Below are positions 1 through 64,000 of a stretch of DNA of 64,000 bases, piece by piece. The position numbers were made by a program, and so were the translations under genes. The DNA is from an uncultured Lachnospiraceae bacterium (lineage in GTDB: Bacteria > Bacillota > Clostridia > Lachnospirales > Lachnospiraceae). The stretch covers positions 1 through 64,000 of the forward strand of contig CACYKH010000007.1 in assembly GCA_902774915.1 (NCBI GenBank), given 5' to 3'. Positions within the stretch are counted from its first letter, which is position 1; every line of letters starts with the position of its first letter. Below the pieces are notes generated by a model that worked only from the letters and a program-made list of their open reading frames with translations, did not search any database and was not told where the DNA came from.

Positions 1-1
1 A

Positions 2-1081
2 ACCGTAGTGAGTGACAATTTCAGAAAAAACTATTGGCTGATTGTTGATAGAGAAGTATTTATAAGACCTGAAGATAATCTTAGAGATAAACTTGTGGCT
101 CAAGAAGGTAGTTATAGAAATGTATTTGAATATTATGAAAAATACTATAACGAGAATGGGATTCCACTGAATATTCAGATTATTGATTCACAGGAAGCTA
201 CATGGAAAGCGCCAGGTGAAGATGTTGGTATTAAGCTTTATTTTGATAACGAAGATGTGGAACTGGAGAGACTTAGATTTGTAAAAGGTGGGAAGGTTCC
301 AACACTTAAAAATGAAGTTGCTGTATCCCACAGCTTAAAGGAATCAAGGGGATTAAATCTAGGTGATACAGTTACACTGGTTTATAGAGTATATCAGGAT
401 GATGGCTTTACTCTTAAATATGTAAAGAAGGATTTTATTGTAACGGCTTACTACGAATCTATGTTGAATGGTGGCATACCGGAATTTATCATGGCTGAAC
501 CGGATGAAAACTATTTTGTAGATGACTGGGATCTTTTCAACGAAGCTATAGATGTACCTGACGAAGAGTATGATGCAACAATTGAAAAAATGAGAAATGT
601 CAATAAAGACATAATGATATGGGACTTCGATCAGGTTCTGGAATATGATCTTGGAAGAGAGTATGGAACAATATTTGATATGCTCTTTGCGGTAATAGCA
701 ATTATTATGTCGGTAACTATATTTGCAATGACCTTCCTGTATCAGCAGATATTTATTGAGGAAGAAACAGCTGATATAGCAATGCTGAAGAGTATTGGTG
801 TTGATAGGAGCAGCATAAGAGGATGGCACTATCTCAGAATACTTATTCTGGTCGTATGTTCGATGATACTTGGTTTTCTTCTGTCATTCACAGTATCTAA
901 AGCACTCTTTAACCAAGTGGGAAGGGCAGTGCTCGGAGTTGGAAAATTTGCGCTTGCATCACCGACGCCTTTCTCAATGATAGTTATTCCACTGGGACTG
1001 CTAGTACTTGTTTCAATCAGTTTATTATTAGCCTTTAAACCTATTGATAGTATAAAGATATGGAGAGTCAGAGATGAATAA
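2..1081 (+). CDS. FtsX-type ABC transporter permease, C-terminal part (5' end outside window)
   Basis: The reading frame is open to the left edge, so the N-terminus is missing. The first ~220 residues look like an extracytoplasmic domain. They are followed by a membrane helix starting near MLFAVIAIIMS, a cytoplasmic loop with ADIAMLKSIGVD, and two more helices before the C-terminal KIWRVRDE. The acidic-AMLKSIG loop is typical of FtsX/MacB-like permeases, which move lipids or peptides or transmit force to cell-wall enzymes. The stop overlaps the ATG at 1074 of the next gene, so the two are translationally coupled. The two-component system downstream fits the usual context of peptide-sensing ABC permeases, but the ATPase would lie upstream of the window. 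Substrate unknown. Confidence 0.8.
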   Translation, partial: TVVSDNFRKNYWLIVDREVFIRPEDNLRDKLVAQEGSYRNVFEYYEKYYNENGIPLNIQIIDSQEATWKAPGEDVGIKLYFDNEDVELERLRFVKGGKVPTLKNEVAVSHSLKESRGLNLGDTVTLVYRVYQDDGFTLKYVKKDFIVTAYYESMLNGGIPEFIMAEPDENYFVDDWDLFNEAIDVPDEEYDATIEKMRNVNKDIMIWDFDQVLEYDLGREYGTIFDMLFAVIAIIMSVTIFAMTFLYQQIFIEEETADIAMLKSIGVDRSSIRGWHYLRILILVVCSMILGFLLSFTVSKALFNQVGRAVLGVGKFALASPTPFSMIVIPLGLLVLVSISLLLAFKPIDSIKIWRVRDE

Positions 1082-1136
1082 AATATATAAAAAAATAATA
1101 AGCTGTTCTTTAACGCTTGGAATGCTGCTTCTCTGA
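1074..1136 (+). pseudogene. Detached signal peptide of the downstream Ntn hydrolase (frameshift)
   Basis: An ATG overlapping the upstream stop has a GGAGAG ribosome binding site and encodes a 20-residue signal-peptide-like segment (MNKIYKK, then a hydrophobic stretch ending GMLLL). It meets TGA at 1134-1136. The hydrolase continues immediately in the -1 frame, so a single-base insertion or deletion near 1125-1138 would join the two. Either the gene is broken in this strain or the base call is wrong. Confidence 0.6.
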
Positions 1137-1138
1137 AT

Positions 1139-2404
1139 GTGGAAGAAGAGGTAACCTACACAGATGACAGTGAGAAAGAAGAGGTTATAGAAACCTTTTC
1201 TTCTGCAGATGGACTGTGCGTTATCGAGAAGTATCCAACCTATTATGACGTAACACTGGACTATGAAAAAGGTGAACCAGCCGAAGTAGGAAAAGCTTAT
1301 GCGGAGACCATCCTAGAAGCTGTTCCTGGTTTTGTGAATAACTTTGAGCCATATCTTCATGAGAATATAAGAAATGCTTTTAATGGACGTAAGATAAATG
1401 AGGAAGCACTTAAAGAAAGAATAGAAACAATGGTTGATTCATTGCCTAAGGAATATAAGGATGAAGTTACAAGCTTTGCCGAGACTATATCTCAAGGCGA
1501 AGAGGGCTATGCAGAAGACGGAAAGCTTAGCTATATAGAAGCACTTACCATGCAGATTATCCCTGACGCTCTTAGACCTACAGCCTGTAGTGCACTTTCT
1601 CTTGGAGGAGAAAAAACCGTCAGCGGAAAGAGAATATCCATTAGAAATCTTGAATGGAGTGCCGGAAGCGAAAATCAGATAACAGAAATTCATGCAGTAA
1701 CTCATATGAAGAAGGGTGATAGTTCGATAACAAGTATCGGATTTCTGGGAGTTCTCGATATAATAACTGCTGTGAATGATAATGGCGTCATGATTGCAAT
1801 CCTTGACGTAGGTTCCAAAGAAGGACTGCCATTTGTTTACAAAGGTAAAAAGTGTTACACCTTTGAAATCAGATACGCACTTGAACGTTTCGAAACGGCT
1901 AAAGAAGCAGGCGAATACCTAGTAGGCGAAAGTGGAGACTTTACATGGTGTAACAACCTGCTATGTACTGACGAAAAGGATGCGTTCTGCTGTGAGAATG
2001 CAACTAAAGAAGTTGCAGCTACCGGAAAGGCGAAGTCAGTTCTCAGAACTAAAGACTCAGAACTCATGGAAGGACTCGAGTGGGATACACCAGATGCACT
2101 CTGTATAGTTAATACATTTGCTACCGAAGGCAATCAGGATACCTTTACTGGAGAGGAATTCAATATAACCCGTTTTGTAAAATACAACCAATGGGTGAGC
2201 GAAAAGGACAAGTTCTCCGTTGCAGATGCAAAAGGACTTATGGCAAAGGAAGTTGTTGATGAGTACATAGTTTCCAACGTACATAACAGTGGAAATGTGC
2301 ATACCGTAATCGTCGATTACAATACAGGAATAATACATGTATCCTTCACCAAAGGAGACTGCGCAGACAACATCCCTAAATTCCTCGATGTTGGCAACTA
2401 TTAA
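1139..2404 (+). CDS. C45-type (acyl-transferase/penicillin-acylase-like) Ntn hydrolase, start region frameshifted
   Basis: About 421 residues are readable from a GTG that has no ribosome binding site. A probable nucleophile Cys lies at residue ~150 in RPTACSAL, followed by GKRISIRNLEW, the Cys then (G)RNLDW pattern of C45 and choloylglycine-hydrolase-like Ntn enzymes. These cleave or form amide bonds after autoproteolysis that exposes the Cys. The true start is probably the ATG at 1074, whose signal peptide is in a different frame, so the protein would be exported if the frameshift were repaired. The stop codon lies at the edge of a long palindrome (2403-2709). The natural substrate (N-acyl amino acid, lactam or peptide) cannot be told from sequence. 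Confidence 0.65.
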   Translation: MEEEVTYTDDSEKEEVIETFSSADGLCVIEKYPTYYDVTLDYEKGEPAEVGKAYAETILEAVPGFVNNFEPYLHENIRNAFNGRKINEEALKERIETMVDSLPKEYKDEVTSFAETISQGEEGYAEDGKLSYIEALTMQIIPDALRPTACSALSLGGEKTVSGKRISIRNLEWSAGSENQITEIHAVTHMKKGDSSITSIGFLGVLDIITAVNDNGVMIAILDVGSKEGLPFVYKGKKCYTFEIRYALERFETAKEAGEYLVGESGDFTWCNNLLCTDEKDAFCCENATKEVAATGKAKSVLRTKDSELMEGLEWDTPDALCIVNTFATEGNQDTFTGEEFNITRFVKYNQWVSEKDKFSVADAKGLMAKEVVDEYIVSNVHNSGNVHTVIVDYNTGIIHVSFTKGDCADNIPKFLDVGNY

Positions 2405-2709
2405 ATTTAGCAATTATTTAAATGGCCCCTCACTTATAAAAGATGAAGCACAGACTCTCTTCGAAAATGATAGCGTGATTTTCATAGATTTAAGGAGGGA
2501 GTTTCATAATTTGTAAGCAGCGAGCGACGCCTGTTTGAGCAAAAATGCCTTCCTTCAATCTTATGAAAGGCATTTTTGCGAGTTAAAGCGAGCTGCATTA
2601 CAAACTGAAACGACCGACTATAAATCTAAAAAATGCTTAGCGTGTTTTAGAAGAGAGTCTGTGATTCATCTTATAAGTGTAAGGGGCCTTCAACAAATTG
2701 CTACAAATG
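2403..2709. repeat. ~307-bp imperfect palindrome (giant hairpin element)
   Basis: The left half 2403-2549 is nearly the reverse complement of the right half 2569-2709. Landmarks pair in order around a centre near 2556-2559: TTTAGCAATT with the flank at 2694-2708; GGCCCC 2424-2429 with GGGGCC 2683-2688; CACAGACTCTCTTC with its complement at 2651-2665; TTTGTAA with TTACAAA; and GCAAAAATGCC 2539-2549 with GGCATTTTTGC 2569-2579. Mismatches are scattered along both arms. It fills the gap between the hydrolase stop and the response regulator. A 64-codon reading frame inside the right arm has no independent support. Confidence 0.85.
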
Positions 2710-2721
2710 ATAGGCGTAAAG

Positions 2722-2730
2722 TGTTATGAT
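2722..2730 (+). promoter_or_regulatory. Candidate extended -10 for the two-component operon
   Basis: TGTTATGAT is an extended -10 box about 50 bases upstream of the response-regulator start, just outside the right arm of the palindrome. No good -35 is visible 17 bases upstream. Confidence 0.35.
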
Positions 2731-2778
2731 TTATCTATGTGAGTAACGATTCATAGCAAATTGAATGTGGAGTTGAAT

Positions 2779-3465
2779 ATGACAGACATTCTTGTAATCG
2801 AAGACAACGAAGAACTTGGGACATTAATCCAGGACTTCCTACGTCGTGAAGGCTACTCAGTGGAGTGGAAACTTAACGCAGAAGAAGGACTAGCCCTTGT
2901 TAAAACAGCAGCTTTCAAGCTGCTGCTTCTTGACGTTATGCTTCCAGGAATGGATGGATATGAAGCTCTTCAGGAAATCAGACAAAGCCAGAAGCTTCCT
3001 GTTCTTATGATGAGTGCAAGGACAGATGATCAAAGCAAGATTCTTGGACTGGATCTTGGAGCGGACGACTATATAGATAAACCATTTTCTGTAAATGTTC
3101 TTGGCTTTAAGATCAAAGCTCTGATGCGCCGTGCCTATGATATGTCTGAGGATAGACAGCTTCTTACATATGATAGTATTACAATGGATGTCACGACCAG
3201 AACTGTTTATAAGGATGATAAAGAAATTTCAATCACTGGTAAAGAATTTGAACTTCTGGAATACATGATGCGCCATCCTGAACAGGTTATAAGAAAAGAA
3301 AAACTCTTCGATGAGGTTTGGGGTTTCGACTGCTTCAGCGAGCAGGGAAGTCTTAATGTGCATATTAGATGGCTTAGAGAAAAGCTGGAGGATGATCCAA
3401 AGAATCCTACATTGATACAAACCGTCTGGAGAGTAGGTTATAAATTTGGAGGCACTAAGGAATGA
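2779..3465 (+). CDS. OmpR-family response regulator
   Basis: A 228-residue DNA-binding response regulator. The receiver domain (1-~115) has the acidic pair E8/D9, phospho-acceptor D52 in LLLDVMLPGMDG, and the conserved Lys in DDYIDKPF. The C-terminal half is a winged-helix trans_reg_C domain (KEFELLEYMMRHP, LNVHIRWLREKLE, WRVGYKF). I chose the ATG at 2779 because GGAG lies six bases upstream; an in-frame TTG further upstream has no support. The gene overlaps the histidine kinase start by four bases, so the two are co-translated. Next to an FtsX-type permease, a role in envelope or antimicrobial-peptide stress is a reasonable inference. Confidence 0.93.
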   Translation: MTDILVIEDNEELGTLIQDFLRREGYSVEWKLNAEEGLALVKTAAFKLLLLDVMLPGMDGYEALQEIRQSQKLPVLMMSARTDDQSKILGLDLGADDYIDKPFSVNVLGFKIKALMRRAYDMSEDRQLLTYDSITMDVTTRTVYKDDKEISITGKEFELLEYMMRHPEQVIRKEKLFDEVWGFDCFSEQGSLNVHIRWLREKLEDDPKNPTLIQTVWRVGYKFGGTKE

Positions 3466-4847
3466 AAAAGCTAGCGAAACTTTATATTCTTGTGGTGCTT
3501 CTTTTTGTGGCACTTTTTGTGGCGGCAAATCTGCTCTTTGCGTCCTCTGTAAAAAAGAGTAATGAGTCAAGTAATATACTTATGAATCGAGCGGTGGATG
3601 GAATACGGGAAAAGTACAAGATGAGTACTATTCGTTATGACTACATTGATCCTATATCTAGTGTGGGAATTCAAAAGATTATCGATTCTTATATGGAAGA
3701 AAACAGGGCTGCTTTTGAGAAGGATTATGGGAAAAGGGCATTTCCTGATGAGGTTTCATACATATCAATAAGTCATGGAAGTGGTGCGGACAGTGCTAGT
3801 CTTCTTAATACGGACAGCAATAGGGAAAAGGTCTGGGCATTTTACGGCAGTGACGAAACTACGCTGATAGGCTTTGTTGTATTTAGATATAAGGATGAGA
3901 ATTCTAAGGAATTACAGCTTCTGCTAAATGTATGTCTTGCGATAGCATTTATCATTGCAATAGCTATCTGCATTTATATCAGTAAGGCTGTTTTAAGGCC
4001 GTTTGAGAAGTTGTCCGACTATCCTGTAAAGCTCTCGAAGAATGAGATAACTGAAAAGCTTCCAGAAACCAAGAATAGACTATTTGGGAGATTTATCTGG
4101 GGTGTTAATATGCTCAGCGATAATATACAGAATAAGCAGAAGAAGGTAGATGAGCTTAGCCGGGATCATATGACCATGCTTACTACAATTGCTCATGGCA
4201 TAAAGACTCCGGTTGCAAATATAAAGCTGTATGCAGATGCAATCAGCACTGGTCTTTATCAGGAGAATGGTGAGGTTAATAAGAGTGATGCAGAAATAGC
4301 GGGCAAGATCAGCAAGAATGCAGATGATATTACTGATATTGTTAAGGATCTGATTGATAAAGCTTCTGGCACGGTAGTTGATTTTGAACCGAATGTTCAG
4401 TCATTCTATTTGAAAGAACTGGTGGATTTTCTTGAAGAAGAATATAGTAATAGATTGAATGTGTTGAATATCCCTTATGTATTTGAAATGAACCATAATG
4501 CAATGGTAAAAAGTGATAAGAGTGGTATTTGCAGAATCCTTTCTCAGATTATGGATAATGCAATTAAGTACGGAAATGGAGAAGGGATAACAGTAAATCT
4601 AAGTAAGGAAGAAGATGGATATTATTTCGTTATCAGAAATAAAGGAAAGGTTCTTAGCGAAAAGGAACTTCCTTATATTTTCAATAGCTTTTGGCGTGGT
4701 TCAAATGCTGAAAAAACCGGAGGTAACGGAATAGGACTATTTGAGTCCAGGAAAATTGCGCAAAGTCTTTATGGCGATATATACGTTAAGGCAAATGAAG
4801 ATGAAAATGAAATGGAATTTGATATTTATATTCCGGATTCCATATAG
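3462..4847 (+). CDS. Sensor histidine kinase
   Basis: A 461-residue membrane kinase partnered with the preceding regulator. One membrane helix lies at ~7-27 and a second at ~153-174, enclosing an extracytoplasmic sensor of ~125 residues with no family I recognise. A HAMP-like linker follows. HisKA has phospho-acceptor H245 in TTIAHGIKTPVANIK. HATPase_c has the N box QIMDNAIKYG and the G2 box GGNGIGLFESRKIA. The ATG overlaps the regulator's stop (ATGA), and a strong terminator follows immediately. The signal sensed is unknown; the kinase chemistry looks intact. Confidence 0.93.
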   Translation: MKKLAKLYILVVLLFVALFVAANLLFASSVKKSNESSNILMNRAVDGIREKYKMSTIRYDYIDPISSVGIQKIIDSYMEENRAAFEKDYGKRAFPDEVSYISISHGSGADSASLLNTDSNREKVWAFYGSDETTLIGFVVFRYKDENSKELQLLLNVCLAIAFIIAIAICIYISKAVLRPFEKLSDYPVKLSKNEITEKLPETKNRLFGRFIWGVNMLSDNIQNKQKKVDELSRDHMTMLTTIAHGIKTPVANIKLYADAISTGLYQENGEVNKSDAEIAGKISKNADDITDIVKDLIDKASGTVVDFEPNVQSFYLKELVDFLEEEYSNRLNVLNIPYVFEMNHNAMVKSDKSGICRILSQIMDNAIKYGNGEGITVNLSKEEDGYYFVIRNKGKVLSEKELPYIFNSFWRGSNAEKTGGNGIGLFESRKIAQSLYGDIYVKANEDENEMEFDIYIPDSI

Positions 4848-4848
4848 A

Positions 4849-4876
4849 CAGAACCCCAAAAGGGTTCTGTTTTTTG
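4849..4876 (+). terminator. Intrinsic terminator after the histidine kinase
   Basis: An 8-bp perfect stem CAGAACCC/GGGTTCTG with a five-base loop is followed by TTTTTTG. It begins one base after the kinase stop codon. Confidence 0.88.
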
Positions 4877-4908
4877 TTGCTCTTTTGTTGCTCATTTTAT
4901 GTTATATT
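4877..4908 (+). promoter_or_regulatory. Candidate promoter of the TTGCTCTTTTGTT type
   Basis: TTGCTC (4877-4882), CTTTTGTT, and a TG-extended -10 TATATT (4903-4908) lie 20 bases apart. The same arrangement and spacing recur at 48030 and 58625. It lies directly behind the kinase terminator and upstream of the lipoprotein gene at 4949. Confidence 0.5.
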
Positions 4909-4948
4909 TTGTCTAGGTTTAAAAATTAGTAAGAATAGGTGTAGAGAT

Positions 4949-5485
4949 ATGAAAGAATTGATTATATTTTTAGTTTTTCTTATGTGTGTAACCCTTTCAG
5001 CGTGTGGAACACATAAGAACGAAACAACTGATGTGGTTACTGAGGTAACAACTGAGGCTTCATCAGAGACGAATATGAATGTGGCAAATCCTTGGACTGA
5101 TTGTGGATCACTTGAGGATGCATCTAAGATTGCTGGATTTGAAATGACCGTACCTGAAAGTGTGGATGGTTATCCAAATACATTTGTTCAGGCTATGCAG
5201 GATAAAATGATCCAGGTGTTCTTTAGTGATAAAGATATGGATGCGGAAGACAGAAGTGATGTGCTGGTCAGAAAAGGTGCTGGGACAGATGACATTTCCG
5301 GCGACTATAATGAGTATTCGCAAACAGAGTCAGCAGAGATGAGTGGAAAGAATGTAACACTCAAGGGCAATGATGATAAGATATTCAATGTAACATGGAA
5401 TAGCGATGGATATGCTTATTCAATCGTTGCTGATAAGGGACTCGAAAGAGATGATGTTGAAGCAATAGTTGGAGCTGTTAAGTAA
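4949..5485 (+). CDS. Putative lipoprotein of unknown function
   Basis: A 178-residue exported lipoprotein. Signal peptide MKELIIFLVFLMCVTLSAC ends in a lipobox (LSAC), followed by a Thr/Glu-rich linker (TTDVVTEVTTE) and a ~130-residue soluble domain with no catalytic motif I recognise. The ATG at 4949 puts the signal peptide at the true N-terminus; a longer frame upstream would bury it. The gene has its own promoter-like sequence and ends before a bidirectional terminator. The Thr/Glu linker after the lipid anchor resembles the unrelated lipoprotein at 31609. Confidence 0.8.
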   Translation: MKELIIFLVFLMCVTLSACGTHKNETTDVVTEVTTEASSETNMNVANPWTDCGSLEDASKIAGFEMTVPESVDGYPNTFVQAMQDKMIQVFFSDKDMDAEDRSDVLVRKGAGTDDISGDYNEYSQTESAEMSGKNVTLKGNDDKIFNVTWNSDGYAYSIVADKGLERDDVEAIVGAVK

Positions 5486-5513
5486 TATAGGGTGAGAAGA
5501 GAATCCAAGAATA

Positions 5514-5540
5514 AAAGCCGAGGGTTAATCCCTCGGCTTT
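5514..5540. terminator. Bidirectional intrinsic terminator
   Basis: An 11-bp perfect stem AAAGCCGAGGG/CCCTCGGCTTT with a five-base loop, A-rich on one side and T-rich on the other, lies between convergent genes and can serve both. Confidence 0.88.
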
Positions 5541-5560
5541 AAACGTTAAATTTGTTTAAA

Positions 5561-5977
5561 TTAAGCATCCTTCTTAGCTGACTTTGTTGTAGCTATATAG
5601 ATGATTGATGTAACAAGAACTAAGATAGCTCCTACGAGACAAAGAGTATTACCAATACCCTTATCGATATACTCGCTATATGCCTCATACTCCTTGAGTG
5701 CAGCGTTGTTGAGGAAATAGCCGAGGAACATAAGGAGTGCAGTGATTATTCCGAAGATAAGCTCTGCAACCTTCACACCTGCAAGTGCAAAAATAAGAGT
5801 TAAACCAAGGAATACTAAAATGATAACTCCAAAAATGTTAACTCCATCAGCGTTGATAAGACTAACAGTTAATTCCTGTCCAAGAGCATCTACTTTGTAA
5901 AATGGTAAGAATACTCCTAAGGCTGCAACTACAGCAGCAATCAGCACTAAAATAGCTCCAATTGGATTCTTTTTCAT
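5561..5977 (-). CDS. Small four-helix membrane protein, unknown
   Basis: A 138-residue hydrophobic protein with about four predicted membrane helices: one from residue ~7 (IGAILVLIAAVVAALGVF), then ~45-65, ~68-90 and ~112-131. The charged tail is TKSAKKDA. No domain is recognised. The start follows an AAGGAAGG-type ribosome binding site, and the 5' leader contains a 9-bp hairpin at 6016-6045. A consensus promoter (6049-6078) drives it, so it is probably well expressed. It stands alone on the minus strand between two plus-strand units. Confidence 0.75.
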   Translation of the reverse strand: MKKNPIGAILVLIAAVVAALGVFLPFYKVDALGQELTVSLINADGVNIFGVIILVFLGLTLIFALAGVKVAELIFGIITALLMFLGYFLNNAALKEYEAYSEYIDKGIGNTLCLVGAILVLVTSIIYIATTKSAKKDA

Positions 5978-6048
5978 ACTAAAAACCTTCCTTTCCTTTA
6001 TTTTGTTGTATGAAATGCGGTATCAAACTCTACTTCGACACCGCACCC

Positions 6049-6078
6049 ATTATAGTATAGTGTAGTTTATGCTGTCAA
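6049..6078 (-). promoter_or_regulatory. Consensus promoter, minus strand
   Basis: On the minus strand, TTGACA (6073-6078) and TATAAT (6049-6054) are separated by 18 bases. It drives the small membrane protein at 5561-5977 and lies back to back with the amylase promoter. Confidence 0.85.
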
Positions 6079-6081
6079 TTT

Positions 6082-6110
6082 TTGTAAATAGCCACAAAAT
6101 GTGGTATAAT
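6082..6110 (+). promoter_or_regulatory. Promoter of the GH13 amylase gene
   Basis: TTGTAA (6082-6087) and TATAAT (6105-6110) with a 17-base spacer. The -35 starts four bases from the -35 of the divergent minus-strand promoter, so a bound regulator or polymerase at one could affect the other. Confidence 0.8.
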
Positions 6111-6162
6111 TCCGTACATCTATGGGGTTATAAATCCCAATAAGAAAATGTGGAGGCAAACC

Positions 6163-8262
6163 ATGTCGGATAATTCGGTTTTGGACATGATAAACAGAAT
6201 ATATAATTCGACTACCATCCTTAATTTTGGTGCGCTTTTTACAGACGTTACACCTAACTTTGTAAAACCTGCCGAGCCGGAAATTGGAGATGATATTACG
6301 ATCAAGTTCAGAACTGCGCGCAGCAATGTAGACGGAGTTGATATTGTAATTGGTGATCAGCATATTCCTATGAAGCTGACAGAGAACGGTGGCATCTTCG
6401 ATTACTACGTGGTTAAGCTGCACAGCGTTTCATCTCCTGTTCAGTATTATTTCGAGGTTCATTCTGACAGGTTAAATGTCATCTACAATCGTCTTGGAAT
6501 TCTTAGAGATGTTAATCATGATTATGATTTTAGAATAGTACCTGGATTCAAAACACCTGACTGGGCTAAGGGTGCAGTTTTCTATCAGATATTTGTTGAT
6601 CGATTCTGCAATGGTGATAAGTCCAACGATGTTCTTACAGGTGAGTACAGTTATGTTGGTAGTCACGTTAGGAGAATAGAAGATTGGAACAAGGTTCCTG
6701 ATAATATGGATGTAGGTAATTTCTACGGTGGTGATCTTCAGGGCGTAATGGACAAACTGGATTACCTGAAGGATCTTGGAGTTGAGGCAATTTATCTGAA
6801 TCCTATTTTTGTTTCTCCTTCAAATCATAAATACGATATTCAGGATTATGATTATATAGATCCTCATTACGGAAAAATTGTTAAAGACTATGGTGACCTT
6901 CTTCCAGAAGGTAATAATGATAATACAGAGGCAACAAGGTACATCCATCGTGTTACAGACAAAGCAAATCTTGAGGCTTCAAATAAACTCTTTGCAAAGC
7001 TTGTTGAAGAAGCTCATGAGAGAGGTATTAAAGTCATCCTTGATGGCGTGTTCAACCATTGTGGTTCATTTAATAAGTGGCTGGATAAGGAATGCATTTA
7101 TGATCAGAATCCTTCCTACAAGAAGGGTGCATATGTTGATGCGGATAGTCCATATAGATCGTTCTTTAAGTTCAGAGATGAGAATGACTGGCCATATAAC
7201 GGTACATATAACGGATGGTGGGGGCATGATACTCTGCCAAAGCTTAATTATGAGGAGTCCATTAAGCTTCATGATTATATTATGAAGATTGGACAGAAAT
7301 GGGTTTCTCCTCCATACAATGCAGATGGATGGAGACTTGACGTTGCGGCTGATCTTGGTTATTCAGAGGATTATAACCATAGATTCTGGAAGGACTTCAG
7401 AAGTGCAGTTAAGAAGGCAAATCCAGATGCAATCATACTTGCAGAGCATTATGGAAATCCTAAGTCCTGGCTGGAAGGTGATCAGTGGGATACCATAATG
7501 AACTACGGTGCATTTATGGAGCCTATCACCTGGTTCCTGACAGGTGTTGAAAAGCATAGTGATGAGTTCCGTGGAGACTTCCTTGGAAATGCAGATTTCT
7601 TCAAGGGCTCCATCAGAAATTATATGTCATACTTTATGTATAATTCGCTTTATGTTGCAATGAACGAATTATCAAATCATGACCATTCCAGATTCCTGAC
7701 AAGAACCAACCACAGAGTTGGACGTATTCAGACTTTGGGAGCGGAGACAGCAAATGAAAATGTAAACAAGGGCATAATGAGAATGGCGGTTGCATTCCAG
7801 ATGACATGGCCGGGAGCTCCAACAATTTATTATGGAGATGAGGCTGGAGTTTGCGGATGGACAGACCCTGATTCAAGAAGAACTTATCCTTGGGGACATG
7901 AGGATAAAGAACTGATAAAGTTCCACAGAGATATCATCAAGATACATAATAGATATAAATCTCTCAGAACAGGATCACTTAAGTTCCTTAATGGAGATTA
8001 CAGGCTGATCTCTTATGGAAGGTTTAACTATAAAGAAGCAGTTGCTGTTATTATTAATAGTGACTTCGTTGAGAAGGAAGTTAAGCTTCATGTTAGAGAG
8101 CTTGGAGTCCACAACAATAGAACTATGAGACGAGTTATGCTCACAACTGAAGATGGCTACACCATGGAAGAAGAATTTGCAATGGTTCAGAATAATGTTC
8201 TGACTGTTGTGGTTCCAAAGTGTTCAGCTTCCATCTTTGTTTGCAAGTTACAGGCACAGTAA
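6163..8262 (+). CDS. GH13 alpha-amylase family enzyme (cyclomaltodextrinase/neopullulanase type)
   Basis: A 699-residue glycoside hydrolase without a signal peptide, so probably cytoplasmic. Residues 1-~130 form a beta-rich N-terminal module like those of the neopullulanase/maltogenic amylase group. The TIM barrel has conserved region I DGVFNH, nucleophile D393 in GWRLDVAAD, acid/base E428 in ILAEHYG, and transition-state stabiliser D507 in LSNHDHSR. These enzymes open cyclodextrins and cut imported maltooligosaccharides. I chose the ATG at 6163 because GGAGG lies six bases upstream; the upstream ATG at 6148 overlaps that site. It has its own promoter and is followed by a terminator, so it is monocistronic. 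Confidence 0.9.
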   Translation: MSDNSVLDMINRIYNSTTILNFGALFTDVTPNFVKPAEPEIGDDITIKFRTARSNVDGVDIVIGDQHIPMKLTENGGIFDYYVVKLHSVSSPVQYYFEVHSDRLNVIYNRLGILRDVNHDYDFRIVPGFKTPDWAKGAVFYQIFVDRFCNGDKSNDVLTGEYSYVGSHVRRIEDWNKVPDNMDVGNFYGGDLQGVMDKLDYLKDLGVEAIYLNPIFVSPSNHKYDIQDYDYIDPHYGKIVKDYGDLLPEGNNDNTEATRYIHRVTDKANLEASNKLFAKLVEEAHERGIKVILDGVFNHCGSFNKWLDKECIYDQNPSYKKGAYVDADSPYRSFFKFRDENDWPYNGTYNGWWGHDTLPKLNYEESIKLHDYIMKIGQKWVSPPYNADGWRLDVAADLGYSEDYNHRFWKDFRSAVKKANPDAIILAEHYGNPKSWLEGDQWDTIMNYGAFMEPITWFLTGVEKHSDEFRGDFLGNADFFKGSIRNYMSYFMYNSLYVAMNELSNHDHSRFLTRTNHRVGRIQTLGAETANENVNKGIMRMAVAFQMTWPGAPTIYYGDEAGVCGWTDPDSRRTYPWGHEDKELIKFHRDIIKIHNRYKSLRTGSLKFLNGDYRLISYGRFNYKEAVAVIINSDFVEKEVKLHVRELGVHNNRTMRRVMLTTEDGYTMEEEFAMVQNNVLTVVVPKCSASIFVCKLQAQ

Positions 8263-8272
8263 ATATTAATTC

Positions 8273-8300
8273 GGAGTCATGCACAGCATGGCTCCTCTTT
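8273..8300 (+). terminator. Intrinsic terminator after the amylase
   Basis: A 10-bp stem GGAGTCATGC/GCATGGCTCC (one G-U pair) with a three-base loop and a TCTTT tail. The short T run makes it moderately strong. Confidence 0.65.
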
Positions 8301-8320
8301 ATCTACTATAAGGAAGAACT

Positions 8321-10324
8321 ATGGCAGAGTTTAAACTATGTTCGGAATATGCCCCAACTGGTGATCAGCCGGAAGCTATCCAGGCGATTGTTGAAGGATA
8401 TAAGTCTGGTAAAAAACATCAGACGCTTCTTGGTGTAACTGGTTCAGGTAAAACCTTTACCATGGCAAATGTAATCAAGGCTCTAGGTAAAAAGACTCTT
8501 ATCATGTCACATAACAAAACACTTGCTGCCCAGCTCTATGGAGAGATGAAGGCTTTCTTTCCAGAGAATGCAGTTGAGTATTTTGTTTCTTATTATGATT
8601 ATTATCAGCCGGAAGCATATGTGCCTTCGTCGGATACTTATATAGCCAAGGACTCCTCTGTTAATGATGAGATAGATATGCTGAGACACAGCGCCACATC
8701 AGCTCTTGTGGAGAGAGATGATGTTATTGTTGTTTCATCAGTTTCGTGTATATATGGTATTGGTAACCCTGAAGATTATAAGTCTATGATGTTAGGTTTG
8801 AGACCAGGCATGGCTCTCGATAGAGATGTGCTCATCCGGGAACTTGTGGATATGCAATATACCCGAAATGAGATGGACTTTAAACGTAGCACCTTCAGAG
8901 TTAAAGGTGATGTTGTAGATATAATCCCAGCCAATAAAGATAGTGACGCAATAAGAATAGAATTTTTCGGTGACGAGATAGACAGGCTCTCTGAGTTTGA
9001 TCCTATAACAGGAGAGATAAAAAGGGATGTTACATTTACATGCATCTTCCCTGCATCTTATTATGTTATCGCTCCAAGTAAAATGGAGAGAGCACTTAAG
9101 GAAATAGACGATGAGCTTAGAGAACGAATAGTTTATTTTAAGTCCCATGACAAGCTTCTGGAGGCGCAGCGAATCCAGGAAAGAACAGAGTTCGATATGG
9201 AAATGCTCCGCGAAGCCGGTTTTTGTTCTGGAATAGAAAACTATACTCGTATACTTGCAGGCGGTAAGCCTGGAGACCCTCCGGATACTCTTGTGGATTT
9301 CTTTGGCGATGATTATCTTCTGATAATAGATGAGTCCCATCAGACTCTTCCTCAGATCAGAGGTATGTTTGGCGGAAACAAAAAGAGGAAAGAAACCTTG
9401 ATCGAATTTGGTTTCAGACTTCCTTCTGCCATGGATAACCGACCACTGAATTTCGAAGAATTTGAAGAGAGAGTTGATAAGATACTTTATGTTTCTGCGA
9501 CTCCTGGTCCATATGAAGATGAACATGAAGAAGCAAGAACTGAGCAGATTATAAGACCTACCGGCCTTCTGGATCCACCTATTGATGTAAGACCTGTAGC
9601 GGGTCAGGTAGATGACCTCTTTAGTGAAATAAATGCAGAAGTTTCGAAGGGGAACAAGGTTCTTGTCACAACTCTTACTAAGAGAATGGCAGAGGAACTT
9701 ACAGACTATCTTCGTGGTCTGGATATAAAGGTAAAATATCTTCATTCGGATATTGATACTCTTGAACGTATGGAAATTGTTCGAGATCTCAGACTTGGCG
9801 TTTTCGATGTTCTTGTAGGAATCAACCTTCTTCGAGAGGGTCTTGATATTCCGGAGATAACACTTGTTGCGATTCTTGATGCAGATAAAGAAGGCTTCCT
9901 TCGTTCAGAAACATCTCTCATTCAGACCATCGGTCGTGCAGCGAGAAATGTGGATGGACATGTAATCATGTACGCAGATACTATTACGGATTCTATGAGA
10001 CGCGCCATTGATGAGACTAACCGTCGTCGTGAGATTCAGCAGAAATACAATGAGGAGCATGGCATTACACCTCAGACTATACGTAAAGCTGTGCGAGAAC
10101 TTATTTCTACAAGTCTTAAGGCTGCTGAAGAAGAGTCACAAGAACGTAAGTCCAGAGTCGGAAAAGATCCGGATCTTATGAACAAGAAAGAACTTGGAAA
10201 AGAAATCGACAGACTGACTAAGAAGATGAATAAAGCAGCTGCAGATCTCAACTTCGAGATGGCTGCAGTTCTTCGTGACGAACTTATCGAACTAAAAATA
10301 AAACTAAGAGATTATGATAAATAG
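8321..10324 (+). CDS. uvrB: Excinuclease ABC subunit B
   Basis: A 667-residue UvrB, the normal family length. It receives damaged DNA from UvrA, verifies the lesion and recruits UvrC. Walker A is [10 protein letters not shown] near residue 40. The beta-hairpin region has [10 protein letters not shown], helicase motifs include IIDESHQ and LREGLDIPE, and a UVR domain closes the C-terminus ([18 protein letters not shown]). The ATG follows an AAGGAAG ribosome binding site. uvrA starts eight bases after its stop, giving a uvrB-uvrA operon. uvrC is not in the window. Every motif I checked is intact. Confidence 0.97.
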
Positions 10325-10332
10325 GAAAAGAA

Positions 10333-13167
10333 ATGAGTGAGATAAAATATATAACAGTGCAGGGTGCAAGAGAGCATAACCTTAAAAATGTGGATGTGAC
10401 CCTGCCAAGAAATAAATTTATAGTATTTACCGGACTATCAGGTTCAGGTAAATCTTCGCTTGCATTTGATACTATCTACGCAGAGGGACAGAGAAGGTAT
10501 ATGGAGTCCCTTTCGTCTTATGCAAGACAGTTTCTGGGTCAGGCTGAAAAACCTGATGTGGACAAGATTGAAGGTCTTTCGCCTGCAATCTCTATTGATC
10601 AGAAATCCACAAATAAGAACCCTCGTTCAACTGTAGGAACTGTAACTGAGATTTATGATTACCTTCGTCTTCTCTATGCAAGAATTGGTGTACCACATTG
10701 CCCTAATTGTGGCCGCATAATCGAGAGACAGACAGTTGATCAGATGGTTGATCAGGTTATGGATTTTCCTGAAAAAACCAAGTTCCAGATTCTTGCACCA
10801 GTTGTTCGTGGTAGAAAAGGTACTCATGAAAAGCTTCTTCAGCGTGCAAAGAAGAGTGGATTTGTCAGAGTAATAGTTGATGGAAATCTGTATACATTAG
10901 ATGAAGAGATTACTCTTGAGAAGAATATAAAACACAACATTGATATTGTGGTGGACAGACTTGTGATAAAAGAGGGCATTACAAAGAGACTCGCAGATTC
11001 TCTGGAGGTTGCTCTTAAGCAGGCCGAGGGAACTGTAAAGGTTGAAGTTATTGATGGCGAAACTTACACGTTTTCAGATAGCTTTGCCTGCCCATATTGT
11101 AATGTTTCGATAGATGAGATTGAGCCAAGATCATTTTCTTTCAACAATCCATTTGGTGCCTGTCCTGATTGTACAGGTATTGGATGGGAACGTGAACTGG
11201 ATCCGGACCTTATGATCCCTGATAAATCCAGAACTTTGAATGAAGGTGCTATCTCAGTTCCAGGCTGGGCATCCAGTGGTGACAAGAATTCCTTCACCCA
11301 TGCTCTTTTAGTTGCCCTTTCAGAAACCTATGGCTTTTCAATGGATGTTCCTTATCGTGAGCTTCCAGATGAGGCAAAGGATGTGATCATCAACGGAACA
11401 AGAGGACGCAGGATTTCAATCCATTACCACAGTCAGAGAACCAGAAGGAGTACATTTACCCATCCTTTCGAGGGACTTATTGCGAATGTTGAAGAAAGAT
11501 ATAAGTATACAGGCTCTGAGGAAATGCGATCTGAATATGAGTCTTTCATGACATTTACTCCTTGTAAAACCTGTGGTGGAAAGAGACTTAAAAAGTCATC
11601 ACTTGCGGTGACAATTGGTGATAAAAATATATTTGATATGACCGAGATGCCAATAGATGAACTGGCGGATTATGTTGAAAATCTTGAGCTGACAAAAAGA
11701 CAGGAAATGATAGGTCGGGACATCTTAAAAGAAATTAGATCCAGACTTAAATTCATGGTAGATGTTGGTCTTAATTATCTTACTCTCAGTCGTGCTACTG
11801 CATCTCTTTCGGGTGGTGAGGCTCAGCGTATAAGACTGGCAACACAGATAGGTTCCGGACTGGTTGGAGTTACTTATATTTTAGATGAACCTTCTATTGG
11901 TCTGCACCAGAGAGATAATGATAAGCTTATTAAATCTTTGAAGAGACTTCAGAGTCTCGGAAATACTCTTATTGTGGTTGAACATGATGAGGATACAATG
12001 CGTGCCGCTGACTATATAGTTGATATTGGACCTCGCGCCGGTGTTCACGGTGGTGAGGTTGTGGCTGTAGGAAAAGCGGAAGATATAATTAAATGTAAGG
12101 AATCTATAACAGGTCAGTACCTGAAAGGCGACTTAATAATTCCGGTTCCGTCAGAAAGAAGAGAACCTACAGGCTGGATGACTGTTAAGGGTGCAAGAGA
12201 GAATAATCTGAAAAAAATAGATGTAAAAATTCCTCTTGGAGTTCTCACAGTTGTTACCGGCGTTTCCGGTTCGGGAAAGAGTTCTCTTATTAACGAGGTT
12301 GTGAAGAAGAGACTTCTTCGTGATCTGAACCGCGCTCGAATTAAACCTGGAAAACACGACGATCTGATTGGCTATGATACTCTTGATAAAGTAATCGATA
12401 TCGACCAGTCTCCTATTGGTAGAACACCTCGTTCAAACCCTGCAACTTATACAGGAGTTTTTGATCTGATACGAGGCATCTTTGCTGAAACAAAAGATGC
12501 AAAGACAATGGGTTATAACAAGGGAAGATTTTCCTTCAACGTTCCTGGTGGTAGATGCGAAGCTTGTAAGGGTGATGGTATTAACAAGATAGAGATGCAT
12601 TTCCTTCCTGATATTTATGTGCCTTGTGAGGTCTGTGATGGAAAGAGATATAACAGAGAAACTCTTGAGGTAAGATACAAAGGAAAGAATATTTTTGAAG
12701 TTCTTGATATGACAGTGGATGAGGCCTGCGATTTCTTTGAGGCGGTTCCACCTATCTATAGAAAGATAAAAACTCTTCAGGACGTTGGTCTTGGTTACAT
12801 TAAGCTTGGTCAGCCATCAACCACTCTTTCGGGTGGAGAGGCGCAGCGTATTAAGCTGGCAACTGAGCTGAGTAAACGTAGTACAGGAAATACTATTTAT
12901 ATTCTGGATGAGCCTACTACAGGACTACATTTTGATGATGTAAAAAAATTACTTCAGATACTACAGAAGTTTGCTGATAATGGTAATACAGTTGTTGTTA
13001 TTGAACACAATATGGATGTTATTAAGCAGGCTGACTATATTATTGATATGGGACCAGAAGGAGGAAATGGCGGCGGAACAGTTGTCGCTCAGGGTACTCC
13101 TGAAGAGGTGGCTAAGAAACGTAAATCCTATACAGGTCAATATCTGAAAAAATATTTGAAGAAATAA
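10333..13167 (+). CDS. uvrA: Excinuclease ABC subunit A
   Basis: A 944-residue UvrA, the DNA-damage sensor ATPase. It has two ABC modules with Walker [10 protein letters not shown] near residue 36 and GVSGSGKSS near 642. Signatures [16 protein letters not shown] and [15 protein letters not shown] precede Walker B regions [10 protein letters not shown] and [10 protein letters not shown]. Cys pairs of the zinc modules are visible (CPNCG, CPYC..CPDC, CKTC, CEAC..CEVC). The start has a short AGGAAAAG ribosome binding site and is coupled to uvrB. It is full length. An AT-rich stretch after the stop leads to the PTS gene without a clear terminator. Confidence 0.97.
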
Positions 13168-13221
13168 ATCTGAAAATATGGTTTTATATAATAAAGTATT
13201 AAATTGTGGGAGTGAAGTTTT

Positions 13222-14886
13222 ATGAGCGAAGAATTAAACAAGAACGAGGCCGCTGAAGAAGTTGTTAAAGAGGCAACTGAAGAGGCGGTTGAAGGAGTTG
13301 ACGAAGGTGCTGAAAAAACTGCCGAGGAAGTTGTAGAAGAGGCGAAAGACGAGGCGGTTGCGGAAACGAAAGAGGAGAAGGAAGAGGTTTCAGCTGAGGA
13401 AGAAACTTCTGATAAAGAAAACAATCAGGCGGAAGATAGTTCTGTAGAAGAGAACAAGACTGAGGACGAAACACCGGCAGAAGAAGCAAAGTCGGATGAG
13501 GGGACACCTGCCGAGGAAAATAAAGAAGAAGTTTCAGAGAATAGTGAAACATCATCAGAAGAGAAGAAACCAGAAGAGGACACTCCAGCAGAAGAGAAAA
13601 AGGAAGAGAATTCTGCAGATGAAAATAAGGAAGAAACTCCTGCTGAGGAGATTAAGATAGAAGATCTGCCTCCTGTTGTGGTAACTGCAGAAGATCTTCC
13701 ACAAAAACCATTCTACACATGGATGGAGAGTGGAGTATCCCATATGTTCCCGCTCGTTGTTGTCGGCGGAATTATGATGGCTATTGCATATCTTATGGAT
13801 ACCATTGCAGGTTTTAGTTCATCTGGTGCTTTTTACTTTGGAACCATAACACCACTTGCAACAATCTTTACATATATTGGTAGTCTTGCTATGCAGCTGG
13901 CTGTTCCAATTCTTGCAGCATATATTGCTTATGCAATAGCTGACAAACATGGATTAATAGTTGGTTTTGTTGGTGGCCTACTCGCAAATCTGGGTAATAC
14001 TTCATTTAGCGAGAGTGCACTGTTTTCAAAGGATTCATTTAATGGATTAGATGATTTTGTTTCTACGATTGCATTTACCGGATACGGAAATGGCTTCACA
14101 TCGTCCGGATTCTTAGGTGCTATAGCAGCGGGTATTTTGGCAGGATTTATAGTTCTTGGAATTAAGAATCTTTGCGAAAACTTCCCTGAAGTATTAGAGG
14201 GCGCAAGGGATATGATAATCATCCCATTTGTTGGAATTTTACTTTTAAGTATTTGTATGTGCTTTGTTATCAATCCTCTCGTAGGACTTGCCAGCAAAGA
14301 GCTTACAGTTTTACTTCAGTTTTTATTTGAATCAGGAATGATCACTGTTCTTGGTATTTTACTTGGCATAATGGTGGCCGTTGATATAAATGGACTCTTT
14401 AAAAAGGCTGCATATTCATTCGGAATAATACTTCTTTCGACAGCCACAAGTTACGCGACAGCAGAGCTTCCATCAGCAGATTTTAGTGCTGATGCATGCT
14501 ACATTTCTATGGCGGCTATAATGGTTGCAGGAATGGTTCCTCCTTTAGGAATTGCTCTTGCATGCTGGATCTTCCCTAATAGATTCACTAAGAAGGAAAA
14601 AGGTGCTGCAGTAGCAAATGCCATCATGGGTGCATCTTTCATACCTGAGGGTGCAATGCCTGTAGCTGCGGCAGATCCACTTCGCGTTATTCCATGTTCA
14701 GCTGTTGGAGCAGCAGTGGCCAGCATGATAGTTGTGCTTGCAAAATGCTCTCTTAAAGCACCATTTGGTGGTATATTTGTAATAGGTGCAGTAGGTAATC
14801 CTGGATTATTCATTGTTGCCTGGTTAGTAGGCGCAGGAATTACCTGCGGAATGCTCGGACTTCTTAAGAAGAAGATTGAAGATTAG
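13222..14886 (+). CDS. Fructose-type PTS transporter IIC with long Glu-rich N-terminal extension
   Basis: A 554-residue protein. Residues 1-~160 are low-complexity, dominated by Glu, Lys, Ala, Ser and Thr, with TPAEE recurring at ~84, 95, 121 and 139. Residues 164-554 match the membrane IIC domain of fructose PTS permeases: GVSHMFPLVVVGGIMMA, GFLGAIAAGILAGFIVLGIK, FKKAAYSFG, GASFIPEGAMPVAAADPLRVIP and LKAPFGGIFV. Classical FruA fuses IIA and IIB domains to IIC; here both are absent and the acidic tail takes the N-terminal position. No IIA, IIB, HPr or fructose-1-phosphate kinase gene is in the window. The downstream DeoR regulator (27-base gap) suits a sugar-phosphate operon. It may import a sugar using IIAB made elsewhere. 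Confidence 0.82.
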   Translation: MSEELNKNEAAEEVVKEATEEAVEGVDEGAEKTAEEVVEEAKDEAVAETKEEKEEVSAEEETSDKENNQAEDSSVEENKTEDETPAEEAKSDEGTPAEENKEEVSENSETSSEEKKPEEDTPAEEKKEENSADENKEETPAEEIKIEDLPPVVVTAEDLPQKPFYTWMESGVSHMFPLVVVGGIMMAIAYLMDTIAGFSSSGAFYFGTITPLATIFTYIGSLAMQLAVPILAAYIAYAIADKHGLIVGFVGGLLANLGNTSFSESALFSKDSFNGLDDFVSTIAFTGYGNGFTSSGFLGAIAAGILAGFIVLGIKNLCENFPEVLEGARDMIIIPFVGILLLSICMCFVINPLVGLASKELTVLLQFLFESGMITVLGILLGIMVAVDINGLFKKAAYSFGIILLSTATSYATAELPSADFSADACYISMAAIMVAGMVPPLGIALACWIFPNRFTKKEKGAAVANAIMGASFIPEGAMPVAAADPLRVIPCSAVGAAVASMIVVLAKCSLKAPFGGIFVIGAVGNPGLFIVAWLVGAGITCGMLGLLKKKIED

Positions 14887-14913
14887 TTTTTGGGGTTATG
14901 AGGAGAAAACTAT

Positions 14914-15675
14914 ATGTTAACAGAAGAGCGTAAAGCCAAGATTCTTGAAATAGTAAACAAGAAAAATAGTGTTAGCGTACCCGACTTAATAAAAAAGTTC
15001 GGTGTATCTGAATCTACAATAAGAAGAGACATCACTTCACTTAGTAGAGAGGGGAAGATTCTTAAGGTTCACGGCGGCGCCGTAAAACTGGAGGAAAGAA
15101 CTAAGGATGATGAACCTTCTGTGCTTCAGAAGGAAACAATTAATAAGGATGAGAAAATCAGAATAGCGCGCTATGCTGCATCGCTCATACAGTCAGGAGA
15201 TGTAGTCTTCATCGATGCAGGAACTACAACTCATTTCATGCTGGATTTTATTACTGAAAAAAGAGCTACCTATGTAACTAATGCGGTTTCTCACGCTAAA
15301 GATCTTGTGAGAAAAGGATTTAAGGTTTTACTTATCGGTGGTGAGCTTAAGGAGAATACAGAAGCTGTAGTTGGAGCGGATGCCATTTTGCATATTCAGA
15401 AATATCATTTTACTAAAGGCTTCTTTGGAACAAATGGAGTTAACATTAAACTGGGTTTTACAACTCCAGATGTTCGCGAGGCACTTATTAAAAGAGTGGC
15501 TATTGAGAATACACAGGCAGGACAGAGATTTGTTCTTGCGGATCATGATAAGTTTGGTCTTTCGTCAGCGGTTACATTTTCAGATTTCAGTGGTGTACTA
15601 CTTGTGACGGATAAATATCCTGGGGACCAATATGCAGAAATTGTAGATGTTAAAATTGTTCTGGGTAATTCATAA
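14914..15675 (+). CDS. DeoR/GlpR-family sugar-operon regulator
   Basis: A 253-residue transcription factor. An N-terminal winged HTH (SVPDLIKKFGVSESTIRRDITSLSREGKILKVHGGAV) is followed by the DeoR sugar-phosphate sensor domain (DVVFIDAGTTTHFML, TNAVSHAKDL, LIGGELKENTEAVVG, FFGTNGVNIKLGFTTPD). Family members repress PTS or sugar-catabolic operons until a phosphosugar binds. It lies 27 bases after the PTS IIC gene with a TGAGGAGA ribosome binding site, and the next gene starts directly at its stop. It therefore probably controls the PTS gene. The effector is a guess. Confidence 0.9.
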   Translation: MLTEERKAKILEIVNKKNSVSVPDLIKKFGVSESTIRRDITSLSREGKILKVHGGAVKLEERTKDDEPSVLQKETINKDEKIRIARYAASLIQSGDVVFIDAGTTTHFMLDFITEKRATYVTNAVSHAKDLVRKGFKVLLIGGELKENTEAVVGADAILHIQKYHFTKGFFGTNGVNIKLGFTTPDVREALIKRVAIENTQAGQRFVLADHDKFGLSSAVTFSDFSGVLLVTDKYPGDQYAEIVDVKIVLGNS

Positions 15676-16287
15676 ATGAAGGAAATTGTTTATTTATATA
15701 AACTTGATAAAGAGATGCTACTAGAAAAGGAGTCTGAGATTTTCAGACTCCTTCCTAAGTGGCGCCAGGAAAAAGCAGAAAAGCTTAAGAATGAAGAGGC
15801 CCGGCTCCAGAGTATTTCTGCAGGAAGGGTTTTAATGCTTGCTCAGGAGGAAAATCCGGAACTAAATGAATTCAGCATTTCTCACTCTGGGGAATATGTG
15901 GCTGTTGTAGTTTCTGATTCCAGGGTTGGGATAGATATAGAATATAAGACTGATAAGGATTTCAAGGTTACGAACCGTATGTTTGCTGCGGAAGATATAG
16001 ATTATATAGGTAAGGAGCAGAAACGGTTTAGAGATGTCTGGACAGTGAAAGAAGCTTTCCTGAAATGCACTGGTGAAGGGATTAGCGTTCCTCTTTCTTC
16101 CTTTACTACGGATTATTCTTATATAGAAGAAAATGGGATTGGAAGCATAGTATCCAGGGGATATGAACTAAAGGGGGACTATTATCTAAGAACCATGAGG
16201 CTGGATGAGGATGCATATAGTCTTACATTATGTTCCAATAATCCTAACTTAACCCTTGACATAAGAAGGGTTGAAGTGTTAGTATAG
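15676..16287 (+). CDS. 4'-phosphopantetheinyl transferase superfamily protein (Sfp-like)
   Basis: A 203-residue protein that would transfer phosphopantetheine from CoA to a carrier-protein Ser. Magnesium/CoA motifs are intact: ISHSGEYV near 68-75, D87 and E89 in GIDIE, and W122-K130 in WTVKEAFLK. The single-chain length of ~200 residues matches the Sfp group rather than the ~120-residue AcpS. Its ATG begins immediately after the DeoR stop codon, so translation depends on the upstream gene. No polyketide, peptide synthetase or acyl-carrier gene is in the window; the substrate may be a carrier elsewhere. Confidence 0.88.
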   Translation: MKEIVYLYKLDKEMLLEKESEIFRLLPKWRQEKAEKLKNEEARLQSISAGRVLMLAQEENPELNEFSISHSGEYVAVVVSDSRVGIDIEYKTDKDFKVTNRMFAAEDIDYIGKEQKRFRDVWTVKEAFLKCTGEGISVPLSSFTTDYSYIEENGIGSIVSRGYELKGDYYLRTMRLDEDAYSLTLCSNNPNLTLDIRRVEVLV

Positions 16288-16322
16288 CTGTTGCTGTGAT
16301 TTGTAAAACAAATCTTGACCTT

Positions 16323-16396
16323 GCGTGCTTAGCTCAGCTGGATAGAGCGTTTGGCTACGGACCAAAAGGTCGGGGGTTCGAATCCTCTAGCACGCA
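16323..16396 (+). tRNA. tRNA-Arg (anticodon ACG)
   Basis: A full cloverleaf: acceptor GCGTGCT/AGCACGC, D arm GCTC..GAGC, anticodon stem TTTGG/CCAAA around loop CTACGGA (anticodon ACG), T arm with TTCGAAT, and discriminator A. CCA is not encoded. The wobble A would need editing to inosine. A terminator follows at once. Transcription may come from read-through of the PTS-DeoR-Sfp unit or a weak local promoter. Confidence 0.95.
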
Positions 16397-16400
16397 CATA

Positions 16401-16433
16401 AGTCAACGTCTTTCGGGACGTTGACTTTTTTTT
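16401..16433 (+). terminator. Intrinsic terminator after tRNA-Arg
   Basis: A 10-bp perfect stem AGTCAACGTC/GACGTTGACT with loop TTTCGG is followed by seven T residues. Confidence 0.93.
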
Positions 16434-16520
16434 GACATTTTTTTTACATTTCAATGTGAGAAATTAAATTCCTCTTTTTATAAAATGTGTGTTGTAAGTG
16501 GTATGAGAGGAGGAAAAGTC

Positions 16521-18305
16521 ATGGAAGAAAAAAAGACACGTAGTATGAAAAAGTTCTTTTTGATCGGTGGGATAGGTCTTGGCGTACTTGTTTCTCTTGC
16601 ATTAGTTGCAGGCTTCTTCTTTTCCCCAAAGAGAAGAGTGATGAGGGCAATCAAGAATACATATAGTAATTCTGCTCTTTCGAAGGGCAACCTCCTGGAT
16701 GAGTATTCGTGCCTGAGTCTCCTTGGTAAGTATGCAGATGTAAAAGAAAATGGTGGTACAACGGACCTTGATATAAAAGTATCTGGAGCTTCCTCAGATG
16801 GAAATCTTGAAGTGAAGATATCTGATACAGTTAATAAATCTGATAAGGAGATGTCTGGAAATGCAGAGCTTCTGTCGGATGGAAAGAGTGTTCTGAGTGT
16901 AGATTATTTAGGCAATGATGAAAAAACTTATCTTGCAGTAGATGATCTCACAGACGGCTATCTGGAATTTGATAATGATGATTTCTCTGAGAAGTTCAAT
17001 AACTCAGTACTGGCCGATTCACTTGGTCAGATTCAGGGCTACAATATTGATAGATTCTCTTCAAAGAGTGATACAAAGAAAGCTCCTCAGCAGGGTGCTG
17101 ATGGACAGCTTATGCAGATAGTTGAGAAACTCTTTAGAAATGCAAAAGTCAAGTCTGCCGGAAACGGTAAGATAACGGTTGATGGCTCAGAAGTTAGATG
17201 CAAAAAGTATGTTGCAACTATCAAAAAGAGTGATGTTAACAAAACCCTTGAGATGATGTCTAAATCAAAAGAGGGAGAGAAGAGTTCCAAACAGGAACGT
17301 CCATCCTCTGCCATCGGCCTCATAAGTCAGCTGCTTCAAAACCAGACAGCTAATGGCCAGCAGCAAATGCCAGGTATGCAGGGTGGCCAACAGCAAATGC
17401 CGGGTATGCAGGGCGGTCAGCAACAGGGTAATCAGCAGAAACCTGGAATTCAGAGTTTCATAGAGTCTGGTGTGGATCAGGATGTGAAGCTTGTAGTTTA
17501 CATCTCAAAGAATCAGGTTAGAGGGTTATCATTAAAATTCTCTATAGATGATGAAGCAGGAACAGATATTACTATTACAAATAGAAATACAGGAAGTAAG
17601 GTTGTTACTTCCAGCATGGACTTGAAACTGGCCTTAGAGTCAGCTCAGAGTGAGGCGGAGATTAAGGTGAGCCTTGATCAGAAGTCAGAGGAAACTGCTT
17701 GTTTCGAAGCAGAGCTTGTTAAGTCAGGCGAAACAATGCTTGAAGCATCAGGTGATCTTTCGTTATCAGCTGATACAGATGTTAAGTCTCTTGGTTCTGA
17801 AAATGTGGTTAAAGCATTTTCGGATTCAGATAATATAGTAAAGAAAGCCATTGGCGCAGATAATGGAAAACTGGATCAGAAAATTCAGGATGTCCTGGAA
17901 GCACTCTCAAAGCTTAGAAAGTCTCAGCCAAGTGGCGGCAATATTGCTAGCAACCAGCCAGGCGGACAGCAACAGATGCCAGGCGGACAGCAGCAGGGCC
18001 CTGGTGGACAAATGCCAGGTTATGGCGGCCAGGGTGGCAGTAACTATGGCGGCAGCGATGACTATAGTTATTTCATGGATCCATTTGGTATGTTTGGTGG
18101 TTCAAGCGGAGGCTCCGGTAGCTATGGCTACGGAGGCGGAATGGGTCCTGGTATGGGTGGCCCTGGAATGGGCGGAATGGGACCTGGTATGGGTCCTGGA
18201 ATGAACCCATATACAAGCTACGGAGATGAGGATTATAGCGGCTCTTCAGATGACCTTTCTGAGTGGGAAGGATCCCTGAGTGACAGTGATTATAAGTCCT
18301 ATTAA
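16521..18305 (+). CDS. Membrane-anchored extracytoplasmic protein with Gln/Gly/Met/Pro repeats, unknown
   Basis: 594 residues from the ATG at 16521, which has GAGGAGG upstream. A charged start (EEKKTRSMKK) precedes one membrane helix (~14-34), so nearly all of the protein should lie outside the membrane. Two ordered regions (about 50-260 and 305-465) are separated by tandem QQMPGMQGG repeats. The C-terminus is a Gly/Met/Pro/Ser-rich tail with GPGMGG motifs and an acidic end. It has no lipobox, sorting signal or catalytic motif that I recognise. Family unknown; the plan suggests a surface or wall-associated protein with flexible linkers. Confidence 0.75.
   Translation: MEEKKTRSMKKFFLIGGIGLGVLVSLALVAGFFFSPKRRVMRAIKNTYSNSALSKGNLLDEYSCLSLLGKYADVKENGGTTDLDIKVSGASSDGNLEVKISDTVNKSDKEMSGNAELLSDGKSVLSVDYLGNDEKTYLAVDDLTDGYLEFDNDDFSEKFNNSVLADSLGQIQGYNIDRFSSKSDTKKAPQQGADGQLMQIVEKLFRNAKVKSAGNGKITVDGSEVRCKKYVATIKKSDVNKTLEMMSKSKEGEKSSKQERPSSAIGLISQLLQNQTANGQQQMPGMQGGQQQMPGMQGGQQQGNQQKPGIQSFIESGVDQDVKLVVYISKNQVRGLSLKFSIDDEAGTDITITNRNTGSKVVTSSMDLKLALESAQSEAEIKVSLDQKSEETACFEAELVKSGETMLEASGDLSLSADTDVKSLGSENVVKAFSDSDNIVKKAIGADNGKLDQKIQDVLEALSKLRKSQPSGGNIASNQPGGQQQMPGGQQQGPGGQMPGYGGQGGSNYGGSDDYSYFMDPFGMFGGSSGGSGSYGYGGGMGPGMGGPGMGGMGPGMGPGMNPYTSYGDEDYSGSSDDLSEWEGSLSDSDYKSY
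17355..17429 (+). repeat. 30-bp in-frame tandem repeat
   Basis: Two 30-base units (17355-17384, 17385-17414) differ at a few third positions and encode GQQQMPGMQG. A partial third unit follows. The copy number could vary between strains by slippage. Confidence 0.85.
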
Positions 18306-18330
18306 ACGTAATAAAAATTAATTAGCTTTC

Positions 18331-18368
18331 ATCATAATTATAATCTCCCCCTTAAGTATAATTATGAT
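18331..18368. repeat. 12-bp perfect inverted repeat downstream of the repeat protein
   Basis: ATCATAATTATA (18331-18342) and TATAATTATGAT (18357-18368) flank a 14-base spacer containing CTCCCCCTT. It is AT-only with no T tract, so it may be an operator or an RNA hairpin rather than a terminator. Confidence 0.5.
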
Positions 18369-18372
18369 TAAA

Positions 18373-18412
18373 AAATAGCACTATCTCGTGATGACATAGT
18401 GCTATTTTTATG
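18373..18412 (+). terminator. Intrinsic terminator
   Basis: A 12-bp stem AAATAGCACTAT/ATAGTGCTATTT with an 11-base loop and trailing T residues. It overlaps the promoter of the next gene. Confidence 0.8.
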
Positions 18413-18419
18413 TTATAAT
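18391..18419 (+). promoter_or_regulatory. Promoter of the AAA+ ATPase gene, embedded in the terminator
   Basis: ATGACA (18391-18396) lies in the terminator loop and right arm. It sits 17 bases from an extended -10 TGTTATAAT whose TATAAT is 18414-18419. Confidence 0.65.
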
Positions 18420-18497
18420 TGTTCTACGTCATTTTAGATTCAATAATGGGGGAAAGCTAAATTGGCGATATTATAATGTACAGGTGTGGTGGGCAAA

Positions 18498-20147
18498 ATG
18501 GTAATAAAAAACGTTCAAAACATGATTTCGGAGTGTATCGCATATGCTGATGAGATAACTGCGAATCCTAAAATCTATCCAGAGGATCAGAGGATGCCAT
18601 TAAAGGATCTGCTTAGATACGATATGATGGTATTTCTGGGCTTCCTTTACGAACCTGGCAACGATGAATTTGTTGATCAGATCGAGTATATTAAGACAAA
18701 TCTAAGAATGATACTCTCTGAGGAGAAATTCCTCACTCTTGTGGAGCAGAAGTGTAGTGATACAAGATTCCTTTCTGAGGCTCCAAAATCACTTTCTTTC
18801 TTTATTCAGGCCGATAGAGATCCTGAAATGAAAATGATGAACTCTGGTGTTACCAGATCAAAGTTCGTTGTAGATACTTTTAGAAAGCTTGGTGAAGGCT
18901 TTATAGCATATGACAAATGTAAGGATGCTACAAAGCAGGCTCTGAAGGACTATATAGCAGTACTGAATGCGACTCTTAATAGTGCAGGTATTGTTACATC
19001 TCAGCAGACAAGCGTACTTAGATCACAGGATATGCCTGAGCATATGAAGGGAACAGCAACCTTCTCTAACTCAGCAGATCCAGACCTTGAAACAATCACA
19101 TCTTTCGATGAGAAGACTGGTGAGTTCGTTACAAAGAAAGCCATCAATATTGGTGGTCGTAACATTCAGAAGAAGGCAGCTACTGATGTATCTGAGTTCC
19201 TTAACTTCAAGAAGGAAGAGGATTCTGAAGATAAAGTATTTAAGCGCGGCGAGGGTCGTGTAGGTGGACGTAGAGGACGTAAGGATGAGGCTGAAGAGAT
19301 AGATAAGTCTCTGGATGAACTGATCCATGAACTGCAGGCGCTTATTGGTCTGGGTTCCGTTAAAGAAGATGTTATGCACCTGATCAATATCATCAAGGTA
19401 CGTAAGCTTCGTGAAATGAGAAACCTCAAGCGAGTTGAGATGTCATTCCACCTTGTATTTACTGGAAACCCTGGTACTGGTAAAACAACTATCGCAAGAC
19501 TTCTTGCTAAGATTTATAAGCAGTTAGGTCTCGTTAGTAAGGGACAGTTCATAGAGGTAGATAGATCAGGACTTGTTGATCACTTTGCCGGTGGTACTGC
19601 TCTTAAAACTACAAACGTTATTAATAGAGCGATAGGTGGTATCCTCTTCATCGATGAGGCATATACACTTACACATAATAAGGATTCAGGAGACTATGGT
19701 CAGGAGGCTATTGATACTCTGCTGAAACGTATGGAGGACGATCGTGATGACTTCATCGTTATCGTTGCCGGATATACAAACGAGATGACAGAGTTTATCG
19801 AATCCAACCCTGGTCTTAAGTCCAGATTTAATAAGTACATTTACTTCCCTGATTATAATCATGCAGAGCTGATGGAAATCTTCAAGTATATGTGCGAGAA
19901 CAACGATTATGTACTGACTCAGAGTGCTGCTTCAGTTGCTGAGGCTTATCTGAGAGGAATGACAGAGCAGAAGATAGATAACTTCGCAAATGCTCGTCTG
20001 GTACGTAACTATTTCGAGCGATGCGTTGATAGACAGGCAACAAGAATCATTGCTGATGAAAACATCAACGACGACGATCTTGTAACTCTTGTTAGAGAAG
20101 ATATGATAGAAGGTACTGAAACCGCAGCGCTTACAAAAAATGATTAA
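18498..20147 (+). CDS. SpoVK/CbbX-like AAA+ ATPase with novel N-terminal region
   Basis: 549 residues. The C-terminal half is an AAA+ domain of the CbbX/SpoVK clade: LDELIGLGSVKEDV-like entry, Walker A GNPGTGKT at 323-330, Walker B GGILFIDEAYTL at 381-390, an Arg-rich second region near NPGLKSRFNKYI, and a sensor-2 area around NARLVRNYFER. The first ~265 residues are helical and unrecognised, followed by a basic GGRRGRK linker. I prefer the ATG at 18498 to the upstream GTG. Clade members remodel protein complexes (CbbX acts on Rubisco, SpoVK works in sporulation), but nothing here points to either role. Monocistronic, with its own promoter and terminator. Confidence 0.85.
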   Translation: MVIKNVQNMISECIAYADEITANPKIYPEDQRMPLKDLLRYDMMVFLGFLYEPGNDEFVDQIEYIKTNLRMILSEEKFLTLVEQKCSDTRFLSEAPKSLSFFIQADRDPEMKMMNSGVTRSKFVVDTFRKLGEGFIAYDKCKDATKQALKDYIAVLNATLNSAGIVTSQQTSVLRSQDMPEHMKGTATFSNSADPDLETITSFDEKTGEFVTKKAINIGGRNIQKKAATDVSEFLNFKKEEDSEDKVFKRGEGRVGGRRGRKDEAEEIDKSLDELIHELQALIGLGSVKEDVMHLINIIKVRKLREMRNLKRVEMSFHLVFTGNPGTGKTTIARLLAKIYKQLGLVSKGQFIEVDRSGLVDHFAGGTALKTTNVINRAIGGILFIDEAYTLTHNKDSGDYGQEAIDTLLKRMEDDRDDFIVIVAGYTNEMTEFIESNPGLKSRFNKYIYFPDYNHAELMEIFKYMCENNDYVLTQSAASVAEAYLRGMTEQKIDNFANARLVRNYFERCVDRQATRIIADENINDDDLVTLVREDMIEGTETAALTKND

Positions 20148-20155
20148 TCATAAAG

Positions 20156-20184
20156 AAGGGAACTGATAACTCAGTTCCCTTTTT
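20156..20184 (+). terminator. Intrinsic terminator after the AAA+ gene
   Basis: An 11-bp perfect stem AAGGGAACTGA/TCAGTTCCCTT with loop TAAC and a short T run. Confidence 0.88.
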
Positions 20185-20214
20185 GGAATAATGATATTAT
20201 GAAGGAGAAGACTT

Positions 20215-21336
20215 ATGGGAGAGATTAAAGAGACTAGACCTTTTGTGCCATGGGATGTAATGAATAGCTTCATGATAGATGCATTCAAAGGATATGGGGT
20301 TCCTGAAGAGGATGCAAAGATTTGTGCTGATGTACTTCTTGAATCAGATAGAAGAGGAATAGAAAGCCACGGATGCAACAGATTTAAACCAATTTATATA
20401 GACAGAATTGTAAAAGGAACTTTGCTTCCTGTTACTGAGATTGAGATACTTAAGGAAACACCTACTACTGTAGTTATGGATGCCCATGATGGAATGGGCA
20501 TGGTTGCCAGCTACAAAATGATGGAAAAGCTTATTGAAAAAGCTAAGCAGTATGGTATGGCTGGTGGCGCTATCCGTAATTCAACCCATTATGGAATTGC
20601 CGGTTATTGGACATCCATGGCCAGCAAGGAAGGTATGGTGGGAATAACTGGAACAAATGCCAGACCGTCTATAGCTCCAACCTTCGGAGTGGAAAATATG
20701 ATGGGAACAAATCCACTTACTTTCTCACTTCCAACGGACGAAGAATTTCCATTCTGTCTGGATTGTGCTACATCCATAGTTCAGAGGGGAAGAATTGAAT
20801 ACTATGCAAGAGAAGGAAAGGCAACTCCTGCAGGAACAGTTATATCAGAAAATGGAGAGGCTTTAACAGATAGTGAACAGATCCTTAAGGATCTTGTATC
20901 TGGAACAGCAGCGCTTGCTCCACTTGGTGGAATAGGTGAAGAACTGGCAGGATACAAGGGATATGGATATGCAGCGGTTGTTGAAATTCTTTCGGCTGCA
21001 CTTTCAGGTGGTCAGTTTATGAAAGCACTGACTGGAGTTTCTGAGGATGGAAAGCCTCAGATGTATCATCTTGGACATTTCTTCTTTGTTGTTGATCCAG
21101 ATGCATTTATGGGTCAGGAGGAATTTAAGAAGATAGCAGGTGATATTTGTAGAGCACTCAGGGCTTCAAAGAAAGCTCCGGGTGAAAGCAGAATTTATAC
21201 TGCTGGAGAAAAGGAATATGATATGTGGCTCTTCAGAAAGGACAAGGGTGTTCCTGTTGGAGAGGCAGTCCAGAAAGACATCATAACCGTAAGAGATGCT
21301 CTTGGTCTGGATTATAAGTTTGATTTTGAGGGTTAA
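20215..21336 (+). CDS. Ldh2/MDH2-family NAD(P)-dependent oxidoreductase
   Basis: 373 residues of the malate/L-lactate/ureidoglycolate dehydrogenase superfamily, which oxidises 2-hydroxy acids with NAD(P) but lacks a Rossmann fold. Family landmarks are SDRRGIESHGCNRF near 43, a His in NSTHYGIAGYW, GTNARPSIAPTFG, MMGTNPLTFSLP, and the C-terminal GYKGYGYAAVVEILSAALSGG. Length is close to the ~350 usual. A GAAGGAGA ribosome binding site precedes the ATG. It heads a compact run of genes to 24921 (the next gene starts after three bases). Substrate cannot be assigned. Confidence 0.87.
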   Translation: MGEIKETRPFVPWDVMNSFMIDAFKGYGVPEEDAKICADVLLESDRRGIESHGCNRFKPIYIDRIVKGTLLPVTEIEILKETPTTVVMDAHDGMGMVASYKMMEKLIEKAKQYGMAGGAIRNSTHYGIAGYWTSMASKEGMVGITGTNARPSIAPTFGVENMMGTNPLTFSLPTDEEFPFCLDCATSIVQRGRIEYYAREGKATPAGTVISENGEALTDSEQILKDLVSGTAALAPLGGIGEELAGYKGYGYAAVVEILSAALSGGQFMKALTGVSEDGKPQMYHLGHFFFVVDPDAFMGQEEFKKIAGDICRALRASKKAPGESRIYTAGEKEYDMWLFRKDKGVPVGEAVQKDIITVRDALGLDYKFDFEG

Positions 21337-21339
21337 GAT

Positions 21340-21705
21340 ATGTCACAAACACCAGAATATATTGAAGATTATTTAAAGATAATCAAACAGGAATTAAAGG
21401 AAAAGTATCAACTGACAGAGGAACAGGCTGCAAAAGCCGTTTATAAGTCTGCTGTCAGAAGCGTGCTTCTTGGGGATAATGAGGAAATGCGTCGTTATCA
21501 GATGCATAAATCATTAGAAGAGACTACACTTGATGTTTATAGGCAGTATAAGAATATCGGTGTACGTTCTTCTTCAAAAAATGGTGAAGAGGAAGCTCAT
21601 AAGATTAATGAGATAAAGGAAAGTGATGATGAACCTATGAGGAAAAAGTTAAAGGAAAAGGTTTCGCTTTTACAGGATATTCCTCTTGCTGAGGCAGATG
21701 AGTAG
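21340..21705 (+). CDS. Small helical protein, unknown
   Basis: 121 residues, charged and almost entirely alpha-helical by composition ([34 protein letters not shown]), with a disordered Lys/Glu tail. No signal peptide or membrane helix. It starts three bases after the dehydrogenase stop and ends 23 bases before the aldo/keto reductase, so it is a genuine operon member. Family not recognised; it could be a small regulatory or scaffold partner of the neighbouring oxidoreductases. Confidence 0.7.
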
Positions 21706-21728
21706 GTTTTGTTTTTGGAGGTATTACT

Positions 21729-22847
21729 ATGGCAAAAAAATTAGGTTTTGGTCTGATGCGTCTTCCATCACTGGATCCAAATGATGCTGGAAAAATTGAT
21801 ATCCCACAGGTTTGTAAGATGGTGGATATGTTCCTTGATAGAGGATTTACATATTTTGATACTGCATGGATGTATTGTAACTTTAAGAGTGAGGATGCGA
21901 CAAAGGATTTCCTTATGACAAGGGTTCCAAGAGATAAGTTCACGCTTACTACAAAGCTGCATTCTGGATTTATTCAGACAGAAGCTGATAGAGATAAGAT
22001 TTTTAATACACAGCGTGAAAAGACTGGTGCTGAGTTTTTTGATTATTATTGGCTCCATGATGTCAACACTCATTCTGTAGAAGTTTATAATAAGCTTGAT
22101 TGCTGGACATGGCTCCAGGATAAGAAGAAGGCTGGAGACGTAAGACACATTGGATTTTCTTTCCATGATGGTCCTGAACTTTTGGATAAGGTTCTGACAG
22201 ACCATCCAGAAGTAGAATACGTTCAGCTTCAGATTAATTATCTTGATTGGGATAGTCAGGGCGTGCGTTCAAGAGAATGCTACGAAGTTGCAACTAAGCA
22301 TGGTAAACCGGTTATCGTTATGGAACCTGTAAAGGGCGGAACATTGGCAAATGTACCTCCTGAGGTTGAAAAGCTCTTTAAGGATTATGCACCAGATGCA
22401 TCTATTCCTTCATGGGCAATCAGATATGTTGCCAGCCTGGATAATGTATTCAAGGTTCTGAGTGGTATGAGTAATATAGAGCAGGTTGATGATAATACCA
22501 GCTACATGCAGGACTTTAAACCACTTAATGATGAAGAACAGGCCATAATTAAAAAGGCTACCGATATAATAAATGGAAATATCGCTATTCCTTGTACAGG
22601 CTGTGCTTATTGTCAGCCAGGATGTCCAATGAATATTAATATTCCTAGATACTTCTCTCTTTATAATGCAGAGATGCAGGAGGTTGAATCTAAGGGATGG
22701 ACACCACAGGGTGAATATTATGATAATCTTACTAAGGAATTTGGTAAGGCAAGTGATTGTATTGGTTGTGGTCAGTGTGAGGGGGTTTGTCCACAGCATT
22801 TACCTATTATTGAGAATCTTACGAAGGTTGCAGGAGTATTTGAATGA
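21729..22847 (+). CDS. Aldo/keto reductase with C-terminal 4Fe-4S ferredoxin domain
   Basis: 372 residues. Residues 1-~270 form the aldo/keto reductase barrel: catalytic Asp and Tyr in [10 protein letters not shown], Lys in TLTTKL, His in YYWLHDV, and VMEPVKGG late in the barrel. The last ~90 residues carry two ferredoxin-like Cys clusters, [13 protein letters not shown] and [12 protein letters not shown]. This iron-sulfur AKR layout is common in anaerobes, where the clusters may pass electrons to the carbonyl substrate or a partner. A GGAGG ribosome binding site precedes the ATG. Its stop overlaps the next start (ATGA). Confidence 0.92.
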
Positions 22848-23929
22848 TTTTTCTTCAGTTATTTGCATCGTTTAAAAGTTTTATAGCATTATTTCTCGGG
22901 GTGATACTAGGAATATTGGTAACGAGTGCTGTTATTGTTGTGTCATCCTTATTGACAGCAAAGCTGACCGGTGCATGGATATCCCAAATAAGGATATTTG
23001 GAAAGACAGGAAAAAAAGGCAGAACAGATGAAAATAGAGAATGGCATAAAGACAAGTTTGTACTTCTCCCAGTGGTTATTCTAAATGCTACCATGGAAGG
23101 GGACTTCAGAGAGGATCTGAAGAAGATGAACATAGTTAATGCTATATTAACCTTTTCGATGGCTGGCATTTATGCCTTTGTTGGTATTTTCCTGACTTGG
23201 AAGAACACCGCCTTTGTTGCTACTATGTTTAAATATAGTGCGATTTTTGCTGTAATAGAAATAGTACTTTCATGTTTAAAGATGATTGTTAGCAAGATAA
23301 AGAAGGGAAATTCACTTGGTAATTTTTGTCTCGACAGATTCGAAGAACTAAAAAATGGATTATCTCTTGAACAGCTAAATATGTCCGTTCCAGATACTAT
23401 GCTGGATAAGGCTGATCAACATAGTAAGATCTTTTATTACCATATGTGTTATTTGAAGTCTTTATGGATGAGAAACTTCAATGCATTAAATGGTATTGTA
23501 AGGCAGTTGGATCTGGCGCTAAGAAAACATGGACCTAATAGTGACTATATTGAAACAACATTGGATGTTTATGGTTACTACGATATTCTGTTTTATTCCA
23601 GCTATGTGAATCAAAATCATAATCATGCTATTAGGATTTACAATTTGATAAAACCTAAGCTGGATGCAGATAAGGATGCAAATGGACGTAGGGTTAAAGC
23701 ATATTATGAATTCTATGTTCTAAACCAGTCTCAGCAGGCATCTATAACACTTAATCAGGCGATTGAGGCTCTTCGTGATGTGGATACTGTGGTTACTACA
23801 AAGGCTGAGATAGATCTGGAGAGAAGACTTATAGAGGAACTTCAGGATAATATGACAAGGATAATGAATCCAGGTGGATTTGGACATCCTGTTATTGAGA
23901 ATACATTTGATGATGAACCTTTATTATAA
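22844..23929 (+). CDS. Membrane protein with C-terminal helical domain, unknown
   Basis: 361 residues, coupled to the reductase gene by a four-base overlap. The N-terminus has one long membrane helix (~12-38) and two more around 88-115 and 123-147. The C-terminal ~200 residues are soluble and helical ([15 protein letters not shown]-type stretches) and may form TPR-like helical pairs, though no repeat is sharp. No catalytic motif seen. Its place between an Fe-S reductase and a NYN-LOTUS protein gives no clear functional hint. Confidence 0.72.
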
Positions 23930-23964
23930 TTAGAGTGAAGAAGCTAAAGTGAAAGGGGATACGA

Positions 23965-24921
23965 ATGGAAGATAAGAGATATGCTGTGTTAATTGACTCG
24001 GATAATATTTCTTCTAAGTATATATCCAGCATACTTGATGAGATGACTAAGTATGGTGTTGTGACATACAAGAGAATTTATGGAGACTGGACATCTACTC
24101 AGGCTAATAAGTGGAAAAAGGAATTGATGGAGAATTCTATTACTCCTATTCAGCAGTTCAGAAATACAGTTGGAAAGAATGCAACGGACTCGACGCTTAT
24201 AATAGATGCTATGGATATTCTTTATACTGAGAGTGTAGATGGCTTTTGCATAGTTTCCAGTGATGGAGATTTTACAAGGCTGGCCAGTCGACTTCGGGAA
24301 TCAGGAATGCATGTAATCGGAATGGGAGAGAATAAAACACCTCGTTCCTTCAGAGCTGCATGTACAGTATTTACAGACCTTGAGCTCCTGCTTGATCAGA
24401 GTCTTGATGAGGCAGCAGATACCAAGGGCGACGGAAAGGCTAAGCGAAGAAAGAAAGCTGAAAATGTTATCCCTCAGAAAACTATTGAAAATGATATCAT
24501 TGAGATCATTACTGAGAATGATAATAAGGGACGTGAAACAGGCCTGGGCGAGATTGGTAGTCGTCTTCAGAAAAAGTATTCCGACTTCGATGTCAGAAAT
24601 TATGGATATAGTTCTCTTTCAACCTTTATCGATGAAACTGCAGGTTTTGATATTAAGAAAAAAGATAGTACGGTATTTGTAGGTATTCATTCCGATAAGG
24701 ATATGAAGAAGAAGGTTAAAAGATTCACTATTGATACTGTGGCAAGCGCGGGAACAAAGGGAATTGAACTTGGTCTTCTGGGACAGAAAATACATGATGA
24801 ATTCCCAAGTTTTAATGCAAAGGAATTTGGATATGCCACCTTATCAAAGTTTATATATGGTATAAAAGACCTGAAGGTAGAGAATTCGGGGAATTCCAGC
24901 CTTAAAGTTTACATAAGATAA
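23965..24921 (+). CDS. NYN-domain putative ribonuclease with two OST-HTH/LOTUS domains
   Basis: 318 residues. The N-terminal NYN (PIN-like) domain keeps its acidic set: D11 and D13 in LIDSDNIS, D in DSTLIIDAMD, and two Asp in SSDGDFTRLASRL. A Lys-rich linker follows. Two consecutive OST-HTH/LOTUS domains (~171-236 and ~246-318) share the layout of a leading helix, a G-G-xLG motif, then FDVRNYGYSSLSTFI or FNAKEFGYATLSKFI. NYN-LOTUS proteins of the LabA/Limkain type are thought to bind structured or G-quadruplex RNA and cut RNA. The active-site acids are intact. It is the last gene of the run starting at 20215, with AAAGGGG upstream of the ATG. Confidence 0.9.
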   Translation: MEDKRYAVLIDSDNISSKYISSILDEMTKYGVVTYKRIYGDWTSTQANKWKKELMENSITPIQQFRNTVGKNATDSTLIIDAMDILYTESVDGFCIVSSDGDFTRLASRLRESGMHVIGMGENKTPRSFRAACTVFTDLELLLDQSLDEAADTKGDGKAKRRKKAENVIPQKTIENDIIEIITENDNKGRETGLGEIGSRLQKKYSDFDVRNYGYSSLSTFIDETAGFDIKKKDSTVFVGIHSDKDMKKKVKRFTIDTVASAGTKGIELGLLGQKIHDEFPSFNAKEFGYATLSKFIYGIKDLKVENSGNSSLKVYIR

Positions 24922-24983
24922 CGTACTTCTTGGACTTATTAGACAAAAAATGATATTTTTTTGGTTATTTTGTATATTTTATG

Positions 24984-25012
24984 TTGTTTTTTTATAAACT
25001 CTATGTTAAAAT
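24984..25012 (+). promoter_or_regulatory. Candidate promoter of the murI operon
   Basis: TTGTTT (24984-24989) and a TG-extended -10 TAAAAT (25007-25012) with a 17-base spacer. It implies a leader of about 130 bases before murI. Confidence 0.55.
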
Positions 25013-25088
25013 ATACTCAGTTAAGAGATAAAAGTTCTCCTTTCTAATCTATTTAAGAATTTTAGTGTTTTATCATAATTTTTCCTCC

Positions 25089-25129
25089 AAAAGTCCAGAA
25101 GTCAAGTGGGGTATGACTTCTGGGCTTTT
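25089..25129 (+). promoter_or_regulatory. Long hairpin in the murI leader (terminator or attenuator)
   Basis: A 16-bp stem (25089-25104 with 25114-25129, one G-U pair) encloses a nine-base purine-rich loop and is followed by ACTTTTCGG. It is transcribed from the candidate promoter at 24984 and lies 22 bases upstream of the murI ATG. It is either the terminator of the NYN gene placed downstream of a promoter, or an attenuator. The weak U tract leaves both open. Confidence 0.6.
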
Positions 25130-25151
25130 ACTTTTCGGATAAGAGGTAGAT

Positions 25152-25958
25152 ATGAAAATAGGTATATTTGATTCGGGAATAGGTGGAGTTTCAGTTTTAA
25201 ATGAAGCGCTTCATAAACTCCCAAATGAAAATTACATATTCTATGCAGATGTGGATCATGTTCCATATGGACTGAAAACACCTGAAGAGATAATTGGATT
25301 CACTGACAGTATTGTTCAGGAACTTCTTTCTCAAGGTGTGGATGCACTTGTGATTGCATGCAATACGGCCACATCTGTTGCAGCAGATTATCTTAGGGAT
25401 AAATATGATATTCCAATAATAGGAATGGAGCCGGCTGTAAAGCCAGCTGTTGAGGCTAGTAAAAGTAGTGGAAGAGTTCTTGTGATGGCGACTCCTGTTA
25501 CTATTAGAGAGAACAAGCTTCGCAGTCTTTTGCAGAAGGTGGATACAGATCATATGGTGGATCTTCTTCCGATGCCTGGACTAGTAAGGTTCGCCGAGTC
25601 AGAGACTTTTGACGGACCTGAGGTTGAAGCTTATATAGATGAACAACTTGCTATTTTCGACAGGTCATTATATAGTGAGGTTGTGCTAGGGTGCACGCAT
25701 TTCAATTATTTTAAGCCGGCTATCAAGGCGGCCTTTGATGGTGCTACAAAACAGACCATCGAAATGATTGACGGAAATGTTGGTACTATCAAGCATCTGG
25801 CTGAGAGGCTGGGGCTTGAAATAAATGAAACATCATTTGTGAATTTTGCAGATGCAAATGTTACCTACTTGGAGTCTGGACGTATTGTTCCTGATGGAAG
25901 ACCAAAGGATAAATATAATAGATTACATTTGAGACTTGAAGAGGTAAGAGCTTTTTAG
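25152..25958 (+). CDS. murI: Glutamate racemase
   Basis: 268 residues, the usual length. It interconverts L- and D-glutamate to supply D-Glu for peptidoglycan. The two catalytic cysteines are C70 in ALVIACNTAT and C181 in VLGCTHFNY. The N-terminal IGIFDSGIGG motif with the first catalytic Asp and the substrate-binding PYG and TAT elements are present. An AGAGGTAG ribosome binding site precedes the ATG. It is first in an operon with the AI-2E-type transporter and the small Cys protein. The long leader hairpin may modulate its expression. Confidence 0.95.
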   Translation: MKIGIFDSGIGGVSVLNEALHKLPNENYIFYADVDHVPYGLKTPEEIIGFTDSIVQELLSQGVDALVIACNTATSVAADYLRDKYDIPIIGMEPAVKPAVEASKSSGRVLVMATPVTIRENKLRSLLQKVDTDHMVDLLPMPGLVRFAESETFDGPEVEAYIDEQLAIFDRSLYSEVVLGCTHFNYFKPAIKAAFDGATKQTIEMIDGNVGTIKHLAERLGLEINETSFVNFADANVTYLESGRIVPDGRPKDKYNRLHLRLEEVRAF

Positions 25959-25973
25959 TGAAGGAGAACGCAT

Positions 25974-27257
25974 TTGAAGTTATTTAAGGATGATGATACA
26001 AGAAAGAAGTTTTATCTCGGTGCATCCCTGATAATATTGTTTTTCTTGATCTACAATATAAGTTATATTTGGAAATTCATTATCAAGATTACAGGTATTA
26101 TGCTTCCATTTATAGTTGGTCTTGCGATTGCATTTGTCCTCAATGTACCAATGAGATGGATAGAGAGCGGACTTTTTAAGAATCGTGAAAAGTATTCTGG
26201 AAAAGGATGGGATGGATTTAGAAGGGCGCTTGCGCTGATCATCACATTGTTTCTGGCTTTCCTTATAATCACATTTCTTATTTACATGGTTGTGCCACAG
26301 CTGGCAGATACCATTACGCAATTGGTTAAACAGATTCCTGCGGGAGTTAATAATATAACCAAGTGGGCTGACGGAGTATTCTCCAGAGAACCAATTTTAT
26401 TGCAGGTTATTCAGGCTGTAATAGATAATTGGGAAAAGGTACTTGAAGGAATTACAGGATTTATAAAGTCATATCTGAATACTTTGGTTGAAGGTGGAAT
26501 CAATACCATTACGGGTATTGTATCCGGAATCTTCAATTTCATACTTGGTTTTATCTTTGCAATGTATGTACTTGTTCAGAAGGAAAAGCTGAGCGAGAAT
26601 CTTAAGAAGGTTACTTACGGACTTTTCGAGAAGAAGACAGCAGATGAGATGGTGGAAGTTACAAAACTCGCTGGAACCACATTTGCTAACTTCATTTCAG
26701 GTCAGTGTACTGAGGCCATCATATTATGTGGAATGTTCAGTCTGACTTTGATACTATTCAGGATTCCATATGCCTTACTTATAAGTGTTTTGATTGGTGC
26801 TACGTCACTTATACCTATAGTTGGTACATTTATCGGATGTGCTATTGGTGTTTTGCTGATACTTATTGAAGACCCAATGAAGGCAATTCTATTCCTTGTT
26901 CTGTTCCTGATACTTCAGCAGATTGAAGGCAATTTCATTTATCCAAAGGTTGTTGGAGATTCTGTTGGACTTCCAGGTATTTGGGTTCTGGTATCTGTTA
27001 CTGTAGGTGGAAGCCTCTTTGGTGTTGTGGGAATGATTACATTTATCCCAATGGTTTCTATAATGTATGCTCTGTTCAGAAGATATATTTATGGACGACT
27101 TGAGAAAAAGGAACTGATGGATATGTTCCCAAAAGAAGAGGAAGTACCTAAGAAGAAAAAGAGGAAACGTAAGAAAAATTCTGAAGAAGACGAAGAAACT
27201 GAGTCTACTGAAGATGATTATGCAGAAATAAGAGAAGAAGTTCATAAGAGGAGATAG
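25974..27257 (+). CDS. AI-2E/PerM-family transporter
   Basis: 427 residues with about seven to eight membrane helices in the PerM/YtvI pattern: two N-terminal helices (~16-60), a third (~84-107), a central amphipathic region, then a hydrophobic C-terminal half with IPYALLISVLIGATSLIPIVGTFIG and GNFIYPKVVGDSVGLPGIWVL. These last motifs are diagnostic for the family, whose members export small molecules such as autoinducer-2 or cations. It starts at TTG (25974) with AAGGAGA seven bases upstream. The tail is strongly charged (KKKKRKRKK then Glu-rich). Substrate unknown. Confidence 0.88.
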   Translation: MKLFKDDDTRKKFYLGASLIILFFLIYNISYIWKFIIKITGIMLPFIVGLAIAFVLNVPMRWIESGLFKNREKYSGKGWDGFRRALALIITLFLAFLIITFLIYMVVPQLADTITQLVKQIPAGVNNITKWADGVFSREPILLQVIQAVIDNWEKVLEGITGFIKSYLNTLVEGGINTITGIVSGIFNFILGFIFAMYVLVQKEKLSENLKKVTYGLFEKKTADEMVEVTKLAGTTFANFISGQCTEAIILCGMFSLTLILFRIPYALLISVLIGATSLIPIVGTFIGCAIGVLLILIEDPMKAILFLVLFLILQQIEGNFIYPKVVGDSVGLPGIWVLVSVTVGGSLFGVVGMITFIPMVSIMYALFRRYIYGRLEKKELMDMFPKEEEVPKKKKRKRKKNSEEDEETESTEDDYAEIREEVHKRR

Positions 27258-27259
27258 AC

Positions 27260-27442
27260 ATGGCAGGAAATGCTTCATGCGATTATTGTGCATACTTTGC
27301 ATATGATGAAGATATGGAAGAGTATGTTTGTGATGTAAATATGGATGAGGATGATTACAGCCGACTTATGAGTAGTCATTTCAAGGAATGTCCTTATTTC
27401 AAGGATGGAGATGAATACAAGGTTGTAAGACACCAGATGTAA
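27260..27442 (+). CDS. 60-residue Cys protein, DUF6472-like
   Basis: A small soluble protein with CDYCAYFAYDEDMEEYVCDVNMDEDD and a final CPYFKDGDEYKVVRHQM. The four Cys (CxxC, C, C) and the CPYF..DEYK.VR.QM ending match a small protein family I recall from Lachnospiraceae (DUF6472). The Cys set could bind a metal. It begins two bases after the transporter stop, with AAGAGGAG upstream. Function unknown. Confidence 0.82.
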   Translation: MAGNASCDYCAYFAYDEDMEEYVCDVNMDEDDYSRLMSSHFKECPYFKDGDEYKVVRHQM

Positions 27443-27477
27443 TGGTGGAACATCTCAAATGTGGCAGGTATAAAAAT

Positions 27478-27502
27478 AAGGCGCTTCGTAATGAAGCGCC
27501 TT
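27478..27502. terminator. Bidirectional terminator between the murI operon and pta
   Basis: A 10-bp perfect stem AAGGCGCTTC/GAAGCGCCTT with loop GTAAT. It serves convergent transcripts. Confidence 0.85.
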
Positions 27503-27517
27503 TTAGTATGCTTATAT

Positions 27518-28537
27518 TTAGCTATTAGCTTTAGCTTTTTTCTCCTCAGCTGCAAATGCTGCTGTGATGATAGCCATTGAGTAAACCTCCTGAGCTGTAC
27601 ATCCACGAGAAAGATCGTTGATAGGAGAATTAAGTCCGAGAAGAATAGGACCAAATGCTTCGAAGTTACCAATTCTCTGAGCAATCTTGTAACCAATGTT
27701 ACCAGCGTTGATGTCAGGGAAGATAAATGTATTTGCATGTCCTGCAACTTCTGAACCAGGAGCTTTCTTAGCTGCAACCTTTGGTGAAACAGCTGCATCG
27801 AACTGAAGCTCTCCGTCGATTGGAACATCAGGCATAGCTGCCTTTGCTCTTTCCATAGCGTTACGCATCTTGTCAACGCTTTCACCCTTACCTGAACCCT
27901 TTGTTGAGTAGCTAAGGAATGCAACCTTTGGATCCATACCGAAGATCTTAGCACATCTTACAGTCTCTGTTGCAATTTCTACAAGATCGTCCTCTGAAGG
28001 ATCGATTGTGATAGCGCAGTCACCCATTGCAATTACTTCGTTATCGCCAGTAGCTCTTGGACGCACCATTACGAAACAAGAAGTTACTATACGGTTGCCT
28101 GGCTTTGTTTTAACAAGCTGGAATGCAGGTCTAACTGTATCAGCAGTTGAATATGTAGCACCACCAAGGAGGCAGTCTGCATATCCCATCTTTACAAGCA
28201 TTGTACCGAAGTAGTTAGGCTGAGCAAGAATCTTTATAGCGTCCTCTCTTGTAACGCCCTTTGATTTACGAAGCTCTACAAATTCATCTACCATTTTATC
28301 GAAGTCTTCGAAGTTTGCTGGATCAATGATCTTAGCTCCGCGAATATTGAAACCACTTTCCTCAGCAACCTTGTGAATTTCGTCTTCGTTACCTAAAAGG
28401 ATTGGCTCCAGGAAGTTACTTGCCAGAAGTCTTGAAGATGCTTCAAGGATACGAGGGTCATTTCCTTCTGTGAAAACAATTGTCTGATTGCTTTCTTTAA
28501 GAGTATTGATTAATTTACCAAAACCAAATTCTGCCAT
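27518..28537 (-). CDS. pta: Phosphate acetyltransferase
   Basis: 339 residues of the PTA/PTB family, matching the short Pta class (~330 residues). It converts acetyl-CoA and phosphate to acetyl phosphate in fermentation. Landmarks are IVFTEGNDPRILEA near the start, GGATYSTADTVRPAFQLVKTKPG, FLSYSTKGSGKGESVDKMRNA, and the C-terminal FEAFGPILLGLNSPINDLSRGC. Acetate kinase often follows pta in clostridia, but no ackA is next to it here. It has its own consensus promoter (28587-28615). Confidence 0.95.
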   Translation of the reverse strand: MAEFGFGKLINTLKESNQTIVFTEGNDPRILEASSRLLASNFLEPILLGNEDEIHKVAEESGFNIRGAKIIDPANFEDFDKMVDEFVELRKSKGVTREDAIKILAQPNYFGTMLVKMGYADCLLGGATYSTADTVRPAFQLVKTKPGNRIVTSCFVMVRPRATGDNEVIAMGDCAITIDPSEDDLVEIATETVRCAKIFGMDPKVAFLSYSTKGSGKGESVDKMRNAMERAKAAMPDVPIDGELQFDAAVSPKVAAKKAPGSEVAGHANTFIFPDINAGNIGYKIAQRIGNFEAFGPILLGLNSPINDLSRGCTAQEVYSMAIITAAFAAEEKKAKANS

Positions 28538-28586
28538 TTTTTTTACCCCGTTCTTTATTAAAATATTGTATAAAACTCAACTCAGT

Positions 28587-28615
28587 ATTATAAATCTCAG
28601 TTCTTCATTTTGCAA
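28587..28615 (-). promoter_or_regulatory. pta promoter
   Basis: On the minus strand, TTGCAA (28610-28615) and TATAAT (28587-28592) lie 17 bases apart. The NUDIX gene promoter starts about 10 bases away on the other strand. Confidence 0.8.
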
Positions 28616-28623
28616 CGCATATT

Positions 28624-28632
28624 TGCTATAAT
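28624..28632 (+). promoter_or_regulatory. Extended -10 of the NUDIX gene
   Basis: TTGCTATAAT gives a TG-extended -10 (TATAAT at 28627-28632). The region 17 bases upstream has no good -35. Confidence 0.5.
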
Positions 28633-28675
28633 GTCAGAAGGAGTCACTGGGGACAGATCTTGGAGGAGGGGTGTT

Positions 28676-29215
28676 ATGGCAGAGCGTTTTGATCTTTATG
28701 ATGTGAATAGAAACAGGACAGGTAAGACTCTGGAGAGGGGTAATAAGGTTCCAGAGGGTTATTACAGATTAGTGGTTCATGTTTGCATTTTCGGAAGTGA
28801 TGGCAGGATGCTTATTCAGAAGAGACAGCCGTTCAAAAGTGGCTGGGCTGGCATGTGGGATGTGACCGCAGGCGGCAGTGCACAGGCAGGAGATACCAGT
28901 CAGCAGGCAGCATCTCGCGAGCTGAAGGAAGAAGTGGGAATTGATTATGATCTCACAGGGGTAAGACCTGCAATGACTATCTATTTTGATGGCGGGTTCA
29001 ATGACATCTATACTATAAATATGGATGTGGACATTGATAGTCTGGAGCTTCAGACTGCAGAAGTGGAACAGGTAAAATGGGCAACAGAAGAGGAAATTCT
29101 GGAGATGCTCCATGAGAAGGAATTTGTTCTTTATAAGACTTCATTTATTTCCTTATTATATTTCCTTAGAAATCATAATGGTGCATTTACCCATAAAGAC
29201 CCTACAAAGAAGTAA
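28676..29215 (+). CDS. NUDIX hydrolase (IDI-like/YfcD type)
   Basis: 179 residues from the ATG at 28676, preceded by GGAGGAGGGG. The N-terminus (ERFDLYDVNRNRTGKT) matches the isopentenyl-isomerase-like NUDIX group. The NUDIX box reads GSAQAGD..SRELKEEVGI: the RExxEExG core is complete, while the first Glu of the classic pattern is Asp. Such proteins hydrolyse nucleoside diphosphate derivatives or act as house-cleaning enzymes; the substrate is unknown. It stands alone between a divergent pta and the map gene. Confidence 0.88.
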   Translation: MAERFDLYDVNRNRTGKTLERGNKVPEGYYRLVVHVCIFGSDGRMLIQKRQPFKSGWAGMWDVTAGGSAQAGDTSQQAASRELKEEVGIDYDLTGVRPAMTIYFDGGFNDIYTINMDVDIDSLELQTAEVEQVKWATEEEILEMLHEKEFVLYKTSFISLLYFLRNHNGAFTHKDPTKK

Positions 29216-29246
29216 GAATTTCGGCGTATTTACAAGGGCCGCTTTC

Positions 29247-29275
29247 TTGACAAGATAAATTAGGTTATATATACT
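29247..29275 (+). promoter_or_regulatory. Near-consensus promoter of the map gene
   Basis: TTGACA (29247-29252) and TATACT (29270-29275) with a 17-base spacer. Its start site would fall inside the following terminator hairpin. Confidence 0.85.
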
Positions 29276-29276
29276 T

Positions 29277-29318
29277 AACTACTGGTTCGTCTTTTTTGAA
29301 CCAGTAGTTTTATTTTTT
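29277..29318 (+). terminator. Intrinsic terminator of the NUDIX gene
   Basis: A 12-bp perfect stem AACTACTGGTTC/GAACCAGTAGTT with a nine-base loop and a T-rich tail. It overlaps the transcription start expected for map. Confidence 0.87.
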
Positions 29319-29371
29319 GTTATCAAAGGAAGTTTATATATAAATATATTATTGATAAAGAGGAAAAAACA

Positions 29372-30247
29372 GTGGCAAAGAAAATAGGTAGAAATGATCC
29401 ATGCTGGTGTGGTAGTGGAAAGAAGTATAAGACCTGCCATGAGGCATTTGATCGAAAGATTGAAATGTTCAAGAATCAGGGACACAGAGTTCCTACACAG
29501 AAGATGATTAAAACTCCAGAACAGATAGCTCTTATTAAGGAGAGCGCAAAGGTTAATGTGGAATGCCTGGACGTAGTTGCAGACAAGATTTGTGTTGGTA
29601 TGAGCACAGAGGACATTAACCGCATTATCAATGAGGTTTGTGAAAAGCATGGGGCTATCCCAGCACCTCTTAATTATGAAGGATTTCCAAAGAGTGTTTG
29701 TACATCAATCAATGATGCGGTTTGCCACGGTATTCCAAGTCCTGATGAGATACTTCAGGATGGAGATATTATAAATGTAGACTGTTCAACGATTCTGAAT
29801 GGTTATTTCTCGGATTCATCCCGTATGTTTATGCTGGGAAATGTTTCTGAGGAAAATCAGAAGCTGGTTCAGACGGTTAAGGAAAGTGTTGAACTTGGTC
29901 TTAAAGAGGTTAAGCCTTGGGGCTTCCTTGGAGACATGGGACAGGCTATTAATGATTACTGCAAGGCTGCAGGTTATAGTGTTGTCCGCGAGATTGGTGG
30001 ACATGGAGTAGGAATTGAATTCCATGAGGATCCATGGGTAAGCTATGTAACTAAACGAGGAACTGATATGCTTATGGCTCCTGGAATGATGTTTACTATT
30101 GAGCCTATGGTTAACATGGGTGCGCCAGATGTCTTTGTAGATGAAGAAAATGACTGGACTGTATATACAGAAGATGGTTCAATGTCAGCCCAGTGGGAAA
30201 TACAGGTTCTTGTAACAGAGGATGGACACGAGGTTATTTCCTGGTAG
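29372..30247 (+). CDS. map: Methionine aminopeptidase with N-terminal SEC-C zinc motif
   Basis: 291 residues. The N-terminal ~25 residues hold a SEC-C motif (NDPCWCGSGKKYKTCH), followed by a type I methionine aminopeptidase that removes the initiator Met. Metal ligands are visible: Asp in NVDCSTIL, Asp in YFSDSSRMF, His in GGHGVGIEFHE, Glu in FTIEPMVNMG, and Glu in AQWEIQVLVTEDG. The start is GTG at 29372, with AAAGAGG upstream. A SEC-C extension on Map is known in Firmicutes and may bind the ribosome. Own promoter at 29247. Confidence 0.94.
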   Translation: MAKKIGRNDPCWCGSGKKYKTCHEAFDRKIEMFKNQGHRVPTQKMIKTPEQIALIKESAKVNVECLDVVADKICVGMSTEDINRIINEVCEKHGAIPAPLNYEGFPKSVCTSINDAVCHGIPSPDEILQDGDIINVDCSTILNGYFSDSSRMFMLGNVSEENQKLVQTVKESVELGLKEVKPWGFLGDMGQAINDYCKAAGYSVVREIGGHGVGIEFHEDPWVSYVTKRGTDMLMAPGMMFTIEPMVNMGAPDVFVDEENDWTVYTEDGSMSAQWEIQVLVTEDGHEVISW

Positions 30248-30299
30248 GATTCGAAAGAATAAAATGTAACGAAGCAAAGTTTTAAAATGAGGATTTATT

Positions 30300-31577
30300 A
30301 TGAAAGTACCATTTATCACTAAAGAACAAGTTGAAGAGATTGTAAAAACATATCCAACCCCATTTCATATTTATGATGAGAAGGGGATTAGGGAGAATGC
30401 CAGAGCTATGAACAAGGCATTTTCATGGAACCCTGGATTCAAGGAGTATTTCGCAGTAAAGGCTACCCCAAACCCAACTATATTGAAGATACTTCATGAG
30501 GAAGGATGTGGAACAGACTGCTCATCTATGGCAGAGCTTATCCTTTCTGAAAAGTCTGGTATTACAGGATATGATGTAATGTTCTCATCAAATGAAACTC
30601 CAGCAGAGGAGTTCGTTAAGTGCGCTGAGATAGGTGGTATTATCAATCTGGATGACATTACACATATTGATTTTGTTCTTGAGGCTCTTGGTGGAAAGCT
30701 TCCTAAGCGTATGTCATGCCGTTATAACCCAGGTGGAGTATTTAAACTTGGTGAAACTGGCGAGGCAGTTCAGGTTATGGATAATCCTGGAGATGCTAAG
30801 TACGGAATGACAAAAGAACAGATTATTGAGGCGTATAAGAGACTTGCTGATCTTGGTGTTGAGGAGCTTGGTATCCACAGCTTCCTTGCAAGTAATACAC
30901 TTTCAAATGATTATTATCCTGCACTTGCTAAGATTCTTTTTGAACTTGCTGTTGAGATTAAAGAGGTTACAGGCATTAGCCTTAAATTTATAAATCTTTC
31001 TGGTGGAGTTGGTATTTCTTATACACCAGATGCACCACAGAATGATATAGCTGTAATAGGTGAAGGAGTTCACAAGGCTTACGACGAGGTTCTTGTACCT
31101 GCAGGAATGGGTGATGTGGCTATATTCACAGAGCTCGGAAGGTTCATGCTTGCACCTTATGGACATCTTATTACAAAAGCAATTCATGAGAAGCATATTT
31201 ATAAAGAGTACATTGGAGTAGATGCATGTGCAGCAAACCTTATGAGACCTGCTATGTATGGTTCTTATCATCATGTTACAGTTCTTGGTAAGGAAGATGC
31301 TCCTGCAACTGAAGTTTATGATGTTGTTGGTTCGCTTTGCGAGAACAATGATAAATTTGCAATAGATAGAAAACTTCCAAAGATTGATATGGGGGATTAC
31401 ATATGTATTCATGATACGGGTGCCCACGGTTTTTCCATGGGTTACAATTACAACGGAAGACTCTGGTCATCAGAGCTTCTGCTTCGTGAAGACAGTTCTA
31501 TCCTATGTATCAGAAGAGCTCAGACGTTGGATGATTACTTCGCAACTCTGGACGGATACTGGAATTTAGAAGTGTAA
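30300..31577 (+). CDS. lysA: Diaminopimelate decarboxylase
   Basis: 425 residues of the PLP-dependent fold-III decarboxylases. The Schiff-base Lys is in YFAVKATPNP. LysA-type features include GCGTDCSSMAELILS, HSFLASNTL, LSGGVGISYTPDAPQN, ELGRFMLAPYG, VGSLCENNDKFA and DTGAHGFSMGYNYNGR. It converts meso-diaminopimelate to lysine, the last step of lysine synthesis. The 52-base gap after map has no terminator, so co-transcription is possible. GTCENxD is usual in the family; here it is GSLCENND. Confidence 0.9.
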   Translation: MKVPFITKEQVEEIVKTYPTPFHIYDEKGIRENARAMNKAFSWNPGFKEYFAVKATPNPTILKILHEEGCGTDCSSMAELILSEKSGITGYDVMFSSNETPAEEFVKCAEIGGIINLDDITHIDFVLEALGGKLPKRMSCRYNPGGVFKLGETGEAVQVMDNPGDAKYGMTKEQIIEAYKRLADLGVEELGIHSFLASNTLSNDYYPALAKILFELAVEIKEVTGISLKFINLSGGVGISYTPDAPQNDIAVIGEGVHKAYDEVLVPAGMGDVAIFTELGRFMLAPYGHLITKAIHEKHIYKEYIGVDACAANLMRPAMYGSYHHVTVLGKEDAPATEVYDVVGSLCENNDKFAIDRKLPKIDMGDYICIHDTGAHGFSMGYNYNGRLWSSELLLREDSSILCIRRAQTLDDYFATLDGYWNLEV

Positions 31578-31608
31578 TATATTTCATTCATAAGGAGGGA
31601 AAATTAGA

Positions 31609-32229
31609 ATGAAAAAGTATGGTAAGAAGGTTGTCGCTATGACAATCGCAGCAGTTCTTTGTCTTGGAGCACTTACAGCTTGTGGTAGTGAAGACACAAC
31701 TGAGGCTACAACAGAGGCTGAGACAACAACAGAGGAAGTGACTACTGAAGAAGAGACAACAGAAGAAGCAACAGTAGCAGACGCTACAGAGGATGAGGCA
31801 TCAGCAGATGAGGCTTCAGCTACAGGTGGAGAGTTATCAGATAACGATGTTACTATCGAAGTTAACGCTGATACATCAAAGGGTACATGGTATGTAGATG
31901 CTACAACATTTACAGTTTATTTCTACAATGTAGCTTCAAAGGATGATGCTTATTCAAATTCACCTAGAATCCAGGTTTGCCTTGCAGATCAGGAAAACTT
32001 TGATTACTATGTAGAAAAGCAGGAAAATGTAGTCGACATCGAGAATAAGACAATCGGTGGTGTTGATCTTCAGGGTAAAACATACTCATATGTTGGTATG
32101 GAATGGACAGAGTACTATGGAAAGATTTCTGGTGATGAGTATATCAGAATCCAGATCAGTGATGTAGATATTGCTGATGGTACAGATGGTGCAAACATTC
32201 TTGATACAATGACAATCGAAGTTAAATAA
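31609..32229 (+). CDS. Lipoprotein with Thr/Glu-rich linker, unknown
   Basis: 206 residues. The signal peptide ends in lipobox LTAC at ~25. A ~45-residue Thr/Glu-rich linker of TTE repeats then leads to a ~130-residue beta-rich domain containing GTWYVDATTFTVYFYNV and KTYSYVGMEWTEYYG. A strong AAGGAGGG ribosome binding site precedes the ATG, so abundant expression is likely. The folded part shows no catalytic motif. It sits between lysA and a DUF3592-like membrane protein, both close enough for co-transcription. Confidence 0.82.
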   Translation: MKKYGKKVVAMTIAAVLCLGALTACGSEDTTEATTEAETTTEEVTTEEETTEEATVADATEDEASADEASATGGELSDNDVTIEVNADTSKGTWYVDATTFTVYFYNVASKDDAYSNSPRIQVCLADQENFDYYVEKQENVVDIENKTIGGVDLQGKTYSYVGMEWTEYYGKISGDEYIRIQISDVDIADGTDGANILDTMTIEVK

Positions 32230-32258
32230 TAAAAGATAGGACAAATAGGGAAATTATC

Positions 32259-32699
32259 ATGGAAGCTTTATTAATTGTTGGGTTGATTTTTTCAGGAGTT
32301 GGCCTGATCTTTCTCATGGTTGCCTGTATTATTTATTTTAACAAAAAGAGTTCAGATAGAAGGTATACCGGGAAGGCATACGGTGAGGTTTTAAGATTGC
32401 TTACTGATTCGTTCAGAAACCCCTCATTTTCAGATTTTAGGACTAGAAGCTCGTATTCTCCTGAAGTAAGGTTCTTCACTTCTATGGGAGTTGAGGTTGT
32501 ATCGCATCCAGTTATATTTACATATCCTTGTAAATATCAGGTGGGTCAGACTGTGACAGTTCTTTATGATGAGAATAATCCACAGAAGATAAAGATTGCT
32601 GGTGATAATACTGCTAAGATTTTATATATTATTTTCTTTTCAGTATCGGCACTGCTTCTCCTGATAGGAATTCCGATGTTAATAATATCTCTTATTTAA
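32259..32699 (+). CDS. DUF3592-like membrane protein
   Basis: 146 residues with N-terminal (~4-27) and C-terminal (~124-146) membrane helices. The extracytoplasmic part has VEVVSHPVIFTYPCKYQVGQTVTVLYDENNPQKIKI, the beta-strand arrangement of the DUF3592 family (F.Y....Y.vGd.V.VlYdp.nP). Family function is unknown. It lies 29 bases after the lipoprotein gene and is closed by a terminator. Confidence 0.78.
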   Translation: MEALLIVGLIFSGVGLIFLMVACIIYFNKKSSDRRYTGKAYGEVLRLLTDSFRNPSFSDFRTRSSYSPEVRFFTSMGVEVVSHPVIFTYPCKYQVGQTVTVLYDENNPQKIKIAGDNTAKILYIIFFSVSALLLLIGIPMLIISLI

Positions 32700-32711
32700 A
32701 GAAAATATCGA

Positions 32712-32745
32712 CCTCTTGGATGTAATTCCAAGAGGTTATTTTTTA
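32712..32745 (+). terminator. Intrinsic terminator after the DUF3592-like gene
   Basis: A 9-bp perfect stem CCTCTTGGA/TCCAAGAGG with loop TGTAAT, followed by TTATTTTTTA. Confidence 0.88.
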
Positions 32746-32775
32746 TTGATTGAAGTTTGGGGGTTAATGTATAAT
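32746..32775 (+). promoter_or_regulatory. Promoter ahead of a decayed reading frame
   Basis: TTGATT (32746-32751) and TATAAT (32770-32775) with an 18-base spacer. The only intact gene downstream is the asparaginase, about 190 bases away. Confidence 0.6.
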
Positions 32776-32784
32776 CAGCATTAG

Positions 32785-32950
32785 AAGTATACAGCTAATC
32801 CTAAAGCTGAGGCTTGTGTTTTCAAAGATGGAACATGGCTTTAGAAATATGTATTCTGAAGATGATGGAAACACAGAGGTTTTCTATTTCCAGAATGCGA
32901 CAGCAACATTCTATTCATTTACAGGTGCGCCTGAGGTGGTTGAGTTCTAA
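32785..32950 (+). pseudogene. Decayed fragment of an unknown small protein
   Basis: One frame reads KYTANPKAEACVFKDGTWL then stops at 32841. The +1 frame continues from ATG 32849 as MYSEDDGNTEVFYFQNATATFYSFTGAPEVVEF and stops at 32948. Removing one T near 32841 joins the two into about 54 residues of plausible protein. No start with a ribosome binding site exists, so this looks like the C-terminal remnant of a lost gene that kept its promoter. Parent family not recognised. Confidence 0.5.
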
Positions 32951-32965
32951 ATATAATTAATTTGA

Positions 32966-33976
32966 ATGGGTACAATGATGAAAATATTACTAGTACTAAC
33001 GGGAGGAACAATCTGTTCTTCAAAAAATGAAAATGGATTAAATGAGCTGAGTACAGGGATGGCAGTGCCATCCCTTGTTTCAATGTATGAGGAATTGATA
33101 GATGAGAGTGAGAAGGATGTGGAGTTTGAAACAATAGCTCCAATCAATACTCTTAGCGAGAACATGACAATTACAAAATGGAATACTCTTATCGGTGCTT
33201 TGAAGGAAGTGGATTTTGGCCAGTATGATGGTGTGATAATGCTGCATGGTACGGATACACTGCATCTCACATCAGCGCTAATGGGAGTTCTTCTTAGAAA
33301 TGTAGGATGCCCTGTTATGATGGTCAGTGCTCATAGGATCCTGGATGATCCCGAAAGTAATGGCCCAGATAACTTCCTGAAGTCAGTTCGTTTTATCAGA
33401 AAACTGAATGAGATGAATGAAGGTGGAGTATTTGTCGTTTATAGAAATACTGATGGGATTTCATTTATTCATCATGCAACTCACCTCGAAGAGTGTGGAG
33501 ATTATTCAGAAGACTTCTATAGTGGGGACATGATTGAATATGAAAAATTGATGAAAAACTGGGATTCAGAGTACACCATATTCAAAAATAAAATAGATAA
33601 TAGTGGTTTACATAATTCATATTATTCCAATCACTTATCATTTAAAGAGATTGGTGAATTAACCGATAATGTGCTTTATATTAAGCCATATGTTGGAATT
33701 AATTATGACAGAATTAACCTGGATGGTGTAAAAGCGGTTTTTCATAACATGTACCATTCCAGCACTATAAATACAGAAGGGGATGGACCAACGTCTGCAC
33801 TTTCTTTACTTCAAAGATGTAACGAACTAGGAATAGATTTCTACATCTTTCCTTGTAAAGAAGGATCCTTCCGTTATAGCAGCACAGCCCCTTTAATTGA
33901 AGAAGGTGCAAAATGTATATATGGTGGAACCTGGGAAGAGGCGTATATAAGATTACTCCTGACATATAACAAATAA
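32966..33976 (+). CDS. Asparaginase/glutaminase family protein
   Basis: Up to 336 residues; starts at 32966, 32975 and 32978 are all possible because no clear ribosome binding site separates them. Type I asparaginase motifs are present: first catalytic Thr in LLVLTGGTICSS and second in VIMLHGTDTLHLTSA. It hydrolyses Asn to Asp and ammonia and, without a signal peptide, acts in the cytoplasm. The C-terminal half is more diverged (YSSTAPLIEEGAKCIYGGTWEEAYIRLLL), so another amide substrate is possible. Confidence 0.85.
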   Translation: MGTMMKILLVLTGGTICSSKNENGLNELSTGMAVPSLVSMYEELIDESEKDVEFETIAPINTLSENMTITKWNTLIGALKEVDFGQYDGVIMLHGTDTLHLTSALMGVLLRNVGCPVMMVSAHRILDDPESNGPDNFLKSVRFIRKLNEMNEGGVFVVYRNTDGISFIHHATHLEECGDYSEDFYSGDMIEYEKLMKNWDSEYTIFKNKIDNSGLHNSYYSNHLSFKEIGELTDNVLYIKPYVGINYDRINLDGVKAVFHNMYHSSTINTEGDGPTSALSLLQRCNELGIDFYIFPCKEGSFRYSSTAPLIEEGAKCIYGGTWEEAYIRLLLTYNK

Positions 33977-34020
33977 TGGTATAAATAGCGCAACTTTATT
34001 ATATTTATTGCTCTTTTGTT

Positions 34021-34029
34021 ATGTTAGAA
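34021..34029 (+). promoter_or_regulatory. Candidate extended -10 of the GH3 gene
   Basis: TGTTAGAAT (TAGAAT at 34024-34029) lies about 40 bases before the start codon. It is preceded by TTGCTCTTTTGTT, which also occurs before three other promoters in this window but at a different distance. Confidence 0.4.
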
Positions 34030-34067
34030 TTAAGCCTATAGGACATAAGTCACTGGGAGGTTACCAA

Positions 34068-36413
34068 ATGGATATTAAGAAAATAATGAGTGAAATGACA
34101 CTTGAAGAGAAGGCTTTTCTTGTTTCTGGAAAGAATATGTGGAATACAGAGGCAATCGAAAGAGTTGGAATTCCTGGCATTTTTATGTGTGATGGTCCTC
34201 ACGGACTTAGAAAACAGGAACATAGAGAGGTAGGCACAAATGGAATTTATGATTCTATAGATGCGGTATGTTTTCCAACAGCCTGCGCAACAGCTTCTTC
34301 TTTTGATAAAGATCTGATGTATAACATGGGTGTTGATCTTGGTAAGGAGTGCCAGGCAGAGAATGTATCTACCATTCTTGGACCTGCGATAAATATCAAG
34401 AGATCACCACTTTGTGGTCGTAACTTTGAATATGTTTCCGAGGATCCTTATCTGGCTGGTGAAATGTCAGCATCATATATTAATGGTGTTCAGTCACAGA
34501 ACGTTGGAACATCACTCAAGCATTTTGCTGCAAACTCTCAGGAAACAGAGAGAATGTATGCTGACAGCGTAATGGATGAGAGAACTCTTCGTGAGATTTA
34601 TCTTTCAGCTTTTGAGACGGCAGTTAAGAAGTCAAAGCCTTGGACAGTCATGGCTTCCTATAATAGAGTAAATGGTGAGTATTCTTCTGAGAATAAAAAG
34701 CTTCTTACAGATATCCTTCGTGATGAATGGGGCTTTGATGGAGTAGTAATGTCAGACTGGGGCGCTGTTTCCGACAGAGTAAAAGGTGTAGCTGCAGGAC
34801 TGGACTTGGAGATGCCTGGTAGCAGACACGTAAATGACTCTACAATAATAGAAGCTGTAAAGTCTGGAAAACTTGCTGAGGCTGATTTAGATAAAGCAGT
34901 TGAAAACATCCTTAAGTGGATTGAGAAATTTGTTGAGAATAGACAGGAAGAAGTTTTCGATAGAGACATGGATCATGAGAAAGCAGTTCGTGCTGAAGAA
35001 GAGTGCATTGTACTCCTCGCTAATGATGTAATTGTTGAAGGTGCTACAGAAATAAATGAAGAGGGCGAGCTTGTTGGTTCTGATATAAAAGAGACTCCGG
35101 TTCTTCCACTTTCACCTGATGAGAAGATTGCTATCGTTGGTGGCTTTGCCAAGACTCCTCGTTTCCAGGGTGGTGGAAGCAGCCATATAAATGCTCACAA
35201 CATTGTATCTGCTGTTTCTGTTATGAATAATTATTCAGAAAACATTTCCTATGCAGAAGGATTTCCATTTGATGCTGATGAAACTGATGAATCTAAGTTT
35301 GAAGAGGCAATCAATATTTCTAAAGACGCTGATAAGATAGTTGTATTTGCTGGTCTGCCAGATGTATTCGAGTCGGAGGCTTATGATAGAAAGCATATGC
35401 GACTCCCTGATTGTCAGAATGAACTGATAGACCGATTGCTTGAACTTGGAAAGCCAGTTATTGTTGTTCTTCACAATGGTTCACCAGTTGAGATGCCATG
35501 GGCAGATTATGCAGCAGGAATAGTTGAAGCTTACCTTGGTGGTGAAGGTGTAGGAGAGGCAGTGATGAATGTACTCTATGGCAAGGTTAATCCATCTGGA
35601 AAGCTTGCGGAGACATTCCCAATCAAGCTTGAAGATAATCCAAGTTTCCTTAACTTCCCAGTTGCAAACCATAAGGTTAATTATGCCGAGGGAGTGTTTG
35701 TTGGTTATAGATATTATGATACCAAGAAGATGGATGTCCTCTTCCCATTCGGTCATGGTCTATCCTATACTGAGTTCGAATACAGCAATATGCAAGTGAC
35801 TCCACTTGAAGGTTTTGACGATGCAAAGTTTGATATAATCGGAATTAATAGTGGAGCAACAGTTTCTGTAGATGTTAAGAATGTTGGAAACAGAGCAGGA
35901 AAAGAAATAGTTCAGCTTTATGTTGCAGATAAGACTGGTGTTACAAATCGACCAGTGCATGAGCTGAAGGGCTTTGAAAAAGTTGAACTCGAGCCAGGTG
36001 AAACAAAGACTGTTGAATTTAAACTGGATAAGAGAAGCTTTGCATGGTACTGCGAAGATATTTCAGATTGGTATGCAGCAGACGGAAAATATACGATAGA
36101 AATTGGAAAATCATCCAGAGATATACAGCTCGAGCAGGATGTTGAGATTTCTGGCAGCTTCCAGCTTCCACCTCGCATTGATCAGGATGTTCAGTTAGGT
36201 GAGCTTCTTTCATACAAAAAGACAGCTCAGTTTACTAAGCAGTGTTTTGCAAATGCATCAACTCAGTTTGGTGGGGAAGCAAATGCAGAGGATATGGATG
36301 AAATGACTCGTGCTATGCTGGAGTACATGCCAATCAGAACACTTAGGTCATTTGGTGATCTTGACAATGAAAAGATTCAAAAGATACTGGAAGAACTTAG
36401 AAATTGCTTATAA
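34068..36413 (+). CDS. GH3 beta-glucosidase
   Basis: 781 residues in the usual three-part GH3 layout: the N-terminal barrel with nucleophile D230 in GFDGVVMSDWGAVSDR, the alpha/beta sandwich with GLPDVFESEAYDRKHM, and a fibronectin-III-like C-terminal domain (VSVDVKNVGNRAGKEIVQLYV). Subsite residues KHFAANSQET and GRNFEY are intact. No signal peptide, so it cleaves imported beta-linked oligosaccharides. I chose the ATG at 34068 because GGGAGG precedes it; the longer frame lacks support. Region 34008-34029 carries TTGCTCTTTTGTT and an extended -10 TGTTAGAAT. Confidence 0.93.
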   Translation: MDIKKIMSEMTLEEKAFLVSGKNMWNTEAIERVGIPGIFMCDGPHGLRKQEHREVGTNGIYDSIDAVCFPTACATASSFDKDLMYNMGVDLGKECQAENVSTILGPAINIKRSPLCGRNFEYVSEDPYLAGEMSASYINGVQSQNVGTSLKHFAANSQETERMYADSVMDERTLREIYLSAFETAVKKSKPWTVMASYNRVNGEYSSENKKLLTDILRDEWGFDGVVMSDWGAVSDRVKGVAAGLDLEMPGSRHVNDSTIIEAVKSGKLAEADLDKAVENILKWIEKFVENRQEEVFDRDMDHEKAVRAEEECIVLLANDVIVEGATEINEEGELVGSDIKETPVLPLSPDEKIAIVGGFAKTPRFQGGGSSHINAHNIVSAVSVMNNYSENISYAEGFPFDADETDESKFEEAINISKDADKIVVFAGLPDVFESEAYDRKHMRLPDCQNELIDRLLELGKPVIVVLHNGSPVEMPWADYAAGIVEAYLGGEGVGEAVMNVLYGKVNPSGKLAETFPIKLEDNPSFLNFPVANHKVNYAEGVFVGYRYYDTKKMDVLFPFGHGLSYTEFEYSNMQVTPLEGFDDAKFDIIGINSGATVSVDVKNVGNRAGKEIVQLYVADKTGVTNRPVHELKGFEKVELEPGETKTVEFKLDKRSFAWYCEDISDWYAADGKYTIEIGKSSRDIQLEQDVEISGSFQLPPRIDQDVQLGELLSYKKTAQFTKQCFANASTQFGGEANAEDMDEMTRAMLEYMPIRTLRSFGDLDNEKIQKILEELRNCL

Positions 36414-36432
36414 TTTGAATGCTACATAAATC

Positions 36433-36466
36433 AAAAGGATTAGTGATTAAGATCACTAATCCTTTT
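36433..36466. terminator. Bidirectional terminator
   Basis: A 15-bp perfect stem (36433-36447 with 36452-36466) with loop TAAG, A-rich and T-rich at its ends. The stop codon of the minus-strand gene lies inside it. Confidence 0.92.
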
Positions 36467-37238
36467 TTACTTTTTTAGCAACAGCCTTGATAGGCCTTGA
36501 TAATGTTTTTCTAAAGGAGAAGTTATCTCGATATTTATCGAATACTTCTCGTGGTGATATTGAACTAAGTCTTGATGAGAAGAAGAAGTAGCTTCGCTCC
36601 TTTGCCTCCTCTCTGATATCGATAAGTTTGTTTTTGTAAGCGTTATATTTAACGACTACATCATACTCATCTGCGAGTTTCTTGATCTTAACCATGAGCT
36701 GGAAGGAATAAACCACATCCAGTATAAAGATTCCATAAAAGAATCCGATAAAGAAAGAAAATGCAAGGTTACGTGACAGCCATTCTAGCGCATCCAGAAC
36801 CTGTGGGTGAAGCACCAGGTAATAGAAAGCGGCCAGCGCATACCAGAAACATGAAAACAGTGGACAGATAACACCTTTAATATTTCCCCAGTATGAAGAA
36901 TAATCCCATAGCTGAAGATGCAGATGATTAATAAAAATCATTCCGGTTATAAATTCCAGCAGGGTCATGCATGCTGCCATAATAACGAAAATCACTAGCT
37001 TCTCAATTATTGGGTGATCTGCGCCCAGCGATGGTATTTGTATGTGTCCCAACATGTAAAGGACAATCAGTCCAGTACCATAAATTGGAAGATATGGACC
37101 TACAAAGAAACCTGGATTAACCCATTTATGTTTTTTTCTTTCGACTGGGTCAAGATATCTTCTAAAGAAAAGCTCGATAACCCACCCTGTCACACTTCCT
37201 GAAGAAAACAGAAAGAGCAAGATTAGTAGTTTATTCAT
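36456..37238 (-). CDS. CmpB-like (ABC transporter type IV permease-like) membrane protein
   Basis: 260 residues from the ATG at 37236-37238 (minus strand), preceded by AGAGGATA. The N-terminus SVTGWVIELFFRR..KKHKWVNPGFFVGPYLPIYGTG matches the CmpB/'putative ABC-transporter type IV' family found in Firmicutes. There are about six membrane helices, then a charged cytoplasmic tail. Family function is not established. It starts 11 bases after azlD and probably shares that operon. Confidence 0.85.
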   Translation of the reverse strand: MNKLLILLFLFSSGSVTGWVIELFFRRYLDPVERKKHKWVNPGFFVGPYLPIYGTGLIVLYMLGHIQIPSLGADHPIIEKLVIFVIMAACMTLLEFITGMIFINHLHLQLWDYSSYWGNIKGVICPLFSCFWYALAAFYYLVLHPQVLDALEWLSRNLAFSFFIGFFYGIFILDVVYSFQLMVKIKKLADEYDVVVKYNAYKNKLIDIREEAKERSYFFFSSRLSSISPREVFDKYRDNFSFRKTLSRPIKAVAKKVKKD

Positions 37239-37249
37239 TATATCCTCTT

Positions 37250-37567
37250 TTATAATAGTGTAAGAATTAACTCTGTCAGATAAACTCCTGCACAGGAAAT
37301 AAGAGCAACAACAGTGAGGCTCTTTCCTTTTAGTGCCAATACAACCGCAACAATAAATCCTACACAAGCAGAGATTATGCTTGATGTAGCTGTAAAGATG
37401 GCAGGAATTGTCATAGCCGTAAGCACTGCATATGGAATGTAGTGCAGGAATGATTTGATGAATCTATTTTCTATTTGGTGCCTTACCAGAACAAATGGAA
37501 TGACACGTATCAGATAAGTTGAAATAACTATTATTGCGAGATAAATGAAGTAGGTGCTTAGTTTCAT
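37250..37567 (-). CDS. azlD: Branched-chain amino acid exporter small subunit
   Basis: 105 residues with three to four membrane helices, of the AzlD family. It has the conserved TYLIRVIPFVLVRHQ near residue 20 and LHYIPYAVLTAMTIPAIF in the middle. AzlD works with AzlC to export branched-chain amino acids. Its start overlaps the azlC stop by four bases. Confidence 0.92.
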   Translation of the reverse strand: MKLSTYFIYLAIIVISTYLIRVIPFVLVRHQIENRFIKSFLHYIPYAVLTAMTIPAIFTATSSIISACVGFIVAVVLALKGKSLTVVALISCAGVYLTELILTLL

Positions 37568-38322
37568 GCTGCACCTCCTTCTGCTATTTCAGGCGTTTTT
37601 GCAGCATCATTGTTATTATCATCCTCGTCTTCTACAGGATAAAGAATTGCAACGATTGCAGCGCTGACAATAGCACAAATGCTTATAGATATTCCAATAG
37701 ATACCTTATTAATAACAGGAACATATTTAAATGCAGTTGATAATGCGGCCGCAATTACAACGGCGATTATGACTGCTTTTTCTTCTTTCATAACAGGAAC
37801 AACTATCGCAACGAACATTCCGTAAATGGCAAGTCCCAGAGCGCTCATGACACTGGCAGGGAGTACATTTCCAAGTAGTGCTCCTAAAAAAGTTCCAAGA
37901 GCCCAGCCAATCCAAGGCAGAGTTGAAAGACCCAGCCAGAATGAACGGGTGATCCTCTTTTCTGATATAGCTACAGCGAAGATTTCATCTGTAATAAAGA
38001 AACCAAGAATCCATCTCCAAATGCCACTGAAGCGTTTATCCAACTTTTGTGATAAAGCGATAGACATAAAAGAATATCTGACATTTATGGTCAGCTGTGA
38101 TATCAGCATATCCAGCCATAGTCCGGGAATAGTCATTATCTGAACTCCTGCAAATTGTCCTGCAGATGTCAGTGTGGTCATGGAAATGAGTGTTGCTTCC
38201 CAGATTGTCAGTCCATATGTGATTGCAATTATTCCGAAAGTAAAGGAGACAGACAAGTAGCCAAGAGCAATGGGGATACCTGCCAGAAGTCCTCTTTTAT
38301 AGTTCTCTAAAGTCGTATTCAT
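37564..38322 (-). CDS. azlC: Branched-chain amino acid exporter large subunit
   Basis: 252 residues with six to seven membrane helices. AzlC features are GIPIALGYLSVSFTFGI at the start, TSAGQFAG, LTINVRYSFMSIALSQKL, and TDEIFAV. The C-terminal tail is acidic (EDEDDNNND), which is unusual but harmless-looking. It is first gene of the minus-strand operon azlC-azlD-CmpB-like, with a promoter at 38333-38360. Confidence 0.93.
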   Translation of the reverse strand: MNTTLENYKRGLLAGIPIALGYLSVSFTFGIIAITYGLTIWEATLISMTTLTSAGQFAGVQIMTIPGLWLDMLISQLTINVRYSFMSIALSQKLDKRFSGIWRWILGFFITDEIFAVAISEKRITRSFWLGLSTLPWIGWALGTFLGALLGNVLPASVMSALGLAIYGMFVAIVVPVMKEEKAVIIAVVIAAALSTAFKYVPVINKVSIGISISICAIVSAAIVAILYPVEDEDDNNNDAAKTPEIAEGGAA

Positions 38323-38332
38323 AACGTATATG

Positions 38333-38360
38333 ATTTTAACATTTATAGGAAATTTTTCAA
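38333..38360 (-). promoter_or_regulatory. azlC promoter
   Basis: On the minus strand, TTGAAA (38355-38360) and a TG-extended TAAAAT (38333-38338) lie 16 bases apart. Confidence 0.65.
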
Positions 38361-38369
38361 CCTATTATC

Positions 38370-38399
38370 TTGGTATATCTAGGCGAATTGTGATAAAAT
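38370..38399 (+). promoter_or_regulatory. Promoter of the zinc-ribbon membrane protein
   Basis: TTGGTA (38370-38375) and TAAAAT (38394-38399) with an 18-base spacer. It diverges from the azlC promoter. Confidence 0.55.
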
Positions 38400-38434
38400 A
38401 AATGCAAATTTTTCATAACATGGAGGTGTTGAAA

Positions 38435-39169
38435 ATGTTACTAAATTTATTAGGCTTATTTGGTGGCGGAGATGATTATTATGGAGGAAATCCATATGGA
38501 GGAGGACACCAAATGGCGAGCGCTGCTTCAATGGGAGTTGCGGCGTTGGTTGAAATCATACTGGGACTTGTAGTAGCCCTGGTTCTGACGATTCTACTTT
38601 ATGTTCTTGTATTTCCAGAAAAAAGAAAGAATACATTAAATTCATTTTTCACATTCGTCAGAAACTTCTTTGGTATCAAATATTTGATTATTGAGAAGAT
38701 ACTTAAATTCTTCTATGTACTTAATACTATGACTACAATTTGTGTAGGATTTTTCCTTCTCTTTGGAAGAACATTCTTCTTAGGACTGTTAATGATCATC
38801 CTTGGACCAATCATTCACAGACTTAGCTATGAATCAATTATGCTTATAATTTTGCTTGTTAAGAATACTATTGAAATTAATAACAAGCTTGAAGATAAAA
38901 ATGGAAGTGGTGAAAATAGTTTTGATGGTGGATTCCCTAAGTTTGATAAAAAACCATCAGCTGGATTTGGCGCTACACAGTATGCACAGGCAGCACCTCA
39001 GCAGACATATGCACAGCCAGAACAGACATATGTTCAACCTGAAGCACAGCAGACATACGTTCAGCCAGAAGCACCAGCTCAGGCTACACCAGCTGTTTGT
39101 CCAAACTGTGGAACACCTATAGAAGAAGGTGCTATATTCTGCGCAGGATGTGGTACCAAGATAGGCTAA
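38435..39169 (+). CDS. Membrane protein with C-terminal zinc ribbon, unknown
   Basis: 244 residues from the ATG at 38435, with GGAGG upstream; an earlier ATG at 38402 precedes the ribosome binding site. A Gly/Tyr-rich N-terminus is followed by about three membrane helices (~37-60, ~95-118, ~122-142). A Gln/Pro/Thr/Tyr-rich linker of QTYVQPEA repeats then leads to a zinc ribbon CPNCGTPIEEGAIFCAGCGTKIG. Terminal zinc ribbons on membrane proteins are common in Firmicutes, but the role is unclear. Monocistronic. Confidence 0.78.
   Translation: MLLNLLGLFGGGDDYYGGNPYGGGHQMASAASMGVAALVEIILGLVVALVLTILLYVLVFPEKRKNTLNSFFTFVRNFFGIKYLIIEKILKFFYVLNTMTTICVGFFLLFGRTFFLGLLMIILGPIIHRLSYESIMLIILLVKNTIEINNKLEDKNGSGENSFDGGFPKFDKKPSAGFGATQYAQAAPQQTYAQPEQTYVQPEAQQTYVQPEAPAQATPAVCPNCGTPIEEGAIFCAGCGTKIG
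38998..39078 (+). repeat. In-frame degenerate repeat encoding QTYxQPEx
   Basis: Roughly four units of 18-27 bases built from CAGACATATG-like and CAGCCAGAA-like stretches encode the linker before the zinc ribbon. Units differ at several positions. Confidence 0.6.
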
Positions 39170-39304
39170 TTTCAAGCAGAGATTGGGTTAGATAAAATAA
39201 TGGATATTAGAACAGTGATTAGTGTAGACTAAGTGCAAAACTTTAAGTTATACTGATTTCATCTGAGACATTCGCTTAGATATATTATTAAGGAGGTTAC
39301 AAGA

Positions 39305-39973
39305 ATGGCTAAATACAGATGTAAAGTTTGTGGAGAGATATTTGAGGCGGCAGATGGTGCTACATCACCTGTTTGTCCAGTTTGTGGAGTAGACGGAGAT
39401 AACCTTGAGCTTATCGAAGAGGCAGCTCCTGCAGGTTCCAGTAAGTACGCTGGTACTCAGACAGAGAAGAACCTTCAGACTGCATTTGCTGGTGAGTCAC
39501 AGGCAAGAAATAAGTATACATATTTCGCTTCTGTTGCAAAGAAGGAAGGTTATGAGCAGATCGCAGCTCTGTTCCTTAAGACAGCAGATAATGAGAAAGA
39601 GCATGCTAAGATGTGGTTCAAAGAGCTTGGAGAGCTTGGAGATACTATCGCAAACCTGAATGCTGCAGCTGATGGTGAGAACTATGAGTGGACAGATATG
39701 TATGATGGATTCGCAAAGACAGCTGATGAGGAGGGATTCCCAGAGCTTGCTGAGAAGTTCCGTCTTGTTGCTGCAATCGAGAAGCATCATGAAGAAAGAT
39801 ATAGAGCACTTCTCAATAATGTTGAGACAAAGCAGGTATTTGAGAAGAGCGAGGTTAAGGTTTGGGAGTGCCGTAACTGCGGACATATCGTAGTTGGTAC
39901 AAAGGCTCCTGAAGTTTGCCCAGCATGTGCTCATCCACAGAGCTTCTTTGAGGTAAATGCAGAGAATTACTAA
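39305..39973 (+). CDS. Rubrerythrin with rubredoxin-like domains at both ends
   Basis: 222 residues. The core four-helix diiron domain has the ligand motifs [23 protein letters not shown] and [11 protein letters not shown]. The C-terminus has a rubredoxin iron site ([22 protein letters not shown]). The N-terminus carries a second rubredoxin-like set, C6, C9, C24 and C27 ([16 protein letters not shown]). Rubrerythrins reduce hydrogen peroxide using NAD(P)H-derived electrons. Most have one rubredoxin domain, at the C-terminus. An AAGGAGG ribosome binding site precedes the start, and a terminator follows. Confidence 0.93.
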
Positions 39974-40000
39974 ATCGAACTAACTTATTAGAAATTAGAA

Positions 40001-40037
40001 AAGTGGCAAAATGCATTTCGCATTTTGCCACTTTTTT
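40001..40037. terminator. Bidirectional terminator after rubrerythrin
   Basis: A 14-bp perfect stem AAGTGGCAAAATGC/GCATTTTGCCACTT with loop ATTTC and a T run on the plus side. Confidence 0.93.
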
Positions 40038-40065
40038 ATCTTATATCCATTGATAAAATGTTAAT

Positions 40066-41604
40066 CTAATGATCGCCAGATAATAACTCTGCGTTATAAG
40101 CTGATAAATTAAATTTTCTCCAGCTTCTATTTTTGTAGAAGTATTTACAGTTAGATAAATAACCGTCTATTAAAGTGTCATCTTCAGATTTTGCTATTGC
40201 AGGTGCGGCGTCGGTAGATAACCCCTGGATGTAATAGTAATCCTGCTCGGCGATTTCTGGATCAATCGTATCCATGTATGTAATATCATAATCTGCAATT
40301 ATATAATCTATATGTGCGAAGCTTATAATAGCATACAGTACACTAACCACGATGATACTATATCTGAATAGAGGGAACTTTTCTTTAAATATAGAGATTA
40401 TAACAGCTATAAAGAGGATTGATAGTAGAGTCAGTCCCCAAAGAACCCATACTCTAAGTTCTGTAAGAAGAGCAACTTCTATATACATCATAATTCTCAC
40501 AAAGCTGGAAGCAATCATAATATATGTGCAAAGTGAGATGATTGTCATAAGTACTTTAAGTACGCGGCTTTCCTTGAAATGTCCGTTAACAAATAGAACC
40601 ATAAGGAAGTTGATAATGCTTACAGCAAGCAGCTGGAAGAATCCTTCTCTGGCATAATCAGAATATGAATAACCATCTGGAAGCTGTCCGCCTCCCAGGA
40701 ACAGGTAGACTATCTGGATCACTGAGAAGACAAGGTAGATAACTGATACAAGAGAAAGAACTGTAATGGCAATTATTGGCTCCAGGTTTCTGTGTGATAC
40801 AACGTCTTCGCTAACAGGTTTCTTTGAAAAACATCTCATAAGCGAGTATGCTGCAAAGAAGATAAATCCAAATGTTATTAATATTCCGAAGGTATCAACG
40901 AATGAGAAATTAATCAATAAGTAGTTAGTCATCAGGTTACTAAATACTGCATCAGCAGCAGATAATAGAAGAAGTAAAATGCAAACTAGCGGTACTGATA
41001 TGAGAAGACCGATCAGGACATAACGCACAGTTCTTTTTTTCTGTGAGGATGACTCATCTGAAGCACCTCTTTCTTTTAATACCTTCATATCCTTTGCAAA
41101 ATCCTCCAGTGCTCCAAAAGAGTAAAAGAAAGATTCACATATAGCAATGGCTGTCTTCGAAAAGTTCCAGCGACTGTCGTCATAAACGTTATGAATCAGG
41201 AACACAAATAGCATCAGAATTATTCCAAAGTTATTGAAGAAGAGCATGGCAAGATTACCCGTTAAGAAGTTCGATATTGAAAGAGTAATCATTATCGTTG
41301 CATAAAACCAACTGAATTTTTTGATCTTCACATCGTATTGCTGTAGTCCGTAGCACATATAAATCAAGGTGGCGATGCCAAAGAAAGGCATTGTAACGCC
41401 AGAAAAATTATTATATATACAGAATGTTGAGAATAAAGCATATATTAATGTGGCAGGTAACAGTTTGCGTCCCATTTTCTCTCTGAAGTCAAGAACTTCA
41501 GGTGCCTCAACTACAACTCTTTTCTGGTAAGGTGCATAAGCAGGATATGCGTTATTGTAATTATAATTTTGATTTGTAAAAGACTGATTATTAATATTAT
41601 CCAT
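40066..41604 (-). CDS. DUF4153/DUF4173 multi-pass membrane protein
   Basis: 512 residues with a Tyr/Asn/Pro-rich cytoplasmic N-terminus and about ten to twelve membrane helices. YAREGFFQLLAVSIINFLMV in the middle is characteristic of the DUF4173 group. Family function is unknown. It is last gene in a minus-strand unit DUF2975-XRE-DUF4173. TGGAGGAAA precedes its start, and the 42-base gap upstream includes a small AAAGATA/TATCTTT hairpin. Confidence 0.85.
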   Translation of the reverse strand: MDNINNQSFTNQNYNYNNAYPAYAPYQKRVVVEAPEVLDFREKMGRKLLPATLIYALFSTFCIYNNFSGVTMPFFGIATLIYMCYGLQQYDVKIKKFSWFYATIMITLSISNFLTGNLAMLFFNNFGIILMLFVFLIHNVYDDSRWNFSKTAIAICESFFYSFGALEDFAKDMKVLKERGASDESSSQKKRTVRYVLIGLLISVPLVCILLLLLSAADAVFSNLMTNYLLINFSFVDTFGILITFGFIFFAAYSLMRCFSKKPVSEDVVSHRNLEPIIAITVLSLVSVIYLVFSVIQIVYLFLGGGQLPDGYSYSDYAREGFFQLLAVSIINFLMVLFVNGHFKESRVLKVLMTIISLCTYIMIASSFVRIMMYIEVALLTELRVWVLWGLTLLSILFIAVIISIFKEKFPLFRYSIIVVSVLYAIISFAHIDYIIADYDITYMDTIDPEIAEQDYYYIQGLSTDAAPAIAKSEDDTLIDGYLSNCKYFYKNRSWRKFNLSAYNAELLSGDH

Positions 41605-41646
41605 AATTTTCCTCCATAAAAAGATAAATGGTATCTTTAATATGCA

Positions 41647-41850
41647 TTATGATTTTTGGTATTCCAGTATATCCCCTGGCTGACACTCCAGGACTTCGCA
41701 TATTTTATCAAGAGTTTCAAGGCGAACTGCCTTGGCTTTTCCATTTTTTAGAATAGATATATTTGCTAGCGTGATTCCTACCTGCTCTGCAAGATCGGAG
41801 ACTTTCATTTTGCGTTTAGCCAGCATAACGTCGAGATTTATAATTATCAT
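41647..41850 (-). CDS. Small XRE/Cro-type transcriptional regulator
   Basis: 67 residues, essentially one helix-turn-helix domain: VMLAKRKMKVSDLAEQVGITLANISILKNGKAKAVRLETLDKICEVLECQPGDILEY. It resembles the YozG/YdaS-size Cro/CI regulators that are often paired with a DUF2975 membrane protein. It lies 11 bases after that gene and probably autoregulates the operon. The HTH is complete. Confidence 0.9.
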   Translation of the reverse strand: MIIINLDVMLAKRKMKVSDLAEQVGITLANISILKNGKAKAVRLETLDKICEVLECQPGDILEYQKS

Positions 41851-41861
41851 GCTGACACCCC

Positions 41862-42341
41862 CTATATTGTAAGCTCGTTTTCCTGCTTGATCTCATAAGC
41901 GTTTTGAACCAGCTTAGACATTGCATAGCACAGGATGACGAAAATAATGAAAACAAATATCTTTAATAGAGTATATGAGATAGGCACAAGATATATTTCC
42001 CCTTTGATGAACCATATAAGAATACGTGCCAGGTATTCGATAATAATAAGTACACCGCATATTCCCATGCATTTAAAGCTCTTAGCGTTCTCCATTGAAA
42101 ATGAGTTATCTTTTGCAATCTCACAAACGATTTTCCAGAAGAAGAATAAGATGGCGAAACATAGAATGGCAGTTATCCATATGAATACGATATTTCGTCG
42201 CAGATAATCTGGAATTGGATCGTTGTAATCTGGTCTAAAAAAGAATCCATAGACTGTGGCACTGCCAAAGAATGTCAGGCCAAGCAGCCCAATGGCTATA
42301 GTTACTGCCTTAAGCCAATAAGTAATAGCTTTATGTTTCAT
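41862..42341 (-). CDS. DUF2975-family membrane protein
   Basis: 159 residues from the ATG at 42339-42341 (minus strand), with GAGGGAAG upstream; a longer frame has no ribosome binding site. Four membrane helices (around 10-32, 48-70, 88-112, 120-145) with the short loop IAKDNSFSMENAKSFKCMG typical of DUF2975. The DUF2975 plus small XRE regulator pair is widespread in Firmicutes; the membrane partner may sense the envelope and control the HTH protein, but this is unproven. Strong promoter at 42410-42438. Confidence 0.87.
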   Translation of the reverse strand: MKHKAITYWLKAVTIAIGLLGLTFFGSATVYGFFFRPDYNDPIPDYLRRNIVFIWITAILCFAILFFFWKIVCEIAKDNSFSMENAKSFKCMGICGVLIIIEYLARILIWFIKGEIYLVPISYTLLKIFVFIIFVILCYAMSKLVQNAYEIKQENELTI

Positions 42342-42409
42342 GATACTTCCCTCATTTCGTGTTTTTTTGCGTTTTCTTATTTCTGGATTTTTCTTTCCTT
42401 GATGATGTG

Positions 42410-42438
42410 AGTATATATTGTCCAAAATCGAATGTCAA
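42410..42438 (-). promoter_or_regulatory. Near-consensus promoter of the DUF2975-XRE-DUF4173 operon
   Basis: On the minus strand, TTGACA (42433-42438) and TATACT (42410-42415) lie exactly 17 bases apart. Confidence 0.88.
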
Positions 42439-42571
42439 GAAAAATTTATCGTAAAACGATAAAAAATATTCGAGAAACAAAAACTATTAAGTGATGCGAA
42501 AGTGGTGGGAGTATGTTGATTTTTATGGTATTATATAACTGTTGAGAAGAATTTTTTGATAGGAGAACCTG

Positions 42572-43867
42572 ATGATATATATTAAAAATGCCCGCATTAT
42601 TGATGCGGTAACTGGAATGGATGAGATTGGCGATGTGGCCATCGTCGACAATTTTATCGCTGGTGCTGGTAAAGATCTTGACATTGAAGAGATAAAAGCC
42701 AGATACGATGTAACTGAAAGTGAAATTCAGACAATCGATGCTACAGGTCTTGTTGTAGCACCAGGACTGGTGGATACTCATGTACATTTCAGAGATCCGG
42801 GACAGACGTATAAAGAAGATATAGAGAGTGGAGCGGCTGCAGCTGCAAGAGGTGGTTTTACAACTGTTGTTTGTATGGCAAATACCAAGCCAGTTGTAGA
42901 TAACATTGATACTCTCAAATATATTCAGGAGAAAGGTGAAAAAACTCCAATCCATGTTCTTCAGACTGCTACAGTTACAAAGGGTATGGCAGGAAAGGAA
43001 CTGGTGGATATGGAGGCTCTGGAAGAGGCTGGAGCAGCAGGCTTTACAGATGATGGCCTTCCAATAATGGATGAAAAGATTCTGGTTCAGGCTCTTAAAA
43101 AAGCGGCAGAGCTGGATCTTCCGGTCAGTCTTCACGAAGAGGATCCAGAGTTTGTTAAACAGGCCGGTGTAAATATGGGAGCGGTATCTGAAAAACTTGG
43201 ATACGGCGGTGCATCCAGAAAAGCGGAAGATGTGATGGTTGCGAGAGATGTGGCTCTTGCTCTTGAAACAGATGCAACACTTGTTATTCAGCATATTAGT
43301 TCAAAGAACAGTGTTGAATTTGTACGTGCAGCAAAGAAACAGGGTGGAGATATACATGCAGAGGCAACCCCTCATCATTTTACATTAACTGAGGATGCTG
43401 TTTTGAAGTATGGAACCAATGCGAGAATGAACCCACCTGTTCGTACTGAGGAAGATAGACAGGCCATTATAGAAGGAATTAAAGATGGAACTATTGATAT
43501 GATCGTTACTGATCATGCTCCTCATTCGAAAGAAGAAAAAGATAGAGATTTAGCATCTGCGCCAAGCGGAATTATAGGACTTGAAACTTCACTTGGTCTG
43601 GGAATAAAATCCCTGGTTCAGCCAGGACACATTTCGCTTCTTAAATTGATGGAGCTTATGAGTAAAAATCCTGCTGAGTTATATAGAATGATCCCTGGCA
43701 GTTTCCAGGTTGGAAGACCGGCAGATGTAGTTATATTTGGTGAGAATGAAGAATGGAAGGTTGAAAGCTTTGCTTCAAAGGCTGAGAATAGTCCGTTTAT
43801 TGGATGGACACTTCCAGGAAAAGTACATTATACAATTTGTAATGGAAAGATTGTTTACGAGGGCTAA
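42572..43867 (+). CDS. pyrC: Dihydroorotase
   Basis: 431 residues of the class I (PyrC of Bacillus type) amidohydrolases. It closes carbamoyl aspartate to dihydroorotate in pyrimidine synthesis. Metal and substrate motifs are DTHVHFRDPG near 65, FTTVVCMANTKP, SLHEEDPEF, VIQHIS, DIHAEATPHHFTL, MNPPVR, and Asp in MIVTDHAPHS. GATAGGAGAA precedes the ATG. No other pyr gene is nearby, so the pathway is scattered in this genome. The 27-base gap to the next gene permits read-through. Confidence 0.95.
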   Translation: MIYIKNARIIDAVTGMDEIGDVAIVDNFIAGAGKDLDIEEIKARYDVTESEIQTIDATGLVVAPGLVDTHVHFRDPGQTYKEDIESGAAAAARGGFTTVVCMANTKPVVDNIDTLKYIQEKGEKTPIHVLQTATVTKGMAGKELVDMEALEEAGAAGFTDDGLPIMDEKILVQALKKAAELDLPVSLHEEDPEFVKQAGVNMGAVSEKLGYGGASRKAEDVMVARDVALALETDATLVIQHISSKNSVEFVRAAKKQGGDIHAEATPHHFTLTEDAVLKYGTNARMNPPVRTEEDRQAIIEGIKDGTIDMIVTDHAPHSKEEKDRDLASAPSGIIGLETSLGLGIKSLVQPGHISLLKLMELMSKNPAELYRMIPGSFQVGRPADVVIFGENEEWKVESFASKAENSPFIGWTLPGKVHYTICNGKIVYEG

Positions 43868-43894
43868 GGTTTTCTAATTAGTTGGGGTATTTAT

Positions 43895-45148
43895 ATGGAG
43901 AATAATCAAAATAACCAATCTATTTATAGACAGACGCCGATTCAGCAAAATCAGGCGCCACCTGTGTATACAGGTGTAATAGAAAAGCCGAACGTAGTTG
44001 TTATTGGTAATTCAGGTGTTGGTAAGTCCACGCTCATTAATTCGCTGTTCCAGTCTTATGTGGCTGAAACAAGTATTGGCGAGGCGACCACTAAGCAGAT
44101 GCGCGTTTATGAGAACGATGCACTCGGATTTAGAATAATAGATACTATTGGATTTGAACCTGGACTCCTGAATCAAAGCAAGGCTATAACAGCTATAAGA
44201 AAATGGTCGAAGGATAGCATAAAAAATGATGATACAACACATCAGATCAATATGATCTGGTATTGTATCGATGGTACATCCCGCAAGATGTTCAGAAAGA
44301 ACATTGATATGCTCGCTCATGCAACTTCTGTTTGGAAGAGTGTTCCAATTATAGTTGTAATCACGAAGTCTTATTCAAAACCTGAGAGAGATGAGAACAT
44401 CAGGATGGTTTACAATGCTTTCAAGAACCACAAGAAGCTGAGTGAAAACTTGAAGGCAATTGTTCCTGTCGTTGCGACAACATATAAGATTGATAATGAT
44501 CTGAATATAAATGTTACTCCTGATGGACTGGGTGAACTTTTAACAGAAACTGTTAAGTATCTTCCTGAAGGAGTTAATGCATCTATTGTTGATAAGAATT
44601 ATTTTTATCTGAATCAGAAAAGGGCTATGGCTCACTCTGTTGTTGGAGCTTCTGCTATTGCAGGACTTACGGTGGGACTTGTCCCAATTCCATTTCCTGA
44701 TGGAACCATATTGACTCCTCTTGAGATTGGTGAGATTAAGAGCCTTTCCAAGATATATGGTGTGGAGTTTGATAAGGATACTGAACTTATTCAGACCATC
44801 ATTAATGCAGGAACAGCGGGTATAGTTGCAAAGACAGCGCTAAATGCCATCAAAGCAATTCCAGCAGTTAATATTGCGGCAGATGTTCTTAATGGAATAG
44901 TTGCAGGAGTTATTGTTGCTGCGCTTGGTGAAGGAAGCATCTACATTTTCGAACAGATTTATACAGGACAGAAATCCGTTTCTGATACTGAGTGGGTTAA
45001 AAGATTCCTGGATTCAAAGGTTGCAGCAGGTCTTGCTGGTAATATGAATGTGATCATCAAGGAATATACTGACAAGCTAAATTCTGGTCAGAAAGTTACA
45101 ATGAAAGATGTTATGGCTATTATTCTAAAAAATATGAAGTTCAAATAA
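43895..45148 (+). CDS. Dynamin/Era-like GTPase with DUF697-like C-terminal region
   Basis: 417 residues. The N-terminal GTPase domain has a P-loop GNSGVGKST (38-46), switch II DTIGFEPG (83-90), and at the G4 position VITKSYSK (155-162), where TKxD is expected but the Asp is Tyr160. Residues ~245-345 hold Gly/Ala-rich hydrophobic helices (VGASAIAGLTVGLVPIPFPDG..LTPLEIGEIKSLSKIYG), like the membrane-associating DUF697 region of YcjF-type proteins. It is cytoplasmic or peripheral at the membrane. It is 20 bases ahead of the lysozyme-like gene and probably heads that operon. Confidence 0.82.
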   Translation: MENNQNNQSIYRQTPIQQNQAPPVYTGVIEKPNVVVIGNSGVGKSTLINSLFQSYVAETSIGEATTKQMRVYENDALGFRIIDTIGFEPGLLNQSKAITAIRKWSKDSIKNDDTTHQINMIWYCIDGTSRKMFRKNIDMLAHATSVWKSVPIIVVITKSYSKPERDENIRMVYNAFKNHKKLSENLKAIVPVVATTYKIDNDLNINVTPDGLGELLTETVKYLPEGVNASIVDKNYFYLNQKRAMAHSVVGASAIAGLTVGLVPIPFPDGTILTPLEIGEIKSLSKIYGVEFDKDTELIQTIINAGTAGIVAKTALNAIKAIPAVNIAADVLNGIVAGVIVAALGEGSIYIFEQIYTGQKSVSDTEWVKRFLDSKVAAGLAGNMNVIIKEYTDKLNSGQKVTMKDVMAIILKNMKFK

Positions 45149-45168
45149 ACTAAAGGAAAGCACTATCT

Positions 45169-46443
45169 ATGGGTGATTCATCTAACGAAGTGAACAATTC
45201 AATACAGGATAAAGAACTTGAAAGAATCAGAAGGTCTATTCAAAAAAAGTCTGAAGCTTATGAAAAGATGCTTGCTAACAGGGATAGTTTTCTAGAGACT
45301 AACGATAAGAAACTTTCTAATGTTCGTGAGAGAAATGATGAGAGTCTGCAAAAAAGGAGAAAACGAACGGATGAGCGTATTGCCAGTAATAGAAAAAGGA
45401 TAGATGAAAGATATAAAGATTTACCTCCTGAGAGAAGGGAAAGGCTTCAGAAGTGGAAGGATAAAACGGATCAAAATCTTGCGAAACATAGAGAGAGACA
45501 CGATAAAGCAAGAACAATGCATCGTGACTTAGTTGATGACAGAAGAAAAAAACATGATGACAAAGTTAATAAGTATTTTGAAGAAGAAAGAATTAAGAAC
45601 GATAACCGTTTAAAGAGAATTCAAGGTAAGAATGGTAAACGTATAATAAGAATACGAAAAAGAGTGTTTTTTATTACGGTTATTCTTTTGTTCTTTGTCA
45701 TCCTGATGGTTGAAAGAATTGTTCCTTCTTCAAAACTAAAAAAAGAAGGAGTTATGGATGATACTCCTATCGAAGAGAAAATAGAAGTTGTGGATGAAAA
45801 AGAATATGCAACGCTGAAAGGTACTACTGAAGAACAGTTGCTATGGGATCTTCTGATGGAGCACTTTGATGGAAATAAAACAGCGGTTCTTGGAGTAATG
45901 TGTAATCTGAATTCTGAGTCAGAGCTCCATTCAAAAAACCTTGAGGATTATAATAATGAACTTTGGGGTATAGATGATGAAAACTATACTGAGAAGGTTA
46001 ATAGAAAGACTATAGATAAGAATGACTTTATGCAGTCCAGAATAAATAACATCTCCAATGGCTATTATAACAAGTATAATGAGTGGGTTAATAAGGATGG
46101 TGGATATGGCTACGCTCAATATACTTCTTTTGATAAGAAAATGCAGCTTTACCAATTTGCAGAAACATGGTTTGGCCCAGGCGGTGAAGGAGAGGATTAT
46201 AAGTTCAATATCGGTGATCCGGAAATGCAGGCGCATTTTATAGTATATCTACTTGAATCTGATGAGTATAAAGACATGGATTATATGATAAGAAATTCTC
46301 AGAGTGTGGTAGATTCCTGCTATTATTGGTTGAAAATGTATGAGATACCATATGACCCTTATAATGATGGGTACTATACGCTCGCTTTTGATAGGGCTGC
46401 TGCGGCTGATATTATAAAGGCTGCTTGTGATAGAGAGAAATAA
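45169..46443 (+). CDS. Membrane-anchored phage-tail-lysozyme-like wall hydrolase
   Basis: 424 residues. The first ~160 are very charged and coiled-coil-like (repeats of RxxRxDER / HRERHDKAR) and should stay in the cytoplasm. One membrane helix lies at ~166-184. A short linker leads to a ~200-residue extracytoplasmic domain with VLGVMCNLNSESELHS (probable catalytic E250) and GYGYAQYTSFDKKMQLYQFA, both matching the phage-tail lysozyme family. It would cut peptidoglycan glycan strands while anchored in the membrane. No other phage gene is nearby, so it looks domesticated. It lies between the GTPase and the permease fusion. Confidence 0.82.
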   Translation: MGDSSNEVNNSIQDKELERIRRSIQKKSEAYEKMLANRDSFLETNDKKLSNVRERNDESLQKRRKRTDERIASNRKRIDERYKDLPPERRERLQKWKDKTDQNLAKHRERHDKARTMHRDLVDDRRKKHDDKVNKYFEEERIKNDNRLKRIQGKNGKRIIRIRKRVFFITVILLFFVILMVERIVPSSKLKKEGVMDDTPIEEKIEVVDEKEYATLKGTTEEQLLWDLLMEHFDGNKTAVLGVMCNLNSESELHSKNLEDYNNELWGIDDENYTEKVNRKTIDKNDFMQSRINNISNGYYNKYNEWVNKDGGYGYAQYTSFDKKMQLYQFAETWFGPGGEGEDYKFNIGDPEMQAHFIVYLLESDEYKDMDYMIRNSQSVVDSCYYWLKMYEIPYDPYNDGYYTLAFDRAAAADIIKAACDREK

Positions 46444-46471
46444 TATAGATTGGGTTAGAATGGATTTCGTT

Positions 46472-48013
46472 ATGAAATATCGAAAGAAATATTTTATAAA
46501 AACTTTATATATGATTCTTTTGGTTCTTACTTCTTTACTGATTTTAAGTGCCTGCGATGAGAAGAAAGAAAAAGCTCTGGATGTTGAATCAGTCCAGGAT
46601 TTTAATAGTGAAGATTACACCATAGGTGTTGTTACTGGTTTTATTTTCGCTGAGGAGGTTAAGGAAAATCTTCCAAATGCGAATGTAAAGATATATGCCA
46701 ATCGTGAAGATGCATATAAGGGATTGATGGCTGGAGAGATAGATGGAATTGCGGATGATGAGCCGGTTGTCAGGTCCAGACTGAGAAATGATGATGCCAT
46801 AAAACTTGTTCCTGGATATGTAAAAAAGGCAGATTATTCTTTTATATTCCAGAAGAGTGAAAATGGTGAGAAGCTTAGCGGTGAGTTTAGTGATTATGTT
46901 TCCGAACTTAGATCAAGTGGGAAACTGGATTCTCTGGATGACAAATGGTTTGGAGAAGAAACGGATAATAAAATAAGCGATGATGCAAGTTCTCTTCCAA
47001 ATACTAATGGAAAGCTAAAAGTTGCTTACGATTCAGAAATTCCATTTGCGTACAGTTCAGGCGGAAAGCCTACGGGTTATGAAATCGATATTATAATTGG
47101 TTTTTGCGAAAAATATGGATATGCTCTTGAATTAGTTAATGACAGTTTTGTTAATCTATTTAGCGGGGTTTCGTCCGGAGAGTATGATGCGGCATGTAAT
47201 GGTATTACCATTACAGAGTCCCGTAAGGAAAGCTTCAATTTTGGCGCTCCAGATTATAATGGCGGAACTTGCATTTATGTTAAAGCTGTAGTTGATGGGG
47301 CTGAAGAATTACAGAAAAGTGATACTATTTCTAATAGCTTCAAGAATACCTTCGTGAATAATGGCAGATATAAACTTTTCCTTAATGGAATTCTTATAAC
47401 TATTATTATAGTTCTTTCAGCGCTGGTGGGTGGAATTATTCTCGGAATAATCATGTATATGTATGGTAAGAGAGGTTATCCACTTGTAAGGCTTATAATC
47501 AGGATAATAACAGGATTAATACATTGCATACCTGTTGTTATGATTGTGATGCTTGTATACTACAGTTTCTATAATCATATGGCTGTTGGCGGAATGCTTG
47601 CTTCACAGATTGCATTTATCCTTTATTTTGCTGATGAGATTTATATGATGATTGAAAGGCATGCAATAAAAAGGAAAGATGATGAGGAAGACAAGTATAA
47701 CCTGCAGGATAAATACAGACTTGAATTTATAGATACTAAAGAATTCTTCCATATTCTATTTAAGGATAAGGAAGAGATTGTGGAAGATTTTAGAGAAAGA
47801 GTTGTTACTTTGATCAAAATGACAGCAGTTGTTGGCTATGTTACTACTCAGGATATGACGAGGATATTTGATGTTATTCGTTTGGAAAGTAAGGAGACAA
47901 TGATTCCTCTTGTGGCGACAACTATTGCCTACTTCCTGCTTATAGCAGTTGTGATAGCTATTATAAATCGAATTAATATTCGTTCGAAAAAAGATGAAAA
48001 TAGCACCGATTAA
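46472..48013 (+). CDS. Lipoprotein/permease fusion with swapped solute-binding lobes, ABC-importer-like
   Basis: 513 residues from the ATG at 46472, where the signal peptide and lipobox LSAC (C28) begin correctly; earlier in-frame starts overlap the upstream gene. Residues 48-162 match the second lobe of an SBP_bac_3 domain (YTIGVVTGF to DKWFGE). Residues 180-272 match the first lobe (KLKVAYDSEIPFAY to NGGTCIYVK), so the lobe order is reversed. The rest is a permease-like membrane domain (~303-330, ~340-365, ~372-390, ~480-500) ending VTLIKMTAVVGYVTTQDMTR. The usual EAA coupling loop is replaced by a Lys/Asp/Glu-rich stretch (~397-440). No ATPase gene is adjacent. It may sense amino acids rather than import them. 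Confidence 0.8.
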   Translation: MKYRKKYFIKTLYMILLVLTSLLILSACDEKKEKALDVESVQDFNSEDYTIGVVTGFIFAEEVKENLPNANVKIYANREDAYKGLMAGEIDGIADDEPVVRSRLRNDDAIKLVPGYVKKADYSFIFQKSENGEKLSGEFSDYVSELRSSGKLDSLDDKWFGEETDNKISDDASSLPNTNGKLKVAYDSEIPFAYSSGGKPTGYEIDIIIGFCEKYGYALELVNDSFVNLFSGVSSGEYDAACNGITITESRKESFNFGAPDYNGGTCIYVKAVVDGAEELQKSDTISNSFKNTFVNNGRYKLFLNGILITIIIVLSALVGGIILGIIMYMYGKRGYPLVRLIIRIITGLIHCIPVVMIVMLVYYSFYNHMAVGGMLASQIAFILYFADEIYMMIERHAIKRKDDEEDKYNLQDKYRLEFIDTKEFFHILFKDKEEIVEDFRERVVTLIKMTAVVGYVTTQDMTRIFDVIRLESKETMIPLVATTIAYFLLIAVVIAIINRINIRSKKDENSTD

Positions 48014-48029
48014 TACGGTACTATTTTTG

Positions 48030-48061
48030 TTGTCCTTTTGTTGCGATTTTGGGTATATAAT
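48030..48061 (+). promoter_or_regulatory. Candidate promoter of the CTTTTGTT type
   Basis: TTGTCC (48030-48035), CTTTTGTT, and TATAAT (48056-48061) with the same 20-base spacing seen at 4877 and 58625. Confidence 0.5.
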
Positions 48062-48095
48062 AAAATTAGTTAGTTTTTTTGTAGGAGGTAGGTGT

Positions 48096-48515
48096 ATGAA
48101 AAAGGGGTTAATATTAAAGATAATTGTAACTATACTTCAGATAATAATTATTCCGTGTTGTATAGTTGACAGTTGGGCAACAGTCTATACTGATCAAACT
48201 GGTAATTATTTTGATTTCAATTTTATAGATGCGGTGGAACTATTTGGTTCTGACTATCTTGCTACAGGGTTAGTCTGGATATTTGCTGTGGTTGTTATTA
48301 TAATGATCTGGACACCGGCTAGAAAGACGGCATTTATACCAGCAATACTACAAACATTGATTTTCATAATATCTATAATTAGTGTGATATCAAATGAGAA
48401 TGCAGAAATAAAATTCTTTGCATTTATACATGCAGGCATAGCAGTTGTGGCATTGGTTGTCTGTATAATAGCTGGAGTGACAGTAAAAACTGAAACAGCA
48501 GAACAAACTGAATAA
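48096..48515 (+). CDS. Small membrane protein, unknown
   Basis: 139 residues from the ATG at 48096, preceded by TAGGAGG; the longer upstream frame overlaps the previous gene. Four hydrophobic segments (~6-25, ~52-68, ~74-94, ~105-128) with an acidic-Thr C-terminus (TETAEQTE). The first loop holds DSWATVYTDQTGNYFDF. No family recognised. It has its own promoter and terminator. Confidence 0.75.
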   Translation: MKKGLILKIIVTILQIIIIPCCIVDSWATVYTDQTGNYFDFNFIDAVELFGSDYLATGLVWIFAVVVIIMIWTPARKTAFIPAILQTLIFIISIISVISNENAEIKFFAFIHAGIAVVALVVCIIAGVTVKTETAEQTE

Positions 48516-48521
48516 GATGGA

Positions 48522-48559
48522 AAAAGAGTGCATATTATGAATGAAGTGCACTCTTTTTT
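48522..48559 (+). terminator. Intrinsic terminator
   Basis: An 11-bp perfect stem AAAAGAGTGCA/TGCACTCTTTT with a 14-base loop, followed by T residues. Confidence 0.88.
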
Positions 48560-48567
48560 CTTAATTC

Positions 48568-48596
48568 TTGCAATCGTTTTAAGTTGCTAGTATAAT
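48568..48596 (+). promoter_or_regulatory. Promoter of the yhaO-yhaN-like operon
   Basis: TTGCAA (48568-48573) and TATAAT (48591-48596) with a 17-base spacer. Confidence 0.82.
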
Positions 48597-48658
48597 TAGG
48601 TGGTTAGTGATTTAGAACGATTAACAGCTGCTTATCGTGGCTGAAAAAGGAAAGTATT

Positions 48659-49723
48659 ATGAAGTTTATTCATATTGCGGATGTTCATCTTTTTGCTACT
48701 CCTGATGCGGAGTTTGAGTGGGGAGAGAACAGACCAAAGGAAATAGAAGAGACATTTGAAAAGGTCATCGATGCCTGTAACGAAAAGGACATCGATCTTT
48801 TGCTGATAGCAGGAAATCTTTTTGATAGATCTCCATCGGTTGAAGACCTTATATTTGTAGATGAGAAGCTGGCAAGACTTGAGAAGACAAGAACTGTAAT
48901 TCTTTCTGGCTCTGATGATTACATTAAACCAGAGAGTGAAAGCGCTGCATATAAATTCAGATCAAGAACAGTAATGCTTCCAGCTGACAAAACTACAAAT
49001 GCTTATCTTCGTGGAATAAACACATGTGTTACAGGCTATAGCTACGGCAAGTCTGAATACAGAGAACATATTTTAGAAAACATTGATCCGGGTCGTGAAG
49101 ATGCCATCAACATTCTTCTTGGTCATGGTGGTGATAAGAATCATATGCCATTCAAGAAGGAAAAGCTTGCATCCAAGGGATTTGATTATGTGGCTATGGG
49201 TTACATCCGCAGACCAGTTCATATCCTGAAGAACCGTATGGCTTATGCTGGTTCTCCTGAGCCACTTGGACCAAAGGAAACAGGCCGCCATGGTTATGTA
49301 CTTGGTGAGATAAATGACAGTGGCACAAAGATTACATGGTGCCCAATAGCCCAGAGAAATTATGTGGATATCAGCATTACCATGAGCCCAGAGCTTACAT
49401 CTGAGGAGATTACAAAAAATCTTGAGGATAAGCTCCTTAAGCTGGGTAATGCAAATATATATAGAATTATTCTTAGAGGTTTTTCTAAGGATAATATGAG
49501 CTTCGATCTTTCTCGTATAAAGAATAGATATAACATCTATGAGATTCTGAATATGACTATTTCAGATGATGACGAGAAGATGCTCAGAGTTGAGAATGAG
49601 AAAAATATGATGGGAAGCTTTATCCGTGAAGTAAACGGAAGCTACACTGTAGATGAAAGAATCCGCAGCAAGGCTCTTAGGTATGGTATGGAAGCGCTCA
49701 TTATGGCAGGAGAAGAAAGATAA
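48659..49723 (+). CDS. YhaO/SbcD-like metallophosphoesterase with degenerate active site
   Basis: 354 residues with the YhaO/SbcD layout, a DNA-repair nuclease partner of an SMC-like ATPase. The first metal motif is kept (D8 and H10 in ADVHL), and so is GHGGD around H156. Other ligands are changed: GDxxD reads G-N53-LFD, GNHD reads GSDD (84-87), and GHxH reads G-Y182-I-R184. These positions bind the two catalytic metals in active relatives, so nuclease activity is doubtful. The ATPase partner begins immediately at its stop codon. The protein is otherwise intact, so it is probably a structural pseudo-nuclease rather than a pseudogene. Confidence 0.85.
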   Translation: MKFIHIADVHLFATPDAEFEWGENRPKEIEETFEKVIDACNEKDIDLLLIAGNLFDRSPSVEDLIFVDEKLARLEKTRTVILSGSDDYIKPESESAAYKFRSRTVMLPADKTTNAYLRGINTCVTGYSYGKSEYREHILENIDPGREDAINILLGHGGDKNHMPFKKEKLASKGFDYVAMGYIRRPVHILKNRMAYAGSPEPLGPKETGRHGYVLGEINDSGTKITWCPIAQRNYVDISITMSPELTSEEITKNLEDKLLKLGNANIYRIILRGFSKDNMSFDLSRIKNRYNIYEILNMTISDDDEKMLRVENEKNMMGSFIREVNGSYTVDERIRSKALRYGMEALIMAGEER

Positions 49724-51460
49724 ATGTATCTTACAAAGCTTTTAATTAGAGACTTTGGAAAATTTCATAATAAAAGCATGGATCTCCAGCAGGGTGTGAA
49801 TATCATTTATGGTGCTGAGGAATCCGGCAAGTCCACAGTTAGAGACTTCCTGATTGGTCTTATGTATGGTATTCCTCGTAGAGAAGGAATTACAAGAGTA
49901 AGGTCCAACTATGAACTTCGTAAACCAAATAATGGTTCGGGTTATTCAGGAACTGCTTATCTGAGAGATGATGATAAGACTTACCTTGTAGATAGAACAT
50001 TCCTTGCAGGTGCAAAAAAAGCTTCTGTTCTAGATGTAAATTCAGGTAGAGATGTTCGTCTTGTAAATACAGATACTATTTGTGGAACTCTTTGCGAAAC
50101 AGATAAGAATACTTATCTTGATACCAAGTGTATTATTGGTGACGAGGAAGCAAGTGGTAAGAAGAACCTTAAGGAGTATCTTACAAATATTACTCTTACA
50201 GGTACATCCAACATTGATAAAGTTAAGGCTATCAAGTATTTGGAAGAAGAGAAAAAGGCGCACATTCCAAAGCCACTTATCAGAAGACTGGATGAGCTTG
50301 ATGAAAGAATTTCCGAGTACGATACTGTCGATGACGAGATTGAGGCAGTTGAAACTGAAATAAAGACTCTTAACGAAGAGTTTGTTATGGAGGCAGAAAG
50401 ACGTAAGAGAGTTGCGAGACGTCTTGTAGAGAATGAAGATGGAACGGTAACTTACGAAAATGATGCCACCATAGATGAGAAGATAGACCGAATTACAGAG
50501 CGTGAAACAAACTATGCTCCTACCGATCAGGATATCGATAGAGAAGAAAAGGCTCGTAAAGAAAAGATTAAGAAAGAAAAAGCGGATGTTAAGTTTACAG
50601 ACCGTATCCCAGTAATTCTTCTTAGTGGTGTTGCAGTAATCCTTATTATTGCAGCTATCGTGTATATTCTTCCATTTGAGGATTTGATCAGAAAGCTGTT
50701 CGTTGTATTTACTGCAATATTTGTTGCGATAACTATCATCGATGGCTTTAAATCCAAAGGCTTCTTTGATTCGAATCAGGAAGAAGAAACGCCTGATGAA
50801 GATGAGTTTAATAAGGTTCTCGAAGAGCTGAAGGAAGAGGCCGAGGAGCAGGAAGAGATAGAATTTGATATGACCTTTGCTAAGGAATATCAGGAAAAGA
50901 AGGCTGCTCTCAAAGAGAAGGAAGATGCACTCCTTCAGAGACGTAATGAAAGAAATCAGCTTCGTCATGAATTTGATTCTGTATTCAAGAAGAAGAGCGA
51001 ACTTGAGGACGAGATCAAGGCTATTGATTTTGCAATAGCAAAGATTAATTCTCTTTCAGAGAAGTTTAGAGAAGATGCATTCAAGAATCTTCTCAGTAAT
51101 GTTTCAAGATATATAAAGAGTCTGACACAGGGACAGTTCAGCGAGCTTACATTTGACGAAAAGGGAAATATAATCCTTCGCGCTGACTATGGTTATGTAC
51201 CAATTAATAATCTTACAGATATGGATGCGGGAAAGGTATTCCTTGCTGTAAGACTTAGTATTTCAAAGTATCTGGCAAAAGAAAAGCTGCCACTTATAAT
51301 TGATGGTACTTCAATGCTGGAGAGTGCTTCTGAGGTTAAGTCGCTGGTTGACTGCCTCGCAGATATGAATGAAGAACAGATTATAATCCTGACAGATGAC
51401 TGGGGAATGGACTCAGTATTTAAGGGTAGAGGAATTGAGACTAACCTGATCAAGCTGTAA
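49724..51460 (+). CDS. YhaN/SbcC-like AAA ATPase, short and with degenerate signature
   Basis: 578 residues. The N-terminal half-site has the Walker A GAEESGKST (30-38) after LLIRDFGKFHNKS, standard for YhaN/SbcC. A coiled-coil region is interrupted by two membrane helices (~290-340), as in YhaN, but is much shorter than in the ~960-residue B. subtilis protein. In the C-terminal half-site the ABC signature (LSxGxxxQ) is replaced by LTDMDAGKV, and Walker B reads LPLIID527-G528 instead of a double Asp. ATP may still bind, but hydrolysis looks impaired. It forms an operon with the preceding phosphoesterase; their stop and start codons are adjacent. Confidence 0.83.
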   Translation: MYLTKLLIRDFGKFHNKSMDLQQGVNIIYGAEESGKSTVRDFLIGLMYGIPRREGITRVRSNYELRKPNNGSGYSGTAYLRDDDKTYLVDRTFLAGAKKASVLDVNSGRDVRLVNTDTICGTLCETDKNTYLDTKCIIGDEEASGKKNLKEYLTNITLTGTSNIDKVKAIKYLEEEKKAHIPKPLIRRLDELDERISEYDTVDDEIEAVETEIKTLNEEFVMEAERRKRVARRLVENEDGTVTYENDATIDEKIDRITERETNYAPTDQDIDREEKARKEKIKKEKADVKFTDRIPVILLSGVAVILIIAAIVYILPFEDLIRKLFVVFTAIFVAITIIDGFKSKGFFDSNQEEETPDEDEFNKVLEELKEEAEEQEEIEFDMTFAKEYQEKKAALKEKEDALLQRRNERNQLRHEFDSVFKKKSELEDEIKAIDFAIAKINSLSEKFREDAFKNLLSNVSRYIKSLTQGQFSELTFDEKGNIILRADYGYVPINNLTDMDAGKVFLAVRLSISKYLAKEKLPLIIDGTSMLESASEVKSLVDCLADMNEEQIIILTDDWGMDSVFKGRGIETNLIKL

Positions 51461-51487
51461 AGCAAGATCAGGTTAGAATTTTTTTGA
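51441..51487 (+). terminator. Terminator overlapping the end of the yhaN-like gene
   Basis: CTAACCTGATC (51441-51451, in the coding end) pairs perfectly with GATCAGGTTAG (51466-51476), with the stop codon in the loop. AATTTTTTTTG follows. Confidence 0.83.
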
Positions 51488-51500
51488 GGACTGATAAAGA

Positions 51501-52412
51501 ATGAGAATTATAGATTTTCACACGCATACATTTCCAGATAAACTAGCGGAGGCAGCGCTTGAATCACTTCAGAATTCTAGCGAGAGCAGAGCTCATACAG
51601 ACGGAACTATAGATGGACTGAGAGAATCAATGGAGATTGCAGGGATTGAGCAGTCTATTGTGCTTCCTGTTGTAACAAATCCGGATAAGGCATTTTCAAT
51701 GAATAGTTATGCCGCTAAAGTCAATGAATCCTTTGAGGAAACAGGAGTTTTTTCTATCGGCGGTATTCATCCGGAAACGCCGAATATAAAGAATGTGCTT
51801 AAAGATATTAAGAACATGGGCTTAAAGGGAGTTAAGCTGCATCCGGATTATTATGGTGTGATGTTCAATGATATCAAGATGAAGAGGATTATCGATACAG
51901 CGTCGGAGCTTGGCCTGTTTGTTATCACCCATGCGGGAATGGACATTGGCCTTTATCCACCTATATGCTGTACCCTGGATTCCATTCTTGATGTGATGGA
52001 GGATGTTAAACCTGAAACTCTTGTTCTGGCACATATGGGTGGATGGATGAACTGGGAAGAGGTTACTGAAGTTCTTGCTCCTAAGTTCAAAGAATATAAT
52101 AAAAAATATGATGATGCTGGAGAAAAGGGAAAGGGTATTTTCTTAGATACTGCCTTTTCTATAGGTGAGATCGACTGGCTTGTAGCTGATATGCATAGGG
52201 ACTATCATCAGATGTCAGATGAACAGTTTATAAAGATGGTGAGTGCATTTGGAGCGGACAGAATCCTCTTTGCGACGGACAGTCCGTGGGCTGATCAGAA
52301 AGACTATGTGGACAGAATTAAGTCCATGATTCTTGGCTCATTTGAAGATGGTGAAGAGATGCTAGAACAGATATATTATAAAAATGCCGAGAGAGTGTTA
52401 TCCAAGCGGTAA
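51501..52412 (+). CDS. Amidohydrolase-2 family metal-dependent hydrolase
   Basis: 303 residues of the ACMSD-like amidohydrolase_2 family. Metal-binding motif IDFHTHTF is at the start, GVKLHPDYYGV near 110, HAG near 140, LAHMGGWMNWE near 175, and the final Asp in FATDSPWADQ near 255. Members are zinc-dependent hydrolases or decarboxylases of varied small molecules; the substrate cannot be told. It sits between terminators as a single gene, 40 bases after the yhaN-like gene. Confidence 0.86.
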   Translation: MRIIDFHTHTFPDKLAEAALESLQNSSESRAHTDGTIDGLRESMEIAGIEQSIVLPVVTNPDKAFSMNSYAAKVNESFEETGVFSIGGIHPETPNIKNVLKDIKNMGLKGVKLHPDYYGVMFNDIKMKRIIDTASELGLFVITHAGMDIGLYPPICCTLDSILDVMEDVKPETLVLAHMGGWMNWEEVTEVLAPKFKEYNKKYDDAGEKGKGIFLDTAFSIGEIDWLVADMHRDYHQMSDEQFIKMVSAFGADRILFATDSPWADQKDYVDRIKSMILGSFEDGEEMLEQIYYKNAERVLSKR

Positions 52413-52451
52413 TTCACCTTTATTTTTAGCCATTTTTTGCCTTTCGATTGC

Positions 52452-52480
52452 TTGATTTTATATGTGATTTAAAGTATACT
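52452..52480 (+). promoter_or_regulatory. suf operon promoter
   Basis: TTGATT (52452-52457) and TATACT (52475-52480) with a 17-base spacer. It implies a leader of about 100 bases before sufC. Confidence 0.78.
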
Positions 52481-52483
52481 AAG

Positions 52484-52532
52484 TAGATGGTGCGTTAGAC
52501 CTATTTAATTGATAGGTAATCGCCGCCATCTA
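52484..52532 (+). promoter_or_regulatory. Structured leader of the suf operon
   Basis: The outer helix TAGATGG (52484-52490) pairs with CCATCTA (52526-52532), with further GCG/CGC pairing inside. The inner helix ACCTAT pairs with ATAGGT around loop TTAATTG. TTTTGTATTT follows. It could act as an attenuator or a ligand-responsive leader; no known riboswitch class is recognised. Confidence 0.55.
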
Positions 52533-52588
52533 TTTTGTATTTATCGGAGTTTTTCTTCGATTGCCATATAAAAAAACGGAGGAAAGAA

Positions 52589-53329
52589 ATGGCTGAATTA
52601 TTAAAAGTTACAGATTTACACGTTAGTGTGGCTGAGACAGAAATACTTCATGGTGTAAACCTTGTAGTAAACCCTGGCGAAACACACGTTATCATGGGAC
52701 CTAATGGCGCTGGTAAGTCAACACTTGGCTACTCCATCATGGGTAACCCAAATTATGAAGTTGGTAAGGGAAGCATCTTCTTCAAGGGTGAGGATATCAC
52801 TGATGAGGAAACATCTGACAGAGCGAAGGCAGGTATTTTCCTTTCATTCCAGAATCCTATTGAGGTGCCTGGCATTTCCCTTTCAAACTTTATCAGAAAT
52901 GCTGTTGATACCAAGACTGGTACAAGAGCTAGACTCTGGGATTTCCGTAAGAGTCTTGAGAAGCAGATGGAACTTCTCAACATGGATAAGTCTTACGCAG
53001 ACAGAGACCTGAATGTAGGTTTCTCAGGTGGTGAGAAAAAGAAGGCTGAGATTCTTCAGATGCTGATGATGAAGCCTGATCTCGCTATTCTTGATGAGAC
53101 AGATTCAGGACTTGACGTTGATGCAGTTAGAACTGTATCTGATGGTGTTAAGGCCTTCCATGAAAATGGTGATGGAGCTCTTATTATCATCACTCATAGT
53201 ACACGTATTCTTGAAGCGCTTAAGGTTGATTACACTCATATTCTTGTGGATGGAAAGATTGTAGAGACTGGAGATGCTTCACTCGTAGACGAAATTAATG
53301 CTAACGGTTTTGAAAGATTTGTAAAATAA
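52589..53329 (+). CDS. sufC: Fe-S cluster assembly ATPase SufC
   Basis: 246 residues, an ABC-type ATPase that works with SufB and SufD to build iron-sulfur clusters. Walker A GPNGAGKST is near 37-45, the signature is VGFSGGEKKKAE, Walker B is LAILDETDSGLDVD, and the switch His is in IITHSTRI. I chose the ATG at 52589 because GGAGGAAAG precedes it; the longer frame lacks this. It is first gene of the suf operon, and sufB follows after 10 bases. Confidence 0.96.
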   Translation: MAELLKVTDLHVSVAETEILHGVNLVVNPGETHVIMGPNGAGKSTLGYSIMGNPNYEVGKGSIFFKGEDITDEETSDRAKAGIFLSFQNPIEVPGISLSNFIRNAVDTKTGTRARLWDFRKSLEKQMELLNMDKSYADRDLNVGFSGGEKKKAEILQMLMMKPDLAILDETDSGLDVDAVRTVSDGVKAFHENGDGALIIITHSTRILEALKVDYTHILVDGKIVETGDASLVDEINANGFERFVK

Positions 53330-53339
53330 GGATAAGGAA

Positions 53340-54755
53340 ATGGCAGATAAAGAGAAGACATATGTAGAGGACGTGGACAGAAGCTTGTATGATTTTCGTA
53401 ATGAAGACGAAGATGTGTACAAGGTTGCCGAGGGTCTTACTCCTGAAATCGTTAGACAGATTTCTAAAGAGAAAAACGACCCTGAATGGATGTTAGAACT
53501 ACGTCTGAAATCATTAGAGATTTATAATCAAATGGAAATGAAACCATGGGGACCTCCAATCGATGGACTTCACATGGATAATATTGTTACTTACATTAAG
53601 CCTAAGGATAACAAGATGAGTGCTGACTGGGACGAGGTTCCAGAAGAGATTAAGGACACATTTGAAAGACTTGGTATCCCACAGGCAGAGAGAGAGTCAC
53701 TTGCTGGTGTTGGTGCTCAGTATGATTCAGAGCTTGTTTACCACAACGTTCGTGATGAGGTTGCTGCACAGGGTGTTATCTATACAGACCTTGAGTCAGC
53801 GATGCATGGTGAATATGGCGATATGATTAAGAGTCATTTTATGAAACTCATCACACCACAGGATCATAAGTTTGCTGCTCTTCATGGAGCAGTCTGGTCA
53901 GGAGGAAGCTTTGTTTATGTTCCGCCTGGAGTTACTGTAGAGATTCCTCTTCAGTCTTATTTCAGACTTAATGCTCCTGGTGCTGGTCAGTTTGAGCACA
54001 CTCTTATTATCGTTGATGAGGGAGCAGACCTTCATTTCATAGAAGGATGTTCAGCACCTAAATATAACGTTGCAAACCTACATGCTGGAGCGGTTGAACT
54101 GTTTGTTGGAAAGAATGCGAGACTTCGTTATTCTACAATCGAGAACTGGTCCAAAAACATGTATAACCTGAATACAAAGAGAGCTACCGTTGAAGAAGGC
54201 GGTAAGATGGAATGGGTATCAGGATCTTTCGGATCGCATACGTCTTATCTTTACCCTATGACTATTCTTAAGGGTGATGATTCAAAGGTAGAGTTCACTG
54301 GTATTACTTTTGCTGGTGAAGGACAGAACCTGGATACAGGTATGAAGGTGGTTCATACAGGTGAAAGAACACTTTCAACTGTTAATACAAAGTCTATTTC
54401 TAAGAGCGGTGGTATTAGTACATTCCGAAGTGCGGTTGTTATTGGACCAAAGGCTAAGGGGGCTAAGTCAGCTGTTGACTGTGCATCTCTTATGCTGGAT
54501 GACATTTCACGTTCTGATACAGTTCCTGCAATGGATGTTAGATGTGATGACTGCGATGTAGGACATGAGGCAAAGATTGGACGTATTTCCGATGAGGCTA
54601 TTTTCTATCTTATGAGCCGTGGTATCTCAGAAGAAGATGCTCGTGCAATGATAGTAAGTGGTTTCGCAGATAACGTATCCAAGGAGCTTCCACTGGAATA
54701 CGCCGTAGAGATGAACAATCTCATCCGTTTGGAAATGAAGGGTTCTATCGGTTAA
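53340..54755 (+). CDS. sufB: Fe-S cluster assembly scaffold SufB
   Basis: 471 residues, the usual SufB length. It is the scaffold on which clusters form with SufC and SufD. Landmarks are VRQISKEKNDPEWML near the start, GAQYDSELVYHNV, LHGAVWSGGSFVYVPPGV, FIEGCSAPKY (Cys in the core), TKSISKSGG, RCDDCDVGHEAKIGRI and YLMSRGISEEDARAMIVSGF. An AAGGATAAGGA-type ribosome binding site precedes the ATG. The membrane-protein gene that follows separates it from sufD. Confidence 0.96.
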   Translation: MADKEKTYVEDVDRSLYDFRNEDEDVYKVAEGLTPEIVRQISKEKNDPEWMLELRLKSLEIYNQMEMKPWGPPIDGLHMDNIVTYIKPKDNKMSADWDEVPEEIKDTFERLGIPQAERESLAGVGAQYDSELVYHNVRDEVAAQGVIYTDLESAMHGEYGDMIKSHFMKLITPQDHKFAALHGAVWSGGSFVYVPPGVTVEIPLQSYFRLNAPGAGQFEHTLIIVDEGADLHFIEGCSAPKYNVANLHAGAVELFVGKNARLRYSTIENWSKNMYNLNTKRATVEEGGKMEWVSGSFGSHTSYLYPMTILKGDDSKVEFTGITFAGEGQNLDTGMKVVHTGERTLSTVNTKSISKSGGISTFRSAVVIGPKAKGAKSAVDCASLMLDDISRSDTVPAMDVRCDDCDVGHEAKIGRISDEAIFYLMSRGISEEDARAMIVSGFADNVSKELPLEYAVEMNNLIRLEMKGSIG

Positions 54756-54776
54756 AGATTTTAGGTGAGAACAAAG

Positions 54777-55625
54777 ATGAAACGATTTCTTGGTGAACTG
54801 TTTATTTTTATTCTAGGATTTGTGCTTGGGTTTGGCGAATTATTATATCTATACATAATTGAAAAAGAAGATACACTAGATAGAAATATTGTGGGATTTA
54901 TCGATGGGATGATTAAGAAAATCGATAATGATTTTCTGCAAATGTTACCTTGGTGGTCATATGCTCTAGTGGTTATTATAATCCTTCTTCTTATAGGTAT
55001 TCTGGTTACAGAGATTCTAAGAACATTTGCTAATTCAAAAAGTTTAAAAGTTTTAACAGCATTGTTGTATATAATCGTTACAGTTATTGTTGCCATTCCA
55101 TTTGCTCGGTTTTTGATGATTTTTATTGATAGAATCATCCATGATTATCTATTGGTAATTACGCTTGAGCAGGTAAGAAAGCATTTTGCTTCAAGTGGAA
55201 CAGATTTTGATTTTATATTCTTTTCTGTTGTTAGAGGAATTGCTTTTTCAATTCTTCTTAGACTACAAATATATGCATTCGGTTTTACATATGGTGCCAT
55301 GTTAAAGAAACCTGTTAGAAATTGTAGGGTCCTTGAATGTGAGACGCTTGGAAAAGAATATGAAGTTAAGGGTGTTTTGGCAAAAAGATTAACATTTAAT
55401 CAATGTTTCTCATTTATGAAAAATTTTACTGGCGAATTAGAACAGAGACGTTTCTTCCAAATACAAGAAAAGGGATTGTTTGGAATCGGTACGATAAATA
55501 AATGGAACTATTATCGTGATGGACAAATAATGGATTGTACGGAAGAAGAGTTTTTAAATAAATTATATAATTTGACTATTCATAAAACTTTGAGTTTAAA
55601 GACAGAAGAGGATAAAAATGAGTAA
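54777..55625 (+). CDS. Membrane protein of unknown function inside the suf operon
   Basis: 282 residues from the ATG at 54777, with AGGTGAGAA upstream (a GTG at 54765 is possible but overlaps it). There are about four membrane helices (~7-26, ~55-80, ~88-118, ~155-175), then a ~115-residue C-terminal cytoplasmic domain (CRVLECETLGKEYEVKG.. to ..KTLSLKTEEDKNE). Third positions look more AT-rich than in sufB and sufD. It begins 21 bases after sufB, and its stop overlaps the sufD start by eight bases, so it is translated as part of the operon. No family recognised and no Cys cluster. Confidence 0.75.
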   Translation: MKRFLGELFIFILGFVLGFGELLYLYIIEKEDTLDRNIVGFIDGMIKKIDNDFLQMLPWWSYALVVIIILLLIGILVTEILRTFANSKSLKVLTALLYIIVTVIVAIPFARFLMIFIDRIIHDYLLVITLEQVRKHFASSGTDFDFIFFSVVRGIAFSILLRLQIYAFGFTYGAMLKKPVRNCRVLECETLGKEYEVKGVLAKRLTFNQCFSFMKNFTGELEQRRFFQIQEKGLFGIGTINKWNYYRDGQIMDCTEEEFLNKLYNLTIHKTLSLKTEEDKNE

Positions 55626-56652
55626 TATAAATATTAACAAATTACCAGTACCAACATGGACTTGGTTGAAGGTAAATGAGTATACAGTTGCAGTTCCTGA
55701 GAAGTTAGAGCGAGCAAAGTGTGATGTTGAAACAATGCCTGAAGAGGTAAAGGTTGGAGCGGTTGATTTTGCTAGTCTTGCTTTAGGTGATGTGGAACTT
55801 GGGGCTGGTGATGAGTTTAGAAAAATATCGCATGCGGCTAAGACTGGTGGAGCTTCATATACTGTTTCTGCTGGTGTGAAAGTTTCAGAACCTATTAGGC
55901 TTACATATGATTATGATGGTGAGGGAATGCTTTCACGTACAGCTATTGTATTAGGCGAGGATGCAGAGCTGACAGTGATCATGACCTTCAAGGGCCGTCC
56001 AAATTTTGGAGCAAACGATATTCGTATAAAGGCAGCCAAAACTGCTAAGCTCACTTTAGTTGAGATTTTCCAGTTTGAGGAAGGTTCCAACTTCGTTGAC
56101 AGCATTGGTGGAAGGTACATGGAAAAGGGTGGCCTTAAGCTTATTCAGATAAAAGCTGGAGATGGAAATGTAGCTCTCAGCTGTTGTGCAGATCTTGATG
56201 GCTATAAGAGTACACTTGATATTGATACAGGATATCTTGTTCGAGGCGAAGACAAGCTGGATATCAACTATGTATCCAGACATCGCGGAGCCAAGACAGA
56301 TACAAAGATAAATGTAAGAGGTGTTCTTCGTGATACAGCTGATAAAACATTCCGTGGAACAATTGATTTCATAAAGGGTTGCAAAACAGCAACAGGAGAT
56401 GAGAGAGAAGATGTACTCCTTATGGATGAGGGAGTTCATAATAACACAGTTCCACTTATTCTCTGTGCTGAAGAGGATGTTGAAGGTGCTCATGGAGCAT
56501 CAATTGGTAAGCTCTCAGATGAGATTCTTACATACTTCGCAAGCCGCGGTATTCCAGAAGCAGAGGTTACCGAGCTGATGGCGAAGTCAAGAATAGATGC
56601 AGTAGCAGGAAGAATTCCTGACGAAAAGACTAGAGAAATGTTACTTGCTTAG
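55618..56652 (+). CDS. sufD: Fe-S cluster assembly protein SufD
   Basis: 344 residues of the SufB/SufD fold, the partner of SufB in the SufBCD complex. The beta-helix core has ISHAAKTGGASYTVS, INYVSRHRGAKTDTKINVRGVLRDTADKTFRGTIDFIKG and the C-terminal LMDEGVHNNTVPLILCAEEDVEGAHGASIGKLSDEILTYFASRGI, which matches SufD well. Its ATG lies within the end of the membrane-protein gene. Length is on the short side for SufD (often 350-440). Confidence 0.92.
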   Translation: MSNININKLPVPTWTWLKVNEYTVAVPEKLERAKCDVETMPEEVKVGAVDFASLALGDVELGAGDEFRKISHAAKTGGASYTVSAGVKVSEPIRLTYDYDGEGMLSRTAIVLGEDAELTVIMTFKGRPNFGANDIRIKAAKTAKLTLVEIFQFEEGSNFVDSIGGRYMEKGGLKLIQIKAGDGNVALSCCADLDGYKSTLDIDTGYLVRGEDKLDINYVSRHRGAKTDTKINVRGVLRDTADKTFRGTIDFIKGCKTATGDEREDVLLMDEGVHNNTVPLILCAEEDVEGAHGASIGKLSDEILTYFASRGIPEAEVTELMAKSRIDAVAGRIPDEKTREMLLA

Positions 56653-56688
56653 GAAACTAGGGGGTTGTTTAATGTATAGGAGGTAGTT

Positions 56689-56829
56689 ATGCCACCAATT
56701 GGACCAGTACCTGGACCACCTCGTGGACCAAGACCAAAGGGCTGCGGATGTGGATGTTTGCCAGGATGCTTAACATTCATGGTAAGTATAGTTTTAGGAG
56801 CAATAGGACTCCTTATGCTTATTTTCTAG
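56689..56829 (+). CDS. 46-residue Pro/Gly-rich Cys membrane peptide, unknown
   Basis: An ATG preceded by TAGGAGG opens a 46-codon frame. It has a Pro/Gly-rich start (PPIGPVPGPPRGPRPKG), a Cys cluster CGCGCLPGC, then one hydrophobic helix (TFMVSIVLGAIGLLMLIF) to the stop. It lies between sufD and sufS in the same direction with no competing gene. The Cys cluster beside a membrane helix could bind metal or be acylated. No family recognised. Confidence 0.72.
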   Translation: MPPIGPVPGPPRGPRPKGCGCGCLPGCLTFMVSIVLGAIGLLMLIF

Positions 56830-56869
56830 TTCGATAGCAATAAATTTTATGTAAACCAAGGAAACTATA

Positions 56870-58102
56870 ATGAGTTTAGACATTCAGAAAATTAGAAGCG
56901 ATTTTCCGTTCTTTGATAAATCGGATCTCGCATATCTTGATAATTCAGCAACAACCCAGCGCCCACGCCAGGTTGTAGAAGCAGTGGCTGATTACGAGTA
57001 TCATCACAACTCAAATCCTTTCAGAGGACTTTATGAACTATCAATAGATGCGACTGAAAGATACGAGGCTGCTCGTGCCAAGGTTGCAAAGTTCATTAAT
57101 GCAAAGTCTGATAAGGAGATAATTTTCACGCGTAATGCTTCAGAAAGCCTTAACTTAGTTGCATATTCTCTCGGAGAAATGTGCTTAAAAGAAGGTGATG
57201 AGGTAATTACAACTGTTGTAGAACACCACAGTAACATGCTCCCTTGGAGACTTGCTGCAAAGAGATATGGCGCAACGGTTAAATATCTGGAGTGTGAAGA
57301 GGATGGAAGCTTTTCTCTTGAGAAGTTCAAATCACTCCTTACCGATAAAACGAAAATCGTAGCTATGACAGCTATGTCCAATATCTTTGGACGTATAATA
57401 GATATTAAGTCTTTTGCTGCAGCGGCTCACGAGGTTGGTGCATACTTTGTTGCTGATGGAGCTCAGAGTGTTCCACATAGCAAGACTGATGTACAGAATC
57501 TGGATGTTGATTTCCTTGCATTCTCAGGACATAAGATGCTTGCTCCTATGGGAATAGGTGTTCTTTATGGAAAAGAGGAGCTTTTAAAAAAAATGCCACC
57601 ATTCTTATCAGGTGGTGAAATGATTGAGTACGTAACCTTTGAAGATATAACGTACGCTGAATTACCTCATAAATTTGAGGCTGGAACAGTAAATGCCGGC
57701 GGTGCAGTAGGACTTGCGGCCGCTATTGATTATATAGAACAGATTGGAATAGAAGCTATTGAAGAGCGTGAACTTGAACTTACCCGTATGGCTCTTGAAG
57801 GTATGCAGGCTATTCCTCATATCACTGTCCTTGGTTCAGATAAGGCTGAGGAACATCATGGAATTCTGACTTTCAAAATAGATGGAGTACATCCACATGA
57901 TATCGCTGCTATAATAGCTGATTCGAATGTGGCCGTCAGAGCAGGACATCACTGTGCAGAACCATTGCATCACTTTATCGGAATTCCTTCAACAACAAGA
58001 GCAAGCCTAATGTTCTATAATACAGAAGAAGAGGTTGAACGACTCCTCGAAGTAATGAAAAAAATTAGGAATATGATGGGCTACGGCTCGATTACGCAGT
58101 AA
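56870..58102 (+). CDS. sufS: Cysteine desulfurase SufS
   Basis: 410 residues of the group II PLP cysteine desulfurases, which supply sulfur to SufU and the scaffold. The PLP Lys is in FLAFSGHKMLAPMG. TRNASESLNLVAYSLG and VVEHHSNMLPWR are near 90-125. The catalytic Cys loop is VAVRAGHHCAEPLHH near 355. It has a weak AAGGAAAC ribosome binding site. A 10-bp hairpin overlaps its stop codon, and sufU starts 59 bases later. Confidence 0.96.
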   Translation: MSLDIQKIRSDFPFFDKSDLAYLDNSATTQRPRQVVEAVADYEYHHNSNPFRGLYELSIDATERYEAARAKVAKFINAKSDKEIIFTRNASESLNLVAYSLGEMCLKEGDEVITTVVEHHSNMLPWRLAAKRYGATVKYLECEEDGSFSLEKFKSLLTDKTKIVAMTAMSNIFGRIIDIKSFAAAAHEVGAYFVADGAQSVPHSKTDVQNLDVDFLAFSGHKMLAPMGIGVLYGKEELLKKMPPFLSGGEMIEYVTFEDITYAELPHKFEAGTVNAGGAVGLAAAIDYIEQIGIEAIEERELELTRMALEGMQAIPHITVLGSDKAEEHHGILTFKIDGVHPHDIAAIIADSNVAVRAGHHCAEPLHHFIGIPSTTRASLMFYNTEEEVERLLEVMKKIRNMMGYGSITQ

Positions 58103-58109
58103 TCGAGCC
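58085..58109 (+). repeat. Hairpin across the sufS stop codon
   Basis: GGCTCGATTA (58085-58094) and TAATCGAGCC (58100-58109) pair perfectly around loop CGCAG. No T run follows, so it is not a classic terminator. It may tune sufU expression or mRNA stability. Confidence 0.7.
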
Positions 58110-58161
58110 CTGGGTTCCGTTGACTTATTATATTTAGTATGGCACAATGAAAGGTAGTGAA

Positions 58162-58620
58162 ATGCAAAACAGAACATTCTACAATGAAATACTAACAGAG
58201 CATAATATTCATCCAATCCATAAGACAAAAATGATTGAACCACAGAAGTCTCTTCGTGGTGTAAATCCATCCTGTGGAGATGACATTACACTTCAACTTA
58301 ATGTTTCAGATGACGGAATAATTGAGGATGGAGCGTTCTTTGGAGATGGATGTGCAATATCTCAGGCAAGTGCGGATATGATGCTTGATCTGGTAATTGG
58401 AAGAAGCATTGAAGAGGCTATGACTCTCAAGGATACATTCCTTAAGATGATTAAGGATAAGGTTACAGAAGAGGAGTTAGAAATGCTGGAGGAGGCAGGT
58501 TCTCTTCAGGATATTTCTCATATGCCATCCCGTGTTAAATGTGCGGTTTTGGGTTGGCATACCCTTGAAGAAATGCTTAATGGAGATGGGGCTGACTCTG
58601 TAAGTACAGAAGATCAGTAG
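58162..58620 (+). CDS. sufU: SufU sulfur-transfer/scaffold protein
   Basis: 152 residues from the ATG at 58162, with AAAGGTAGTG upstream. The three zinc-binding Cys of SufU are present in NPSCGDDITL, GDGCAISQAS and RVKCAVLGWHTLEE, and the Asp of CGDD completes the usual zinc site. SufU accepts persulfide from SufS by exchanging a zinc ligand. It is last gene of the suf operon; the tail after HTLEEML is short and acidic. Confidence 0.95.
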   Translation: MQNRTFYNEILTEHNIHPIHKTKMIEPQKSLRGVNPSCGDDITLQLNVSDDGIIEDGAFFGDGCAISQASADMMLDLVIGRSIEEAMTLKDTFLKMIKDKVTEEELEMLEEAGSLQDISHMPSRVKCAVLGWHTLEEMLNGDGADSVSTEDQ

Positions 58621-58624
58621 TGTG

Positions 58625-58656
58625 TTGCTCTTTTGTTATACTTTTCATGTTACAAT
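58625..58656 (+). promoter_or_regulatory. Candidate promoter of the TTGCTCTTTTGTT type
   Basis: TTGCTC (58625-58630), CTTTTGTT, and a TG-extended TACAAT (58651-58656) with 20-base spacing, identical in layout to 4877 and 48030. Confidence 0.5.
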
Positions 58657-58699
58657 AACAACTGATAATGATGCTATCAATTAAACGGAGGTTGTTAAA

Positions 58700-59686
58700 A
58701 TGAAAGAATATAATGATGATAATGTTGGACAGAATGGCTATAAAGAAGATGAAGATTGGAGCTTTATAGGTTTTGAAGAGCTTGCTAAAGAAAGCAGAGA
58801 AGCCCTTAAGAAAGATAATGGATATAAATATTCTTCCAATCCTGTTATAGAGGATTATTACAAGAGCATTGAAGAAGAAAATAAGCAGGCTTATAAGGAC
58901 TATATAGATAGACACCATAGACCACTAATTCCTGCTGAGGATGGAAGGAACGAGCGTAAGGAAATGGTATCTAAGGCACTTGCTGCGCAGTTACTTCTTG
59001 ACTCACCTGTCACCTATGAGTACAGTCCAAGACTTATAACATTTGTTGCTCAGAGAGTTGATAAAGCACTTGATCTAAAACATGCAAATTTTGATCAATT
59101 AGGTGAAGCCGTGGAGAATCATCAGGCTGCTAAGAACCTAATGTATGATCAAATCCTTAAAATATATAAAGTTGATAAACCTGAAGAATATATCGAAAAG
59201 ATGAAGACTTTATATGATAACTTAATGCCAAAACAGGGCAGAAGTGATGAGTATAAGGCTTTTCATAATAGTGTTGGAAAAATCGCAAAATTAAAGGTCG
59301 GTGAGCCTCATTTTCGAGCAAAGCTTTATATGTATACATTTGATCTTATGAGAAACACCGAAGGATATGCGAAGGGTAAAAAGAGTGTTCGATTAAGACC
59401 AGCAGGAAGAGATAGATTTAACAATTCTATGGATGCACTTGCGATAATGAAGAAATGTGTTCCTGGTACTGGCGAAATGATTGATGATATAGTAGATAGA
59501 ACTAATGAGGTTCGCAAGGTTGGAAAAAATGATGAGTACTATGTTGATCTTGCAAAATTTGGGGAGCAGCGTGCTCTGAAAGCTAGTGAAGAGAGAAAAC
59601 AGAAAGAACTTGCAAAGGCAAAGACTAACGATAAAAAGTTAGAAAAGAAGATGGACAATAAATATAAAGCGCCTGGTTTAATGTAA
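58700..59686 (+). CDS. Helical cytoplasmic protein, unknown
   Basis: 328 residues without signal peptide or membrane helix, rich in Lys, Glu, Asp and Tyr. The N-terminal ~100 residues look disordered (DDNVGQNGYKEDEDW). A helical middle follows (KEMVSKALAAQLLL, LITFVAQRVDKALDL), then KKSVRLRPAGRDRFNNSMDALAIMKKC and a basic coiled tail (ERKQKELAKAKTNDKKLEKKMDNK). No family or catalytic motif recognised. It has an ACGGAGG ribosome binding site and a candidate promoter, and it lies 33 bases before the carboxypeptidase gene. Confidence 0.72.
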   Translation: MKEYNDDNVGQNGYKEDEDWSFIGFEELAKESREALKKDNGYKYSSNPVIEDYYKSIEEENKQAYKDYIDRHHRPLIPAEDGRNERKEMVSKALAAQLLLDSPVTYEYSPRLITFVAQRVDKALDLKHANFDQLGEAVENHQAAKNLMYDQILKIYKVDKPEEYIEKMKTLYDNLMPKQGRSDEYKAFHNSVGKIAKLKVGEPHFRAKLYMYTFDLMRNTEGYAKGKKSVRLRPAGRDRFNNSMDALAIMKKCVPGTGEMIDDIVDRTNEVRKVGKNDEYYVDLAKFGEQRALKASEERKQKELAKAKTNDKKLEKKMDNKYKAPGLM

Positions 59687-59719
59687 CAAATGTTGATTAA
59701 ATAATCTTGGGGGTAAAAA

Positions 59720-60535
59720 ATGAGGGAAGATGGTAATCTTTTAGATTGGCTGGAATACCGATGGAAGATGATAAGAGTCAGCGATACAAAGTTTTTCAGA
59801 TTTATCTGGATAACAGCTATTGCTATAACTCTCGTCACCGTTCTGATCAGTGCTGGTGTTACCGCGAAGGCTAACAAGAAGGCAAAAGCAGAAGAAAAGA
59901 AAAAAGCTAAGCAAGAAGTAACTATAGAAGAAGAACTCGCAACTGTTGGTGACGCCACCGTTACAGATGCTTCTGCTACAGATGCAGATTCTTGGATGCT
60001 TATTCTTGTAAATAAGGATAATGCACTCCCAGCAAATTTCGAAGTTCCAGAATTTACTGAACTTAGAAATAATCAAAAGGTTGATAGCAGAATATATCCT
60101 GATCTTCAGGCTATGTTTGATGATGCTAGAGCCCAGGGTTACTCCCCATATATAACTTCTTCTTATAGAACAAAGGAAGAACAGCAGGCCGAGATAGATT
60201 CTAAGGTAAATGAACTGTTAGAACAGGGCAAGACTCAGGAACAGGCAAAGGCTGAGGCAGCTACGCTGGTTATGGAACCAGGTAAGAGTGAACATGAAAC
60301 TGGACTTGCTATAGATGTTGGTTCAGATGTAGGAGAGGAACAGCAGAATGCACTCTGGACGTGGTTAAATGAGAACTGCTACAGCTATGGATTTGTAATT
60401 AGATATCCAGAAGGTAAAGAAGATATTACTGGTGTATCAAATGAGCCATGGCATCTAAGATATGTAGGTAAAGAAGCTTCAGTTGCAATGCATGAGAGTG
60501 GCCAGTGTCTTGAAGAATATCTGGCATTTCAATAA
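59720..60535 (+). CDS. VanY-type D-alanyl-D-alanine carboxypeptidase
   Basis: 271 residues. A short cytoplasmic start is followed by one membrane helix (~33-52), a charged Lys/Glu stretch, and the M15B peptidase domain. Zinc and catalytic motifs are intact: SSYRTKEEQQ, then His and Asp in SEHETGLAIDVG near 190-201, and Glu and His in NEPWHLRYVG near 246-255. It trims D-Ala from peptidoglycan stems outside the membrane. GGGGGT precedes the ATG. It probably shares a transcript with the unknown gene upstream and ends at a terminator. Confidence 0.92.
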   Translation: MREDGNLLDWLEYRWKMIRVSDTKFFRFIWITAIAITLVTVLISAGVTAKANKKAKAEEKKKAKQEVTIEEELATVGDATVTDASATDADSWMLILVNKDNALPANFEVPEFTELRNNQKVDSRIYPDLQAMFDDARAQGYSPYITSSYRTKEEQQAEIDSKVNELLEQGKTQEQAKAEAATLVMEPGKSEHETGLAIDVGSDVGEEQQNALWTWLNENCYSYGFVIRYPEGKEDITGVSNEPWHLRYVGKEASVAMHESGQCLEEYLAFQ

Positions 60536-60560
60536 AAATGATAATTAGGATATAAAAGAA

Positions 60561-60594
60561 AAAGGCGGATACCAATTGGTATTCGCCTTTTCTT
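60561..60594. terminator. Bidirectional terminator
   Basis: A 13-bp stem AAAGGCGGATACC/GGTATTCGCCTTT (with G-U pairs) and loop AATT, followed by TCTTTT. It lies between convergent units. Confidence 0.85.
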
Positions 60595-60621
60595 TTCATA
60601 ACTCTCTCACTTGTAAGATAC

Positions 60622-61830
60622 TTATGATATCGAAGGTCTGTCGTAGTTATCAGAAATTGTGCCTTTTTCCTTGTATTCGTTAATTCTTGTCTGAATTCTC
60701 ATAACAGGATCAAGCAGCTCGCTGATTGAAGAATCATGATTCAGGTGATCAATGATAATAGCAATATACTTGCTAAGATCTGTTGAACTGTACCATTCTC
60801 TTTCAAAGAGCTCTGGCTTCTGATAAGTAACATTTGTTGAAATTACTCTGTCAAATACTCCCTCTTCATATGCTTTATCGAATACTTCGAGTCCGGCAGT
60901 AAAGAGACCAAATGTTGAAACACAGAATACTCGTCTTGCCTTACGTGCCTTAAGCTTGCGACAAACATCCAGCATACTTTCGCCAGATGCAATCATATCG
61001 TCAATGATAAATACATCCTTACCCTCAACTGAGTCACCAAGGAACTCATGTGCAACGATAGGGTTCTTTCCATTAACAACCTTTGAATAATCCCTTCTCT
61101 TGTAGAACATACCTACATCAACACCAAAGTGGTTTGCAAAGTAGATAGCTCTGTGCATAGCACCTTCGTCTGGGCTTATAACCATCATATGTTCATTGTC
61201 AAGCTCCAGATCAGGGGTAGTTTTCAGGATACACTTGATAAACTGGTATGTTGGCATGAGATTTTCAAAACCGACTGTTGGAATAGCATTTTGAACTCTT
61301 GGGTCGTGAGCGTCAAATGTAATAATGTTTGAAACTCCCATTGATACAAGCTCCTGAAGTGCCATAGCACAATCGAGGGACTCGCGGCGTGTACGCTTAT
61401 GCTGTCTGGATTCATACAGGAATGGCATGATTACATTAATCCTGTGTGCTTTACCAGCACTTGCTGCAATAACACGTTTGATGTCTGCATAATGCTCATC
61501 AGGTGTCATAGGAACCATACGACCACCGAGATTGTACTCGATTCCAGTATTGGTTACATCAGCCAGGATATAAAGGTCTGAGCCTCTGACTGAATCCGAA
61601 AGAGTACCCTTTGCTTCTCCCGATGCAAAACGTGGACAACAGGATTCCAGCAGATAAGTATCCCTGGTATAACCGTTGAACATGAGATGCTCAGAATCAA
61701 GGTGCTCTCTTTCTTTGCGCCATTTAACCAGGTATTCATCAACCTTTTGTCCCAGTTTCGCGCTGCTCTGCAGAGCTACAATACCAAGCTTTCCAGCAGG
61801 TACTGTAATGAGTTTGCTTTGATCAGGCAT
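60622..61830 (-). CDS. prs: Ribose-phosphate pyrophosphokinase (long, divergent form)
   Basis: 402 residues, versus about 315 in typical enzymes. It makes PRPP from ribose 5-phosphate and ATP. The core is recognisable: IMPFLYESRQHKRTRRESLDC (ATP side), FDAHDPRVQNA with the catalytic His region, VISPDEGAMHRA, KRRDYSKVVNGK (flexible loop), and the PRPP-binding VFIIDDMIASGESM. An N-terminal ~70-residue region and a long C-terminal tail are extra. It is last in the minus-strand dnaD-dnaI-prs unit and overlaps the dnaI stop by one base. Confidence 0.87.
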   Translation of the reverse strand: MPDQSKLITVPAGKLGIVALQSSAKLGQKVDEYLVKWRKEREHLDSEHLMFNGYTRDTYLLESCCPRFASGEAKGTLSDSVRGSDLYILADVTNTGIEYNLGGRMVPMTPDEHYADIKRVIAASAGKAHRINVIMPFLYESRQHKRTRRESLDCAMALQELVSMGVSNIITFDAHDPRVQNAIPTVGFENLMPTYQFIKCILKTTPDLELDNEHMMVISPDEGAMHRAIYFANHFGVDVGMFYKRRDYSKVVNGKNPIVAHEFLGDSVEGKDVFIIDDMIASGESMLDVCRKLKARKARRVFCVSTFGLFTAGLEVFDKAYEEGVFDRVISTNVTYQKPELFEREWYSSTDLSKYIAIIIDHLNHDSSISELLDPVMRIQTRINEYKEKGTISDNYDRPSIS

Positions 61831-62822
61831 TATTTTTTCCTCCGATATCTTATATCGTCACCATAAAGTGGACATAGTATATATTTCTCAGCGATTCTTG
61901 ATGAAACACGATCACTGTATCTGTCTTGGATAGTATCAAGATCAAAATTTGTTGTGATAAGTGTTGAGTGATCCAGTAACATACGTCTGTTGATGATCTC
62001 AAATAAGTGAGATACAACGAAAGCACTTATTACTTCTGAACCAAGGTCATCTATTATAAGTAAATCGCTGCTGAAAATATATTCGTATATTTCTTCGAGA
62101 ACTTTTTGGTCATATAAATCATTAAATGTTGTATAGTTGACCAATATGTCTCTGAAAAGTTCATTACTTGAAAGGTAGAGTACTGAGTGACCACTATCAA
62201 GTAATTCCTTAGCAATACAGTTGGACAGAAATGTTTTTCCCAAACCTGTTCCACCGTATATTAAAAGGTTATCATGCTTTGTATCAAAATTCTTAACAAA
62301 ATTTTGCGCTACATTGTATTGCTTTTCGGCATTTTCATATGGAGTCAGTTTGTTATCCTCATATGCTTCGTTGCTATAATAATCCAGCGTATAACTATCA
62401 AAGTTTTCTTTGCTAAGTATATTGGATAAATTTGAACGGTTATATAGCTCTTTTATACGTATTTTTTTAACACATTCGCAAATTTTACCGTTATGCTCGC
62501 CCCAATCCTGACAAATAGGGCAGTTGTATATAGGATCAAGATAGTCTTTTGGATAGCCATTAGATTCAAGCAATTCAGCTTTTTTATTTGATATTTCTAG
62601 TATGCTTGATTCATAGTTGCCTGAATAGTTTGCTTTATCCTGCCTAAGTCTCTTTTTAACCTCTTCAAGCGCAATAGAAGATACTTGATTATCTAAATTC
62701 TTTATTTCAGGAATCTTATCATATATCTCGTTTAGTCTTCTTTGATGCTCAGTGGTATTCTGGAGTCTGATTCGACTTAATTGAGCGCTTGTATCTATTT
62801 TTTCATATTCTTGTATAATCAT
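61830..62822 (-). CDS. DnaI/DnaC-like helicase loader ATPase
   Basis: 330 residues. An N-terminal helical region carries a Cys-rich element CPICQDWGEHNGKICEC near 105-120, as in DnaI-type loaders. The AAA+ domain has Walker A GGTGLGKTF near 195, Walker B LLIIDDLGSE near 255, and an Arg finger region SDRVSSRIAE near the end. It loads the replicative helicase with DnaD and DnaB partners. Its start and the dnaD stop share one base, so they are coupled. Confidence 0.92.
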   Translation of the reverse strand: MIIQEYEKIDTSAQLSRIRLQNTTEHQRRLNEIYDKIPEIKNLDNQVSSIALEEVKKRLRQDKANYSGNYESSILEISNKKAELLESNGYPKDYLDPIYNCPICQDWGEHNGKICECVKKIRIKELYNRSNLSNILSKENFDSYTLDYYSNEAYEDNKLTPYENAEKQYNVAQNFVKNFDTKHDNLLIYGGTGLGKTFLSNCIAKELLDSGHSVLYLSSNELFRDILVNYTTFNDLYDQKVLEEIYEYIFSSDLLIIDDLGSEVISAFVVSHLFEIINRRMLLDHSTLITTNFDLDTIQDRYSDRVSSRIAEKYILCPLYGDDIRYRRKK

Positions 62823-63937
62823 TAGGCTTCAACTTTCTCAAGGTAATATTTTTCTAAGTCTTTAAGTCGGTTACCTTTTTTCTTTTTTGAAGAATCATCT
62901 GACTGAGATTTGATCGGAGTAGTATCCCTCATAGTCTTCTTATATTCTTCTTTCTCGGAAACTATATCACTAAAGCTTTTTACGCCTTTCTCATGCCAAT
63001 TATTAAGTATTCCATTAACATAGTTTAGAGTCGCATTATTTGGCTTTTTGAGGATTGCAGTATTGCATGCTTCAATAATTATCTCTGTAGAAAAACCGTA
63101 CTCATCCTTCCATTTGTCGATGATCTGTTTTTCAACAGGAGTTGGTGATAATCTTTCCTTTATACCTAAAGACTTCAGAATTCTACCATAAAGTGTAATA
63201 TATCTTGCTGAGTATTCTTCGGCATCTTCTCTATTAGTAATATCTTTTTCGTACCAGTCACGCGCTACCTTTTCTATATAGGAAAAGCTTGTCTTCTTAA
63301 CAGCAGCACAATACTCCAGCAGATACTCACAAAGGTCGAATGAAAATCCCAATTGGTCTTTAATATAAATCAAAGAATTAAGCTCTTTTGGTCCAAGGTC
63401 TCTGTTGCAATAAGCAGTTGCTTCACTGATAAGATTTGCAATCTCTGGATCCTTTTGAAAAACTTTAAGATTATCAGGAGTTGGCTGCTTCTTTTTAGGA
63501 GCTTTCTTCTGAGCTTCATCGTCGTCCTGGATTTCTTCCTCTTCATAGTTAGATGCTTTCTTAGAGGATTTTGCTTTCTCTTCATCAGAGCCAAGTGAAA
63601 GTTTTGAATCTACAATCTTGAGGTCAGAAAGTTCAACATCCATCTTTTTAAGATCCTTAAGAAGAATGCCAGTAACTTCTTTATCAGTATTGTAGCTAAG
63701 ACTCAGAACATCTGCCTTTATCCAGTATCTGATTCCTCTGCAAATATCATTCTCAGTACAGCTAAGATGATCTGCTATATCACTAACAGATATCTGGCTT
63801 TTAGTTGAACAAAGCATAGCCAGATAAATGTATAATTTTACGAAATCTCCATTGGCATCAGCCATATAATATTTGATAAAATTGTTGCTTATATTTGTAA
63901 ACGCTTCCTTCTCGGAAGTGATACTTATTTCACCCAT
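62822..63937 (-). CDS. DnaD-domain replication protein
   Basis: 371 residues. The N-terminal ~110 residues form a winged-helix DnaD/DnaB-like domain (DIADHLSCTENDICRGIRYWIKADVLSL). An acidic-basic linker follows (SKKASNYEEEEIQDDDEAQKKAPKKK). The C-terminal DnaD domain has YCNRDLGPKELNSLIYIKDQLGFSFDLCEYLLEYC and a second helical repeat ending KKPNNATLNYVNGILNNWHEKG, close to the YxxxILxxW signature. It would act in primosome assembly with the adjacent DnaI-like loader. Full length, with a weak ribosome binding site. Confidence 0.9.
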   Translation of the reverse strand: MGEISITSEKEAFTNISNNFIKYYMADANGDFVKLYIYLAMLCSTKSQISVSDIADHLSCTENDICRGIRYWIKADVLSLSYNTDKEVTGILLKDLKKMDVELSDLKIVDSKLSLGSDEEKAKSSKKASNYEEEEIQDDDEAQKKAPKKKQPTPDNLKVFQKDPEIANLISEATAYCNRDLGPKELNSLIYIKDQLGFSFDLCEYLLEYCAAVKKTSFSYIEKVARDWYEKDITNREDAEEYSARYITLYGRILKSLGIKERLSPTPVEKQIIDKWKDEYGFSTEIIIEACNTAILKKPNNATLNYVNGILNNWHEKGVKSFSDIVSEKEEYKKTMRDTTPIKSQSDDSSKKKKGNRLKDLEKYYLEKVEA

Positions 63938-64000
63938 TTTAGTAACCCTTTTTCACTCAATTTTTTCTCTCTTTTTTTAGTCGAATTGAATTGTATCAGA
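63938..64000 (-). promoter_or_regulatory. Upstream region of the dnaD operon
   Basis: On the minus strand, TACAAT (63989-63994) could be a -10 for the dnaD-dnaI-prs unit; its -35 would lie beyond the window edge. The rest of these 63 bases is A/T-rich leader without a gene. Confidence 0.35.

Follow-up and report, generated by a model that had tools for sequence, protein, structure and literature searches.

The window is a 64,000-nt stretch (positions 1 to 64,000 of the forward strand) of contig CACYKH010000007.1 from an uncultured Lachnospiraceae bacterium (GCA_902774915.1). It contains three co-directional open reading frames in the order GTPase, LYS, and SBPperm, separated by intergenic gaps of 20 and 16 nt, as the first-pass annotation had described. 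That annotation also reported no ATPase and no other phage gene nearby, and the ORF list and domain search agree for this window: no transporter ATPase or phage gene adjoins the three genes. The features of the locus are as follows:

43895-45148, + strand: GTPase, 417 aa; a neighbour, outside the LYS-SBPperm pair
45160-48560, no strand: approximate insertion carrying LYS, SBPperm, and the small membrane ORF, relative to five GTPase-SbcD loci
45169-46443, + strand: LYS, 424 aa; coiled coil in the cytoplasm, a single TM helix, and a lysozyme domain outside the cell
45169-45648, + strand: LYS N-terminal charged helical region; from almost none to ~200 residues among relatives
45664-45720, + strand: LYS single membrane helix, residues 166-184, by hydropathy
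45835-46362, + strand: lysozyme-like domain with CNLxxES and GGYGY motifs
46460-48013, + strand: SBPperm, 517 aa from ATG; N-terminal tether, amino-acid-type SBP with swapped halves, permease domain
46562-46954, + strand: SBP_bac_3 C-terminal half, placed first, residues 35-165
47006-47290, + strand: SBP_bac_3 N-terminal half, placed second, residues 183-277
47372-48010, + strand: permease domain, residues 305-517
47696-47770, + strand: site corresponding to the EAA (ATPase-docking) loop in the SBPperm permease domain, degenerate here
48096-48515, + strand: small membrane ORF, 139 aa; in the same insertion as LYS and SBPperm

An in-frame GTG at 46427, upstream of the SBPperm ATG, is likewise open. 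A promoter and terminator scan returned 23 promoter-like sites compared with 23.4 in shuffled sequences and says nothing about transcripts.

LYS is a membrane-tethered, lysozyme-like protein composed of a long N-terminal helix, one TM helix, and a Phage_lysozyme2 domain (PF18013, 44.3 bits against a cut-off of 28.2, residues 223-398). Its single-sequence structure model shows long N-terminal helices with pLDDT values of 75-92 at residues 21-150; mean pLDDT is 52 for LYS and 37 for SBPperm, and these models are too poor for use in fold or complex assignment. All 20 LYS relatives contain one TM segment by hydropathy, with three double peaks each counted as one segment, and all 20 carry both the CN[LI]xxES and GGYGY motifs; the active-site motif is kept in 20 of 20. 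The putative catalytic Glu is conserved. The cytoplasmic coiled coil varies strongly in sequence and length; as read, G054 has almost none of it, and the coiled coils of G051, G294, and G444 are short. The above-threshold PF18013 match, the hydropathy profile, and the predicted helices bear out the earlier description of a tethered lysozyme with a cytoplasmic coiled coil and one TM helix.

SBPperm contains an SBP_bac_3 domain (79.5 bits against a cut-off of 26.4) that matches in two stretches, with its two halves in swapped order. Residues 35-165 align to residues 116-245 of 5t0w and to positions 134-263 of the cystine SBP model. The permease domain gives a partial HEQRo match (TIGR01726, 31.7 bits against a cut-off of 42.2, residues 305-389) and is alignable to ATPase-linked relatives along its length. 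SBPperm is evidently derived from a GlnP-like amino-acid ABC importer with its binding domain fused to the permease. It had been read as a lipoprotein/permease fusion; the SBP-permease fusion stands, but the lipoprotein signal is not general, as a lipobox-like motif, searched for with a simple pattern, is present in 9 of the 16 LYS-linked SBPperm proteins, that of G008 being doubtful.

The GTPase matches MMR_HSR1 at 46.9 bits and DUF697 at 26.5 bits, just below the cut-off of 27.7. It is seen beside LYS in 1 of the 20 genomes with a LYS relative, and eight genomes with a close GTPase copy have that copy in another place. The LYS-SBPperm pair is present without a GTPase match in G003 and G022 and with only a weak one in G016 and G046. 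A BLAST search with 43800-49000 identified five relatives (L030, L024, L025, L087, and L084) in which the GTPase is next to SbcD and the pair is absent. Since GTPase and SbcD are contiguous in these relatives, the pair must be part of an inserted segment of ~3.5 kb, whose right end was placed by eye from a shared promoter-like stretch before SbcD.

The first-pass annotation had proposed a three-part machine in which the GTPase would govern wall cleavage by working on the LYS coiled coil in the cytoplasm. The two genes are co-directional across a 20-nt gap and therefore probably co-transcribed in this genome; in G006, both LYS and a GTPase relative (62%) are located at contig edges, where they may or may not be adjacent. 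Against this stand the single observed adjacency, the pair-free GTPase-SbcD loci, the pairs that lack a GTPase match, and a coiled coil that is short or nearly absent in some relatives, which together make the three-part machine very improbable. The GTPase is only a neighbour of the pair, and the adjacency counts and pair-free loci contradict a conserved three-gene module. The small membrane ORF was also considered as a third member and rejected, since it occurs in 2 of 99 genomes: its own and G009, where it is at another locus. A role in anti-phage defence was likewise rejected; PADLOC matches are weak and fall on nucleotide-binding and coiled-coil parts, the best being 22.3 bits for the GTPase.

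Of the 20 genomes in which a LYS relative occurs, 16 have LYS and SBPperm adjacent and co-directional, in four genera of one family; the relatives sample contributes 16 of the 20, 13 of them with the pair, and the family sample another 4, of which 3 have it. In 11 pairs measured with mechanically assigned start codons, the two genes share 1 or 4 nt in six cases and are 1-34 nt apart in four; the G040 pair is separated by 485 nt as a result of a frameshifted LYS. LYS and SBPperm distances correlate across 14 genomes with a Pearson coefficient of 0.79, a value that includes shared ancestry in part and is accompanied by a weak Spearman coefficient of only 0.42. In the seven genomes that also have the GTPase, the Pearson coefficient is 0.93 for LYS and SBPperm compared with 0.37 for LYS and GTPase, although the latter is also above most shuffles (1.4% are as high). 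The conserved unit is LYS plus SBPperm, found in some rumen-type bacteria; of the module first suggested, this part is kept together and the GTPase is not. LYS has no adjacent SBPperm in the remaining four genomes (G030, G006, G054, and G235), which indicates that it can work alone.

The genes that flank LYS differ by locus, and the 20 examined at 12 loci are all of ordinary chromosomal kinds. One weak phage match (42% coverage, 28% identity) was found, plasmid matches are absent, and searches of viral contigs with alignments A1 and A2 found no relative. A search of solved structures with alignment A1 gave no convincing match. A prophage or conjugative origin of LYS is unsupported, and the earlier concern that the gene might belong to prophages elsewhere was not borne out. 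The neighbouring genes also bear on the proposal that LYS serves the assembly of another envelope machine, such as those of conjugation or flagella, with SBPperm as an accessory. Only distant relatives of the LYS domain occur in conjugation clusters, including L046, where an M23 plus PF18013 protein is beside TraG/T4SS genes, but the 20 LYS-adjoining genes tested, from 12 of the 20 loci, include no conjugation or phage gene, leaving this proposal a slim chance.

A lytic enzyme paired with a nutrient-type binding domain also recalls a spore-germination device, in which a nutrient receptor is coupled to a cortex-lytic enzyme. This is extremely improbable: a search of 17 of the 20 carrier genomes found SpoIVA (TIGR02836) and GerA (PF03323) in none, with a positive Bacillus subtilis control. 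Of the 17, 10 have a completeness of 90% or more and a contamination of 5% or less.

The EAA loop separates LYS-linked permeases from their ATPase-linked relatives. Its A-A, G, and P positions are kept in 0 of 16 LYS-linked SBPperm proteins compared with 15 of 15 ATPase-linked relatives, while the first E persists in 7 of the 16. Permeases without the loop number 18 of 61 examined, and 16 of these adjoin LYS while 2 end at a contig edge. Among the best 30 loci of a family-wide search, the four with LYS score 0 of 4 motif positions and the other 26 score 2-4 of 4; an ATPase-like ORF is in the flank of 25 of those 26, with none at L170. In the tree, a branch with support of 100/100 has the LYS-linked permeases together on one of its sides.

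At 12 genus loci, two of which (L042 and L044) stop shortly after SBPperm, the examined stretch contains no ABC-ATPase pattern, and no importer ATPase is beside SBPperm in L157 or L158. In G294 (L159), an ABC ATPase adjoins SBPperm and is itself beside an FtsX-like permease. L109 and L121 keep the EAA loop yet have no ATPase in the examined stretch; together with L170, they show that a missing neighbour ATPase alone proves little. Loss of the loop combined with the lack of an importer ATPase gene alongside makes it very likely that LYS-linked SBPperm no longer transports.

ATPase sharing exists in Gram-positives, and the genomes contain other amino-acid ABC permeases. SBPperm could accordingly still import with the help of an ATPase from another locus, with LYS only opening the wall or sharing the operon. 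The uniform loss of the docking positions in the LYS-linked set, at sites fixed in every ATPase-linked relative, speaks against this, and we consider it quite improbable. Loss of the docking loop in a former importer, beside a wall-cutting enzyme, suggests instead that the importer became a sensor for LYS.

The ligand pocket of SBPperm is strictly maintained. Residues D100, F196, F230, T250, and R255, whose roles we assume from GlnH-type proteins, are each present in 16 of 16 LYS-linked proteins; in the ATPase-linked set, R255 alone is fixed and F230 is nearly fixed. This conservation bears on whether SBPperm senses anything, as it may only serve as a scaffold or membrane partner in the placement, stabilisation, or export of LYS. 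The genes are paired, the membrane part is conserved, and of the two genes LYS is the one also found without its partner, all of which would suit a scaffold. A mere scaffold would not need a pocket, however, and the pocket is kept more strictly here than in the ATPase-linked transporters examined, so this explanation is unlikely. The earlier suggestion that the permease-like protein works with the lysozyme and could be a sensor is supported by the pairing, the lost loop, and the invariant pocket, which fit a sensor better than a transporter.

LYS and SBPperm may therefore form a two-gene, ligand-controlled wall-cutting device in which SBPperm is an ATP-free receptor of importer origin, a reading to which we give an even chance. 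Ligand, probably an alpha-amino acid or wall peptide, would close the SBPperm binding domain outside the membrane and shift the permease helices. SBPperm, as the presumed regulator, would pass this shift to LYS, the presumed effector, at its single helix and stalk. The transfer would take place within the membrane or immediately outside it, through a physical complex of the two proteins. The extracellular lysozyme domain would thereby be freed or restrained. The fuller version is somewhat more doubtful: that an amino-acid ABC importer was converted once to an ATP-free, ligand-gated receptor that directly opens or closes a tethered lysozyme, giving outside-in control of wall cleavage.

This model touches on how bacteria time the cutting of their own wall. 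To our knowledge, ABC-like controllers of wall hydrolases act from inside, with ATP. If true, the model would place wall cleavage under the direct influence of a chemical signal from outside, and it would clearly exemplify the change of a transporter into a receptor, with a lysozyme rather than gene expression or motility as the output. Because the split in the examined sequences is clean, with the loop lost where the lysozyme is linked, the idea is directly testable with two genes.

A description of the LYS-SBPperm pair was not found in the literature searched, which was covered in part, and several known systems resemble portions of it. GlnPQ is an amino-acid importer with tandem SBDs linked to its permease, as described in the available text of PMC8025302, and its structure 6h30 is the best-scoring solved chain for SBPperm. 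Both proteins have binding domains linked to a permease domain, but SBPperm has swapped SBP halves, lacks the EAA loop, and has no importer ATPase gene alongside. MglB-2 is a circularly permuted, glucose-binding lipoprotein of the Type I/Cluster B fold and is a precedent for circular permutation in binding proteins; as presented in the available portion of PMC4990184, it is without a permease domain, and a hydrolase link is not mentioned there.

FtsEX-PcsB and FtsEX-CwlO are ABC-like membrane complexes that control a peptidoglycan hydrolase, according to the accessible parts of PMC5061712, PMC11627006, and PMC6705773. As proposed here for SBPperm, the controller of a wall hydrolase is a membrane protein that resembles a transporter but carries nothing across. 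FtsX belongs to a different type of permease and, together with the ATPase FtsE, acts outwards from the cytosol, whereas SBPperm is of the amino-acid importer type with a ligand-binding domain and no ATPase-docking loop, which suggests control from outside. In the domain search, neither LYS nor SBPperm matched FtsX or ABC_tran. MltF of Pseudomonas aeruginosa contains an N-terminal regulatory domain that binds muropeptides and switches its lytic domain on, as the available sections of PMC10746161 describe. The SBP half of SBPperm scores 32 bits against the SBP part of the MltF model, far under the cut-off of 354. MltF is a single protein with its own catalytic domain, in contrast to the two proteins here, a PF18013 lysozyme and a partner with a permease domain. 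The LYS-SBPperm pair is a member of neither system and would work in a manner like that of FtsEX-hydrolase or MltF control.

The three ORFs that the first-pass annotation proposed as one module of GTPase, lysozyme and permease-like sensor are all present in the window:

43895-45148: GTPase, a P-loop GTPase whose DUF697-like part scores slightly under the family cut-off
45169-46443: LYS, a membrane-anchored lysozyme with a long N-terminal helix, one transmembrane helix and then a PF18013 lysozyme domain
46460-48013: SBPperm, an amino-acid-type binding protein (SBP) joined to a permease-like domain

LYS and SBPperm are very probably a functional unit, judging from sequence comparisons across genomes. 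LYS had matches (E ≤ 0.001) in 21 of 146 relatives; 16 of these, counting the window's own genome, are LYS relatives with a membrane helix and lysozyme domain and belong to one genus, while the remaining five are partial (G002, G036, G057, G125, G129). In 13 of the 16 genus genomes, SBPperm comes directly after LYS and in the same orientation, and LYS stands without SBPperm behind it in G030, G006 and G054. A family sample of 397 genomes yielded LYS relatives in four genomes outside the genus (G421, G444, G294, G235), with SBPperm adjoining in three, and a class sample of 391 genomes contained such matches only in the window's own genome and the already-known G294. Thus, the LYS-SBPperm part of the proposed module holds in 16 of 20 carriers, some of the genomes compared being incomplete, whereas GTPase is seen beside LYS in only one, the window itself. 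LYS and SBPperm distances correlate across 14 genomes (Pearson 0.79, matched or exceeded by 0 of 5000 shuffles; Spearman 0.42). Among the 7 genomes that also hold GTPase, the Pearson correlation is 0.93, compared with 0.37 for LYS and GTPase, which 1.4% of shuffles reach. In G040, LYS (locus L043) is split by a frameshift, and in G050, SBPperm (L035) is shortened by a stop; each reflects either decay or an assembly error.

In several relatives GTPase has other chromosomal neighbours. A close relative (75-92% identity) is found on a contig other than that of LYS in eight carriers (G012, G041, G050, G008, G034, G040, G049, G054), and SbcD adjoins GTPase in G012, G041, G050, G043, G005 and G033. 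The search of LYS-carrier genomes gave only weak GTPase matches in G016 and G046 and none in G003 and G022; in G006, LYS and a 62% GTPase relative each sit at a contig edge, so adjacency there cannot be judged. In BLAST comparisons with the window, five loci (L030, L024, L025, L087, L084) lead straight from GTPase to SbcD, the pair being absent, indicating that LYS and SBPperm occupy an insertion of ~3.5 kb with ends near 45160 and 48560. Identity between G012 and the window is 90% for GTPase, 52% for LYS and 42% for SBPperm. Because the insertion placed the pair 3' of GTPase with a 20-nt gap, co-transcription is likely here, though incidental. The wider region (42572-51460) holds pyrC, the DUF697-like GTPase and an SbcD/SbcC-like pair that are kept together in several relatives. 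A 139-aa membrane ORF (48096-48515) lies within the same insertion; among 99 genomes searched, its only match outside the window's own genome is a G009 protein of 67% identity at an unrelated locus.

The motifs CN[LI]xxES, which includes the putative catalytic Glu, and GGYGY occur in all 20 LYS relatives, every one of which also has a single strong transmembrane segment. The length of the N-terminal region runs from nearly zero (G054, reading from its first start codon) to some 200 residues (G003). At 12 of the 20 LYS loci, twenty flanking genes in all were tested with Pfam; two gave no match, none was a phage gene, and the others include gyrase/topoisomerase subunit A, SecA, transketolase, cellulase/glycosyltransferase, sulfatase, MBOAT, histidine kinase and a CvpA-like protein. 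LYS gave one weak match among 50,697 phage records and none among 72,556 plasmid records. Conjugation-type clusters at L046, L047 and L048 contain a PF18013-like protein adjoining a TraG-like ATPase gene; the L046 protein, the only one tested for domains, also has an M23 domain. Elsewhere in the window's own genome (contig C27, L163:4689-6590), VanY, PF18013 and Peptidase_S11 are combined in one protein beside a Transgly-domain protein. A role for the pair as a germination device is very unlikely, because a search of 17 of the 20 carrier genomes, 10 of them ≥ 90% complete and ≤ 5% contaminated, found neither SpoIVA nor GerA.

SBPperm resembles importer fusions. Its SBP halves are swapped (46562-47290), the C-half preceding the N-half, and ATPase-linked relatives align in the same order, some matching the swapped unit two or three times in tandem; the arrangement hints that a binding domain with circular permutation has been joined to importers within the family. 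Among 20 loci fetched around further SBPperm matches, 15 encode an importer-type fusion with an ABC ATPase either downstream of it or joined to it. The contig runs out at L064 (G059) and L110 (G057), no ATPase is visible in the fetched stretch of L109 (G002) or L121, and L127 has, in place of a fusion, separate genes plus an ATPase.

The EAA loop is the permease loop that docks the importer ATPase. The sequences aligned to compare it were 16 LYS-linked, 15 ATPase-linked and three others (G002, G057, G059). Its A-A, G and P positions are intact in 15/15 ATPase-linked but 0/16 LYS-linked proteins, and the first E is retained in 13/15 and 7/16, respectively. The loop is retained in the L121, L127 and G002 permeases; the last (L109:5859-9724) has no adjacent ATPase, and the next gene encodes a 7TMR-DISM histidine kinase. 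It is lost in G057 and G059, where the contig edge falls on the side expected for LYS. In the best 30 loci of a separate family-wide search, the four with LYS keep 0 of 4 motif positions and the other 26 keep 2 to 4, with an ATPase-like ORF (Walker A pattern) flanking 25 of the 26. Overall, among the 61 different permeases examined, the loop is missing in 18: 16 with LYS and 2 cut by a contig edge. LYS is solitary in 4 of 20 carriers, but among these permeases an EAA-less one without LYS was not seen where the contig permits a look, the asymmetry that would follow from SBPperm regulating LYS as its effector. A maximum-likelihood tree (55 rows) places the LYS-linked set (15 rows) and G059 on one side of a branch of length 1.1 with 100/100 support; they form a clade if, as we assume, the tree is rooted among the ATPase-linked rows. 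No ORF matching ABC-ATPase patterns occurs in the stretches fetched for 12 genus loci, the L042 and L044 contigs ending right after SBPperm.

Pocket residues D100, P195, F196, F230, T250 and R255 are identical in 16/16 LYS-linked SBPperm sequences. Among ATPase-linked proteins, the counts are 15/15 for R255, 14/15 each for P195 and F230, 5/15 for D100, 4/15 for F196 and 1/15 for T250. From the identity in the LYS-linked set, these SBPperm proteins probably recognise a single ligand class, while transport has very likely been given up. R255 and D99/D100 align with ligand-holding sites of GlnH-type proteins, which we take to hold the amino-acid carboxylate and amino group. The most likely reading is that SBPperm would sense a ligand outside the cell and that the induced change would be relayed to LYS via the membrane part or the stalk, a proposal for and against which we see the chances as even; its rivals are SBPperm as a scaffold, SBPperm as an importer with a borrowed ATPase, and the pair as part of an envelope machine. 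Although LYS-SBPperm lacks defining features of FtsEX-controlled hydrolases and of MltF, its proposed mode of working would be like that of both.
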